A stretch of 55,875 bases of DNA, from the NCBI GenBank assembly GCA_009885845.1, contig VFJW01000012.1, forward strand, positions 1-55,875, read 5' to 3'. The stretch is from Geobacter sp. (GTDB lineage Bacteria; Desulfobacterota; Desulfuromonadia; Geobacterales; Pseudopelobacteraceae). The notes below the pieces were generated by a model. It worked only from the letters and a program-made list of their open reading frames with translations. It searched no databases and was not told where the DNA came from. A program made the position numbers and the translations under genes. This document shows positions 1 to 55,875 of the stretch, piece after piece. Within the stretch, counting starts at the first letter, position 1; the number at the start of each line of letters is the position of its first letter.

Positions 1-1496
1 ACGGTACGCCCTATACTTTCACCGTTAGCGCCACCAATGCTGTCGGTACAGGTGCTGCGTCAGCCGCGTCCAACAGCGTAACTCCAACTGCTCCGCTTAC
101 TCCGCAAACCATCGGAGCGATCACCTTTACTCCTGCTACGTTGGCAGCCGGTGGCACCACTACCGTTTCAGCTACCGCGACATCTGCTCTTCCGGTGACA
201 TTCACCAGCACAACGCCTGCCATCTGTACAGTCGTCGGCACCACGGTCACCGGCGTTTCAAGCGGTGCCTGTACCATTGCTGTCGATCAGGCCGGTAATG
301 GTGAATACAGCCCTGCTGCCCAGGTCACCAGCAACCAGACAGTCACGACGACACCGCAAACCATCGGAGCAATCACCTTTACTCCTGCTACTTTGACAAC
401 CGGTGGCACCACTACCGTTTCAGCTACTGCCGCATCTGCTCTTCCGGTGACATTCACCAGTTTAACAACCGGAGTCTGTACAGTCGTCGGCACCATAGTC
501 ACCGGCGTTGCCGCAGGCACCTGTACCATTGCTGCCGATCAGGCCGGTAACGGTACATTCAGCCCTGCTATCCAGGTCACCAGCAATCAGACAGTCACGG
601 CTGCGTTAACTGCTCCCGCCGCACCTAGCACAGTCACCGCCGTTGCCGGGAACGGCCAGGCCACCGTCAGCTTTACGCTTCCGATCAGCGACGGCGGCAG
701 TCCGATCATCCAATACAGCGTGATATCGACTCCCGGAGGATTCAATGTCAGCGGCAGTGTCAGCCCGCTTACAGTAACCGGACTAACCAACAGCACCACT
801 TATACCTTTGCCGCGTACGCTACCAACATTGTGGGCACAAGTGCGGCATCTTTTGCTTCCAACAGTGTAACACCAACCATCCCTGCCACTATCCCCGGCG
901 CACCCACATCAGTCACCGCCGTTGCAGGCAACGGCCAGGCCACCGTCAACTTTACGCCTCCTATCAGTGACGGCGGCAGCCCGATCATCCAGTACGGCGT
1001 AATATCGACTCCCGGAGGATTTAATGTCACTGGCAACAGTCCGATCATAGTTACCGGGCTTGCCAACGGCACCTCCTATACCTTTACCGCATACGCAACA
1101 AACGCTATCGGTACCAGCCTGCCATCGGCAGCCTCCAACAGTGTGACGCCGACTAATCCTGCCACTGCTCCCGGAGCGCCTACCGCAGTCACCGCCGTTG
1201 CCGGCAACGCACAGGCGACCGCCAGCTTTACCGCTCCGGTCAGTGACGGCGGCAGTCCTATCACCGGCTACACCGTAACATCCAACCCTGCAGGCGGAGT
1301 GGACAGTAACACCGGAACAACCGGTTTGAGCCATGTCATTACCGGGCTTTCAAACGGTACGCCCTATACTTTCACCGTTAGCGCCACCAATGCAGTCGGT
1401 ACAGGTGCTGCGTCAGCCGCGTCCAACAGCGTAACTCCAACTGCTCCGCTTACTCCGCAAACCATCGGAACGATCACCTTTACTCCTGCTACGTTG
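1..1496 (+). repeat. Near-identical internal coding repeat in the FN3/Ig protein
   Basis: Bases 1-143 recur at 1354-1496 with only two mismatches, an in-frame offset of 1353 bp (451 codons). Further Ig-like units at about 360-590, 1460-1690 and 1720-1950 are also highly similar at DNA level. The low synonymous divergence points to recent duplication or gene conversion between modules. Confidence 0.85.
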
Positions 1497-3959
1497 ACAG
1501 CCGGTGGCACCACTACCGTTTCAGCTACTGCCACATCCGCTCTTCCGGTGACATTCACCAGTTTAACAACCGGAGTCTGTACAGTCGTCGGCACAACCGT
1601 GACCGGCGTTTCAAGCGGTACCTGTACGATTGCTGCCGATCAGGGCGGCAATGGTGCATTCAGCCCTTCTCCTCAGGTCACCGGCAATCAGACAGTCACG
1701 ACGGCACCGCAAACCATCGGAGCGATCACCTTTACTCCTGCTACTTTGACAACCGGTGGCACCACTACCGTTTCCGCTACTGCCACATCTGCTCTTCCGG
1801 TGACATTCACCAGTTTAACAACCGGAGTCTGTACAGTCGTCGGCACAACCGTGACCGGCGTTTCAAGCGGTACCTGTACGATCGCTGCCGATCAGGGCGG
1901 TAATGGTGCTTTCAGCCCTGCTGCCCAGGTAACAGCAAACCAGACGGTCACGGCTGCGCTAACTGCTCCGGGCACACCTACCGCAGTCACCGCAGTTGCC
2001 GGAAACGGGCAGGCAACTGTCAGCTTCACAGCTCCGGTCAGTGACGGCGGCAGTCCAATCACCCAGTACGGGGTAATATCGACTCCCGGAGGATTCAATG
2101 TCACTGGCAACAGTCCGATCATAGTTACCGGGCTTGCCAACGGCACCGCCTACACTTTTACCGTTACCGCCGCTAATGCAATCGGCACTAGTACCGCATC
2201 CGCAGCATCCAACAGTGTAACGCCGACAGCACCACTTTCCTCGCAGACGATCAGCTTCGGCGCAGCTCCTGCTCTTACGTATGGCGGCGCTTTCGGTACG
2301 GTCTCTGCCTCTGCAACTTCTACTTTGCCGGTCACCTACAGCAGTACAACACCGACCATCTGTTCGATCACCGGCGCAAGCGTGACCCCGATTCTGGCAG
2401 GAACTTGTACCATCGCGGCTAATCAGGCAGGAGATACCAACTTTGCTCCCGCAACTCAGGTGACTCAGAACATCACGGTGGCCAAAGCCACCCCGATCAT
2501 CACCTGGGCTAACCCTGCTGCGATCACCTACGGAACTGCGCTTTCAGGGACACAACTGAATGCGACTGCCAGCGTTACCGGAACGTTTGCTTATACCCCG
2601 GCAAGCGGAACGTTATCTGCCGGAACACAGACCCTGTCGGTTACCTTCACTCCAACTGATGCAATCAACTACAACAACGCTTCCGGTTCGGCGACCATCT
2701 CGGTTAATCAGTCCGCACCGAGCATTACCACCTGGCCAACCGCTTCGGCTATTATCTACGGACAGACTCTTACCGCTTCAACACTGAGCGGCGGTGTTTC
2801 TTTGACACCGGGTACATTCGCCTTTACGACTCCTTCAACTGCTCCAGCCGCAGGAACGGCTCCACAGGGGGTAACTTTCACCCCGACTGATGCGGTTAAC
2901 TACAGCACCGCTACCAATACCATCAGCGTAACGGTCAACCCGGCGCCAACCGTTCCCGGCGCACCCACTTCTGCAACTGCAGTTGCTGGAGACGGCCAGG
3001 CCACCGTCAGCTTTACGGCTCCTGTCAGTGACGGTGGTAGCCCCATCACCGGCTACACCGTAATATCAGCCCCTGGCGGAATTACCGCTACCGGCTCCGG
3101 TTCCATAACAGTAAACGGCCTCACTAACGGCACCGCCTATACATTTGCCGCGTACGCTACCAACATTGTGGGTACAAGTGCAGCCTCCGTGGCATCCAAC
3201 AGTGTTACTCCATCCGCACCTCCAGTTATCACAACCGGTACCACTGCAACGGTAACAACCAACGTCTCCGGCCGGAATACTTCAACTCTTGTTCTCAATA
3301 CCCCTGGCGCAACGGTGAACATCCCGGCAGGAACGGCCATGACCGATGCAGCGGCCAATCCGATAACCGGCCCACTTACGTTGACCGCAACCGCTTCGAC
3401 CAGTACTTTATCACTTCCCATTGCGGAAGCTGCGGGACGTACCGCCGACGGCAGATCTCTGAGAGCTATGGGCGGATTTATAGACATCACTATTTCCAGT
3501 GGTTCAGGCACAGTAAAGAGGTTTGGAACCCCGATAATCGTAAATATAGCCTTATCAGCCAGCATGGCCATACCTGGGGTTACGCTCGAATATTTCAGCT
3601 TTGACGGTACAACCTGGAATATGGAGGGTACTGCGACTGTTAAGGCTGATGGAACCATTGATATGCAGATTACCCATCTTTCCGTCTGGGCGGTTGCCAC
3701 GTTCTCAACCGCTCCGACCGGCGATATAAATGGAGATGGAACCGTTACTATTGCCGATGCCCTGAAGGCATTGCAGTTTGCTGTCGGAATTGGATCTCCG
3801 ACATCTGCCGAACTTGCTAATGGCGATGTAGCACCGCTTGTCTATCCTGTCACCCAGACCAACGGGGTCATCAGCGCAACGTCATCACCAAACGGAGTCA
3901 TTGATACGGGAGACGCAATTGTTATTCTTAAAAAATCAATCGGGATTGTTACCTGGTAG
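1..3959 (+). CDS. FN3/Ig-like repeat surface protein with C-terminal dockerin (5' end outside window)
   Basis: The reading frame is open from base 3 of the window, so the gene begins upstream; about 1319 residues are visible. It alternates fibronectin type III modules (GNGQATVSF, SDGGSPI, NGTAYTF, SNSVTP signatures; one partial and five complete) with Ig-like modules (QTIGAITFTPATL to NQTV; five copies, the last divergent) and two MBG-like modules beginning YGTALS and YGQTLT. A unique beta-rich segment of about 170 residues follows. The last 80 residues form a type I dockerin with two calcium-loop motifs, GDINGDGTVTIADALKAL and NGVIDTGDAIVILKK. No enzymatic domain is visible. It is probably an extracellular adhesin or scaffold whose dockerin docks to a cohesin; the next gene may supply one. 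The translation is almost free of charge and rich in Thr, Ala and Ser. Confidence 0.85.
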   Translation, partial: GTPYTFTVSATNAVGTGAASAASNSVTPTAPLTPQTIGAITFTPATLAAGGTTTVSATATSALPVTFTSTTPAICTVVGTTVTGVSSGACTIAVDQAGNGEYSPAAQVTSNQTVTTTPQTIGAITFTPATLTTGGTTTVSATAASALPVTFTSLTTGVCTVVGTIVTGVAAGTCTIAADQAGNGTFSPAIQVTSNQTVTAALTAPAAPSTVTAVAGNGQATVSFTLPISDGGSPIIQYSVISTPGGFNVSGSVSPLTVTGLTNSTTYTFAAYATNIVGTSAASFASNSVTPTIPATIPGAPTSVTAVAGNGQATVNFTPPISDGGSPIIQYGVISTPGGFNVTGNSPIIVTGLANGTSYTFTAYATNAIGTSLPSAASNSVTPTNPATAPGAPTAVTAVAGNAQATASFTAPVSDGGSPITGYTVTSNPAGGVDSNTGTTGLSHVITGLSNGTPYTFTVSATNAVGTGAASAASNSVTPTAPLTPQTIGTITFTPATLTAGGTTTVSATATSALPVTFTSLTTGVCTVVGTTVTGVSSGTCTIAADQGGNGAFSPSPQVTGNQTVTTAPQTIGAITFTPATLTTGGTTTVSATATSALPVTFTSLTTGVCTVVGTTVTGVSSGTCTIAADQGGNGAFSPAAQVTANQTVTAALTAPGTPTAVTAVAGNGQATVSFTAPVSDGGSPITQYGVISTPGGFNVTGNSPIIVTGLANGTAYTFTVTAANAIGTSTASAASNSVTPTAPLSSQTISFGAAPALTYGGAFGTVSASATSTLPVTYSSTTPTICSITGASVTPILAGTCTIAANQAGDTNFAPATQVTQNITVAKATPIITWANPAAITYGTALSGTQLNATASVTGTFAYTPASGTLSAGTQTLSVTFTPTDAINYNNASGSATISVNQSAPSITTWPTASAIIYGQTLTASTLSGGVSLTPGTFAFTTPSTAPAAGTAPQGVTFTPTDAVNYSTATNTISVTVNPAPTVPGAPTSATAVAGDGQATVSFTAPVSDGGSPITGYTVISAPGGITATGSGSITVNGLTNGTAYTFAAYATNIVGTSAASVASNSVTPSAPPVITTGTTATVTTNVSGRNTSTLVLNTPGATVNIPAGTAMTDAAANPITGPLTLTATASTSTLSLPIAEAAGRTADGRSLRAMGGFIDITISSGSGTVKRFGTPIIVNIALSASMAIPGVTLEYFSFDGTTWNMEGTATVKADGTIDMQITHLSVWAVATFSTAPTGDINGDGTVTIADALKALQFAVGIGSPTSAELANGDVAPLVYPVTQTNGVISATSSPNGVIDTGDAIVILKKSIGIVTW

Positions 3960-3981
3960 AATCAATCGGTCAGGAGAACGT

Positions 3982-4476
3982 ATGATAAAAAAAACAGGCT
4001 CACTAGTCTCAAGCGTTATATGTGCCACTGTAATGGTTGTTGTAATGCAAGGTTGCGGCAGCGGCGGGAGCAACGAGACAACTAAAGCGGGAACGGTACG
4101 ACCAAAAACCGTACTGGCAGGTACCATCGGTGTTGCTGTGAATGGTATCAGCCTTACTCTGACTCTTCCTGCGGGTGTTAGCGTAAAAGCGGACTCTACT
4201 TCGGGGGAGGTAAACAGTGGAGTGATTACCATGTTGTCACCCAACGATACCAGCAGTTATTCTACGGCAAAATACACTTCTGCCTCGCGTACGTTAACTA
4301 TAGCAGTGATCAGGGGGGCGGTTCCGTTTTCTCCGGGAGATTTCTTTACCATTACCTGCGATGTAGCTGCCGGAGTTTCTACGCAAAATATGGTGATAAC
4401 CGTAGATAAGGTGTCGGCTCATGACGGATTGGGGGCAGAAATAATCCCAACGCCGACAGCTACGGCAAGCTTATAG
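3982..4476 (+). CDS. Small lipoprotein with a possible cohesin-like domain
   Basis: A 164-residue protein. The open frame extends upstream to 3838, but the ATG at 3982 is preceded by a ribosome site (AGGAGAACGT) and begins with a lipoprotein signal: two Lys, a hydrophobic stretch, then VVVMQGC with the lipobox Cys at residue 25. It should be membrane-anchored. The mature part is a beta-rich domain (LTLTLPAGVSV, then SRTLTIAVI, then GDFFTITCDVAAG, then a closing strand). This strand order resembles the cohesin/carbohydrate-binding fold seen in Geobacter lipoproteins, but the match is by eye only. It starts 22 bp after the dockerin gene and is probably co-transcribed with it. Inference: an anchor for the neighbouring dockerin protein. 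An unrelated beta-sandwich lipoprotein is equally possible. Confidence 0.75.
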   Translation: MIKKTGSLVSSVICATVMVVVMQGCGSGGSNETTKAGTVRPKTVLAGTIGVAVNGISLTLTLPAGVSVKADSTSGEVNSGVITMLSPNDTSSYSTAKYTSASRTLTIAVIRGAVPFSPGDFFTITCDVAAGVSTQNMVITVDKVSAHDGLGAEIIPTPTATASL

Positions 4477-4484
4477 TCACTGTT

Positions 4485-6458
4485 TTATTTCTCCGTCATT
4501 TTAAGCGGCTCTTCATTCAAGCATTCGATAATGGTTGCAGGCTCATCGATAGCGGCCCGTGTAACGGAGTAGATCGTCACGGGCTGTTCTTTTCCTTTTA
4601 CAATAACCCTGCGCAACCCTTCGATTTTCAACCCTTTCAGAGTCCCTGCCTCTGCCGCATTACGCACATGTTCAACAGATGATCCGGTGGCCAGAATATT
4701 GGCATCGAATATTCTGGTGAGTCCTTCTACGCGCGAACCGAGGTTAACGTGATCGCCGATAACCGTATAATCCATCTTCTTCCCCTCGGCACCGATATTG
4801 CCGACAACTACCTCGCCTGAATTAATGCCGATACCACAGGAAAGTTTTGGTTTACCCTCGCTCTCCCATTTTCCGTGCAGATTTTCCAGCACCTGCAGCA
4901 TTTCAGCCGCGCAAAGCATGGCCAGTTCAGCATGATTTTCACGCCGTATCGGAGCATTCCAGAAAACGACAATGGCGTCGCCGATAAATTTATCCAGAGT
5001 CCCTTCCCATTTCAAGATTACATCCGTCATGGCGCCCAGATATTCGTTCAACAGTGCAACGACATCTTCAGGTGAGTTTTTCTCTGAAAAGGTAGTAAAA
5101 CCTTTGACATCAGAGAATAAAACGGTAACTTCGCGTTTTTCACCTCCCAGTTTTGCCATCTCGGGATTGTTAATCAATTCGTTGACCAGCGCCTGGGTTA
5201 CGTAACTCGAGAACATGGCCCTTATTTTTCGTGAATGGCGCTCTTCAAAGGCATAGTTCCAGGCGGTGACCAGGATGAACATACACAGGACCATGTTTAT
5301 CGGGCTGGCCATATTGATCCATAGTCCCTGATCGGCAAAAAGCACAAAGCCGACCAGAGCGACAAATAACATGGCCGCCAGTGCGGTAACGGCACCCCAC
5401 GCAAGTCTTGTACGACTCAGAGCAAACGCCAGCAAAACGCCGACAATACTCTGGAATGCCCCTTCCTGAAGCGGAGTGGCTTTCCGGATAAAATTGTTCT
5501 GGATTATGGATGCAGCAACGGCAGCATGTTTTTCCACCCCCGGAGTGACTGCAGAAAAGGGGGTTACACGCAGGTCATAGAGGCCGATTGCTGTGGCTCC
5601 TATCAAGACGATCCTGTTGTCGATGGCTTCGCGCCCAACCACGCCGTCAATAATATCTGCAATGGAGATGTGCGTGAAGGTTTTGCCGGGGCCATAGTAA
5701 TTAATCGGCATCCTGCTCCAGTGATCAGTCGGTATGAATGTCTTGCCGACCCTGATGCCGCGTGACGCCTGAACGGTCAGTTTTTCCGGGGGGATCCCCA
5801 GAAAGGTGGAGGCACACCGCAATCCCAGTGAGGGGTAAAGGAAGTTGTCGTACCCCAACAGCAGGTGCTCCCAACGTAGAGTTCCGTCGAATTCGTCCGG
5901 AAACATGCTGATGTGTGCCAGGGACATCGCGCTCTGTTTCAGCACCGGCACCGGAATCGTCAATACACCGCCAGACATGATGGGGGGATATGTATTAAAC
6001 AGCGTGGCATCTTCAAAAGACACTATGGCCGAATTTTCAAGAACTGAATCCGAAATCGGTTTAGCCTGTTTTTCAAAATCCAGTGCCATGGGAAGTATAA
6101 CATTGCCAGCATCGCGAATTGCTTTTGCAAGGCGGAGATCATGCGTGTCAGATTCAGGGAAGATAATATCAAACCCGATGACGGCAGCATCAGCCTTGCT
6201 CAGTTTTTCCACCAACTGAGCCATGACATCGCGCCCCCAGGGCCAGCGACCGAACCTGGCCAGACTCTTCTCATCTATGGCGGCAATGACAACGGTTTCT
6301 GGCGGAGTAACCACTCCGCGCAACGTGAAGCGAAAATCGTAGAACTTGGCCTCAATTTGCGTGAGGAGTTTCGCGTTATTGAAAAGAAGAATGCCGAAGA
6401 TCAGGGTGACTGCAAGGCCGATGGCAAAACGGATCATGGCATTACTTATGTTTTTCAT
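4485..6458 (-). CDS. CHASE2-domain class III adenylate/guanylate cyclase
   Basis: A 657-residue membrane sensor. An N-terminal transmembrane helix (about 10-28) leads into an extracytoplasmic CHASE2 domain (about 30-320; VVIAAIDEKSL, GFDIIFPE). Three closely spaced hydrophobic segments (about 335-405) and a class III cyclase domain (about 440-620) follow. The cyclase has the metal aspartates in VLFSDVKGFT and FIGDAIVVFW, a Lys in TLDKFIGD, and MDYTVIGDHVNLGSR with Thr at the second base-specifying position, which favours ATP as substrate. The product would be cAMP or possibly cGMP. The ATG is preceded by GAGGT at 9 nt. The gene converges on the lipoprotein with an 8-bp gap between the ends. 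This architecture is common in Geobacter; its signal is unknown. Confidence 0.88.
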   Translation of the reverse strand: MKNISNAMIRFAIGLAVTLIFGILLFNNAKLLTQIEAKFYDFRFTLRGVVTPPETVVIAAIDEKSLARFGRWPWGRDVMAQLVEKLSKADAAVIGFDIIFPESDTHDLRLAKAIRDAGNVILPMALDFEKQAKPISDSVLENSAIVSFEDATLFNTYPPIMSGGVLTIPVPVLKQSAMSLAHISMFPDEFDGTLRWEHLLLGYDNFLYPSLGLRCASTFLGIPPEKLTVQASRGIRVGKTFIPTDHWSRMPINYYGPGKTFTHISIADIIDGVVGREAIDNRIVLIGATAIGLYDLRVTPFSAVTPGVEKHAAVAASIIQNNFIRKATPLQEGAFQSIVGVLLAFALSRTRLAWGAVTALAAMLFVALVGFVLFADQGLWINMASPINMVLCMFILVTAWNYAFEERHSRKIRAMFSSYVTQALVNELINNPEMAKLGGEKREVTVLFSDVKGFTTFSEKNSPEDVVALLNEYLGAMTDVILKWEGTLDKFIGDAIVVFWNAPIRRENHAELAMLCAAEMLQVLENLHGKWESEGKPKLSCGIGINSGEVVVGNIGAEGKKMDYTVIGDHVNLGSRVEGLTRIFDANILATGSSVEHVRNAAEAGTLKGLKIEGLRRVIVKGKEQPVTIYSVTRAAIDEPATIIECLNEEPLKMTEK

Positions 6459-6720
6459 GACGCAAGACCTCGCTACAGCTTGGTAAATTCTACTTTACTG
6501 CGTTGTGGTTTTATAGCAGGAACAGTTTTGAAATAACACTGGAAACCCTCTTCATTAAAAACAAGCTCGCCTTTCAGAATTAATTTGATGGATTGTTTAT
6601 TCTGGTTGTGTTAGAAAATTTCTCCGATTCAGGGGGAACGGATTTGATTTTTTTGGAAGAGCCGTTTTCCAAGCTGATCTGATACTGATCGCATCACACA
6701 TTACATTGCAAAGAGGCCTT

Positions 6721-7323
6721 ATGAACCACTCCGTTAATTCCATCATTCTGGCAGCATGTCTTATTCTCTCCCCTGCACTGGGCATGGCAGCTGACGAAAC
6801 AACACCTGTGCCGGTCAGTGAAGTGAAAACAGCTGTTCAGGCTGCAGCTCCGGCCGCAGCCAAACCCACAAAGATCGGCTCGATTGATTTAAGCTACGTC
6901 GGAGTTGAATCAGAATTCGGCAAGTCGGCTAAAACACAACTGTCTGAAATGAAGAATAAGCTTCAGGAAAAGGTTCTTGGTGAAGAGAAAAAACTCGACA
7001 CGCTTAAAAAGTCTATAGAGTCGAAGCTGCCCACCTACACTCCGAAACAGCGTGAGGCGAAAACAAAGGAATTCCAGAGTAAAGTTGAGGCGTTTCAGAA
7101 GTTGGCGCGTGAATCAGAAGAAGCGTTCATGAAGGAACAGGGGGACGCGACCGGCAAAATATTCTCCCTGATCGAGAAAGCTGTAATCGACTACGGAAAA
7201 GCCAATAACTTTGCCATCATCGTCAGCAAGAAGGATATTATCTATTCCGACAGCAACAATGAATCTCAGGATCTGACCAGCATAATTCTGAAAGCCGTCA
7301 ACGATGCCTGGAAAAATAAATAG
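6721..7323 (+). CDS. OmpH/Skp-family periplasmic chaperone-like protein
   Basis: A 200-residue secreted protein. A TTG lies in frame at 6706, but the ATG at 6721 has AAGAGG just upstream and gives a clean signal peptide (hydrophobic core IILAACLILSPALG, cleavage likely after GMAA). An Ala/Pro-rich linker follows, then the OmpH/Skp pattern: IGSIDLSYV, a long charged coiled coil (about 75-150), and a C-terminal NFAIIVSKKDIIYSD strand region. Skp relatives chaperone unfolded outer-membrane proteins in the periplasm. It stands alone here rather than next to bamA/lpxD, so it may be a paralogue with a more specific client. The 262-bp gap with the divergent cyclase must carry both promoters; no strong promoter could be assigned. 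Confidence 0.75.
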   Translation: MNHSVNSIILAACLILSPALGMAADETTPVPVSEVKTAVQAAAPAAAKPTKIGSIDLSYVGVESEFGKSAKTQLSEMKNKLQEKVLGEEKKLDTLKKSIESKLPTYTPKQREAKTKEFQSKVEAFQKLARESEEAFMKEQGDATGKIFSLIEKAVIDYGKANNFAIIVSKKDIIYSDSNNESQDLTSIILKAVNDAWKNK

Positions 7324-7324
7324 T

Positions 7325-8857
7325 TCAAAATAAACTCTCCCCGGTCATTTCCTGCGGCTGCGCCAGTCCCAGCATCTTCAGCATGGTCGGCGCCACATCG
7401 GCAAGCCGCCCACCTTCGCGCAGAACGGCACCCCGGCGTTTGTCATCCACCACCACAAACCAGACCGGGTTGGTAGTATGAGCAGTGAACGGCTCGCCGT
7501 TCTCATCCTGCATCTGTTCGGCATTCCCATGATCGGCGGTGATCAGTACCGCTCCCCCCAGATCCAGAATTTTTGCAACAACCCGTCCCGCACAGGCATC
7601 AACTGTTTCAACCGCCTTGATTGCTGCAGCTTCAACGCCGGTATGTCCGACCATATCGCAGTTGGCAAAATTGAGGATGATGACGTCGTAGAGATCCTGA
7701 TCCAGTAGTCTGAGAAGCCTGTCCGTCACCTGACCGGCACTCATCTCCGGTTTCAGGTCGTAGGTGGCAACCTCCTTCGGGGAAGGGATCAGGGCGCGAT
7801 CTTCGCCGGGAAAAGGGATCTCCACCCCTCCGTTGAAGAAGAAAGTCACGTGGGCGTACTTCTCGGTTTCGGCGATACGCAACTGTTTCAGTCCGGCATC
7901 GGCCAGCACCCCTCCGAAAATATTGGTCAACTCCGTGGAGCCGAACGCGATCGGGAGGCCGAATGTTGCGTCGTATTCGGTCAGGCAGACATAGTCAGCA
8001 AGCTTTGGCCGGTCACGCCGTGCAAACCCGTCAAAATCGTCTAGGGCAAGCGCCCGGGTGATCTCGCGGGCCCGGTCGGAACGGAAATTGAAAAATATGA
8101 AGCCGTCACCGTCCTGCAGCTGGCCGACCGGTGCACCCTGCTCACAGATGACCGCAGGGACGACAAATTCGTCGTATATTTTTGCTGCGTAACTCTGCTC
8201 GATAGCATCCTTCGAAGAGACACACAGTTCTCCCAGACCATGCACTACGGCATTGTAGGCTTTTTCAACGCGGTCCCAGCGGGTATCACGATCCATGGCG
8301 TAGTAGCGCCCCATGACCGTGGCGATTGTACCGACACCGATCCGCGCAATCTCCGCTTCCAGCTCTTCCAGATACCCGGCTCCGCTCTGCGGCGGCGTAT
8401 CACGGCCGTCAAGCAGGCAGTGAATGTACACATCCGCCACACCTTCGCGTCTGGCCAGTTCCAGCAAGGCATACAGGTGAGTATTGTGGGAATGAACTCC
8501 GCCGTCGGAGAGAAGACCGGCAAGATGCAGCCTCCCTCCCGACGCCTTGACTCTGGCGATGCACTCAAGCAGGGTCGGATTAGTGAAAAAGTCCCCGTCA
8601 AGGATAGACTTTGTGACGCGGGTCAGTTCCTGATAGACAATCCGGCCCGCACCGAGATTAAGGTGCCCGACTTCAGAGTTGCCCATCTGCCCGTCAGGCA
8701 GGCCGACCGCCATGCCGGAACAGTTGATTGCAACGTGCGGATATTCGTTCAAATATTTCGCCAGATGAGGTGTGTTTGCCAGGGCAACGGCGTTGTGGAC
8801 AGGATTGGGATTAATCCCCCAGCCATCTAGTATCATAAGTACAAGCGGGTTTTTCAT
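7325..8857 (-). CDS. gpmI: 2,3-bisphosphoglycerate-independent phosphoglycerate mutase
   Basis: A 510-residue glycolytic enzyme interconverting 3- and 2-phosphoglycerate with two Mn ions. The open frame extends further upstream, but the ATG at 8857 has AAGGGGAG 7-8 nt before it and begins with the family start [14 protein letters not shown]. Metal and catalytic motifs are visible: [14 protein letters not shown] with the phosphorylated Ser, [30 protein letters not shown] and [11 protein letters not shown]. Length is normal for the family. It normally follows rlmH; here a 211-bp gap carrying a repeat separates them. It ends one base from the convergent OmpH-like gene. Confidence 0.97.
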
Positions 8858-8898
8858 GTGCACTCCCCTTTGAATCAACCTAGAAAAAGCACTTGAAA

Positions 8899-9012
8899 CA
8901 CTGAGAACACGGAGTAAAATCCGAGGGTTATAAACAAAAAACTGTTTTTTTGATTCGCCCAAAAGGGGAATCTTGGTTTTGCTTTAAGTCCTTTATTTCT
9001 CTGTGTTCTCGC
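8899..9012. repeat. Imperfect inverted repeat between gpmI and rlmH
   Basis: GAGAACACGGAGTAAAAT (8903-8920) is matched on the opposite strand by TTTATTTCTCTGTGTTCTC (8992-9010), with about 70 bp between the arms. A third, partial CTCTGTGTTAT lies at about 9040. It looks like a dispersed intergenic element of the REP/MITE kind rather than a simple terminator, because the arms are far apart. Its copy number in the genome cannot be seen here. Confidence 0.5.
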
Positions 9013-9068
9013 GTAAATGCGCCTACTTCTGGCTGTGCCTCTGTGTTATTGAACTGCCGTTTTTAGGA

Positions 9069-9527
9069 TTAATGATGATACGGCTCGCCATTTAGTATCG
9101 TAAACGCACGGTATATCTGCTCCAACAGGAAGGCTCGCACCATTTGATGCGTGAAGGTCATTTTCGACAAAGCCATCAGTCTGCCCCGACGACGGAACTC
9201 TTCGGAGAAACCGTAGGCGCCGCCGACAACAAAGATCAGTTCACCGGTGCCGCTGTCGCGCTGTTTCTCTACAAAAGCTGCCAGTCCGGGGGAGTCAAGC
9301 TGTTCACCCCGTTCGTCCATCAAAACCAGCGTTGCGCCGGGCGGGATCTGCTTCTCCAACCGTTCGCACTCACGGCGGCGCATCTCCTCGGCTTCTGCCC
9401 CTTTCTCGTCACGAATATCTACAAGCTCGAGCGGAGAGTAGCGCCGGATGCGGCCGGCGTACTCGTCGATGGCATCTTTGACCCACGGGTCACGACTTTT
9501 GCCGATCCAGAGTACTTTCAGTTTCAT
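9069..9527 (-). CDS. rlmH: 23S rRNA (pseudouridine1915-N3)-methyltransferase RlmH
   Basis: A 152-residue SPOUT methyltransferase that methylates pseudouridine 1915 in helix 69 of 23S rRNA. Family hallmarks are present: an N-terminal KLKVLWIGK strand, LMDERGEQLDSP, the knot region FVVGGAYGFS, and the C-terminal LSKMTFTHQMVRAFLLEQIYRA ending in GEPYHH. Length matches the family (about 155). It normally sits directly after rsfS, but here 9.5 kb of accessory genes intervene, so it may now depend on a different promoter. Confidence 0.97.
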   Translation of the reverse strand: MKLKVLWIGKSRDPWVKDAIDEYAGRIRRYSPLELVDIRDEKGAEAEEMRRRECERLEKQIPPGATLVLMDERGEQLDSPGLAAFVEKQRDSGTGELIFVVGGAYGFSEEFRRRGRLMALSKMTFTHQMVRAFLLEQIYRAFTILNGEPYHH

Positions 9528-9621
9528 GATTTCACTTCAATTGGGGCGGTCATAAGGTCAGAAGATACTCGTGAAAGGTGTTCATGTAAAGTCCGGGGTA
9601 TTATTTTATGTGCCCTGCGGA

Positions 9622-9960
9622 TCAATGTATCGTATCAGAGACTTTCTTTCCGTCAAGTGTGCGGACATCATATTCGGCAGGCTGCATGGTAACACCAAAG
9701 ATCTTCTGCAAATTGCTGTTGACGACATCATTCAAGATATCGAATTCTTCAAGCGTGTTCACCGTGCCGCGCATCACTTTTTCTTTCAGTCCATTATCAC
9801 GCTGAACGAAGTGCGCCCACTCAATCGTGCCGTCCTTTTTCTTTTTCGCCAGAAGTTTGTAAATGCCCACCTGCGGGATGTGCGGAGTGACCCGTCCAGC
9901 AAAAATGTCTTCGCCTTCCTCCAGGCTCATCACGGCAATTTGCGAGGCGTTGTTTTTCAT
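9622..9960 (-). CDS. Hypothetical protein, 112 aa
   Basis: Family not recognised. The start is supported by AAGGAAAA about 6 nt upstream of the ATG. The protein is soluble and charged, with no signal peptide or membrane segment; a lysine-rich patch (LLAKKKKDG) and WAHFVQRD lie in the middle. Codon usage looks normal and the frame is intact, so it is probably expressed. It lies at the rlmH-side edge of the defence island, about 90 bp downstream of another small gene on the same strand. Nothing in the sequence indicates a function. Confidence 0.6.
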   Translation of the reverse strand: MKNNASQIAVMSLEEGEDIFAGRVTPHIPQVGIYKLLAKKKKDGTIEWAHFVQRDNGLKEKVMRGTVNTLEEFDILNDVVNSNLQKIFGVTMQPAEYDVRTLDGKKVSDTIH

Positions 9961-10048
9961 CGGTTTTCCTTTTCTGATATGGTCCTTATGGAATCATTTC
10001 AGTTTGCTGCTCCAACGTTCGATGTAGGCTACTTAAGCCTTTTTTCTG

Positions 10049-10249
10049 TCAGGCAGATTTTGATTCATATGCGGCACATTTAAAGTTCTTTTCGCCATCT
10101 TGATCACTTCGAGTTAGGATGCAGAGGATTTCCTCCTCTTTATCAATGCCATCTCTTTTACAAGTATCGCACAAGTCCGGTTTCGGGACTTGTTTCGGTT
10201 CAATCCTGCTACCATCATCTCTATAGAATCCTGACATGTCGTCCGTCAT
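10049..10249 (-). CDS. Small cysteine-containing protein, 66 aa
   Basis: A GTG lies in frame 9 nt further upstream, but the ATG at 10249 has a strong AGGAGGTG at a proper distance and is the likely start. The protein carries CDTC near residue 28 and two later cysteines (EEILCIL and FKCAAYE), a spacing consistent with one bound zinc or an iron-sulfur site. The Asp/Glu/Lys-rich sequence and lack of a signal peptide suggest a cytoplasmic protein. It precedes the 112-aa hypothetical gene on the same strand and follows the OLD/UvrD pair. The family is not recognised. Confidence 0.6.
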   Translation of the reverse strand: MTDDMSGFYRDDGSRIEPKQVPKPDLCDTCKRDGIDKEEEILCILTRSDQDGEKNFKCAAYESKSA

Positions 10250-10374
10250 TTGTCGCACCTCCTGTTTAAATAATAAAGTTCGTAAGGTTAAGCTGTTGCC
10301 ATTTTTGCTGTTACCCGTAACTTAACAACTTGGAAGCCTGACTCGGTACCTAACTCTGGCGCTATCTCGGCTGC

Positions 10375-11664
10375 TCAAGTAAATGGTGGGGCTCCCAATC
10401 TGTTCCTCTTTGGGTCCTCGACAATAACGAGAGCATTTAGCTTAGCCCTCGTAATAGCGTTGTACAGCAGTCGTCTTTGTTGCTCGGGATCGCTCCTTAT
10501 CTGGAGAGGCCAGAGGACAATTACTGACTCGAATTCACGGTTCTTCGCCTGATGAACGGTGAGAGCGAAACGCCTATCGGATCGCGAATCAGCAAACACC
10601 CTCCTCCGCCGAACTATCTGATGGATTTCGTATCTTATCTCCTCAGCAGCGACGGTCTCCCGTCCTTTTAGGAATCGCTGCCGGCGGGACCATTCTTCGA
10701 GTTCCCGTATTCCCGCATCTATTGCAATGGACTGCAATTCTATGCATGAAACAGGACCGCCACCCCTGTTGTCAAGATCGAGTGCAGCCTCATAAGCCTC
10801 AGCAGCCTCCTCATCGCCGGATTCCCAGTCAAGCCGGTATGGTCCTGCAGTTTCAGTCCCGCGACTAGTTTTGGCAGCGTTTTCACCTACCCACCTCGTG
10901 ACATTCACGACGAAAGGAGACCTCTGTCTCGTCGTAGGGGATATGACAGCAATCTGGCCATAACGCCCCCAAGACTTGATCTTCCAGTTGATGTTAGCGC
11001 CAGCCATCGAGGCGGCTGGAGCGCTCATAATGTCGAATCCAGGCGCACGGTCAAGACAGAGCCCCTCCCCAACCCTCAGTGCAAGTGCAGCATTAAGAAG
11101 CCCGGATTGCCTAGTTCTATACACTTTAGTAAGAGGAGTGGGTGTGCTAACGCCACATGCCCAGGTAATGGCCTCGTTCTCAAGATTTCCTGTCAGGTCC
11201 TGAAAGGTATCTGCACCTGCAATGCAGTGGACATGAGGTTCTAAACCGGCGAGAAGCTCGATTTCTGCCCCCTGACAGTCTTGCATCTCATCCACGAGGA
11301 CAAGTGGAAATGAACTTGCTATCCAGCTGCCGGCACCTTCCCGCAGCAGACAGGCTGCTGCAGATGTAGTAGCCTGGAAATCCACCTGCTTCGGAGCAAG
11401 TCCAAAATGCTGCACCAAGCCGCGCCACCGATGAACCAGCATCGATGCGAAACTGTCGATTGTCATACAACTCACAGGTGCACCAATACCATCCGGGCCT
11501 GTCAGTCTCGCGGTGAGCCGTTTGCGAGAGCCGTGATATTTTGTTAGCGCCAAAACCTTCTGCCCATCTGTCAGAGCATAATCCTGTAGGTGTAGTCGCG
11601 CCGATGCAAAAAGTTGAGTCGTTTTCCCGGTGCCAGCGGCTCCTTCAAACAGAACGAGACTCAT
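10375..11664 (-). CDS. UvrD-like SF1 helicase, GajB-like partner of the OLD nuclease
   Basis: A 429-residue superfamily 1A helicase. Motif I is GAAGTGKT (residues 8-15), motif II VDEMQDC (124-130), motif III GADTFQDL (150-157), motif IV region VYRTRQSGLLN, motif V ALTVHQAKNREFESV, and motif VI YNAITRAKLN near the C-terminus. It is shorter than UvrD/Rep and lacks obvious extra nuclease domains. Its start overlaps the stop of the OLD gene by 4 bp (ATGA), so the two are translationally coupled in the order OLD then UvrD. This is the arrangement of class 2 OLD/UvrD pairs, of which the anti-phage Gabija system (GajA/GajB) is the known example. In Gabija the helicase-like subunit joins a GajA complex that cleaves invading DNA. 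Confidence 0.85.
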   Translation of the reverse strand: MSLVLFEGAAGTGKTTQLFASARLHLQDYALTDGQKVLALTKYHGSRKRLTARLTGPDGIGAPVSCMTIDSFASMLVHRWRGLVQHFGLAPKQVDFQATTSAAACLLREGAGSWIASSFPLVLVDEMQDCQGAEIELLAGLEPHVHCIAGADTFQDLTGNLENEAITWACGVSTPTPLTKVYRTRQSGLLNAALALRVGEGLCLDRAPGFDIMSAPAASMAGANINWKIKSWGRYGQIAVISPTTRQRSPFVVNVTRWVGENAAKTSRGTETAGPYRLDWESGDEEAAEAYEAALDLDNRGGGPVSCIELQSIAIDAGIRELEEWSRRQRFLKGRETVAAEEIRYEIHQIVRRRRVFADSRSDRRFALTVHQAKNREFESVIVLWPLQIRSDPEQQRRLLYNAITRAKLNALVIVEDPKRNRLGAPPFT

Positions 11665-13499
11665 GGTTGAAACCTGTACACCTTACAATTATCCCGCGAC
11701 CGAGCCAGATCAAGAACGAGATTGCGATAATCTGCTTCCACCAGATCGAGAGATGCCCGGGTCAATGCATCCAGAATCAGTTCAGCTCGCTGGACGATGT
11801 TGCGCGAGCGTTTCATTTCGCCAGCGATTTCTTCATGAGCAATATAATGGGCTTTAAGTCCTCCTTCCCGACCGTTGTCGCTCTTGAGATCGTTAAGCAA
11901 CTCCGCAACTGCGCCGTAACGTCGGTCCAAGCGATCAGAAATGGCCGGAAGAGCCGCGCCAGAATCGGCCTCAATTGCCCAGCCAACGGCATCCTCAATC
12001 TCCCACCCTACAGGCCACTGCACGATGGCGTGTGGAGGTGTCCCCAGGGCAAGGAACTCCTGGACATAGCCGTCTCCTGCCGCATCCCCATCGACAAGCG
12101 CGAAGACCCCGTCATGGAGAGATGATAATCGTTGGTACGTCACCTTAACGTTCGAGTCACGTGTTGGTACCACTCCGACCACGGACCCGAACGGGGGGAC
12201 TGTGGTTTCTCTCTCCTCCGGCACCTGCACGCCGGTTTCAACTACATCGAGAAGCAGCCGGGTCCACTCAAAGTCGATCCGTCCTTCCGGCACGAGGACG
12301 CGAGGAGACATTAACGCCTCGACCAGTCTAATCCGCTGGTCAGTATACAACTGAACTAAAGCGTTCGGTTCGTCCATCATGGACTTAGGGGCCAGTTGCC
12401 GTCCCTCGAGCTGGTCATCCGCGTTCCTAATGAGGATCTGGATACTGGCTGCATTGAAGAAGGCGGCCACCCTGGGAGCGTGTGTAGTGCAGATGATCTG
12501 ATCGGAGACTGCAGCGGCATCTCCTATAAGGCGTCTCTGAAGACCTGGAGGTATATGAAGTTCTGCTTCTTCCAGGGCAAGTATAAAGGATTCTCCTCTT
12601 TCCCTGCGTGCGCGACCTATCTCAAGAAGCAGTGCCAAGCTCTGAAGCGAAACCAGGCCGGTGCCATGCCGAGATGCCGGAATGGATGGCCCGTCGCCGA
12701 GTTGATAGTGCGGGACGAGGGCCTGCAAAAACGACTCCGAGTCGGTAGAGGTAAGACGAAAGTGCAACGTTGGTGAACCAGGGAGAATCTGCCCCATCCG
12801 GGCATTGATCCTGTCCACCAACGGCTTCAGATCAGGATCGTCCTCGAGAGCAGGGTCAGGATTTCTAAGTATGTCCCGGTGGGCCAGCACGGTGGATGCG
12901 GGCACTCCACCAACGGAAGCGACGGCCCTACGAAAAAGCTCCGAAGCGAAAGATATAGTTGCGGCCCAAGTCCGTCGAGCAGGCAAAACGAAGAAGCCGA
13001 TCTCGCTCATCAGTTTGTCGGGAATGCGAAATACATTATCTTCATCGAAAGGGTCTGTAACGGGATTATCGTGAAAATACCGACGATGCTTGACCTCTAG
13101 ACTCTCGTAATCAAAGCGCGCGGCATAGCCGACCTGAACACAGAGCTGGCTGTCAGCGCTTCGCGCAGGCTCGACTTTGCTATTTGCCGGGTTCCACCAC
13201 TTCTCGATGGCGCGGTCGGCTCTGAACCACTGCCGATGCTCATCAGGGGTATTTGGGGTGAACCCCCCGAGTGTCGCTACAATACGTATCCGATCCTGTG
13301 GCTGTGGATGGCTGCCGGTGAAATCGTGCTCTGTCATCTCACGTACGAGCTTCTGGCGCCCAAATACCAAGCTGAGAGCGTCAACGATCGTACTCTTGCC
13401 CGCGCCGTTTGGACCGACTAAAGCCACTTGGTCTGAGAAGGCTAGGTGACTCTCCCTAATTCCTCTGAATCCATAAATTTCGAGCGCCAGGACTCGCAT
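11661..13499 (-). CDS. OLD-family ATPase/TOPRIM nuclease, GajA-like
   Basis: A 612-residue protein. The open frame extends to 13598, but the ATG at 13499 has GAGGAGGGGAC immediately upstream and begins with MRVLALEIYGFRGI, typical of OLD/RecF-like ATPases. Walker A is GPNGAGKST (29-37), Walker B ILALEEAELH (306-315), and the H-loop TTHAPRV (338-344). The C-terminal TOPRIM part has the acidic residues Glu405 (VPEGRID), Asp470 and Asp472 (LVDGDAAGD), and the later WEIEDAV. It overlaps the UvrD-like gene, which makes this a class 2 OLD and a likely Gabija-type defence nuclease. It is not necessarily a close GajA relative; the spacing of the TOPRIM motifs should be compared by alignment. Confidence 0.87.
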   Translation of the reverse strand: MRVLALEIYGFRGIRESHLAFSDQVALVGPNGAGKSTIVDALSLVFGRQKLVREMTEHDFTGSHPQPQDRIRIVATLGGFTPNTPDEHRQWFRADRAIEKWWNPANSKVEPARSADSQLCVQVGYAARFDYESLEVKHRRYFHDNPVTDPFDEDNVFRIPDKLMSEIGFFVLPARRTWAATISFASELFRRAVASVGGVPASTVLAHRDILRNPDPALEDDPDLKPLVDRINARMGQILPGSPTLHFRLTSTDSESFLQALVPHYQLGDGPSIPASRHGTGLVSLQSLALLLEIGRARRERGESFILALEEAELHIPPGLQRRLIGDAAAVSDQIICTTHAPRVAAFFNAASIQILIRNADDQLEGRQLAPKSMMDEPNALVQLYTDQRIRLVEALMSPRVLVPEGRIDFEWTRLLLDVVETGVQVPEERETTVPPFGSVVGVVPTRDSNVKVTYQRLSSLHDGVFALVDGDAAGDGYVQEFLALGTPPHAIVQWPVGWEIEDAVGWAIEADSGAALPAISDRLDRRYGAVAELLNDLKSDNGREGGLKAHYIAHEEIAGEMKRSRNIVQRAELILDALTRASLDLVEADYRNLVLDLARSRDNCKVYRFQP

Positions 13500-13604
13500 G
13501 TCCCCTCCTCTTGTATTGTGGCAACGCTCTAAGCCTAACAGGCTGGATTTTCGGGCCGGTCTTGGCGTTGAATCATCACACTTTCTCCAGACCCACAAAA
13601 TGTT

Positions 13605-16229
13605 CTATGTCGAGAGCTGGCCCTTGTCCTGCTTCTTTTTGGTTTTAATCGCCGTAGTTGATTCAACTTCCCAGTCATAACCTATTGCCAATAACCGTTG
13701 ATATCGTTCCTCACTCGGTCGATTTTTTCGTATACTTGCTACCCATGAGCCAAGAAGAGGATACTCTTTACATGATTTATCGACTTTGAAATCACCATGT
13801 ATCTCGAAATATTGCCTTAACTCTTCTAGTCTTTTGCTCCACCTTTCTTCTCGTGGATCCCAGGAGAATCCAATTCCATCCAACGCATCGATAAATTCTT
13901 GAGGATAATTCCTACTGACACGTTGCGTTCTTACATCATTAATCTGGCGACCAAGCTTTCGATACACAGAGTCTAATTGTGAAACATTCGTGTGTCCGTA
14001 TTTTTGCTTAAATTCTGTTAGTTCTTGAAGCACATTGTCATAATCAAGTTCTCTGACTTTCCAGTTGAAGCCAATTTCCTCTAAAAGCTTAATTTTTTCT
14101 TCAGGCATATATCCGCCTTTGTAAGCAATCCGCTGAATTTTAGCCCAACTTCCTAATGATTTGAATTCCTTTAAACGTTGAGGAACATGAGCGTTTCCAT
14201 GTTTTAGTTTATATTCGACTAGTTTTTGGTAGTTATCAATCCAACGGTTTTCAACAGGATTCCAATCAAAATTAATACTGTTAAGTCGATTTACGTTCTT
14301 GACAGGAAGTAACTGTCTTAAATGTGCGGATCGTTGATATGTGGCCCAATGAGAGAGTGTCATGTATTCAGGGTTCCTCGGAATACTGGAATGACCGTGA
14401 GTTTCAATAAAGCATTTCAAGTTTTCGAACATTACCTCCCAAGTTTCCAACTGGCATTGAATGGATTCAAATACGTCAAGAATATCTTTACATTCATCAA
14501 TGATGGTGAATGGCGGGCAATTCTCCTTGAGTCCCAATTTTTGTCTTTTTATTTGTTCAATTTCCTTTGCGTCATTTAAGTCGCTCAAAAAATCGCTAGC
14601 CCTGATGCTTGAAAAATTATTAACAAGATCGAAAACTATGGGACTATGGACAGAATCAACGTGCAGGCAGCGACCGATTTGTTGGTAAAATATCCTCGGT
14701 GATTCTGTAGTGCGTAATAAAATGACTGCACCGACATCTTCTATATGAAGGCCCTCGTTCAACATATCTATACAGAAAAGTAAATGGATCGTATCTCTGG
14801 AAGTTGCTTGCCTGAATTTAGTCAGTTCGGCCTGACTATTTGGCTCGTCATGGGCAACTATGTAGCTCTTTCTTCTCGTTCCAATTGCTGCTTTTTGAAA
14901 CCAACTCATAACAAGCCACTCCACCGTATTGAGATGGGCTCTATCTCTGCAAAAAACGATTATCTTATTCAAATCACTTGGCAGATACTTTTTCAGTATT
15001 GATGGTATTCCGGAACTTTTTTCCCAATCAAGAATTGAAGCATTTATTTCTGCGAAAAGTTTTTCCTTTTCGTCATCACTTTTGGAGCTTTTAGCAACAT
15101 CTTCTTTTAGCCTTGCGCTTTCTTCCTCCAAAGTATAAAGCGCAGTAACATACTTAGGTGGCTGCAATATCCTCTTGACGATAGCTTCAGCCAAACTGAG
15201 GTTACAAGCTAAATTGCCGTCAAATAACTCATCACTCATATCACGGGAGTTATCGAGATGACGTACAGGGGTTGCTGAAGTGCCAAAAATGAAAGCGTCA
15301 GGATAGTTATGCAGAATTGCTTTGACCCCACGCCCCCATTCATCTGCACCGCAGCGATGGAACTCATCTAAGACGATCAGTCTCGGATTAATCCGTTTGA
15401 CTTCGTCTTCAGTGAGACGCGCTGCTTTTGCATATGTCATATAAGTTGTTGTTGAATTAACCCAGACACATCTTTTCTGCTGTTGTTGGAGAATGTATCG
15501 AGAAGGTGCAAGAACCAATTTAGGGTCATTGATAAAATCAATTAAGGCTTTTGCAATCAAAAAACTTTTGCCTGTGCCTGTAGCTTGCACAGCGGCAACG
15601 TTCCTTTTATGCTTCCAGAGGTCTTTAAGCTTAATGTAGGTTTGTTCATTGTGGGCATAGAGTTCAAATTCTGGCTCGCTTGACTTAAGCGGGTCGTATT
15701 TATCGATTAATTCACATATGTAATCCCATGACCGTAATAGCAAATTGAAAGCAGTAAGTGCCTGTGCGTCTTTGACGTAACTATTCAAGGTGATTATCAG
15801 AAATTGGTTGCAGTTATACTGGTCACGGCCTTTTTCTTCAAATTTAACCAGTTCAATTTTGGTGTCGTCAAATGAAAGCGGTAGCTTGTGATTCTTGACT
15901 TGAACTATTAATGAAATTTGGTGAGGTGTCTTCGGATGGGAAAGTAATATATCTGCGCCTTTATCATACCTGCCACCTGCGCGAACAGCCAACCAGCCAA
16001 TGCCAGTAAATATTTTTTCCAGAAAAATCTCAAACAACAATCCCTTTTTCTTTTCATCAAAGGCGTTGAGAATATCGTAAATTGCAACATGTTTTCTTTC
16101 TGTTGTTAATTCAAGAAGTTTTTGGACATGGTTATCAATCATAATTGGGGTCTTTTCTGGTTCAATAGGCATGGTTTTGACCAGTCGATTTTCGGGCAGA
16201 TCGTAAGCCTGGAGTTCCGCTGACATCAT
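13605..16229 (-). CDS. Mrr-like nuclease / SF2 helicase / HA-repeat protein
   Basis: About 874 residues. Near the N-terminus (about 65-160) is a restriction-endonuclease-like fold with the Mrr signature: FEIFLEKIF, Asp95 in KGADILL, and Gln112-x-Lys114 in VQVKNH. A DEAD/DEAH SF2 core follows: QATGTGKS (217-224), LDEFHRC (289-295), GTSATPVRHL, IIVFCRDRAH, and a motif V/VI region with NEGLHIEDV and QQIGRCLHVD. The C-terminal 280 residues hold four helicase-associated (HA) repeats marked by W-containing units such as LGSWAKIQR and GFNWKV. It resembles single-protein restriction helicases. The start is uncertain: ATG at 16229 or 16226, or a later ATG giving MPIEPEKTP; none has a good ribosome site. 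The gene is clearly more AT-rich than its neighbours, suggesting separate acquisition. Confidence 0.85.
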   Translation of the reverse strand: MMSAELQAYDLPENRLVKTMPIEPEKTPIMIDNHVQKLLELTTERKHVAIYDILNAFDEKKKGLLFEIFLEKIFTGIGWLAVRAGGRYDKGADILLSHPKTPHQISLIVQVKNHKLPLSFDDTKIELVKFEEKGRDQYNCNQFLIITLNSYVKDAQALTAFNLLLRSWDYICELIDKYDPLKSSEPEFELYAHNEQTYIKLKDLWKHKRNVAAVQATGTGKSFLIAKALIDFINDPKLVLAPSRYILQQQQKRCVWVNSTTTYMTYAKAARLTEDEVKRINPRLIVLDEFHRCGADEWGRGVKAILHNYPDAFIFGTSATPVRHLDNSRDMSDELFDGNLACNLSLAEAIVKRILQPPKYVTALYTLEEESARLKEDVAKSSKSDDEKEKLFAEINASILDWEKSSGIPSILKKYLPSDLNKIIVFCRDRAHLNTVEWLVMSWFQKAAIGTRRKSYIVAHDEPNSQAELTKFRQATSRDTIHLLFCIDMLNEGLHIEDVGAVILLRTTESPRIFYQQIGRCLHVDSVHSPIVFDLVNNFSSIRASDFLSDLNDAKEIEQIKRQKLGLKENCPPFTIIDECKDILDVFESIQCQLETWEVMFENLKCFIETHGHSSIPRNPEYMTLSHWATYQRSAHLRQLLPVKNVNRLNSINFDWNPVENRWIDNYQKLVEYKLKHGNAHVPQRLKEFKSLGSWAKIQRIAYKGGYMPEEKIKLLEEIGFNWKVRELDYDNVLQELTEFKQKYGHTNVSQLDSVYRKLGRQINDVRTQRVSRNYPQEFIDALDGIGFSWDPREERWSKRLEELRQYFEIHGDFKVDKSCKEYPLLGSWVASIRKNRPSEERYQRLLAIGYDWEVESTTAIKTKKKQDKGQLST

Positions 16230-16690
16230 ACTCAATTCCGAGTCAACTATTTTTCACCAGACCCATACCCCTTTCAACCCTCTCCCTAACACCCAAATCA
16301 TCCTCATCCTCAATAGTCACATTAACCCCGCACGCCGGAAAAATATCATGCCCGCACCCATGTCATTCTCATCCCATCGACACTCTAAGCAGTTCAGTTA
16401 GAAACTTTTTTGGATATAATGATCGAATCCCAGTAAGAGAAAACTTATCAACCGTAAGGGTCACACTTACAATCCGGAAAACTCTGGAAACTGAGTGAAG
16501 GTGATAAATATATTCCCTATCCGGTACAACCGCCTGTAATTAGGACATTGAGTGGCTAAGAGTACATCTCTCACTAGCTACAATCCGGAAGAATCCGGAA
16601 GTTAATGGAAACAACTTTTCATTTTGTATGCGCTTTAGGCCCTTCCACATTGCCGCGTCTTCAACACCATTGGCAAACAGCGCCACCCCC
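16217..16690. repeat. Direct repeat copy A (DarG side), interrupted
   Basis: Bases 16217-16407 match 18707-18895 at most positions, including the first codons of the helicase gene. A 43-bp stretch at 16648-16690 is identical to 18911-18953. Between the two matching parts copy A carries about 240 bp where copy B has 15, so copy A has been interrupted by an insertion. This stretch fills the gap between the helicase gene and darG; no intact gene is present in it. Confidence 0.8.
16469..16600. repeat. AATCCGGAA repeats inside the insertion in repeat copy A
   Basis: ACAATCCGGAA occurs at 16469-16479 and 16580-16590, exactly 111 bp apart, and AATCCGGAA again at 16592-16600. The similarity extends to TTAC/CTAC before and TGGAA after. 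They may mark the ends of the inserted piece or be binding sites; no function is assigned. Confidence 0.45.
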
Positions 16691-16788
16691 TTCGGCTTGG
16701 CATGGAAAAAGGGGGCAGGCTGCTTTTTGCCTGTCCCCTCTTCTTCTCCGAATTGCGGCTCATTTACAACCGCTTTCAAGGTTCGTGG

Positions 16789-17850
16789 TCATGCTGCGCC
16801 TGGCGAGGAAATGGATTTGATCCAACCCTTACGGCCTAATACCTCGGTAACCAACGCAATCTGTCGTTTCGTAAACTGTCGCTTATGATCGTTCCAGGCA
16901 TAGGTCATTGCCACGATATCTTCCAGAGTATCGGCCTGATCATGAGTGACAATCCAATGCACCGTGGACAGCAGTTCAAGGCCAAAGGGAGTCTCAAAAC
17001 CTTCAACCAGCTCAAAAACTCTGCTCATTCGTGAGACGGTATCATCCTTACCCTTAAGAAAGCTACGGGCGTCGTCAAGGGCACCTGGTACTAATTCCAA
17101 CTGTTTATCCGGTGCATCACCCCCGTCAGCGTATCCCGACACCAAATGTCCCTCGACCGCCTTGAGCACATGCCGAAGGTTCTCTGCATAAGGCCCATAC
17201 AGTCCCTTGCTATACTTCAGCTGCAGAGGTTCATCTGCTGCCTGAAGAAAGTACATGAGCTTGTGGATTTCCAATAATGAAATAAAGGGGTCCAGCAAAC
17301 CGGTAAGATAGCGGTGCATCAGACTAACCAGCGCCGCCCGCCCGGATGTCATTTTCGGTATATTGCTGGAACTGTTTGCCCGCTCGTCAGCTAGGACTTC
17401 GCTCGGTTCGAAGATCACTACCTTTAAGTCGTCTATCCCACGCAAAGCTGCCTCAATCCTGGGTCGAACACTCGACCAGTCTAGCCCCCCCAGGCCGCTC
17501 CCCAGTGGCGGTATGGCGATTGATCGGATATTACGCGCACGAATTTCTTCCGCCAAAGCGACCAGTCCCGCATCAACATCCTCCATTCGGCTTTTTCCCT
17601 TCCAGTGCCGCTTGGTAGGGAAATTGACGATATAGTGAGGATTTGTAAGCCGCCTGGTCTCATAGATAAACATACGCCCCGGCTGCACCTCATTCTGCTT
17701 GCATGCCGTTGCATAGGCCTTGAAGTTATCCGGGAATGTATTCTTGAACTGGAGGGCAATCCCCCGCCCCATGATCCCGACGCAGTTCACAGTATTGACT
17801 ATGGCCTCAACATTCTCAGCGAGTATATTTCCTTTTTTGTACTCGATCAT
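16789..17850 (-). CDS. darG: DarG: macrodomain antitoxin of the DarTG system
   Basis: A 353-residue protein. An N-terminal ADP-ribose-binding macrodomain (about 1-155) shows GNILAENVEAIVNTVNC, GIMGRGIALQFK and PPLGSGLGGLDW. The remaining 190 residues are the DarG-type C-terminal domain (LMHRYLTGLLDP, EIHKLMYFLQ, YSKGLYGPYAENLRHVL). In studied DarTG systems the macrodomain removes ADP-ribose from thymidine in DNA and the C-terminal domain binds and blocks DarT. It starts 15 bp after the darT stop, so the pair forms an operon. The system typically acts in phage defence by abortive infection. Length and both domains look intact, so it should be active. Confidence 0.93.
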   Translation of the reverse strand: MIEYKKGNILAENVEAIVNTVNCVGIMGRGIALQFKNTFPDNFKAYATACKQNEVQPGRMFIYETRRLTNPHYIVNFPTKRHWKGKSRMEDVDAGLVALAEEIRARNIRSIAIPPLGSGLGGLDWSSVRPRIEAALRGIDDLKVVIFEPSEVLADERANSSSNIPKMTSGRAALVSLMHRYLTGLLDPFISLLEIHKLMYFLQAADEPLQLKYSKGLYGPYAENLRHVLKAVEGHLVSGYADGGDAPDKQLELVPGALDDARSFLKGKDDTVSRMSRVFELVEGFETPFGLELLSTVHWIVTHDQADTLEDIVAMTYAWNDHKRQFTKRQIALVTEVLGRKGWIKSISSPGAA

Positions 17851-17865
17851 AGGAAGCCCTTTCTT

Positions 17866-18507
17866 TTAATAATACCATTCCCGTTTGAGTTCCACACGTG
17901 GTTTGTGAACGGTTGCCTCTAACGCAGTACAAACCTGGGTATAAACCTGCTGCGACATCACGCCAATGCGGGTGACCAGCTCCCATGGAAATTGTTGTTC
18001 GACAAGGAATTCAGCCTGTTTGCCTTCTTTGCATTGGCTCCAGCTGGTGGCTTGTACCGCGCTCCAGTTGATCTCGCTCAGCTGACTTAGGTCGCATCGA
18101 TCTTCAAAATAATAAGCTCCAGCATTCGAAAGAGTAAAGGCCCAGTCCTTCTCTTGCGCCTCAGCCCACGCCACTGTCTGTCTCAGATCTGCTTCCAGGT
18201 GGATGATGGGGCCTTGTCCACCTTGATACGCCATATCAAGGTTATTGGCCCGAGAGATTAGGTACAGCATTACGGATCGAGGGCAGAAGTAAAAAGGTAC
18301 GAAGTCGCCGACATAACGCTCTGGATGGCTTGCAAGGGTCAACTCATTCAGGCGCCGCTGTTTAATGCCATTCATACCAATAGTAGTACCAGGCAGCTCA
18401 CGGCGCACGATCTCAGCGTCACACAGCAGACAACCGCTGGCTATAATGGATGGGAGACGATCAACATGAACGATATGATATATTTTGGGATGGGTTGGAA
18501 CTGCCAT
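17866..18507 (-). CDS. darT: DarT: DNA thymidine ADP-ribosyltransferase toxin
   Basis: A 213-residue protein. The frame stays open to 18594, but the ATG at 18507 has GGGGAGAGGC directly before it and begins MAVPTHPKIYHIVHVDRLPSI, the normal DarT start. NAD-binding Arg51 and catalytic Glu166 (in KQAEFLV) are present, as are HPERYVGDFVPFYFCPRSVM and WAFTLSNAG. DarT attaches ADP-ribose to thymidine in single-stranded DNA, blocking replication. DarG downstream reverses this. All key residues are retained, so the toxin is probably functional and dependent on darG. Confidence 0.93.
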   Translation of the reverse strand: MAVPTHPKIYHIVHVDRLPSIIASGCLLCDAEIVRRELPGTTIGMNGIKQRRLNELTLASHPERYVGDFVPFYFCPRSVMLYLISRANNLDMAYQGGQGPIIHLEADLRQTVAWAEAQEKDWAFTLSNAGAYYFEDRCDLSQLSEINWSAVQATSWSQCKEGKQAEFLVEQQFPWELVTRIGVMSQQVYTQVCTALEATVHKPRVELKREWYY

Positions 18508-18706
18508 GCCTCTCCCCAGTGCATCATCAGTCACTTTGACCGCAGTACTATCGTCTAAAGCATCATCAAAATCAAGAGATTCCGACACACGCAACTATTT
18601 ATTGCGAACAGATTTTTATGTAAGAAACGTGGAGGTTTGTCGTGGTAATCATTCTCTCCACGACTCTGCGACAGCGGCAGTTCATTGAGTTCGGCCCGGC
18701 AGATTT

Positions 18707-18953
18707 CCGGTGACACCATACACAGTTCCGAGTCCACTATTTTTCACCAACCCCATACCGTTCAACCCTCTCCCTCACAACCAAATCATCCTCATCCTCA
18801 ATAGTCACATCAGCCCTGCACACCGGACACACATCATACCCGCACCCATGCCATTCTCATACCGCCGTCACTCTAAGCAGTTCCGAGATAAAACCAACCA
18901 CATCCGCCTGCATTGCCGCGTCTTCAACACCATTGGCAAACAGCGCCACCCCC
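18707..18953. repeat. Direct repeat copy B (rsfS side)
   Basis: The uninterrupted copy of the sequence also found beside darG at 16217-16690. The two copies lie in the same orientation on the two sides of the DarTG operon, roughly 2.3-2.5 kb apart. The match runs from a start-codon-like ATG (here followed by a different, apparently dead frame) through AAATCATCCTCATCCTCAAT to the identical 43-bp block at 18911-18953. Recombination between the copies could delete or duplicate darTG. Confidence 0.8.
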
Positions 18954-19018
18954 ATCGGCCCAACTCGCACGCCCCAGTTGGAGGTCGATTTTTTCTTGTC
19001 GAGTTTGGCGCTCAGAGT
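18737..19018 (-). pseudogene. Gene remnant upstream of darT, interrupted by TGA
   Basis: In one minus-strand frame, 19018-18857 reads 53 residues (including SNWGVRVGPMGVALFANG and FISELLRVTAV) and ends in TGA. The same frame then runs 39 more residues (WHGCGYDVCPVC, TIEDEDDLVVRERVE) to TAG at 18737. The second part has a CxxxxCxxC zinc-ribbon look. Copy A at 16240-16690 holds a more decayed version with TGA at the same place. There is no plausible start codon. This is probably the 3' end of a lost gene or two, left by island rearrangement. Together with repeat copy B it accounts for most of the 578-bp gap between darT and rsfS. Confidence 0.5.
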
Positions 19019-19085
19019 TCACAGGCAATTGCGATCCCAGTAGGTAACGTCATGAACAGATGCCTTACAGATATTCTGGCACGCC

Positions 19086-19499
19086 TTAGAAATCGGATTC
19101 CTTGCGGGACGCCTTGATTTCCGCCGGCAACTCGACTTCCGGTGCCATACCCCAGAGACCGTCAAGGTCATAATAGCGGCGGATCTGATCATGAAAAATG
19201 TGCACCAGCACATCACCATAATCCATGACAATCCATCTGCCGTCTTTGGCGCCCTCGATATCATTGACCTTGCCGAATTTTTTCAATCCGGTGCGGATGT
19301 TGTCGGCAATGGCCTGGTTCTGTTTGTCGGAAGAACCGGATATGATCACCATGTAGTCAGCAATCGATGAGATCCGTGAGATGTTGCGCACACAGATATC
19401 AAAAGCTTTCTTGTCATACGCAAGTTCAGCGCATTTAAGTGCGCGCTCACTGGGGGTGAGTGTCGTTTTTTCGACAGGTGTGTTTTTTTTCACTGGCAT
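19086..19499 (-). CDS. rsfS: Ribosomal silencing factor RsfS
   Basis: A 137-residue protein that binds ribosomal protein L14 and blocks joining of the subunits when nutrients are short. The family core is evident: ALKCAELAYDKKAFDICVRNIS, DYMVIISGSSDKQNQAIADNI, DGRWIVMDYGDVLVHIFHD and YYDLDGLWG. It overlaps nadD by 10 bp, the usual arrangement. The genes that normally follow it (rlmH, gpmI) are displaced by the defence island, which begins just past its stop. Confidence 0.96.
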   Translation of the reverse strand: MPVKKNTPVEKTTLTPSERALKCAELAYDKKAFDICVRNISRISSIADYMVIISGSSDKQNQAIADNIRTGLKKFGKVNDIEGAKDGRWIVMDYGDVLVHIFHDQIRRYYDLDGLWGMAPEVELPAEIKASRKESDF

Positions 19500-20140
19500 T
19501 GGTTATAGATCCTTTGTTGCGAGATATATGCTGCTACGTCGGATGGTACATACCGGTTGATGTCGGCATTACCGGCGGCAAGCCGTCGGATTTCAGTCGA
19601 AGAAAGCTCCAGTGGCGAGCCGGTAATAAAAAAAATAGTCGTGCCGGAGCAGTGTTTCAGGCAGCCTGTTTCACTGTCAACGGCAAACACTCCTCTTACG
19701 GTATCCGGCAGGGCGCCAATCGGGTTGATAATTGGACTGCCGGGACGCTCGACAACAATCAGGTTGCACAGAGAGAAGATCTCGTCATAACGGTGCCACG
19801 TGCCAAGCTCCAGAAACGAATCCCCTCCGATAATAAAGAACAGTTCGTCTCCCGGAAGCCGCTCCCGGAATGTCCGGATTGTATCTATTGAATATGACTT
19901 GCCGTCGCGCTCCGCCTCAATCGTTGATAGTTCAAAATCCGGTCTGCCGGCAATAGCCATGCTGACCATGTGCGAACGATCTTCAAATGAAACCATGCCC
20001 TTCAGCAATTTGTGCGGCGGATCGGCTGCCGGTATAAAAATGACCCGGTCGAGCAGGCAGGCGATTTGCGACTCCCCGGCAATGCGCAAATGAGCATTGT
20101 GAATCGGGTTGAAACTGCCACCGAGCAGACCGATCCTCAT
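19490..20140 (-). CDS. nadD: Nicotinate-nucleotide adenylyltransferase
   Basis: A 216-residue cytoplasmic enzyme making deamido-NAD from nicotinate mononucleotide and ATP. The nucleotidyltransferase signature GGSFNPIHNAHLRIA lies at the N-terminus, with FIIGGDSFLELGTWHRYDEI in the middle and SSTEIRRLAAGNADINRYVP near the end. Length is normal. The start overlaps the upstream MshEN gene by 4 bp and the end overlaps rsfS, so it is translated as part of the long ybgC-to-rsfS operon. Confidence 0.96.
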   Translation of the reverse strand: MRIGLLGGSFNPIHNAHLRIAGESQIACLLDRVIFIPAADPPHKLLKGMVSFEDRSHMVSMAIAGRPDFELSTIEAERDGKSYSIDTIRTFRERLPGDELFFIIGGDSFLELGTWHRYDEIFSLCNLIVVERPGSPIINPIGALPDTVRGVFAVDSETGCLKHCSGTTIFFITGSPLELSSTEIRRLAAGNADINRYVPSDVAAYISQQRIYNQCQ

Positions 20141-21270
20141 GTCATCAAAATCTTGTTTTTTATGATCAGCATCTCAAATGCCAATGATGCTTTGTATACC
20201 AGTTTCTGAAGTTCCAGCAACCGTGTGCCGAGCGCATCCATGTCCGCTGAAACCACCACGGCGGCCACAACCTTGTTGAGCATGATTATCGGCAACACCA
20301 GGAGCGGCGTTCCGGAGCCAACTCCAAGCGCCTTGAGCAACTGGGCATTCTCGGGTGTATGAATCAGGGTACCCATGGAAAACTGGCGGGTCTCAAGCAC
20401 ATCCCTCAGTACAGAAGGTTTGCTCAGGAGAATGTTCAGGTTTTCCAGCTCTTCGATACGCGTTCCTGCGACGACTCCTCGCCAACCAACTGCCGTATTG
20501 TTCCGAATAATAAACAGTGCGCCGACGGTAAATTCCTGACCAAGATATTTGATAAAAACCGTCGCAATCTGGTCACGGTCTTTTGCACCGGCAAACTCAA
20601 TCGAAAGGCGATCAACCGTATAGCGATCAGCTCGACCTGCTGGAGTGGTATAGTCTTCCTCATAGCCGGGAAGGCTGCCAAACCCCTCGAATTCAAGCGG
20701 TATTTCTATATTGAGCAATTCACCGGTATCACTCTCCATCGGAATTTCTATTTTTTTAGCCGGTATAACCGGCTCTGCAACGGGCGCAGATTTCCGTTTT
20801 TTGGAAATATCTCCCTCTATCCGCAGATAGCGAATATCACCCCGAACCTGGTAATACTTTGAGAGAGCCGAGGTTATCCTGATGTCAGGCACAATATGGG
20901 CTTGTACAACGCAGCCGGTGACAAAAGCAACTTCGTCAATCGCCTTAAAATCAGTCGGGTCTGCCATAGCTAACGCCAGTTTTTTACCATCTGCTTTGAT
21001 CGGAACCACACGATATTTTTCCGCTAACTCGGCCGGTATCATAGCTATGACAGCCGGGGCTACCGTAGACAAGGTACGCCAGCCAACAGAAGGAACGCCA
21101 AGTTTGCGGCTTAAAAACTTACACAACAGTTCCTCGGTTATAAATCCCAATTCCACCAGACTGCTCCCCAGCTTGATCCCGAAAATCATCTGGCTCTTAA
21201 GCGCTTCATCAAGCTGTTCTGGAGTGATCAGTTTTTCATTCAGCAGCAGTTCACCGAGTTTAACAGCCAT
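20137..21270 (-). CDS. MshEN-domain protein of the type II secretion cluster
   Basis: A 377-residue protein. The N-terminal half has the MshEN/GspE-N pattern: LGELLLNEKLITPEQLDEAL, a second repeat-like FGIKLGSSLVELGFI, and FLSRKLGVPSV then IPAELAEKYRVVPI. MshEN domains bind c-di-GMP or nucleotides. There is no ATPase (no Walker A), so this is not GspE itself. After a Pro/Lys linker the C-terminal half (about 220-377) has a GAF-like look (DRDQIATVFIKYL, ELLKALGVGSGTPLLVLPI). It begins 25 bp after gspN and overlaps nadD. It may be a regulatory input to the secretion or pilus machinery; that role is inference. Confidence 0.75.
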   Translation of the reverse strand: MAVKLGELLLNEKLITPEQLDEALKSQMIFGIKLGSSLVELGFITEELLCKFLSRKLGVPSVGWRTLSTVAPAVIAMIPAELAEKYRVVPIKADGKKLALAMADPTDFKAIDEVAFVTGCVVQAHIVPDIRITSALSKYYQVRGDIRYLRIEGDISKKRKSAPVAEPVIPAKKIEIPMESDTGELLNIEIPLEFEGFGSLPGYEEDYTTPAGRADRYTVDRLSIEFAGAKDRDQIATVFIKYLGQEFTVGALFIIRNNTAVGWRGVVAGTRIEELENLNILLSKPSVLRDVLETRQFSMGTLIHTPENAQLLKALGVGSGTPLLVLPIIMLNKVVAAVVVSADMDALGTRLLELQKLVYKASLAFEMLIIKNKILMT

Positions 21271-21295
21271 TTACGTTCCTCTTTTGTGTGCAGCT

Positions 21296-22135
21296 CTAAA
21301 GAATTTGCGGCGCCAGCAGTGTGCCCCTGATCGGCACGGTATAGACTCCCGGAGAGGTCATAAATTTGGCCAGCAGCATAAAAACCAGCTTCTGTTTTTC
21401 AAGAAAATCCGGTTTGGGCATGATCTCCAGTTTCATATTAAGGGGTGTCACTCCGGCATTGCTCCCCGTGGGGATGTCACCGGAAAGCCGCATAAAAACA
21501 CCATCTCCTTCGAGCGTAAAACTCTCAAGGCGGGCTTTCCCCTCACTGATCCTTATCATGCCCTGTGTTTTCAGGTTGGCCGCGTCAGGAAGCGGAAATG
21601 CTCCCAGCTTAACTCCTGAAAATTCAAGTTGCTGTATCTCCAGCTTCAGGTCACCGCTGAGGCCTTTTGCACCACGCTGAAGCGTACCTTTACTCCAGAG
21701 ATTTCCGGCCGCTTTTGCTCCCAGAACACTTTTAAAAAAGGGTATGTCGGCAACAGCTATGCCGTCAGCGCTCAACTCCAGGGCAGCTTTGCCGTTCAGG
21801 GCATAGGCAACGTCCAGACGCCCTGTACCGATTGTTGCCCCCCCGGAAATTATCGCCTTCCCGGTCAGGAGTGGAAGCAGCAGCATCCTTACCTGCAGTC
21901 GCTGACAGCTCAGCAACGGCCCTTGTTCTGACGACAATAGCAGGTTGTCCCATGCAAGACCGGGAAGCACTGTTTTGTGAACTGCCGGTGTAAGCGTTAG
22001 CCCCTGTCGGGACAGAGCCTGGGCAAGTGCGACATCAATCCTTTTTGTCGGAAAAAACATATAAATGAACAGCAGAAAACAAACCGGAACCGCAACCAGA
22101 ATAACAGCCAACCGTGCCGGTCGCACGGTTTTCAT
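21296..22135 (-). CDS. gspN: Type II secretion system protein GspN
   Basis: A 279-residue inner-membrane protein with one N-terminal transmembrane helix (about 8-27) and a periplasmic beta-rich domain. Recognisable features are ALSRQGLTLTPAVHKTVLPGLAWDNLLL, LKLEIQQLEFSGVKLGAFPLP and the C-terminal VPIRGTLLAPQI, which matches the GspN end (AsmA-like repeats). It overlaps gspM by 4 bp. GspN is an accessory component found in delta- and some gammaproteobacterial systems; its exact role is unsettled. Confidence 0.82.
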   Translation of the reverse strand: MKTVRPARLAVILVAVPVCFLLFIYMFFPTKRIDVALAQALSRQGLTLTPAVHKTVLPGLAWDNLLLSSEQGPLLSCQRLQVRMLLLPLLTGKAIISGGATIGTGRLDVAYALNGKAALELSADGIAVADIPFFKSVLGAKAAGNLWSKGTLQRGAKGLSGDLKLEIQQLEFSGVKLGAFPLPDAANLKTQGMIRISEGKARLESFTLEGDGVFMRLSGDIPTGSNAGVTPLNMKLEIMPKPDFLEKQKLVFMLLAKFMTSPGVYTVPIRGTLLAPQIL

Positions 22136-22683
22136 GGTTTTACCTGTCCTGGTACCGGTTTAAGCAGTGCCAGTATCAGACTCAGATCACAGCGGGACGG
22201 ATCCTCAAAGCGAACCCTCAGATTACATTTTTTAATAATCAGCGGGCGACTCCCTTTTTCGAGTCGATATAACAGATTGGTGGCTTCGTTGAGCGTCAAT
22301 CCATCAATGCGAATATCGGCTGCATCCTCGGTAAAGCCGCTCCGCTCTTCACCTTTAAGCGGTATAATTTTAATTGATTTCCCCTTGATGCCTATATCCT
22401 CAATAATTTTGGCCGGGGAATCGTCCGGGCGGAGAGTAGCCATACGTCCACTCAACTGGTCTGATGACTGGCGAGCCGACTGGTACGAAATTTTGAGCGG
22501 AAGCAGTTCCTTGAGTACCGTTTCACGGGCGGCTCGTTTTTTCTCAAGCGCTTGAACTCTTACACTCAACGCCGACCACCCGACCGCTGCAGCCAGCAGT
22601 ACAATCAGGGCATAACCGCACCAGAGTCGTACCCGGCTGTCAAGGCTCTGCCATTTCTCCAGGATAATCTCAAGAGGTTTCAT
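22132..22683 (-). CDS. gspM: Type II secretion system protein GspM
   Basis: A 183-residue bitopic protein: short cytoplasmic N-terminus, one transmembrane helix (about 23-41), a coiled-coil stretch (RVQALEKKRAARETVLKEL), then a ferredoxin-like periplasmic domain (IRIDGLTLNEATNLLYRLE). GspM partners GspL in the inner-membrane assembly platform. It overlaps gspL upstream and gspN downstream by 4 bp each. Sequence conservation in this family is low, so the call rests on topology and position as well. Confidence 0.82.
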   Translation of the reverse strand: MKPLEIILEKWQSLDSRVRLWCGYALIVLLAAAVGWSALSVRVQALEKKRAARETVLKELLPLKISYQSARQSSDQLSGRMATLRPDDSPAKIIEDIGIKGKSIKIIPLKGEERSGFTEDAADIRIDGLTLNEATNLLYRLEKGSRPLIIKKCNLRVRFEDPSRCDLSLILALLKPVPGQVKP

Positions 22684-23993
22684 TTTGTTCCCTCCTTGAG
22701 CGTTCCGGTCAAACTGAATGAAACAGTGCCATCGGGTCGACTCTTGACCTCACCCAATTCGGCAACAACCAGCAAAGGGGCAAGCACCGCTTTAAATTCA
22801 TTGACCGCCTGAGCGGAACGGGCATCGCCTTTTATTCGAAGAGTGCGGCCTTCCAGTTCAGCTTCGTACAGGCCATTAATGCTGCTCCCTTTAGCTTCAG
22901 CCAGCTTTTTAAGAAGATCGAGATACCCGCTTGAATTTTCGACTCCGGCCAGCTTCCTGATCTCTCCTTTAATTTCGGAAATTTCATCAACCGCCTTGGC
23001 ACGGGCCGGGAAAATTTCTTTGTAAATCGATGCTATTGATTTGTTCAGAGATGAAATATCAGCTGAAGCAGCACGATACTGGAGTCCTTTCTGTACGAAC
23101 AGCAACAGAATGATAAGTGTCGCCAGTATTCCTGTCAGGATCAGCTTCTTACGCAGTTTGGCATCTCCGGCGGTCCAGGCCAGTTCTCCCTGCCGGAAAT
23201 CAGGGAGTAAACCTTTATGACAGGCGTGTGCCACAGCATAAAACCCGGCCATCTGCTGAAATGTTTCATCGTTTATGAACATATGTCCCAGTTCCGACGG
23301 CATTTCCAGGGTTTCTGCCGGTAACAGCCGGATATCGGTATCTGCAAGGCCATCGACCCCCTGCCCGAACAGACAAAGTCGCGGAGGAAGAATTCCGCCA
23401 GAGAGTTCCAATGCTGACAACGTAGTTTCTATCATTGATGTGGTCATAACGGAGTCGGATGAGCGGAAATAGGTCAGTCGCCCGCCATTCAAAAGAGCCA
23501 GTGTCTTTCCGTCACAGACGGCAGCGTCTGGAGGTACACCCGGCAGGACGGCATATGCAAACGGAAGTGAACTGACAACCTGAGGCTCAATGCCGGATTC
23601 CCGGAACTGTTCGATTGCCTGGCTGATATCGATCTTGCGAGCCCAGAGAGCGAGAAAGCGCCCATCTCCGGACGGCAGGACCCCCAGTGCAAGATCTTCG
23701 ACCGGCAGCGCTATTTCACCCTGCAAATGAGCCGGTATAACTTCACGTGCCTTACGGAGATCGTTGAACGGGAGCACAACGGAACGCTGTGCAAAAAGTG
23801 TCGGCGGCAGACAGAGTACAACGCGAGGCGAACCGGTCATTTTTTCAGTTATGCTTCTGACAGCAATTGACAGCGGCCGCTCTTCGTTCAGCTCTATCAC
23901 CGCAGCCCCGATAAGTTCCGTGGAACGTCGCGAAACCCCGAAATGAGCCACTGTCAGCCGGTTTTCTTCTGCCTGTAGAATCAGATAATCCAT
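22680..23993 (-). CDS. gspL: Type II secretion system protein GspL
   Basis: About 437 residues from the ATG at 23993, which has GAGGG some 11 nt upstream; an ATG at 24011 would add six residues but lacks a ribosome site. The cytoplasmic N-terminal part is PilM/actin-like. A transmembrane helix (about residues 285-300, LTGILATLIILLLFV) leads to a periplasmic coiled coil and a ferredoxin-like domain (LRIKGDARSAQAVNEFKAVL). GspL recruits the GspE ATPase to the inner membrane and pairs with GspM. A 47-bp gap separates it from gspK. Confidence 0.86.
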   Translation of the reverse strand: MDYLILQAEENRLTVAHFGVSRRSTELIGAAVIELNEERPLSIAVRSITEKMTGSPRVVLCLPPTLFAQRSVVLPFNDLRKAREVIPAHLQGEIALPVEDLALGVLPSGDGRFLALWARKIDISQAIEQFRESGIEPQVVSSLPFAYAVLPGVPPDAAVCDGKTLALLNGGRLTYFRSSDSVMTTSMIETTLSALELSGGILPPRLCLFGQGVDGLADTDIRLLPAETLEMPSELGHMFINDETFQQMAGFYAVAHACHKGLLPDFRQGELAWTAGDAKLRKKLILTGILATLIILLLFVQKGLQYRAASADISSLNKSIASIYKEIFPARAKAVDEISEIKGEIRKLAGVENSSGYLDLLKKLAEAKGSSINGLYEAELEGRTLRIKGDARSAQAVNEFKAVLAPLLVVAELGEVKSRPDGTVSFSLTGTLKEGTK

Positions 23994-24040
23994 AATATGC
24001 TGCGCCCTCATCAACTGATGATGTAACTATTTAATGTGTA

Positions 24041-24982
24041 TCAGTATTCCTGCCATGACAAAACAGCATACGGAGACAACCGCACAATCGCTTCCACCGA
24101 CCGCCCGGAATCCTTTACTCTGGCTACGGAGGTTATTCTGAAGAGGTTGCCCTTAACACTGATCTTGCCGACCAGACCGGTTGTGATCGTCTCCATCCCC
24201 GGTATCCGGGAAAGCTCTCCCGGCGACTTAAAGGGCTGAATACGCCGGTTTTCCATTATCAGCTCTGCCATCCGGTCATCAATACCCTTGTCCAGCGCAA
24301 TAAGGATCTCTTTTGGAGCGGTGTTTATGTTGATCGTCGACAGCGGTGAACCGGGCATATCTGAAAAGGTTGTAACATAAGGGCTCAGCTTACTAAAAAT
24401 TTCCGGCGTAAACCCTTTGACAAACGACAGCTCTGTGATGGTCTTCAACTTACCGTTTCGGGCGCTGTAGGCAGGTTTAAGGGTACGATAATATGGCGAC
24501 TCAGCACCGCCACCGGAACGAGGTTGGTCGTCACCGTCGATCCAGTCAGCTATTGCGCTCCAGATATCGCCCGGAAGCTTCAGATTCGAACTTGTACCGA
24601 GCCGCTGTAAAGCCGTTAATGTAAAAGGTTCATACTCTCCGTTTGGCTGCACCAGGCTGTTGATGTTGATTTTACCACTTTCCTCGCTGATCGTAATTTC
24701 CAGCGAACCTGCCTCATCATTCAGCTTAATCGGTGTTGCCCATCGGTCGGAAAGGGCCGTATATGAACGGTCGGAAAGCCCCATCTGCAGAAGCTTTGCC
24801 CCTCCTGTTGCACCTGATTCCGCCAGTATCGACGCCTGCTGCCCATCGCGGAAGCCGCGACTAAGCGAGGTATCCACGTACACCTGGTGGATCATCTCGA
24901 CCACAACCGCCACCATCAGCGCCGTTACTACCAAAGTCAAGATCAGAGCGAATCCGGAATCGTTGTTTAACCGCCCGGTCAT
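24041..24982 (-). CDS. gspK: Type II secretion system minor pseudopilin GspK
   Basis: A 313-residue minor pseudopilin. The prepilin peptidase site is DSG|FALIL; the missing Glu at position +5 is normal for GspK. The large alpha domain shows the GspK hallmarks SGKININSLV and TININTAPKEILIAL, and PGELSRIPGM with helix-hairpin-helix character. GspK caps the pseudopilus tip with GspI and GspJ. The start overlaps gspJ by 4 bp. Confidence 0.93.
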   Translation of the reverse strand: MTGRLNNDSGFALILTLVVTALMVAVVVEMIHQVYVDTSLSRGFRDGQQASILAESGATGGAKLLQMGLSDRSYTALSDRWATPIKLNDEAGSLEITISEESGKININSLVQPNGEYEPFTLTALQRLGTSSNLKLPGDIWSAIADWIDGDDQPRSGGGAESPYYRTLKPAYSARNGKLKTITELSFVKGFTPEIFSKLSPYVTTFSDMPGSPLSTININTAPKEILIALDKGIDDRMAELIMENRRIQPFKSPGELSRIPGMETITTGLVGKISVKGNLFRITSVARVKDSGRSVEAIVRLSPYAVLSWQEY

Positions 24983-25596
24983 GGTTCTCTCACTTGCGGT
25001 TTCGAAAGTACCGAAAACTGTAACGGTTTCCCTTCTTCCTCAATCTGCACAGTCACTCGCACACTTTGTGGAAGCTTCCCGTTTATTGCGGTATCCCAGC
25101 TTTTTACCCACTTCGACCCGTCATCGCACTCCACCAGAAAGGAGCTGATCTGCTCCATCTGCGGATAGGCGTGGATGGCGCTCTCTTCAGAAAAAAGATC
25201 CTTCTCCTGGCGAGTCAGGGTACGCTTTGTATCTTTCTCACCCATACGATATGTGACGGTAACAATACCCGACTCGTTTCGACTTTGCCCAGCTGGCGGC
25301 GCCAGCGTAGTCAATTCCAAAGTCGAAGAAGGGGAACCGAAACTATCCCGATCCTCCACCACAAACCGCAATCGCTTGTCACTGCGGTCAAACTGTGCAG
25401 ACGCAACCTCCCGGCGAATCAAATCAAGAGTAGCTCCCAGTTCGCGCCGCGATTCCATGCCGGCTGAGGCACGTTCCCTGGCACGCAGCACACCAAAATA
25501 ACTGCCATAAAGTGCCGCAGAAAGGATGCCGAGCAATACCACCGCAATCAGAATCTCCAGCAGTGTGAATCCATTATTTCGGGAGATAGCGGACAA
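24979..25596 (-). CDS. gspJ: Type II secretion system minor pseudopilin GspJ
   Basis: A 205-residue prepilin with the cleavage/methylation motif RNNG|FTLLEILIAVVLLGIL and Glu at +5. The N-terminal helix is followed by RRELGATLDLIRREVASAQFD and a beta-rich head (LTTLAPPAGQ, VTYRMGEKD), typical of GspJ. It overlaps gspI by 23 bp, which indicates tight translational coupling. It acts in the pseudopilus tip complex. Confidence 0.92.
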   Translation of the reverse strand: MSAISRNNGFTLLEILIAVVLLGILSAALYGSYFGVLRARERASAGMESRRELGATLDLIRREVASAQFDRSDKRLRFVVEDRDSFGSPSSTLELTTLAPPAGQSRNESGIVTVTYRMGEKDTKRTLTRQEKDLFSEESAIHAYPQMEQISSFLVECDDGSKWVKSWDTAINGKLPQSVRVTVQIEEEGKPLQFSVLSKPQVREP

Positions 25597-25918
25597 GTGC
25601 CACCTCCCTGCCGTTGCTGCCGCGCTTCACCTTGACAACCAGCTTCCGCAGGCCAGGAAGATCGGCCGGCAGCAGGTCAGCTTTCCAGCTCAGCTCCGGA
25701 TGAGAAGGGGCGAAGGTTCCTTCACCTTTCACCGGAGTATCTCCCAACTCCGCCATACGGGTACGCGCCAGCAGTGTCATGGTTGTACTATCGCGTTCGC
25801 CCGCTATAATTCCAAGGTGATAGTTTACCGATCCGAGCAGAGTAAGGATAACGCCAGCCATGATGGCAAGAGCCACCATTACTTCAAGAAGTGTAAATCC
25901 CGAGGTTTCACCTCTCAT
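25574..25918 (-). CDS. gspI: Type II secretion system minor pseudopilin GspI
   Basis: A 114-residue prepilin: short leader MRGETSG, then FTLLEVMVALAIMAGVIL with Glu at +5, then TMTLLARTRMAELG, the usual GspI pattern. The small head domain matches family length. It overlaps gspH by 4 bp and gspJ by 23 bp. It forms the pseudopilus tip with GspJ and GspK. Confidence 0.92.
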   Translation of the reverse strand: MRGETSGFTLLEVMVALAIMAGVILTLLGSVNYHLGIIAGERDSTTMTLLARTRMAELGDTPVKGEGTFAPSHPELSWKADLLPADLPGLRKLVVKVKRGSNGREVALVRYLPK

Positions 25919-26469
25919 GGCGGATCCTCGTGATACCCCTCGAAAGCCTTAACCTTGCCACCTGAAGGAAAGGCCATCACGGTCCAGAATGTACCTTCTG
26001 TCGAGCGGAGATGAATTGTGACAAAGTCCCGTACCCCGCCAACTCCGATATCTATACGTATCTGACCATCAATAACTTTACCCGATCTTGGTATCCGAAC
26101 ATCTGCAATGGTGACGCCCTCTTTCATCGGTGATTTTTGGAGCAGCGGGTCCGACGGCTCTCTTGTGTTCCCATCCCCACCGATTTCGAAAAACTTTACG
26201 GAGTCAGTTCCCGGTGCCAGAACCAGATAATAAACGGTTCGAGACGTTGCGGCTCTCTCCTGAATATACCGAAGCGTTGAGGCCAGAGTACGGGCGGAAA
26301 TCTTCAGATTTTCCTGGTCTGAAGAGGGGAGCCGCGGGATAACCAGAAGCAGTACCATGCCGATTATGGCCATTACCACCGCAATCTCGATCAGGGTGAA
26401 ACCGGACGGACATCGGTTTTCCCTGCGCAGAAGGAGCGCATCAGAACCGATAGCAGACGGATTGTCCAT
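25915..26469 (-). CDS. gspH: Type II secretion system minor pseudopilin GspH
   Basis: A 184-residue prepilin with a somewhat long leader (23 residues) before the G|FTLIEIAVVMAIIGMVLLLV cleavage site. The head contains ARTLASTLRYIQERAATSRTVYYLVL, the GspH/FimT pattern. It is the first gsp gene of this cluster; gspC, D, E, F and G are not in the window. Its start lies 4 bp from the end of rnd. Confidence 0.9.
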   Translation of the reverse strand: MDNPSAIGSDALLLRRENRCPSGFTLIEIAVVMAIIGMVLLLVIPRLPSSDQENLKISARTLASTLRYIQERAATSRTVYYLVLAPGTDSVKFFEIGGDGNTREPSDPLLQKSPMKEGVTIADVRIPRSGKVIDGQIRIDIGVGGVRDFVTIHLRSTEGTFWTVMAFPSGGKVKAFEGYHEDPP

Positions 26470-26473
26470 CGGC

Positions 26474-27622
26474 TTATACCAAAGCTGTTATGCGTGCCAA
26501 CTCCGCACCATAAAGCCGTTTTTGCCATTCCCGCATACCGGGTATGGCATCAAGCTCATCCTGTGCAGCACACTGAGTGTCAGCAATCGCTTCAAGCAGC
26601 CAGTTGGGAGCAAGGACCCCCGGATCAAGCCTGAGTTCAACACAGTAGCGTTCCCGCCACAATTTAAGGTTCTTCAGCCGTTCCTTGACCCGCTCCTGAA
26701 TTTCTTTCTTGCCGCCGCGCGGAAAGCGGGGAAGCCTGTCTTCAGGAGTAGCAACTCCACTCTCAACGGCGGAGAGAATGCCGGCACCATGGCGCTGGAG
26801 CTGCCCGGAAGTCATTCCTTTATAAAGTGACAGTTCATAAAGTGATCGGGGTCTGTTTTCTGCAACCTCGAGCAGCGTTTCAACCGACAACACCTTGAAC
26901 GGCGGTCGATCCAGAAGTTCTGACTGTCGATCACGCATCTGGAGCAATTCTTCCAGGATTGCGAGACTGTGCCCTCTCAATTTGCCTGCGCCCTTGCAAT
27001 AGAGAAATAACGGCCCGTCTTTTTCGGAGACCCTCGCTTGACACACCAGCCTTCCTTCTTCTTCAAGCCAACCAAGTCGGCCCACGTCCGCCAGTTCTGT
27101 TCGAAACTGATCATATAACGGCAACAAATCCGAGGTATCAGCGGCGGCGTAAGCACACATCTCTCGACTCAAGGGACGTTTACTCCAATCAGCCTTCTGG
27201 TATTTTTTATCCAACTCAATACCGAAACGCCCTTTTAGCAACGCAGCAAGACCAAACTCCGCAATTCCAAGAAAGCGCGCGGCAATCATGGTATCGAACA
27301 GGTTCGAGACTTCAATGCCAAAATCACGATGCAAAGAACGGATATCATAATCAGATCCGTGCATAACAATGACTATTTCAGGATTGGTTAGCGGAGCGGA
27401 CAGAGGCGAAAGTGAGTTGAGCGCCAAAGGATCGATTAACCAGCTCTCATGACGGGTCGAAATCTGAACGAGGCAGACTTTTTCGCGATAGTGATGAAGT
27501 GAATCCATCTCAAGGTCCACCGCGATTTCTGTCTGATGTGAGAGGATTTCTGCAACTTCGGCCAACCGCTCAATAGTAGTAATGATTTCGCAGGTTCCAG
27601 CCTGCTTATGGAAAGAACTCAA
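26474..27622 (-). CDS. rnd: Ribonuclease D
   Basis: A 382-residue 3'-5' exoribonuclease involved in tRNA 3' end maturation. The DEDD exonuclease domain shows AVDLEMDSL (Asp, Glu), VMHGSDYDIRSLHRDFG (Asp) and CAYAAADTSDLLPLYD (final Asp with Tyr). Two HRDC-like regions follow (about 215-290 and 300-375). Length matches the family. It overlaps mqnC by 4 bp, so it is co-translated with its neighbours although functionally unrelated. Confidence 0.94.
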   Translation of the reverse strand: MSSFHKQAGTCEIITTIERLAEVAEILSHQTEIAVDLEMDSLHHYREKVCLVQISTRHESWLIDPLALNSLSPLSAPLTNPEIVIVMHGSDYDIRSLHRDFGIEVSNLFDTMIAARFLGIAEFGLAALLKGRFGIELDKKYQKADWSKRPLSREMCAYAAADTSDLLPLYDQFRTELADVGRLGWLEEEGRLVCQARVSEKDGPLFLYCKGAGKLRGHSLAILEELLQMRDRQSELLDRPPFKVLSVETLLEVAENRPRSLYELSLYKGMTSGQLQRHGAGILSAVESGVATPEDRLPRFPRGGKKEIQERVKERLKNLKLWRERYCVELRLDPGVLAPNWLLEAIADTQCAAQDELDAIPGMREWQKRLYGAELARITALV

Positions 27623-28671
27623 ACCGTAAACTCCTTCAGTATCGAGTAAGTTGTGGTACGCTGTGCCGCACGAAAGCCGGCACCATGTATCAGGGTAATC
27701 ATCTCCTGCTGCGACATGCAGAAACTGCAGCCGGCGGCGGCAACTACATTTTCTTCAAGCATGGTTCCGCCAAGGTCGTTCGCTCCGAAAAGCAGGGCCA
27801 CAGAAGCCATTTTAGCGCCTTGCGTAACCCAACTGGCCTGAATATTGGGGATATTATCCAATACGATGCGCGATAATGCCAGCACTTTCAAATAATCCAT
27901 TCCGGTCGCGGTTGCTCCTCCGAGTTCAGTATTGCCTGGTTGATAGGTCCAGGGAATAAACGCAGTAAATGAGCCTCCCTGGTCCTGAATCTCACGCACC
28001 CGAAAGAGATGCTCTATAACATCTTCCGCCTTCTCACCGCTGCCGAACATCATCGTGGCTGTTGTCGGCATACCGAGTCTGGCGGCTTTCAGCATGACTT
28101 CGCTCCACTTTTCCCAACCGATTTTCCTCGGAGAAATACTGTTTCGTACCTCATCAACCAATATCTCAGCCCCGCCACCCGGAATAGAATCAAGCCCTGA
28201 GTCCTTGAGACGGAGCAGTGTTTCATCCAACGAGAGCACAGAATGAGCAGCAATAGACGTTATCTCGGCAGGTGATAACGAATGATTCTGCACGCCCGGA
28301 AAGCGTTTCTTTATTTCCCGGAACAGTCCTTCAAAAAAATCGATCTGCAAATCCGGGTTGAGCCCCCCCTGCATCAGCAGTTGAGTCCCCCCCTGCCCGA
28401 CCAGTTCGGCAATCTTTCCATATATCTGCTCGCACGTCAAAATATAGGCATCTGCAGCGTCTTTAGCCCGGTAAAATGCGCAAAAAGAACACTTTGTGTC
28501 GCAGATATTGGTGTAATTCACGTTGCGATCAACAACAAATGTAACCAAGCCGTCAGGGTGAAACTGCCGTCTGATTGCATCGGCTCTTTTTCCAAGAGCC
28601 AATAATCCCGTATTGCACAGCAGATCAAGAGCGTCACCCCGCTCAATTCTACCCGCGCTGACAGTATTCAT
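27619..28671 (-). CDS. mqnC: Cyclic dehypoxanthine futalosine synthase (radical SAM)
   Basis: A 350-residue radical SAM enzyme of the futalosine menaquinone pathway. It has the CxxxCxxC cluster motif in CDTKCSFCAFYR, preceded by VDRNVNYTNI, and then QGGLNPDLQIDFFEGLFREIK, DSIPGGGAEILVDEVR, TTATMMFGSGE and FIPWTYQPGNTEL, all MqnC hallmarks. The protein makes the spiro ring intermediate from dehypoxanthine futalosine. A full pathway also needs MqnA, MqnB and MqnD, not in this window. It starts 15 bp after ybgC. Confidence 0.93.
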   Translation of the reverse strand: MNTVSAGRIERGDALDLLCNTGLLALGKRADAIRRQFHPDGLVTFVVDRNVNYTNICDTKCSFCAFYRAKDAADAYILTCEQIYGKIAELVGQGGTQLLMQGGLNPDLQIDFFEGLFREIKKRFPGVQNHSLSPAEITSIAAHSVLSLDETLLRLKDSGLDSIPGGGAEILVDEVRNSISPRKIGWEKWSEVMLKAARLGMPTTATMMFGSGEKAEDVIEHLFRVREIQDQGGSFTAFIPWTYQPGNTELGGATATGMDYLKVLALSRIVLDNIPNIQASWVTQGAKMASVALLFGANDLGGTMLEENVVAAAGCSFCMSQQEMITLIHGAGFRAAQRTTTYSILKEFTV

Positions 28672-28686
28672 CTCATTATCCGGAGT

Positions 28687-29091
28687 TTAGTCATTCAGCT
28701 TTTCCATCTCGGCATCTAGAAGTTCGCGGATTTCAAGAGGAATCCGCCTGGCTTGTAAGGCAGGACTTATACACGCCAATGTGACAGATCCCTCTACCAG
28801 CAGTTTGCCGTCTTTCTTTCGAAAAATATTCTGGCAGAGAGTTATAGACGAACCACCAACCCGGACCGGGCAGGTTGTCACTGAAAGCAGATCATCATGC
28901 AGGGCTGGTGACTTGAAATCAATTTCAAGTCGAACGACCGGAAAGACGAAACCATTCCCGGCAAGTTCCGCCACAGAAATACCATGACCACGAAAATACT
29001 CCGTTCGCGCCCGTTCCAGATATTTGATGTAATTGGCATGATACACCACACCGCCAGCATCAGTATCCTCATAATAAATTCTGACGTCCAT
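28687..29091 (-). CDS. ybgC: YbgC/4-hydroxybenzoyl-CoA thioesterase family protein
   Basis: A 134-residue hotdog-fold acyl-CoA thioesterase. The family signature YYEDTDAGGVVYHANYIKYLERAR carries the catalytic Asp. The ATG at 29091 is chosen because it starts directly before the fold (MDVRIYYEDTD); a TTG at 29130 would add 13 residues. YbgC is usually linked to the tol-pal genes; here it heads the operon running through mqnC, rnd and gspH-N. Its substrate cannot be told from sequence. Confidence 0.88.
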   Translation of the reverse strand: MDVRIYYEDTDAGGVVYHANYIKYLERARTEYFRGHGISVAELAGNGFVFPVVRLEIDFKSPALHDDLLSVTTCPVRVGGSSITLCQNIFRKKDGKLLVEGSVTLACISPALQARRIPLEIRELLDAEMEKLND

Positions 29092-29147
29092 GTACTTTCT
29101 CAGCTCCACATTATTTACTTGACGCAGCAAAGATAGGTTACTCTAGT

Positions 29148-29166
29148 GCAGATTCTATTCATCTGC
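29148..29166. promoter_or_regulatory. Inverted repeat upstream of ybgC
   Basis: GCAGAT and ATCTGC form a perfect 6-bp inverted repeat with a 7-bp spacer, 57 bp before the ybgC start. On the minus strand a weak promoter can be read across it (TTGCAG, 17 bp, TAGAGT). It could be an operator. The rest of the 239-bp gap to rsmG shows nothing clear. Confidence 0.3.
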
Positions 29167-29330
29167 AACCTATTCTCGGAATTTTCAAACAAAAACCGGA
29201 GCCGTCGCGCTGAAATGCACAAAAACCACCTTTAAACATCAAAACCCGCAAAACCCTCATCTGCATACTTCCCGTCTACCGTTTGCCCGTCAGAAGCGTT
29301 TTTTGAAGCCATGCTCATTCAGCCCTTATT

Positions 29331-29993
29331 TTATAAGGCTTTGATCTGTTTTATGAATGTCAGCACCCGCGTACCCATGTTATGCGGAAGCGTGTAACGA
29401 TAAATCGACGTAACCATAAATCCTCCGGCTTGTAAAACCTCATCACTGGCAGCAATTTCATCATCAGCCTGATCTCCCTTCATTGCAATCAACACACCGC
29501 CTTCTGAAAGCATTGGAGCTGCCAAAGAGACAAATCGATCGAGTCTTGTAAACGCACGTGAAGTAATAACACTGAATGAGTGACTATGAGTTTTCAGAAG
29601 ATCCTCCACTCGTGCGTGAACCGCCTCAATTTTCGGCAGATTCAGGATGCGGATGGCATGACGCTGAAAATGAATTTTTTTAGCGACGGCATCGACTGAA
29701 ACCATCGGAGTGTCTGGCCTGATAATTTTTAGAGGAATAACCGGAAAGCCTGCGCCTGATCCGATGTCAAGCAGGCGATCATTTGCTGTCACATGAGGCG
29801 CGAGACTGAGAGAATCGACAAAATGCTTGATCGCGATTTCACGATCATTTGTAATAGAGGTCAGATTAACCTTGCTGTTCCACTTTTTCAGTTCATCAGC
29901 ATAACGATTGAATAATTCTATTTCGTGATCAGAAAGAGTCTGTCCAATCGATTGCGCTTCCTGAGCAACAATGTCACCGATTTTGGAGTACAT
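29331..29993 (-). CDS. rsmG: 16S rRNA (guanine527-N7)-methyltransferase RsmG
   Basis: A 220-residue SAM-dependent methyltransferase acting on G527 of 16S rRNA. Motif I is DRLLDIGSGAGFPVIPLKI; WNSKVNLTSITNDREIAIKHFVDSLSL and VITSRAFTRLDRFVSLAAPML are family hallmarks. The mnmG stop and its own ATG abut as TAAATG, so translation is coupled. parA/parB, which often follow it, are absent here. Confidence 0.95.
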   Translation of the reverse strand: MYSKIGDIVAQEAQSIGQTLSDHEIELFNRYADELKKWNSKVNLTSITNDREIAIKHFVDSLSLAPHVTANDRLLDIGSGAGFPVIPLKIIRPDTPMVSVDAVAKKIHFQRHAIRILNLPKIEAVHARVEDLLKTHSHSFSVITSRAFTRLDRFVSLAAPMLSEGGVLIAMKGDQADDEIAASDEVLQAGGFMVTSIYRYTLPHNMGTRVLTFIKQIKAL

Positions 29994-31880
29994 TTATTGG
30001 ACATGCTCCTTCCAGGAGGATGACTTTAGTGCTATGGACAAAATTGAAATAGCCGCGGGCGTAACACCCGGAATTCGGGATGCCTGGCCAAGAGTATCCG
30101 GCCTGCTTTTTGAGAGCTTTTCACGGACCTCCGTAGTTAGACTTTTCACTGAAGCGTAATCAAGGCTTATTGGAATACGGGTTGTTTCGAGTTTTTTTGC
30201 CTGCTCAACCTGCTCCAGCTGTCGATCAATATACCCTCTGTATTTGGTTTGTATCTCAACCTGTTCTCGTATTTCCGGGATAGTTTCACGTGAAACGGGA
30301 TCCAGTTCTGCCAGATCGGAATAGCAAAAATCAGATCGCTTGAGAAGGTGCTCAAGCGTCGTCCCTTTCTGAATATCATGAAGCCCTCGCCGTGCGAGTT
30401 CTTCTAACTGAAAATCAGAATTCACCAGCCGGGTTGTTGCAATTCGCTCAAGTTCATCATTTATCAAGTTCTTCTTTTCGGAAAAATGAGCAAACTCCTG
30501 ATCGGACACCAGGCCGAGCTGATATCCAATTTCTCGAAGGCGTAAGTCGGCATTATCTTCCCGAAGCAGGAGCCTATATTCCGCTCGAGAAGTGAACATG
30601 CGATATGGCTCCTTTGTGCCGAGTGTAACAAGATCGTCAATCATGACGCCAATGTAAGCCTGACTTCTCCCCAACACAAGGGGTTCGCAGCCCTTAACCC
30701 GAAGAGCAGCATTAATACCGGCTATGAGGCCCTGACCCGCTGCCTCCTCATATCCGGAGGTTCCATTAATCTGTCCTGCGTGGAATAAGTTGCTGATCGA
30801 CTTTGTTTCAAGGGAAGTATGCAGTTGAATCGGATCGACGTAATCATATTCAATAGCATATGCAGGGCGCATAATTTCAACTCGTTCCAATCCGACAATG
30901 GAGCGGTAAAAAGCAATTTGAATATCAATAGGGAGCGATGTAGACATACCGCTCGGATATACCTCGATAGTGTCAATCCCTTCCGGTTCAATAAAAGTCT
31001 GATGACGTTCCTTATCAGGAAAACGAACTACCTTGTCCTCGATCGAAGGACAATAGCGCGGACCAATCCCTTCAATAATTCCGGAATACAATGGCGAGCG
31101 ATCTAAGCCCGACCGGATAATATCATGCGAGCGCTGATTGGTGTATGCGATGTGACAGGGGAGTTGCGGCATAGTGATCTCTTTTGTCGAAAAAGAGAAT
31201 GGCTGCGGTGGATTATCACCGAATTGTGTCTCCAGTTGTGAAAAATCTATTGAGCGGGCGTCAAGCCTCGCAGGAGTGCCTGTCTTTAACCTGCCGACGT
31301 CAAAACCGAGTTCACGCAATTGGTCTGAAAGCCCGACCGATGGCTGATCGCCGGCACGGCCGCCGGGATAATGGTTCAGCCCGATATGAATAAGCCCGCG
31401 CATGAAAGTGCCGGTTGTTACGACAACCGTTTGCGAAAGGTATCTTATGCCGGAACGGAGGTCAACGCCTTGCAATCTGCCATTCTCAAGATACAGAGAC
31501 GTTACTTCATCCTGCTTCAGGTCAAGATTTGCCTGATGCTCAAGCACTCGTTTCATTCGGAGACGATATTGTTGTTTATCTGCCTGAGCACGTGATGCTC
31601 GAACGGCAGGACCTTTTTTAGTATTCAGAATTCGAAACTGAATGCCGGTAGCATCGATATTCTTTGCCATTTCTCCGCCAAGAGCATCAATTTCCTTTAC
31701 CAGATGCCCCTTGGCCAAACCCCCGATAGAGGGGTTACACGACATCAGAGCTATCGCATCAAGATTGATCGTCAGCAGCATCGTGCGACACCCCATACGG
31801 GAAGACGCCAGGGCCGCTTCACACCCTGCATGTCCGGCACCGACTACAATTACGTCATATGTTTGATCACAAGTAATCAT
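29994..31880 (-). CDS. mnmG: tRNA uridine-5-carboxymethylaminomethyl modification enzyme MnmG
   Basis: A 628-residue FAD protein that, with MnmE, builds the cmnm5U modification at tRNA wobble uridine 34. The FAD motif VVGAGHAGCEAALASSRMG is at the N-terminus. The GidA motifs GGLAKGHLVKEIDALGG, GRLKTGTPARLD and QINGTSGYEEAAGQGLIAG are present, and the C-terminal helical domain ends with IPGVTPAAISIL. Length is typical. It lies 46 bp after mnmE with a parS-like site in that gap and a second one inside its own coding sequence. Confidence 0.97.
   Translation of the reverse strand: MITCDQTYDVIVVGAGHAGCEAALASSRMGCRTMLLTINLDAIALMSCNPSIGGLAKGHLVKEIDALGGEMAKNIDATGIQFRILNTKKGPAVRASRAQADKQQYRLRMKRVLEHQANLDLKQDEVTSLYLENGRLQGVDLRSGIRYLSQTVVVTTGTFMRGLIHIGLNHYPGGRAGDQPSVGLSDQLRELGFDVGRLKTGTPARLDARSIDFSQLETQFGDNPPQPFSFSTKEITMPQLPCHIAYTNQRSHDIIRSGLDRSPLYSGIIEGIGPRYCPSIEDKVVRFPDKERHQTFIEPEGIDTIEVYPSGMSTSLPIDIQIAFYRSIVGLERVEIMRPAYAIEYDYVDPIQLHTSLETKSISNLFHAGQINGTSGYEEAAGQGLIAGINAALRVKGCEPLVLGRSQAYIGVMIDDLVTLGTKEPYRMFTSRAEYRLLLREDNADLRLREIGYQLGLVSDQEFAHFSEKKNLINDELERIATTRLVNSDFQLEELARRGLHDIQKGTTLEHLLKRSDFCYSDLAELDPVSRETIPEIREQVEIQTKYRGYIDRQLEQVEQAKKLETTRIPISLDYASVKSLTTEVREKLSKSRPDTLGQASRIPGVTPAAISILSIALKSSSWKEHVQ
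30282..30297. promoter_or_regulatory. parS-like ParB-binding site inside mnmG
   Basis: The 14-bp palindrome GTTTCACGTGAAAC at 30283-30296 is the exact core of the bacterial parS consensus TGTTTCACGTGAAACA. It is embedded in the coding sequence about 5.8 kb left of dnaA, as parS sites often are near oriC. Confidence 0.8.
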
Positions 31881-31905
31881 CTAGTTTAATCCACAGCACA
31901 AATTC

Positions 31906-31921
31906 GGTTTCACGTGAAACA
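31906..31921. promoter_or_regulatory. parS-like ParB-binding site between mnmE and mnmG
   Basis: GGTTTCACGTGAAACA matches the 16-bp parS consensus at 15 positions and contains the perfect 14-bp palindrome. It lies in the 46-bp gap before mnmG. Two such sites 1.6 kb apart near oriC make chance occurrence unlikely. Confidence 0.85.
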
Positions 31922-31926
31922 TAGCA

Positions 31927-33294
31927 TTATTTTCCGATACAGAATGAAGAGAATATCTGGTCAAGAACTTCATCAGTAGCTGTCTGGCCGGTAACAGTTC
32001 CCACCGCCTGAAGCGCATTACGGAGATCCAAAGCAAGCAGTTCCAGGTTTCGGTCACGGAGGCCGACAGAGAAATGCCGAAGCGACAATTCTGCTGAAAC
32101 CAGTGCGTCACGATGACGCGCTTTAGAAAGCGCAACAGATTCGCGAGAATCCAGGCCAGCAGAGTGGAGAAACAGCCTGCAGACCGTTTGCTTGAGAAGA
32201 TCAATTCCGGCTCCCGAAAGTGCAGCAATTTTGATAATAGATACAAACCGTTCTTCATCGGGCAGAATGAAGCGCTCGAGAAGGTCTGTCTTGTTAAGCA
32301 CCGCAATCGTTCTGCAACCGGCAAGCGCCTCAAGAATCAATTGGTCTTCCTGGCTGAACTCGCGGGAAGTGTCAAAAACAGCGAGAACAATGTCAGCAAG
32401 AGGAATCTTTTCAAGCGCCCTGCTGATCCCCTCCTGCTCAACCAGATCATCAGTATGGCGTATTCCGGCCGTATCCAGCAGGCGAATCGACAATCCCTCG
32501 AAGGAGATTGTTTCCTCGATGATATCCCGAGTTGTCCCGGGAATATGCGTTACAATCGCCCGGTTTTCATTCAATAACCTGTTAAGCAGACTTGATTTAC
32601 CGGCATTGGGCTTACCGACAATCAGTACCGATATTCCATCCCTCATGATCCGCCCTTCCTCAAAGGTGAGGAGCAGATCGGAAATAATATCCTGAGCTTC
32701 CTTGACTGAAGAACAAATGGAAGTAACATCCGTTTCGCCGAGATCATCATCAGGAAAATCGATATACGCCTCAACTAAAGCAAGCGATCGGATCAGACAG
32801 CTTCGAACATTCTCGATTCGCCTCGAAAGAATACCTTCGCGCTGCCTCTGGGCTAACTGCAGGGCGGCTTCACTCTTTGAAGCGATAATATCCATGACCG
32901 CTTCAGCCTGAACCAGGTCGATCCGGCCGTTAAGAAACGCCCTGCGTGTAAATTCGCCCGGCTCAGCCAAACGAACACCGCACGAAAGAACCAGGGCAAG
33001 TACCCGTTCGACAACCAGCCAGCCACCATGGCAATGCAGTTCAAGGACATCTTCGCGGGTATATGTGCGGGGTGCGCGCATAAACACGGACATTGCTTCA
33101 TCAATTTTCTCACCGGTTGAGGTATCAGAGATAGTACCAAAATAAAAACGGTGGCTCACAAGGCCACCGTCATTAACAGGTTTGAAAACAGTATGTCCTA
33201 CCGTTGCGGCCAGATCTCCACTAATGCGGATTATTCCGATACCGCCATTACCAGGGGGGGTACTAACAGCCGCTATCGTATCGCGGATATACAT
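31927..33294 (-). CDS. mnmE: tRNA modification GTPase MnmE
   Basis: A 455-residue GTPase working with MnmG on tRNA U34. It begins with the family [22 protein letters not shown] (formyl-THF-binding domain). The G domain carries [30 protein letters not shown] and LNKTD. It ends in the conserved CIGK, whose Cys is needed for the reaction. The start has GGAG 9 nt upstream. It follows yidC with a 26-bp gap; jag/khpB, often between these genes, is missing. Confidence 0.97.
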
Positions 33295-33320
33295 AAGTCA
33301 ATGCTCCGAAGCTCTGCTGA

Positions 33321-34961
33321 TTAATCTTTTACCAGCTTGTTGATATACATCTGCTGGCCGATAGTTAACACGTTGTTGACCAACCAGTACAGCACCAATC
33401 CGGAAGGAAAACTAAGGAACATGAAGGTGAATACAACCGGCAGCGCCAGCATCATTTTCTGCTGCATTGGGTCCATCTGGGAAGGCGTCATCTTCTGCTG
33501 AATGAACATCGTAACACCCATAACAATGGGCAACGGCCCCAAAATGAACGGAAGATGAAACAACGCACCAAACAGGTTGTCCGGGCCCGCCAAATCGGTG
33601 ATCCAGAGCATAAACGGTGCGTGGCGCAACTCTATGGAGAACATCAATGATTTATAGAGGGCAAAAAACACCGGAATCTGTACAACCATCGGCAGACAGC
33701 CACCCATCGGATTAACCTTATGCTCGCGATACAGCTCCATGACCGCCTTGTTCATGGCGTCGCGGTCATCCTTGTACTTCTCACGCATCTTTGTCATCTC
33801 GGGCTGAATTTTCTGCATTCCCTTCATTGACTTGTAGCTTTTATGTGTCAAGGGAAAGAACAGTACCTTGAGAATTATCGTGATGATAATGATTGCAATA
33901 CCGTAATTGCCGACATATTTATAAAAGAATTTGAGTGAATAGAGCAAAGGCTTGGCAATTACTGTAAACCAGCCAAGATCAAGTGATTGAACCAGCGAAT
34001 TACCCTGCTCTTTCAGAATGTCTATATCTTTTGGGCCGACGAACAGACGGTGAGCAACGGTTATTGACTGACCGGGATTGACTGTAAACTGGGGAGATGA
34101 AACGATGGACTCAAAAAAACCGGCACTGTTCTTTTTTAACTCAACAGACGCTATGCTGTCTTTCTCGGCAAGAATTGCATTCAAAAAATACTTGTCAGCA
34201 AAACCTGACCACTGAATTGTCTTGTCATAGCGCTTTGATGCACTGGAAACATCTTTAATTTTATCGGACTGAAGGCTGTTGTCTGAAAACAGGTATGAAC
34301 CAGCTGTATCAAAGCGATTATCCACTACTTTCGGCTCAGCAGGGTAGGTCATTACATGCTGAATGGCGCCAACTAGCGGTGCTCCGGAATTGTTGAAAAC
34401 CTGCGTGTCAAGCTTGATGCCATACGCCCCGGAGGAAAGTGTATAAACTTTTCGAACGGTAAAGCCCTGACCGGAAATATAATTAAATATCAGCTGTTTC
34501 GATCCGCTTTTCTCAATTTTAAACCCGTCAGAATCAGCCATAAACTGAGTGCTGTCGGGAAGATTTATGCCAGCTGCCCGCGTTGAAAATGAAAAGATAG
34601 CGGGGTCTGAATCATATCCCAGAATAACCTTTTTCGCGTCAGGGGCATTTTCTTCACGATAGTTTTTAAGTGTCAGGCTCTTGAGGCTCGCTCCTCGAGA
34701 TGAGAATACCGCCGTATACAGGTCGGTTTCTACTGTGATCTCCTTTTGAGGTACGTTTGCCGAAGCAGCTTGCATCTGAACGGGAGCCAGGAGCGGGGGA
34801 GCGGATATTTGCGGAGTCGGGGTAGCCGGGGTATTCGCCACCGAAGCGGCAGATTGAGGAGCAGAAGGTTCGACATTCTGTTTATCCGAATCAAACAAAA
34901 ACGAAAACAGATAAAAAACTGCAACTGAAAGACCTACAGCTATGAAAGCGCGCTTTTCCAT
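33321..34961 (-). CDS. yidC: Membrane protein insertase YidC
   Basis: A 546-residue Gram-negative-type YidC. It has an N-terminal transmembrane helix, a Pro/Ala-rich linker, a large periplasmic beta domain (about 80-340) and the conserved insertase core of five helices. Core signatures are [58 protein letters not shown] and [26 protein letters not shown] precedes the ATG. It inserts proteins into the inner membrane alone or with SecYEG and sits in the conserved rpmH-rnpA-yidD-yidC order. Confidence 0.97.
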
Positions 34962-34988
34962 CGAGGCTCCTGAATACTATATACTGTG

Positions 34989-35201
34989 TTAAGGTACCGG
35001 ATCGTGGCCGCCCGGATGAAACGGATGACACTTACATATTCGAACAAAGGTAAGCAACATACCCCTGGCAACACCATGCCGAATTAAGGATTCACGGGAA
35101 TATTCGGAACAGGAGGGATAAAATCTACAGGTCCGGGGAAGAAGCGGTGAAATCATCTTCTGATAAAACCTGATTACAAGGAGCAGACTGCTCTTGAACA
35201 T
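34989..35201 (-). CDS. yidD: Membrane protein insertion efficiency factor YidD
   Basis: A 70-residue protein with the YidD signature: [26 protein letters not shown], and [14 protein letters not shown] at the C-terminus. YidD is a membrane-associated helper of YidC. It overlaps the end of rnpA by 28 bp in a different frame, the usual arrangement, and is followed by yidC after a 27-bp gap. Confidence 0.95.
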
Positions 35202-35554
35202 GGGGACATGCCTATCAATCTGAAGGCCTTAGTAAGCTCCCTCTCAATATCGGGATACTTCATGTGAGCCGATTCCCGTCGAGCAATAACATTAACGTCC
35301 ACAGCTACGACTTCAAAACGGTTATGCCTGAAGAACTCTCGAAGATAGCGCTTAACGCGATTTCGCACGACAGCGCACCCAATCTTCTTGCTTGCCGTAA
35401 TGCCGAGTCGGGCTGTCTGAAGATTATTTTTACGCCACACAATAAGAAACCCGCTAACGGTTGTTTTTTGCTGATCGGAAGCAAGCCGAAGATAATCAGC
35501 CCGCTTCCGCAAACGTGCCGTTTTTGGAAATGTAGCGGATGTATCGACAGTCAC
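35174..35554 (-). CDS. rnpA: Ribonuclease P protein component
   Basis: A 126-residue basic protein that assists the RNase P RNA in 5' processing of tRNA. Hallmarks are [11 protein letters not shown] near the N-terminus and [28 protein letters not shown] with the RNR motif. The start is a GTG at 35554, 12 bp after the rpmH stop; there is no good ribosome site, so translation is probably coupled to rpmH. The 28-bp overlap with yidD is expected. Confidence 0.94.
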
Positions 35555-35566
35555 GTAATAACGAAC

Positions 35567-35716
35567 TTATTTTGTAGCAATTCTTACGGACAGGTTTTTA
35601 CGCCCTTTGGCTCTTCTGCGCTTGATTACCAACCGACCATTTTTGGTGGCCATTCTTACCAGAAAACCATGAGTTCGCTTACGTGAAGTATTGCTTGGCT
35701 GATACGTTCTTTTCAT
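35567..35716 (-). CDS. rpmH: 50S ribosomal protein L34
   Basis: A 49-residue ribosomal protein read directly from the minus strand: [18 protein letters not shown], then the basic [18 protein letters not shown] ending in TK. The ATG at 35716 is preceded by AGAGGT, and TAA lies at 35567-35569. It is the first gene of the leftward operon from the origin and is followed by rnpA after 12 bp. Confidence 0.97.
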
Positions 35717-35757
35717 CTTGATTTACCTCTACAAAATTATTTTTCAGGAAATGGGTT

Positions 35758-35785
35758 ATTAAACACAACTCCCGACTTGTGTCAA
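35758..35785 (-). promoter_or_regulatory. Promoter of the rpmH-rnpA-yidD-yidC operon
   Basis: On the minus strand a perfect -35 TTGACA (35785-35780) is followed after 16 bp by TTTAAT (35763-35758), 5 of 6 to the sigma-70 -10 box, about 42 bp before the rpmH start. Confidence 0.65.
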
Positions 35786-35941
35786 GTTTTATATTATATC
35801 TCTGTGTGGCTTCGACTCCATTGATTTGCCTTGAAAAAGAGAGTCGCCTCTGCTATTCTCCATCACCTAAATAAGCCTATTTCTATCCGAAATACACTTT
35901 AACTTATTGTTTTTATTTATTTAAATAGTTTTCCACAGCTG

Positions 35942-35972
35942 TTGACAAGAGTGTTGAAAACTCAATTAAAAT
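35942..35972 (+). promoter_or_regulatory. Candidate dnaA promoter next to a DnaA box
   Basis: TTGACA (35942-35947) and TAAAAT (35967-35972) are separated by 19 bp; TTAAAA one base earlier gives 18. The DnaA-box-like TTTTCCACA ends 4 bp before the -35, which would allow DnaA to repress its own transcription. Confidence 0.45.
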
Positions 35973-36067
35973 CCGTCTTTTAAAAAGATAACCTGCTTTC
36001 ACTATTAGCAGTTATATGCAACTCCCGATGTTGATAACCAATACTACTATGATTGTGATTTGACCTG

Positions 36068-37417
36068 ATGTTAGAAGCTTGGCTGCAAGCAACTGAAAAT
36101 ATAGAAAAAATAATGTCGGAAGCCGATTTTGGTGCCTGGATAAAACCGGTTCATTACAGTCACTATGACGGTTCCGCCGTTTTTTTATCTGTGCCCAACT
36201 CATTTATTAAGGAGTGGTTGGAAGACCACTACCTGAAGGTTTTGACCGGAGCACTCTCTGCCACATCCGGATATGCTATCACTCTTAACTTTATAATAAG
36301 AGCAGACGAGGAGCACCAGCCATACATATCAGAAGATTTTATTGTTAAAAGTGAGTTAGAGCCGACTACAGGCAGAAACACCCCCCTTGAACAGGTATTT
36401 ACTCCACTCAACCCAAAATATAAGTTTGATCTCTTTGTAAGCGGGACCGGCAATCAATTTGCTCATGCTGCAGCTATGGCGGTAGCAAATAATCCTGCAG
36501 ACACCTATAACCCTCTTTTTATCTATGGAGGTGTCGGTCTCGGTAAAAGTCACCTGTTAAACTCGATAGGCCACACTATACGCGAAAACTCACCGGAGCT
36601 GAATGTATGCTACTGTTCCGCTGAAAAATTTATGTATGAAATGGTCAATCATCTCCGTTTAAAAAAAATGGATGTATTTAGAAATCGATTTAGAAATGTA
36701 GATGTATTGTTAGTTGACGATATCCAGTTTATATCCGGCAAAACAGGAACACAGGAAGAGTTTTTTCACACATTCAATGCACTGCATGATGCTCATAAAC
36801 AGATTGTAATCACGTCGGATAAGTTCCCCCGGGAAATTTCAGACCTGGAAGAACGCCTGAGATCCCGGTTTGAATGGGGTCTTATTGCGGACATTCAGGC
36901 GCCTGATGTGGAAACAAAGATTGCCATTCTGAAAAAAAAATCCGAAGTTACCAGAGTTTTTTTCCCCGAGGATGTGTATTATTTTCTCGCCTCGAGTGAC
37001 ACAAGAAACATCCGTGAACTTGAAGGAATGCTGATACGACTTGGGGCGTTCAGTAGTCTTCAAAACATTCCGGTAACCCTGAATATGGCAAAAGAAAATT
37101 TAAAAGATATTTTGGGTGACAGGCACAAAGAAATAACAATTGAATTAATTCAAAAAACCGTTGCTGATTATTTTGATATAAAACTAATCGATCTGAAGTC
37201 GGAAAAACGGTTGAAAAATATTGTTCATGCTAGGCAGATAGCGATCTGGTTATGCAGAGATATGACTAAATCATCCTACCCCGACATAGGATTAAAGTTC
37301 GGTGGGAAAGATCATTCTACTGTCATACACTCCTACAAAAAAATTGATGCCGCTATTGAAAATAACCCTAAAATATCTAAAGTTATTGATGAAATAAAAC
37401 GTACACTGCTCAAGTAA
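36068..37417 (+). CDS. dnaA: Chromosomal replication initiator protein DnaA
   Basis: A 449-residue AAA+ initiator. Domain I is at the N-terminus (LEAWLQATENIEKIMSEADFGAWI), domain II is a short linker, and domain III holds Walker A GGVGLGKSHLLN and Walker B VLLVDDIQFI. Domain IV carries the DNA-binding signature PDIGLKFGGKDHSTVIHSYKKI. DnaA binds DnaA boxes and opens oriC. No obvious ribosome site precedes the ATG. The gene is noticeably AT-rich compared with gyrB/gyrA. Confidence 0.98.
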   Translation: MLEAWLQATENIEKIMSEADFGAWIKPVHYSHYDGSAVFLSVPNSFIKEWLEDHYLKVLTGALSATSGYAITLNFIIRADEEHQPYISEDFIVKSELEPTTGRNTPLEQVFTPLNPKYKFDLFVSGTGNQFAHAAAMAVANNPADTYNPLFIYGGVGLGKSHLLNSIGHTIRENSPELNVCYCSAEKFMYEMVNHLRLKKMDVFRNRFRNVDVLLVDDIQFISGKTGTQEEFFHTFNALHDAHKQIVITSDKFPREISDLEERLRSRFEWGLIADIQAPDVETKIAILKKKSEVTRVFFPEDVYYFLASSDTRNIRELEGMLIRLGAFSSLQNIPVTLNMAKENLKDILGDRHKEITIELIQKTVADYFDIKLIDLKSEKRLKNIVHARQIAIWLCRDMTKSSYPDIGLKFGGKDHSTVIHSYKKIDAAIENNPKISKVIDEIKRTLLK

Positions 37418-37636
37418 GGAAAACCTGTGGATATTATGTTAACTACTGTTGGCAAATATTTCCGTTGTGCAAAAGTAAGGAAAATATCACATGATATGCA
37501 CAATTTTAACTGCCAATTATCCGTTATATTCAAGTTAATTACTTAATTATCCCTAGTTTCCACAGTACCAACAAGAACTACAAGGTTTTAAATCTTTTAT
37601 AAACAATATTCATATAGGCAATAAAAGGGGGAACAT
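37418..37636. other. dnaA-dnaN intergenic region, part of the candidate oriC
   Basis: A 219-bp AT-rich gap with a DnaA-box-like ATATCCACA on the minus strand (37426-37434) and GTTTCCACA (37556-37564). AATTATCC occurs twice, at 37515-37522 and 37545-37552, exactly 30 bp apart. Together with the upstream gap this gives boxes on both sides of dnaA, a bipartite-origin layout. It must also carry any dnaN promoter. Confidence 0.55.
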
Positions 37637-38758
37637 ATGAAATTTAAAATAGATAAAGAACAATTTTTGAAGTCACTACAAAAGATCCAGGGAATTGTAG
37701 AGAAAAGAACGTCAATGCCTATTTTATCAAATGTTCTTCTCGAAGCAACAGAATCTTGCCTTCTCGTCACTGCTACCGATCTTGAGGTTGGAATGAAAAG
37801 CAGTTATTCAGCTGAAGTTATCACCCCGGGAAAAATTACTGTTTCTGCGAAGAAATTATATGAAATAGTTAAAGAACTGCCGAATCAGCCAATTATATTT
37901 GCGACAAAAGATAATGATTGGGTAGAAATAAAGTGCGGAAAGGTGCAATTCAATATAGTCGGTCTCTCACCGGATGAATTTCCTTATTTTCCGGATGTAA
38001 AAGAAGAAAACCTTTTTGAAATTGAAACGTCTTTGTTGCGTGGAATGATTGAAAGAACCTCGTATGCCATATGTACTGATGAGACAAAATATAATCTCAA
38101 TGGAATATTTATCAAAGTTGAAGTACGTTCAGATGGTTCGAATGGTCTGAAAATGGTTTCTACAGATGGCCATCGACTTTCTATTGCATCAGGGAATCTA
38201 AAGGGAACTGCAGGTCCTGAATTATTGAAAGGAGTTATTCTGCCCAAAAAGGGTATTTATGAGATGAAAAAGATCACCGATGAAGAAGGCGGAACTCTTC
38301 TTTTTGGTTTTATGGATAATAGCGCTGTAATAAAGCGGGGTGATTCATATATGGTCATGCGCCTTGTTGACGGAGAATTTCCTGATTACAATAGGGTCAT
38401 ACCTACTGCCAACACACAGGTAGTGACTGTCAACAAGGAAGACTTCAGCCATTCAGTGCGACGAATGGCGATCCTGTCCAGCGAAAAATTCAAGGGCATT
38501 ATGTTGGAAATTACTTCGGGAGGTATTAAAATATCGTCCAGTAACCCCGAATTAGGTGATGCCATGGAAGAATTGGACGCATCCTATACCGGTGAACCTA
38601 TTTCTGTCAGATTTAATGCCCGTTATCTCCTTGATGTTCTTTCCGTTGCAGAAACAGAACGGGTCGAAATGAAATTCAAGGATGAGCTTTCCCCATCGAT
38701 TATTGTGCCGGAAAATTCAGACACATTCCTTGCGGTCATAATGCCGATGAGGCTCTAA
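37637..38758 (+). CDS. dnaN: DNA polymerase III sliding clamp (beta subunit)
   Basis: A 373-residue clamp that encircles DNA and tethers polymerase III. It begins with MKFKIDKEQFLKSLQKIQGIVEKRTSMPILSN-type sequence, has VSTDGHRLSIASG in the middle domain, and ends with the family motif DTFLAVIMPMRL. GGGGG (AAAGGGGGAAC) lies at the ribosome-site position. Length is normal. It is 8 bp from recF. Confidence 0.98.
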   Translation: MKFKIDKEQFLKSLQKIQGIVEKRTSMPILSNVLLEATESCLLVTATDLEVGMKSSYSAEVITPGKITVSAKKLYEIVKELPNQPIIFATKDNDWVEIKCGKVQFNIVGLSPDEFPYFPDVKEENLFEIETSLLRGMIERTSYAICTDETKYNLNGIFIKVEVRSDGSNGLKMVSTDGHRLSIASGNLKGTAGPELLKGVILPKKGIYEMKKITDEEGGTLLFGFMDNSAVIKRGDSYMVMRLVDGEFPDYNRVIPTANTQVVTVNKEDFSHSVRRMAILSSEKFKGIMLEITSGGIKISSSNPELGDAMEELDASYTGEPISVRFNARYLLDVLSVAETERVEMKFKDELSPSIIVPENSDTFLAVIMPMRL

Positions 38759-38766
38759 AAAGGCTG

Positions 38767-42274
<3,508 letters not shown>

Positions 42275-42333
42275 ACTTAAATTTCAATAACTTTCTCAGT
42301 CGTTGTGATGAGAAAAGCAGATACGAGGTACCA

Positions 42334-44892
42334 ATGCATATCCCACCAGAAATAGCAGTCAACAAGATATCGGTTAATATTGAAGATGAGATGAAACGTT
42401 CCTACATGGATTACGCCATGTCGGTCATCATCGGCCGGGCGCTGCCGGACGTGCGTGACGGTCTCAAGCCGGTTCACCGCCGCTGTCTGTACGCCATGTA
42501 TGATATGAGCAACGATTACAACAAGCCGTATAAGAAATCGGCCCGTGTGGTCGGTGATGTTATCGGTAAGTATCACCCTCATGGTGATACCGCCGCGTAT
42601 GACACCATCGTGCGTATGGCCCAGGATTTTTCCCTGCGTTACATGCTGGTAGACGGGCAGGGTAACTTCGGTTCGGTTGACGGCGACCGCCCCGCTGCGA
42701 TGCGTTACACCGAGATTCGCCTGCGTCAACTTTCCCACGAATTGCTGAACGATCTGGACAAAGAAACTGTCAACATGGTCCCGAACTACAACGAAGAGAT
42801 GCTGGAACCGACAGTGCTTCCGTCCAAGTTCCCCAACCTGCTGATTAACGGTTCGACCGGCATTGCGGTTGGGATGGCCACCAATATACCACCCCATAAT
42901 ATAAGCGAAATAATTGGCGGCATAATTGCCGTCATCCAGAATCCGGAAATCGATTTTGAGGAGCTTTTGGAAATGATCCCCGGGCCCGACTTCCCGACCG
43001 GTGCCACTATCTATGGCCGTCAGGGAATCAGGGATGCGTACAGTACCGGTCGCGGCATTATCCAGATCCGCGCCAAGGCACATGTCGAAGCTTCAAAGCG
43101 TTCAGAGCGTCAGGCGATTATTGTCACCGAACTTCCGTATCAGGTAAACAAAGCCCGACTGATCGAGAAGATAGCCGAACTGGTCAAGGAGAAGAAGGTC
43201 GAAGGGATTACCGAAATCCGCGATGAGTCCGACCGCCAGGGGATGCGGATCGTCATCGAGGTCAAACGGGACGAAAACGCTGAGGTGCTGCTCAATCAGC
43301 TCTACAAGCAGTCCCAGTTGCAGGTCTCCTTTGGCATTATCATGCTGGCTATTGTTCACAATCGACCACGGGTGCTGACTCTGCGCGAGATGATGGACTG
43401 TTTCGTCGAGCATCGCTGTGAGGTGGTCACGCGCCGTACCAACTTCGAACTGAAGAAGGCGCTGGCTCGTGCACACATCCTGGAAGGCCTCAAGATTGCT
43501 CTTGACTGGCTGGATGCCGTAATCGAGATGATCCGGGAGTCAAAAACTCCACCAGAAGCAAAACAGGGATTGATGGAAGGGAAGTTCGCAGATCCCGAAT
43601 TCCTGACGCGGCTCAATCTGCCGCGGCCGGTCGGTTTTGAGAGTTCGGTCCAGCTGTCCGAGATTCAGGCTCAGGCTATCCTGGAGATGCGCCTGCAACG
43701 TCTGACCGGCCTTGAGCGTGACAAGATCATTGCCGAGTACGAAGAGGTCATGAAACTGATTGCCCGTTTGCGGGAGATCCTGGCTTCCGACACCGAAATC
43801 CTCAAGATCATTGTCGGTGAATTGACCGAAATCAGGGAACGGTTCGGCGACAAACGCCGCTCCGAAATAGCTGACAAGAGTGCTGATATTTCACGGGAAG
43901 ACACCATAGAAGATGAAGAGATGGTGGTTACCATTTCGCACACCGGTTACATCAAGCGGAGTGCTGTTGACCTGTATCGCTCGCAGCGTCGCGGCGGCAA
44001 AGGGAAAACCGGCATGAAAACCAAAGAGGAGGATTTTGTCGAGCAGCTCTTCATTGCCTCCACAAAGGATTTCCTGCTCTGCTTCACTGACGCCGGACGA
44101 ATGTACTGGCTCAAGGTCTACGAGATTCCTGAAGGGAGCCGAACCACTAAAGGGAAAGCGGTTGTTAATCTGGTTAATGTCGCTGCCGGCGAAAAGATTA
44201 CCACCATCCTGCCGGTCAAGGAGTTCAGTGAAAATACCTATCTGTTCATGGCAACTCAGGGTGGCGTAGTTAAAAAAACCTCCTTGGTTGATTACTCGAA
44301 CGTCAGAGTTGGCGGCATCATCGCCGTTAACCTGGACGACGGAGACAAGCTGATATCCGTTGCCCTGACAGATGGTACCAAGGATATTTTCCTTGCTTCG
44401 AGAAATGGTAAAGCCATCCGTTTCAATGAGGAGGATGTGCGTCCGATGGGACGGGTCACCCGCGGAGTACGCGGTATGAACCTGGGGAAAGATGACCGCG
44501 TCATCGGCATGGAGATCGTTGATAATACCGCTGTCGGTTCGACGATCTTTACCGTATGTGAAAACGGTTTCGGCAAACGCACCGATCTGGACGAATATCG
44601 TGATCAGACGCGCGGCGGAAAGGGAATCATCACGATCAAAACCACCGAACGTAACGGCTCCGTCGTTAACGTCATGCAGGTTGCAGACGATCACGATCTG
44701 ATGGTTATCACCGATCAGGGCAAAATTTTGCGAGTTCCGGTCTCCGGTTTCTCGGTTATCGGACGCAACACTCAGGGAGTGAACCTGATGAACACCGAGG
44801 AGAATGAAAAGGTCGTGGCTGTCGCCCGTCTGGCAGAAAAGGATGAGGACGATGACATCCTTGATGAAGGGGCCGAAGAAACGGAAGCATAG
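42334..44892 (+). CDS. gyrA: DNA gyrase subunit A
   Basis: An 852-residue subunit carrying DNA cleavage and wrapping. The catalytic Tyr lies in [10 protein letters not shown]; the quinolone-region sequence is [22 protein letters not shown]. The C-terminal beta-pinwheel includes the GyrA box QRRGGKG, which marks gyrase rather than topoisomerase IV. The C-terminus is acidic ([15 protein letters not shown]). A strong palindromic terminator follows 36 bp after the stop. Confidence 0.98.
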
Positions 44893-44927
44893 GCTTAGCA
44901 AACACCACCTGTAAATTGATGGAAATT

Positions 44928-44971
44928 ATAAAAGCCGTGATGCAACCAATTGGTTGCATCACGGCTTTTAT
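44928..44971. terminator. Perfect 44-bp palindrome after gyrA, likely terminator
   Basis: The two 22-bp arms pair perfectly about AA|TT (AAAAGCCGTGATGCAACC and its complement). With A-rich and T-rich ends it would act as a terminator in both directions, though the T-run is short (TTTTATG). Confidence 0.75.
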
Positions 44972-44992
44972 GTATGGCTTTGTTGTTGCAAA

Positions 44993-45028
44993 ATGGGTAT
45001 TGCCCATAATATGCAAATGTGATACTGT
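44993..45028 (+). promoter_or_regulatory. Promoter and candidate operator of the toxin-antitoxin operon
   Basis: TTGCCC (45000-45005), 17 bp, TACTGT (45023-45028), ending about 20 bp before the antitoxin ATG. The -35 lies inside the palindrome ATGGGTATTGCCCAT (44993-45007), well placed for autorepression by the antitoxin. Confidence 0.5.
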
Positions 45029-45048
45029 GTGAAACAGGAGGTACTGAA

Positions 45049-45318
45049 ATGCTGACACAAACTGATTCCCGCAGGCGTGTTACCCTGCCGCCGTCATTCG
45101 GCGTCAAGCCGGGTGACGCCATTGATCTTGAAATGCTGGAAGATGGTCGCATCATGCTCATTCCGGTGGAGCCGGTTCCGCGTCATCAGCTCTGGGCGTG
45201 GACTGCGGAAGCAAAGGTAGCCATAAGTGCCTCACTTGCCGATGTTCGCCCCTCTACGGTTGTTGAAACCGCCGCGCAGGCCGCTGATGTTGCCGCGAAG
45301 TGGACAGATGAGGATTGA
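45049..45318 (+). CDS. AbrB/MazE-like antitoxin
   Basis: An 89-residue protein. The start at 45049 is fixed by GGAGGT 6 nt upstream. The N-terminal half has the swapped-hairpin AbrB pattern: TQTDSRRRVTLPPSFGVKPGD, then AIDLEMLEDGRIMLIPV. The C-terminal tail is Ala-rich and helical, suited to wrapping a toxin. It overlaps the next gene by 11 bp. Together they form a type II toxin-antitoxin pair; the antitoxin would also repress the operon through the palindrome at 44993-45007. Confidence 0.78.
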   Translation: MLTQTDSRRRVTLPPSFGVKPGDAIDLEMLEDGRIMLIPVEPVPRHQLWAWTAEAKVAISASLADVRPSTVVETAAQAADVAAKWTDED

Positions 45319-45604
45319 AATTCGCCCCGCCTTTGATGAAGCGGTCATGGCTGCTGAATTGCCGGTGCGCAAGGCAGCGGCAAAGATGCTTACGCTACTT
45401 CAGTCCCTTGACCTTCCTCAATTATGGGTTCATCCCGGACTGAACTTCGAGAAACTCCACGGTATGATCGAACCGGCAACCGGCCAGCAACTTTTCTCTG
45501 TTCGCGTAACCGGCAGCGCCCGTGCCGTAACCTGTCTGCTCTCTGGGCCAACCATCGTGCTTGTCAGCCTTCATGTCCAACATGACAAGGCGTACCGGCG
45601 GTAG
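45308..45604 (+). CDS. RelE/ParE-like toxin
   Basis: A 98-residue protein whose ATG lies inside the antitoxin gene (11-bp overlap). It shows a RelE/HigB-like pattern: an N-terminal helix-rich part, then HPGLNFEKLHGM, QLFSVRVTGSARAVTCLL and a final IVLVSLHVQHDKAYRR. RelE-type toxins cleave mRNA on the ribosome, whereas ParE-type poison gyrase. The target here cannot be told from the sequence, though its location directly behind gyrA is notable. The frame is intact. Confidence 0.75.
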   Translation: MRIEIRPAFDEAVMAAELPVRKAAAKMLTLLQSLDLPQLWVHPGLNFEKLHGMIEPATGQQLFSVRVTGSARAVTCLLSGPTIVLVSLHVQHDKAYRR

Positions 45605-45606
45605 GT

Positions 45607-45804
45607 TTATTTTACTGCTTCCTTTTGCTTCAACGCCTTCTCCTTTATATCAGCCAGCCAGCGTAACTGCTCATATTCCGGCAAGCCCTGTAATTCCTTC
45701 AATAACATACGTGTCACCTCCGATATCTTATCGTACCCCTCCTTCTGCTCCCCTACAACTTGCGGCGTAAAATGCTCTTCCGTTACTTCCAGTACCCGGC
45801 ACAT
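45607..45804 (-). CDS. Small hypothetical protein, 65 aa
   Basis: Convergent with the toxin gene, ending 2 bp from it. The ATG at 45804 has AAGGTGA close upstream. The sequence is highly charged and helical (ISEVTRMLLKELQGLPEYEQLRWLADIKEKALKQKE), with an N-terminal MCRVLEV. It reads like a genuine helical protein or the tail of one. It overlaps the start of the DUF1566 remnant on the other strand. No family is recognised. Confidence 0.45.
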   Translation of the reverse strand: MCRVLEVTEEHFTPQVVGEQKEGYDKISEVTRMLLKELQGLPEYEQLRWLADIKEKALKQKEAVK

Positions 45805-46060
45805 TCACCTTTGCAGCCGGAGTTGTTCAATTGCCAGCTACCGGCCAGACTATTAGCTATGCAGCCGGTGACGACGGTGCTCTGGCAAAGGGAACTGTCT
45901 GGCCAACCCCACGGTTTGTGGATAACGGCGATCAGACTATGACCGACAATGTCACCAATTTGGTTTGGACCAAGGATGGCAACGCCCCTGGCCCCAATAC
46001 CTGTGGTCCTGCGACAACCAAGACTTGGTATAGTCCAGGGAACACTCAGGGTAATTTTAT
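45792..46060 (+). pseudogene. Fragment of a DUF1566 (Lcl C-terminal) protein gene
   Basis: The plus-strand frame reads FAAGVVQLPATGQTISYAAG, then WPTPRFVDNGDQTMTDNVTNL, then VWTKDGNAPGPNTCG, the pattern of the repeated DUF1566 surface proteins of Geobacter. There is no start codon or signal peptide, and after about 46060 the frame ends in unrelated sequence with a stop at 46124. It is a gene remnant, showing that this gap has been rearranged. Confidence 0.75.
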
Positions 46061-46115
46061 CAAGCTCCATTCCGGCAGGGGTATTGCAAAGCGCCGTCGG
46101 CGATTTGTATTGATA

Positions 46116-46135
46116 TTGTCATGACGTTGTCATGA
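46116..46135. repeat. TTGTCATGA direct repeat upstream of the HEAT-like gene
   Basis: TTGTCATGA occurs at 46116-46124 and 46127-46135, 11 bp apart start to start (one helical turn), 68 bp before the next ATG. This spacing fits a dimeric regulator, but no protein can be named. Confidence 0.35.
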
Positions 46136-46202
46136 TTGCCTTCATACTTTTCATGTGGTAAAGTCCTCTCCCTGATTCAGAAGTGATTGAGGCAATCAAA
46201 GT

Positions 46203-47792
46203 ATGACAATTCCATTGAAAATAGACAAAACACTGCGTGAACGTCGTCGCATCAACCGCCTGCTTGACTTTCTCAAACGGGACGACCTGACCGGAGATCA
46301 GATGGAGCGCATCGGTCGGCGGCTGCAGAAGTCAGGCAAGCGGGCGCTTTCACCGCTGGTTCGCAAACTCTGGCGCGAGCAAAACGGTACCGCAATCTAT
46401 CGTTACGCCTGTATGCTGGATTTTTTCGACGCATCGGTATGGATGGATCAACTGATCCAGATCACCCTGCAGCGCACGGACCTGGAAGAGGATGGCAAAC
46501 TGGCTCTTCTGGATGTCCTGCACGACAGTGGCATCGATGTCACCGCTCCCCCCTTTGCCGCAATGACCGGTTATGGTTCCCCCACTCTGGAAGGTTTTGT
46601 TGACGATTGTCTGAGTGATAACGAGCGAGGCCTGGTACGGTTCATCGACAGCTTTCTCGATGTGGCAGACGAGTTCCGCGGACGGATGATAAGTCGCCTT
46701 TCCGACGTCTCTTCCGCTGAGTCGGTGGCGCTTCTGGAAATTCTGCTCTCTTTCGAAAAGGAAGAGATCGTACGCGAAGCGATACGTGCCCTGGGAAGAA
46801 CTAAATGCGGCTATGCTCTTGATGTTCTGGGGCGTGCTGAAGCCCGGTACGAGGGCGATTTAGCCGCTTTGATCCGACGCAGTATTCTGAGACTTTCATT
46901 CACCGGAATCAGAGAGGCGCTTGAACTGCCACACTCCTTCCAGCAGCCGCTCCCGTTTTATGAAGTACACGCCGGACCGGTTGATTTTTACGGTTCCCGT
47001 ACACTCTGGTTCTCCTGGCGGCTTGATGAGCAGGCATTTGCCGCTATGCTGATTCTTACCGGTGAAGCGGATGGTATGCTGAACGCTATCAGCTATCGAA
47101 TGAAGGATGAGAAAGAGTATGGCCATATCTTAAAAGATGTGGCCGGCGGCGAAATGCTGACTCCGGTTGAATATGACTATGCACTGGCTTCTCTCCGCGA
47201 CGCACTTCACCGCAGTCGTGAGGGAGGCTTTTATCTTCCTCCTGACTTCTATGTTGATATGCGGCTCTTCCGTCCGGACTCTCTCAAGCCTGAAGCATAC
47301 ACCCCCCGGTTTAAACTCAAACATCTGGAAGATATTGTTGAAAAAATTCCCGGCTATGTTGCTGCAAGTAACGACCTGCTGGACGAACCGGGACTTGAAG
47401 GGTGGGTTCTTACCGAAACGTCTTTGTATGACGCTGCTGATCGTTTCACTGCGTTGGAAGCCGATGGCGGGCCAGACTCTGTGTCATCCGAGGACCTGGA
47501 GAGGGAAATTTCACGCTGCTGTGACGAGTTGATTGTGCCCCGGCGTGCCGATATCATCAAACGGCTGCTGCTGACCGCTGATTACCTGCAGCAGATTGAG
47601 AGTGATGAAAGCGCAGTGCAAAAGACACTGGCTACCGCCTTAAGTCTTGTCGGAGGCTTCCTGCCGGATTGCCGCCATCCATTCGTCCGGCGTCTGCTGC
47701 TGGACAGTATTGACGCTGCCCGGCAAACGCTTGCAGAAGGATATGATCCGCGCCTTGAGGAAGAGTATGATGACGATGAATACGATGAATAA
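46203..47792 (+). CDS. HEAT-repeat-like protein between gyrA and gpsA
   Basis: A 529-residue cytoplasmic protein. The ATG has GAGG about 10 nt upstream. The N-terminal half is a run of helical HEAT-like units (ALSPLVRKLWRE, EDGKLALLDVLHD, ESVALLEILLSFEKEEIVREAIRALGRT). The second half (about 230-430) is a mixed domain with FYEVHAGPVDFYGSRTLWFSW, and the C-terminus is very acidic (EEEYDDDEYDE). A protein of this type is recalled at the same place in other Geobacter genomes. HEAT arrays bind proteins or nucleic acids; its function is unknown. It overlaps the start of gpsA by 26 bp. Confidence 0.75.
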   Translation: MTIPLKIDKTLRERRRINRLLDFLKRDDLTGDQMERIGRRLQKSGKRALSPLVRKLWREQNGTAIYRYACMLDFFDASVWMDQLIQITLQRTDLEEDGKLALLDVLHDSGIDVTAPPFAAMTGYGSPTLEGFVDDCLSDNERGLVRFIDSFLDVADEFRGRMISRLSDVSSAESVALLEILLSFEKEEIVREAIRALGRTKCGYALDVLGRAEARYEGDLAALIRRSILRLSFTGIREALELPHSFQQPLPFYEVHAGPVDFYGSRTLWFSWRLDEQAFAAMLILTGEADGMLNAISYRMKDEKEYGHILKDVAGGEMLTPVEYDYALASLRDALHRSREGGFYLPPDFYVDMRLFRPDSLKPEAYTPRFKLKHLEDIVEKIPGYVAASNDLLDEPGLEGWVLTETSLYDAADRFTALEADGGPDSVSSEDLEREISRCCDELIVPRRADIIKRLLLTADYLQQIESDESAVQKTLATALSLVGGFLPDCRHPFVRRLLLDSIDAARQTLAEGYDPRLEEEYDDDEYDE

Positions 47793-48819
47793 CGGAACGA
47801 TACCTGCATCGGCCGCTTTCGAGCGTATTGCGGTCATCGGTGGCGGCAGCTGGGGAACCGCTCTGGCGGGACGGCTGGCGGCCAACGGCCGTGACACACT
47901 GCTGTGGGCGTATGAACCGGAACTCGTGGCAGAGATCAATTCAAGCCATACCAACTCTCTCTATCTTCCCGGTATCAACCTGCATCCGACTCTGGCATGT
48001 ACCGGGAATCTGGAAGAGGCGATCTCCGGACGGAGCATAGTGCTGCTGGTGACACCGGTACAGGTAATGCGCGGTGTGCTGAAGCAGCTTGCCCCTTACA
48101 TCGGGCCGGACGTGATTATAGCAAACGCATCAAAAGGGATTGAGCTGGAGTCGCTGCAGACGGTTTCCCAGATTTGTGGGGAACTGCTTGGCGATACCGC
48201 TCTCAGCCGCTATGTTGCGCTCTCCGGTCCGACCTTTGCCAGGGAAGTGGCTCAGGAGCTCCCTTCGCTGATCGTCGCTGCATCACGCAGTGCTGCAGCA
48301 TCTCAGCGTGTGCAGGCGGTCTTCAGCTGCCCCTGTTTGCGGGTGTATACCAACAGTGATGTCATCGGTGTTGAACTGGGTGGGGCGGTAAAGAATGTCA
48401 TCGCTATTGCCGCCGGAATCTGCGACGGTCTTGGTTTTGGCCACAATGCCCGTGCGGCACTGATCACGAGAGGACTTTCCGAGATGAATCGACTGGGGCA
48501 GGCCATGGGGGCTCAGGCAGCTACCTTCGCCGGTCTCGCCGGCATGGGGGATCTGGTGCTGACCTGCACCGGAGATCTTTCCCGCAATCGCACGGTAGGT
48601 TTCAAGCTGGGGCAGGGAATGAAATTGACGGACATACTGTCCGAGATGCGCATGGTGGCCGAAGGGGTAAAGAGCGCTGAATCGGTTTACCAACTCGCCC
48701 TCCGTCTCGGCGTCGAGATGCCGATTGTCGAGAAGACCTTCCAGATCCTCCACGAGGACAAACCGGCCCGTCAGGCGGTGATTGAGCTGATGGCGCGTGA
48801 TTTGAAGGCTGAAGCGTGA
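47767..48819 (+). CDS. gpsA: Glycerol-3-phosphate dehydrogenase [NAD(P)+]
   Basis: About 350 residues; supplies sn-glycerol-3-phosphate for phospholipids. The frame is open further upstream, but the ATG cluster at 47767-47787 is placed right after GAGG and precedes the domain. The dinucleotide motif is IAVIGGGSWGTALAGRLA. Substrate and catalytic motifs are VALSGPTFAREVA, GVELGGAVKNVIAIAAG and FAGLAGMGDLVLTCTG with SRNRTVG. It is translationally coupled to the HEAT-like gene and ends before a clear terminator. Confidence 0.96.
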   Translation: MMTMNTMNNGTIPASAAFERIAVIGGGSWGTALAGRLAANGRDTLLWAYEPELVAEINSSHTNSLYLPGINLHPTLACTGNLEEAISGRSIVLLVTPVQVMRGVLKQLAPYIGPDVIIANASKGIELESLQTVSQICGELLGDTALSRYVALSGPTFAREVAQELPSLIVAASRSAAASQRVQAVFSCPCLRVYTNSDVIGVELGGAVKNVIAIAAGICDGLGFGHNARAALITRGLSEMNRLGQAMGAQAATFAGLAGMGDLVLTCTGDLSRNRTVGFKLGQGMKLTDILSEMRMVAEGVKSAESVYQLALRLGVEMPIVEKTFQILHEDKPARQAVIELMARDLKAEA

Positions 48820-48850
48820 AATCGCCCTTTTAAATAGTTTGCAACTAATG

Positions 48851-48882
48851 AAGACCCCGATATGCTGCATTTCGGGGTCTTT
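48851..48882 (+). terminator. Rho-independent terminator after gpsA
   Basis: AAGACCCCGA (48851-48860) pairs with TCGGGGTCTT (48872-48881) across an 11-base loop, followed by a short T-containing run. It separates gpsA from the restriction-modification cluster. Confidence 0.75.
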
Positions 48883-48917
48883 GTGTATAAATCTGCTGCG
48901 AAAAGAGGCTGAATCCG

Positions 48918-50468
48918 ATGCATGCCAACCTGCTTGAACTGGAAAAGAAACTCTGGTCCGCTGCCGATGAACTGCGGGCCAATTCGGAATTAAAATCTTC
49001 AGAATACTCCATCCCGGTTCTCGGGCTGATCTTCCTCAAATATGCCGATGTAAAATTTGCCCAGGCGAAGCAGGAGCTGGAGGGCCAAGGAAGCGGCCGC
49101 CGCACGGTGAGTAAGACTGACTACCACGCCCGTGGCGTACTCTATCTTCCCGAGGCTGCGCGCTTCAACTATTTGTTACATCTCCCCGAAGGGAAGGACA
49201 CCGGTAAGGAGATCAACGAGGCGTTTGCGCTCATCGAGGCTGAAAATCCTGATTTGAAGGGCGTTCTCCCCAGAAACTACCAGAAGGTGGGGAATGACTC
49301 GCTGGTGACGCTGCTCAAAACCTTCAATTCTATCCCGATGGATATCGAGGGGGATGCCTTCGGCAGAATCTACGAATATTTTCTCGGTGAATTTGCCAAG
49401 GCCGAGGGGCAAAAGGGGGGCGAATTTTTCACTCCGACCTCTCTGGTTAAGCTGATCGTCGAGATCATCGAGCCGTATCATGGACGTATCTACGACCCGG
49501 CCTGCGGATCGGGGGGCATGTTTGTCCAGAGTGCCGCTTTCATTGCCAAGCATAAGAAAAACCCTGGTAGCGAAATAAGTGTTTTCGGCGAGGAGCGGGT
49601 GGCCGAGACGGTGCGGCTCTGCCGGATGAACCTGGCAGTGCACGGTCTCTCCGGCGACGTCAAGCAGGGGAACAGCTACTACGAAGATATCCACGAAAGC
49701 CTTGGCCGTTTTGACTTCGTCATGGCCAATCCCCCCTTCAACGTTAATGGAATCGACCGGGAGCGGATCAAGGATGATCCCCGCTTTTCCTACGGCATGC
49801 CCAAGACCGACAACGGCAACTACCTCTGGATTCAGCTTTTTGCCAGCACCCTGAGCGACACTGGTCGGGCCGGGTTTGTCATGGCCAATTCGGCCTCGGA
49901 TGCCCGTGGCAGTGAGATGGAGATTCGCCGCCAGCTGATTCAGAGCGGGGTGGTGGATGTCATGGTCGCTATTGGGTCCAATTTCTTTTCCAATGTTACG
50001 CTTCCCTGCACTCTCTGGTTTTTTGATAAGGGAAAGCAGTCGATTAGACGTAAGGATCAGGTTCTCTTTATTGATGCCCGCCATATTTACCGTCAGCTCG
50101 ACCGCGCCCACCGTGACTTTACGCCGGAGCAGGTTGAATTTCTCGCCAACATCGCCCGGTTGTATCGTGGGGAGAAGCCGGAAGTTGCCAACGGCAGCGC
50201 CGAAATGCTTCGGGAAAAGTTTCCCGATGGCTGTTATGCGGATGTTGCAGGACTCTGCAAGGTAGCGACGATTGCGGAGGTTGAAGCACAGGGGTGGAGT
50301 CTTAATCCTGGGCGTTATGTCGGCGTGGCCGAGCGGGAGGCTGATGACTTCGTCTTTGCCGAGCGGTTGGAGGAGCTGAACGAGGAGCTGGAGGTGCTTA
50401 ACGCCGAGGCGAGGGAGTTGGAGGAGAGGATTGCTGAGAATGTGGCTTTGATTTTGGAGCAAGTGTGA
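48918..50468 (+). CDS. hsdM: Type I restriction-modification system DNA methyltransferase HsdM
   Basis: A 516-residue N6-adenine methyltransferase subunit. The helical N-terminal domain ([29 protein letters not shown]) is followed by [24 protein letters not shown] motif [10 protein letters not shown] (193-201) and catalytic motif IV NPPF (271-274). The C-terminal helices include [20 protein letters not shown]. It modifies host DNA at sites chosen by HsdS. Its stop overlaps the hsdS GTG (GTGA). GC content is similar to the host core genes. Confidence 0.96.
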
Positions 50469-51811
50469 TAACAGGAGACGATTTCATACAAGATTGTCGT
50501 AATATACGACAAAAACTAACTGGAAAAAGACGACAAGAGCCTCAGCCTTTGGTTGACTATGCATTGTCACAGTTGCCCGAAGGTTGGGCATGGGCAAGTT
50601 TGTCAGAGCTATGTGAACGGGTGTCTGTTGGCCATGTAGGCCCGACTACTGAATACTTTTGCGATAAGTCTGTAGGTGTGCCTCTTATAAGATCTCAGAA
50701 TGTACGACCTGGAAAGCTTGATATTGAAGGGATTGCTTACATCACTAGAAAGTTCCACGATTCCTTAAAAAAATCGCAATTACAATCTGGTGATATTCTG
50801 TTTGTACGTGTTGGCGCTAATCGCGGTGACTGCTGTGTCGTACCGGAAAATATAAGTGAGGTGAACTGTGCAAATATCGTTTTTGCTCGCCCGTTTTTCC
50901 CCAATAACTTTTTCGGGCTGTATTTCAGAAGTGATTTCGGCCAAAAATTACTTATGTCAGTTACAACAGGTGCAGCTCAAGGCGTCTTGAATACTACTTC
51001 GATTGCAGCCTTACCTGTTCCCGTCCCTCCTCTCGAAATCCAACGCAAAATTGCCTCCATCCTCTCCGCCTATGACGACCTGATCGAAAACAACACCCGG
51101 CGCATCAAAATTCTGGAAGAGATGGCGCGGATGATCTACCGCGAGTGGTTTGTCAACTTCCGCTTTCCGGGGAATGAACAGGTGAGGATGGTTGATTCGG
51201 TGCTTGGGATGATTCCAGAGGGGTGGGAGGTGAAGCCTGTCACTGAATCTGTTGAGGTCAACCCGAGAACAAAAGTTCCCGTTGAAGGTGAAAAGACATT
51301 TGTGTCTATGGGATCGCTATCGACGGAATCCATGCTGATTTCTGATGTTGAGTCGCGTTCAGGCAATAGCGGCTCAAAGTTCAAAAACGGTGATACCCTT
51401 TTTGCTCGCATCACTCCTTGCCTCGAAAACGGCAAGACCGGCTATGTCCAGTTGCTGCCGGACGCTGAGGCAACAGCTTTCGGTTCTACGGAATTCATCG
51501 TGCTTCGCTCAAAGACTCTTTGCCCAGAATACGTTTACCTTATGGCACGTTCCAGCGTGTTCAGGGACAACGCCATAAAGAGTATGTCCGGTGCAACCGG
51601 TCGTCAACGTGTCAGTGAAAAGTGTTTTGAGCAGTTCTTTATTGCCCAACCTGAGGTTGCAACGCTGGAGAAGTTCAGCGGCATAGCTGCGCAGATGTTC
51701 AAGCAAATTCAAGTGATAGCGAAGAAAAACCAAAACCTCCGCCAAACCCGCGACCTGCTGCTGCCGAAGCTGATTTCAGGTGTGGTTTCGCTCCCAACAG
51801 TAGAGGGATAA
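50465..51811 (+). CDS. hsdS: Type I restriction-modification specificity subunit HsdS
   Basis: A 448-residue subunit starting at a GTG that overlaps the hsdM stop. It has two target-recognition domains, each opened by a PEGW motif (about 39-42 and 250-253). They are joined by the conserved helical region [38 protein letters not shown] and closed by [20 protein letters not shown]. The first recognition domain is visibly more AT-rich than the conserved helices, as expected from exchange of recognition domains. Both halves are intact, so it should recognise a bipartite site. Confidence 0.95.
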
Positions 51812-51813
51812 AA

Positions 51814-53406
51814 ATGTCAACTTTTAGCACTGAATCAATCCTTCGCGATCATGATTTGATTTCTGCACCAGGCACTTTGGCATTTTACAAAGCATGCGAA
51901 GTTACAGAGATAGTGGCGTTTGACGCGGGTGCCCCTATCAATGTCTTTACAATTGTGGTTCTACATGAAGAAGAAATATTAGCGAGGCCTGAAGGATGGC
52001 TTAATGTCGACCCCTTGAAGCTAGGAAAGGTAAAATTTGGCATTTATAGATATTACGTCACACTAGAAGCGGTTCGTGACCAACTTGAGAAGATATGCAT
52101 ACACAAAATCTGGGATATGAACAAAGGAAAGCCGTTGATTCTGGGATCTGCACTGGAGCCATTACCAAAGCAGTATATTGCACCGGACGGGACCCATCCT
52201 CTTGAATTGAATAAGGTTTTAAAGAACAATTTTAGGAACGGTTCATACATCATTGAGATATTTGACACAAATAAAGAGCATATAAAAGTTCTCACAGATA
52301 ATTCAACTTCGTTGCAGGAGATATCTGAGAAAATACAACAATACGTTCCAATAGAAATTGGTGCATTGTCGGATAGACTGGGGAATATTATTTTTCAGTA
52401 CCCGAATAAAATACTTGACGCTAAAATGTCTTTTTCACGATCAAATGACGGCATAAAGCTAGACTGTCATTGGGATCAGCGCCTTTCCAGTATTCCGGAG
52501 TGTATGCTTTTCGCGTTGACGGAACAAGATGAAAAGGAGGGCGTCTTGGGATTCGGGCTTGAAAAATTGAAGCCTGGTTTATCGACTATCAAGTGCGGTA
52601 ATACTTCTACTTTTGTGAGATATTTCGCGGTTGATGAAAAAAATAAGATCATACTAGCCTCATGGCATGGCAATTATATCGGCATGATCGCAGGGAATAT
52701 ACGAATCATCAGTCATGAGCCAAGAACGTTCCATACCATTGAGTCTGGTGCTCAGGAGATACAGTTCTCATCTGCTGGACCGGGATTTTCAGTCGGTGGT
52801 GATGGAGGAACCAATTACCTGAGATCAATTCAGGCAAGGCTTTATGAGGTGGAACGAAAAAAATTAAGAGAAGAGCTTGCTTTTGTTCAATATTTTCGGA
52901 CAGATCGACAGAAGGCTCTTAACGATATTCGAACCATAATAAACAAATACGGAGAGCACGGACTATGTTTATGGGATCCGTATCTTGTAGCTGAAGATAT
53001 TAAGGAGACCCTCTTTCACTGTATATTTGGTGATGCAAATCTAAAGGTAATCGGATCATACAGCAGTGACAAGAATAGTACTCTCTTTAACGCTATCGAT
53101 TTTACTGATTTTGTAAATACGAACAGGCTCGCTCTGAAGCCAGAAGCGAATGCCAATCATTTAAGCATTAACCTTGAATTCAGAATCCAACATTCCAATC
53201 GTGGTTGGTCTTTTCACGATAGATTTATTATTTTTCCAAACGTTAATGACCGCGTCAGAGCATGGTCTCTTGGGACTTCATTAAACTCCCTTGGCAAATC
53301 ACATCATATAATGCAAGAGGTGTCCAATCCGAGGCATGTTCTGGATGCTTTCATGTGGCTCTGGGACGAACTTAATCATCCGGACTGCGTAGTTTGGAAG
53401 GGATAA
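51814..53406 (+). CDS. Protein with PLD-like C-terminus, possibly VPA1262 family
   Basis: A 530-residue cytoplasmic protein starting 2 bp after hsdS, with GAGGG upstream of the ATG. The N-terminal two thirds resemble proteins annotated as the VPA1262 family (a by-eye recollection, moderate confidence): YRYYVTLEAVRDQLEKI, LNKVLKNNFRNGSYIIEIFD and GLEKLKPGLSTIKCGNTSTFVRYFAVDE. The C-terminal part (about 360-520) looks like one phospholipase D-type lobe: LWDPYLVAEDI, then FHDRFIIFP (His468, Arg470 instead of the usual Lys), then WSLGTSLNSLGKSHHIM. It has one HxR motif, so it would need to dimerise. Such domains can be nucleases. It is AT-rich compared with hsdM and forms a unit with the next gene. 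It is inferred to be a defence effector. Confidence 0.65.
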   Translation: MSTFSTESILRDHDLISAPGTLAFYKACEVTEIVAFDAGAPINVFTIVVLHEEEILARPEGWLNVDPLKLGKVKFGIYRYYVTLEAVRDQLEKICIHKIWDMNKGKPLILGSALEPLPKQYIAPDGTHPLELNKVLKNNFRNGSYIIEIFDTNKEHIKVLTDNSTSLQEISEKIQQYVPIEIGALSDRLGNIIFQYPNKILDAKMSFSRSNDGIKLDCHWDQRLSSIPECMLFALTEQDEKEGVLGFGLEKLKPGLSTIKCGNTSTFVRYFAVDEKNKIILASWHGNYIGMIAGNIRIISHEPRTFHTIESGAQEIQFSSAGPGFSVGGDGGTNYLRSIQARLYEVERKKLREELAFVQYFRTDRQKALNDIRTIINKYGEHGLCLWDPYLVAEDIKETLFHCIFGDANLKVIGSYSSDKNSTLFNAIDFTDFVNTNRLALKPEANANHLSINLEFRIQHSNRGWSFHDRFIIFPNVNDRVRAWSLGTSLNSLGKSHHIMQEVSNPRHVLDAFMWLWDELNHPDCVVWKG

Positions 53407-53407
53407 C

Positions 53408-54859
53408 ATGATAACATCAAGAATTTTGGAGATAGCTGTCTCTGCGGATAACTCAGATCGACTTGACGATGTAGTCAATATGCTTGAAGCTTACACGATA
53501 TCTCAGGTTGTAGAAGATGTAATAATTCAGAATGATATTTTCGATTATGTTGCCGAACTTGCCAATCCTCTAAAACCTAATTATGAGGAAGAAGCCGGTC
53601 TTCTCTTAGCAGGAGTTTTATTACATTATCAAGATTCTCCTAAGCACTTCCTTTCAGCGTTACTTGCTACAGAAGTACTTGACCAATCGGGTGAAATACT
53701 GATGACCTCAGCCGCATTCACCTCATTTTATGAATACGCCCAGCCTAGAGATATTTTAGATGCATGGGCTGGATTCACGTTCAAGATTTCAGCTTATCCA
53801 GATGCACCCTTAAACGAAAAAAGACTCATCGATGCCTATGCATGTGCATTACCCGTTCTCAACCTTCCTAAGATTTATGATCTTGTCGACAGCATAGACC
53901 GCGGCTGCGGCGCTTCAGAAAATCAACTTTTTGTGTCATTGGCAAAGCATCTGTATATATCGGATAGAACCAAATATTACATGCTTCTTAAATCAAAGAA
54001 TGAAGTTTTTGAGATTAGAACTTTGATTAGTGGTCTTACTGAAATACAAAAATTAGAAGTCGCAATAAGCACTGAAAACGAACTTGCAAAAATAGAATGT
54101 ATCAGACAGGTTATTTATTTTAGGAAAGATAAGGATTCTGTACCTGAAGAATATATTCAGTTGCTTGTTGATTGCATCGTGAGTATTGCAAACACCAACA
54201 ACGAGATATTAGCTAAATTTCTTGTATATTTTTTAGAATTTCCCGTGAGATGTCCTGCTCTTTACCCTGCATTAGGCAAGGCCATACCGCGATTAAGTGA
54301 TCTTCAAATAGACTTGCTGGTTGAATTAATGCCGATTCAGTTTGATCATCAGGACATACCATTATATCGTCGGCTTCTAGAGGAAATGGCGCTCAATGCT
54401 AGCAGCTCATCTTTAATGAGGGTCTTGGCTGGCATTTACAAGAGGAGACAAGAATTTTTATGTAGCAGAGAAATACCATCCCTCAATGAACCGAAATATA
54501 CAAACGTAGGTGAGTTCCAAATAAATTATCTAGAAAAAGCACCAATTGAACTTTACATTGAACATCTTAAAAAGTTGATTCGGCAATTGCTCGATATTCG
54601 AGTTCAATGGCATTCATCAGAGACAGAATTTGAAAGTAAGCTATGGATAATTATTTCTGAAATAAAATTAGCATCTTTGGCATTTAATTCAAGGGGAATT
54701 CAGGCTGCGGGTGAGGAGTTTGGTACTTTCTTCGAATCTCTTGATCGTAATTGCAATAAGTCATTAGTAGTAGAGCTTATGCAGCACACACCATATGATG
54801 ATGTTAGAAAGATCATCAATGAGATCCGAGAAGCCTTTTCATTCCCTCAGATTGCGTAG
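53408..54859 (+). CDS. All-helical protein of unknown family paired with the PLD-like gene
   Basis: A 483-residue protein starting 1 bp after the previous stop (TAACATG), so translation is coupled. No catalytic motif, signal peptide or membrane segment is visible. The sequence is a series of amphipathic helices of HEAT/ARM character (DDVVNMLEAYTISQVVEDVII, EEAGLLLAGVLLHY, IPRLSDLQIDLLVELMP, IELYIEHLKKLIRQLLDI). This is typical of sensor, scaffold or immunity partners in defence operons, which is inference. It is as AT-rich as its upstream partner, suggesting the two were acquired together. Confidence 0.6.
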   Translation: MITSRILEIAVSADNSDRLDDVVNMLEAYTISQVVEDVIIQNDIFDYVAELANPLKPNYEEEAGLLLAGVLLHYQDSPKHFLSALLATEVLDQSGEILMTSAAFTSFYEYAQPRDILDAWAGFTFKISAYPDAPLNEKRLIDAYACALPVLNLPKIYDLVDSIDRGCGASENQLFVSLAKHLYISDRTKYYMLLKSKNEVFEIRTLISGLTEIQKLEVAISTENELAKIECIRQVIYFRKDKDSVPEEYIQLLVDCIVSIANTNNEILAKFLVYFLEFPVRCPALYPALGKAIPRLSDLQIDLLVELMPIQFDHQDIPLYRRLLEEMALNASSSSLMRVLAGIYKRRQEFLCSREIPSLNEPKYTNVGEFQINYLEKAPIELYIEHLKKLIRQLLDIRVQWHSSETEFESKLWIIISEIKLASLAFNSRGIQAAGEEFGTFFESLDRNCNKSLVVELMQHTPYDDVRKIINEIREAFSFPQIA

Positions 54860-54976
54860 AAATGCGAGTGATGATTTAAGGATTCACACTGCACGCTTTG
54901 GCACAATTTATCGGCCTTGACTGTTTATTTGATGTGAGACGCAATTCTAAAAAACACTTTTACGGGAAAGATAACG

Positions 54977-55875
54977 ATGAAAGCAACCGAAACTAAGCTC
55001 CTAGACTTCCTCCGCAAATCGGCGCAATTCATAATACCAATCTACCAGCGCACCTACAGCTGGACCGAAAAGCAGTGTGAACAACTGTGGAGTGATATTG
55101 TCCGCGCCGGCTCGAATCCATCCGTTACCGGGCACTTTGTCGGCTCGGTGGTCTATGTGGAAAAAGGGCTTTACAGTCATTCCTCCATTCCGCAGTTGTT
55201 GGTTATCGACGGCCAGCAGAGGATGACTACGGTTTCACTTCTGATTGCTGCATTGGGTGAGGCTATCGAGGCGCACGGCGGAATTGAAGTGACCAGCCAG
55301 AAGAAGATGAATAACTACTTCCTGCTGAACAGCGAAGAGGACGGGGAACTCCGCTATAAACTTCTGTTGACTCAGACCGACAAGGAAACGTTGATCCGCA
55401 CAGTTGATGGCAAACCGCTTCCCACCCGTTTTTCCCGACGCATCGCCGACAACTTCAGGTTTTTCCAGGACCAGCTGAAGAAACAGACTGACCTTGCCCT
55501 TATCTACCATGGACTTGCCAAACTCATCATCGTCGATATCTCGCTCGACCGTGACCACGATAAGCCGCAACTGATTTTTGAAAGCCTCAACTCAACTGGC
55601 CTGGAACTGAGTCAGGCAGACCTTATCCGCAACTATGTCCTGATGGGACTGGAGCCTAAGGATCAGGAAGAACTCTATAACGATCATTGGTATCCGATGG
55701 AGCAGAGTTTCGGGCAGGTCAATTATGTGCAGCTGTTCGACCGTTTCATGCGTGATTACCTGACAGTAAAGACCGGTAGCATTCCGAATATCAGTGAAGT
55801 ATACGAGGCCTTCAAGTCCTACGCAAACCGCACGGACACCGGCACCGTTGCGGAAATCGTCGCCGACATCCACCG
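54977..55875 (+). CDS. DUF262 (GmrSD-type) protein, 3' end outside window
   Basis: At least 299 residues from the ATG at 54977; the frame runs off the window. The DUF262/ParB-like N-terminal signature is clear: FIIPIYQRTYSWTEKQCEQLW (about 18-38), LLVIDGQQRMTTVSLLI with DGQQR at 78-82, and FESLNSTGLELSQADLIRNYVL. DUF262 proteins include GmrS of the type IV enzyme GmrSD and BrxU, which hydrolyse nucleotides and restrict modified phage DNA. A DUF1524 HNH nuclease domain may follow outside the window. It is 117 bp after the helical gene and its GC content is again host-like. Confidence 0.87.
   Translation, partial: MKATETKLLDFLRKSAQFIIPIYQRTYSWTEKQCEQLWSDIVRAGSNPSVTGHFVGSVVYVEKGLYSHSSIPQLLVIDGQQRMTTVSLLIAALGEAIEAHGGIEVTSQKKMNNYFLLNSEEDGELRYKLLLTQTDKETLIRTVDGKPLPTRFSRRIADNFRFFQDQLKKQTDLALIYHGLAKLIIVDISLDRDHDKPQLIFESLNSTGLELSQADLIRNYVLMGLEPKDQEELYNDHWYPMEQSFGQVNYVQLFDRFMRDYLTVKTGSIPNISEVYEAFKSYANRTDTGTVAEIVADIH

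Follow-up and report, generated by a model that had tools for sequence, protein, structure and literature searches.

The locus raises the question of whether the small lipoprotein encoded directly behind a giant FN3/Ig-repeat protein could hold that protein at the cell envelope by a cohesin-dockerin bond. The stretch of DNA analyzed here (the window) is an entire contig of 55,875 bases (G000:C52) from a draft genome of 179 contigs. It opens inside the giant gene, and thus the start of this open reading frame (ORF) is missing. The part present carries fn3 and Ig-like repeats according to Pfam (fn3 in five stretches, E 4.2e-50) and ends in two calcium loops (Table 1). A sequence-only reading of this DNA had described an FN3/Ig protein ending in a two-loop dockerin, with a lipoprotein gene starting 22 bp further on, and both descriptions hold. 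The lipoprotein starts at its own ATG with a signal peptide that ends in QGC. In a scan of positions 3700-4700, no terminator-like site falls in the gap between the two genes, and the single site found (4322) is at chance level.

Table 1. Coordinates in the window of the dockerin protein, the lipoprotein gene and their parts
Feature	Position	Strand	Remarks
Giant FN3/Ig-repeat protein with C-terminal dockerin	3..3959	+	ORF of 1318 aa, open 5' end
Dockerin module, 81 aa	3714..3956	+	82-83% identity to the closest relative found (L044/L080)
Calcium loop 1, canonical EF-hand-like	3723..3758	+	D, N, D, T, T, D at positions 1, 3, 5, 7, 9, 12
Loop 2 with long insertion	3825..3914	+	First and last Asp kept
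Shine-Dalgarno-like AGGAGA of the lipoprotein gene	3972..3977	+	Sequence
Cohesin-fold lipoprotein gene (fold predicted)	3982..4476	+	164 aa; ATG 3982, 22 bp past the upstream stop codon
Cys25, presumed site of lipidation (signal-peptide end)	4054..4056	+	Invariant in 31/31 (alignment A1, from which six fetched sequences without a recognized lipobox had been excluded beforehand)
Cohesin-fold domain (predicted), residues 34-164	4081..4473	+	VIA-align range, Z up to 11.2

The C-terminal module has the layout of a dockerin. Pfam Dockerin_1 stays below threshold with the last 245 residues of the ORF (E 0.0018, 18.8 bits) and reaches 22.7 bits, against a cut-off of 22.9, with the last 85. Among 26 dockerin tails, 13 match Dockerin (PF00404) at E <=0.1, and solved dockerins match these tails weakly (best 5m2o_B, E 0.015). 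Loop 1 reads D-I-N-G-D-G-T-V-T-I-A-D. The insertion in loop 2 is read as a beta-hairpin with two strands (residues 42-47 and 53-57) in an AlphaFold2 model of the counterpart from the relative L080. This model has three helices and a block pLDDT of 96-97 over its first 40 residues, and together with the sequence it gives the two EF-hand-like calcium loops, each followed by a helix, by which a dockerin is defined. Across alignment A3, which joins the window dockerin to 25 relatives and was built from lipoprotein-adjacent dockerins, none of the 26 sequences deviates at Asp12 of loop 1 or at Asp1 or Asp12 of loop 2. Ligand-type residues occupy positions 1, 3, 5 and 12 of loop 1 in 17 of these 26 sequences, and the full set is absent in nine.

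The predicted fold of the lipoprotein

An AlphaFold2 model of the lipoprotein, based on 17 sequences (the window and 16 relatives from the named-genome loci described below), is an all-beta domain with a pTM of 0.68 and block pLDDT values of 75-95 from residue 51 on. The top 11 Foldseek matches in the PDB are all cohesin entries (best E 2.6e-4). After re-alignment of 997 Foldseek chains with VIA-align, 49 of the best 50 are cohesins (Z 11.2 to 7.3), a count that includes 3kcp, 4fl4 and 2o4e, which we take to be cohesins though their titles are silent. These matches cover residues 34-164 of the lipoprotein or nearly so, and the top one (6kgc_A, Z 11.2) aligns at 2.7 A over 116 residues. Modeling a relative of 67% identity from an overlapping sequence set again gave cohesin matches. 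The predicted structure is that of a cohesin beta-sandwich, and we regard a cohesin fold of the lipoprotein as well supported by these models.

The sequence-only reading had noted a cohesin-like strand pattern in this protein and had named an unrelated fold as the result that would speak against it; the structure prediction came out the opposite way. The pattern is right at the level of the predicted fold, though sequence profiles do not show it. The Pfam cohesin family (PF00963) matches none of 31 lipoproteins (the window and 30 relatives, alignment A1) at E up to 1, and gives no match in the own-genome paralogues L128 and L129 or in the long lipoproteins L081, L083 and L091, scanned whole. 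An NCBIfam scan of the 31 lipoproteins gives no cohesin and no family name, and a PDB profile search gives no cohesin, most of its matches starting in the signal-peptide part. With hhalign, the lipoprotein family matches a mainly secretin-type cohesin alignment at 17.6% probability (E 0.0014, one comparison) over the C-terminal half only, against 0.1% for an FN3 control, and we consider this profile-profile evidence for a cohesin relationship weakly suggestive. Given the lack of a PF00963 match, we file the lipoprotein as cohesin-fold or cohesin-like and not as a member of that family.

The loci fetched for A1 were mainly those of the short lipoprotein matches and not the whole set of matches, and the alignment is made up without long lipoproteins. 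Seven of the 37 fetched sequences were excluded from it, six without a recognized lipobox and one without a start. Six of the 31 A1 lipoproteins match NF058595, the NCBIfam lipo-invert putative C-terminal anchoring domain (best E 3.6e-4). The long lipoproteins L081, L090 and L091 (open frames of 410-614 aa) are encoded directly after dockerin genes and have the cohesin-like domain at the C-terminus only.

Pairing of dockerin and lipoprotein genes

The sequence-only reading had suggested a check of whether the pair is conserved, and conservation is what we find. A profile search with the window's type of dockerin gave 160 matches, of which 150 were listed (a few with an internal stop codon). 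For 82 of these 150, in 39 genomes of the same order, a cohesin-like domain lies within 1.5 kb downstream on the same strand, at a gap of no more than 250 nt in 65 of the 82. Without the 13 listed dockerins that belong to A3, the count is 69 of 137. Conversely, a dockerin lies upstream of 84 of 103 cohesin-like domains (39 genomes), where the 103 are the rows down to E 1.2e-8, two of them with an internal stop; weaker rows, which include many matches to the signal peptide, were not counted. The same test applied upstream or on the opposite strand gave a single case each. We therefore consider that the idea of chance neighbors is already refuted by 82 of 150 against one in each control; nothing was found in its favor, and it retains practically no probability.

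The single opposite-strand case is the fifth dockerin of the window's own genome (C92), with a cohesin-like lipoprotein about 1 kb away. The other four of the five dockerins of this type in that genome are directly followed by a lipoprotein. Of the 150 listed dockerins, 68 lack any lipoprotein domain at a distance of up to 1.5 kb, and in genomes G005, G011, G022, G065 and G073 none of the dockerins is paired. In L087 and L089, a large open frame follows the dockerin gene in place of the lipoprotein, and in L089 this frame has a di-haem cytochrome c peroxidase domain (Pfam).

Searches of named genomes gave a similar picture. Starting from the dockerin alone, a lipoprotein adjoins in 16 of 22 loci of the Geobacter group (Geobacteraceae and kin, three of the 22 being titled merely Desulfuromonadales or Deltaproteobacteria) against 0 of 16 others. 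From these named loci we take the order of the genomes counted above to be Geobacterales. The pairs occur, for example, in Geomonas sp. Red32 (L081) and Geomesophilobacter sediminis Red875 (L086 and L093). L080 and L082, two of the paired loci, also belong to the query alignment (A4), and excluding both the count is 14 of 20. A seventeenth locus (L084) was paired on inspection by eye, and in L097 the frame continues past the dockerin match. Queried with the lipoprotein (P0001), 69 of 98 genomes, the window's own included, have matches at E up to 1. Among the 37 fetched short-lipoprotein loci, a simple motif test over 800 bases found a dockerin tail upstream in 26, and L064 and L055 look like two further cases.

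Across 40 pairs, dockerin and lipoprotein distances correlate (r 0.43, a value reached in 0 of 5000 permutations). Dockerin and lipoprotein also have the same nearest neighbor in 11 of 40 pairs, two of the 11 being one near-identical pair (L065, L074), as against a permutation mean of 1.0 and a maximum of 7 in 2000. This agreement may come from shared ancestry, which the permutation test cannot separate from co-evolution, and we thus do not take it as proof of co-evolution. In a phylum-wide draw of 118 genomes, five match the lipoprotein family at E 1e-6, and four of these are of the same order. The fifth match covers positions 1-48 only, which is the signal-peptide part, and therefore no clear member was found outside the order at this sensitivity in these 118 genomes. 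One scan of viral contigs gave no relative.

A proposed surface anchor

The two modules, their order and the conservation of the pair are established here, and the cohesin fold by prediction. We consider it likely, with a probability of about 0.72, that the lipoprotein is a single-cohesin membrane anchor that holds the adhesin via a cohesin-dockerin bond, and the findings support the anchor interpretation of the sequence-only reading. The small gene would yield a single-cohesin lipoprotein of the outer membrane, or at least of the envelope, cognate to the upstream dockerin. The giant repeat protein would be exported, with its C-terminal dockerin folded around calcium and plugged into the lipoprotein's cohesin face and with its adhesin-like repeats projecting from the cell. 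We infer that the two modules bind each other, that this depends on calcium, that anchor and dockerin are cognate one to one and that the lipoprotein faces outward.

The cargo domains vary among the five dockerin proteins of the window's genome (FN3, Ig, MBG, NHL and List_Bact repeats) and the dockerin is common to all, and the simplest reading is thus that the lipoprotein holds the dockerin. Further support for an anchor is that in other genomes this type of lipoprotein also follows proteins that have Pfam cohesins and a dockerin of the window's type. The remark of the sequence-only reading that carbohydrate enzymes are not visible stands in so far as none of the five dockerin proteins has a glycoside hydrolase catalytic domain, three of the five (C52, C89, C92) being cut by contig ends.

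A prediction of the complex, which had also been proposed, was obtained in part. In a model of the dockerin and lipoprotein of L080 as a fusion (one stop codon read through), both parts are folded, and the pTM of 0.47 means that their relative position cannot be trusted, so that confident docking was not reached. The test was weakened by unpaired and partly misaligned rows, by a network for single chains and by the lack of a non-cognate control. In the fusion alignment (A6), many rows that hold a lipoprotein alone have their N-terminal part aligned to dockerin columns, which may partly explain the poor pTM. A fold search with the fusion model gave cohesins, with no dockerin row among the matches listed. 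Three further complex alignments (A7, A9 and A10) were dropped with many lipoprotein rows placed on the dockerin; another (A8) was cleaner but shallow and was not used.

If the cohesin fold were incidental, the lipoprotein would be a beta-sandwich subunit with the repeat region or a glycan as its ligand, and the dockerin would have a different partner. The fusion model without confident docking and the lack of a cohesin profile match speak for this alternative; against it, the partners vary (FN3, MBG, NHL, List_Bact) while the dockerin is common to them, and gene order and strand are kept. We regard this alternative as quite improbable.

Another alternative comes from a cohesin in a secretin. 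The window's genome encodes a secretin that matches TPR and has a Pfam cohesin at its C-terminus (L040:5126-7621, cohesin E 2.5e-11), for which the best NCBIfam match is GspD, below the model cut-off. Two ORFs with a pilin-type N-methylation motif follow it. A match to PF00963 is present in 57 of 58 genomes, for 53 of them in an ORF of 774-930 aa, and secretin and cohesin matches share contig and open-frame length in at least 15 genomes. Since the secretin cohesin is present in the own genome and widespread, the lipoprotein could instead be an export partner, that is, a periplasmic cohesin-fold pilot or chaperone that brings the dockerin tail to a cohesin-bearing outer-membrane secretin, with anchoring secondary or absent. 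We think this unlikely, given that the cohesin ORF of 774-930 aa is also present in genomes for which the search for the window's dockerin type came back empty (G006, G061, G064, G067 and G069).

The proposed anchor would work like the single-cohesin anchors of cellulosomes. OlpA and OlpC of Clostridium thermocellum are cell-surface anchoring single-cohesin scaffoldins of cellulosomes, and their cohesins (3ul4, 4dh2) are among the VIA-align matches. In both systems one cohesin fixed to the cell surface (here as proposed) is able to hold one dockerin protein. In OlpA and OlpC the anchor is of the Gram-positive surface and the cargo cellulosomal, whereas here we find a lipobox cysteine, a presumed Gram-negative envelope, adhesin-like cargo and a cohesin unrecognized by Pfam. 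The non-cellulosomal cohesins of Archaeoglobus fulgidus (2xdh) and Clostridium perfringens (2jh2, 2vo8, 2w1n) are alike in predicted fold and in occurring outside cellulosomes, with sequence identities of 11-13% in the VIA-align alignments. Unlike in these proteins, nothing but the cohesin domain follows the lipobox in the short form, and its gene forms a pair with that of a dockerin protein. The present pair differs from known systems in the lipobox anchor, the family of cohesins unrecognized by Pfam, the interrupted loop 2 of the dockerin and the gene pairing.

The closest setting, as far as the parts of the literature consulted go, is that of the ANME archaea and their bacterial partners. 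ANME archaea have cohesin and dockerin proteins, including scaffoldin-like ones (PMC9012536), and their sulfate-reducing partners have cohesin/dockerin proteins and an adhesin with adjacent cohesin/dockerin domains (PMC10553843). As here, these are cohesin/dockerin proteins in anaerobes that transfer electrons outward. They were identified with existing domain libraries, and the consulted parts of the two papers describe no lipoprotein anchor family or such gene pairing (PMC9012536, PMC10553843). More generally, the lipoprotein and its pairing with a dockerin are not described in the consulted parts of the literature searched (including PMC9012536, PMC10553843 and PMC12484212).

The proposal names a likely job for a lipoprotein family to which neither Pfam nor NCBIfam gives a name, and a partner list is at hand, given that 84 of 103 members have their predicted ligand just upstream. 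It suggests that the Gram-negative Geobacter group may hold large surface proteins in a lipoprotein socket, which would bear on attachment and biofilm and, less certainly, on contact-dependent electron transfer. Paired in this way, the modules are candidates for plug-and-socket parts as well.

Larger assemblies in relatives

In a few relatives, the gene pair looks like part of larger, cellulosome-style assemblies, which involve a compact second type of dockerin (dockerin a) in addition to the window's type (dockerin b). An uncultured Geobacteraceae (L083, CAIMXI010000471.1) has a two-tier cellulosome-like cluster on one strand of positions 1-9414. An S8 subtilase with dockerin a is followed by a scaffoldin-like protein, a lipoprotein with the cohesin-like domain at its C-terminus, and another dockerin-a protein. 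The scaffoldin-like ORF (2503-6219, 1238 aa) has two Pfam cohesins and a C-terminal dockerin b. The first three genes occur in the same order in L146, where an RCC1-repeat protein replaces the subtilase and one scaffoldin cohesin was found. This cohesin scores 52.3 bits in the first 250 residues and 49.3 bits at the same place in another scan, and a Pfam scan of the whole 1177-aa protein lists none. In G026:C6, a cluster of about 50 kb (L154, L155 and L156; 76001-131000) has a cohesin-dockerin b protein and then a cohesin-like lipoprotein (L149/L156), beside seven dockerin-a genes on the other strand. An ORF for a 180-aa cohesin-like lipoprotein follows a dockerin-a gene at L155:3299-3838.

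At E 1e-5, dockerin a was found in 11 of 58 genomes and is strong in five, with 35 rows in G008, 10 each in G026 and G002, four in G004 and one in G007 (some weak rows included). The same search found none in the window's genome. Seven further dockerin-a proteins include M4 and C13 peptidases, a metallophosphoesterase and propellers; at E 1e-5 no glycoside hydrolase catalytic family is listed for them, and one has a chitobiase C-terminal accessory domain. Which dockerin would bind which cohesin in these clusters we infer from architecture. The cellulosome-type interaction proposed by the sequence-only reading applies to the window's genome as an arrangement of one anchor and one cargo only, and the two-tier version sits in other genomes.

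Taken further, the Geobacter group could have a general non-cellulosomal cohesin-dockerin system for surface assembly with an anchor class of its own, a broader scheme that we put forward as doubtful. In most species, the Pfam-invisible lipoprotein cohesin would hold adhesins by their type b dockerins. A few species would have type b on scaffoldins, the ordinary cohesins of which would collect as many as tens of type a proteins, S8, M4 and C13 peptidases included, as an extracellular complex on the outer membrane, and the secretin cohesin would serve as a loading gate that recognizes dockerins during export. A scaffoldin with several cohesins was not found in the window's genome, which has four PF00963 matches, one per ORF. 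Three proteins of 413-456 aa (L040:14184-15554, L041:5012-6271 and L042:291-1532) combine a Pfam cohesin at the N-terminus with a single EF-hand-like loop close to the C-terminus, and they possibly pair with themselves.
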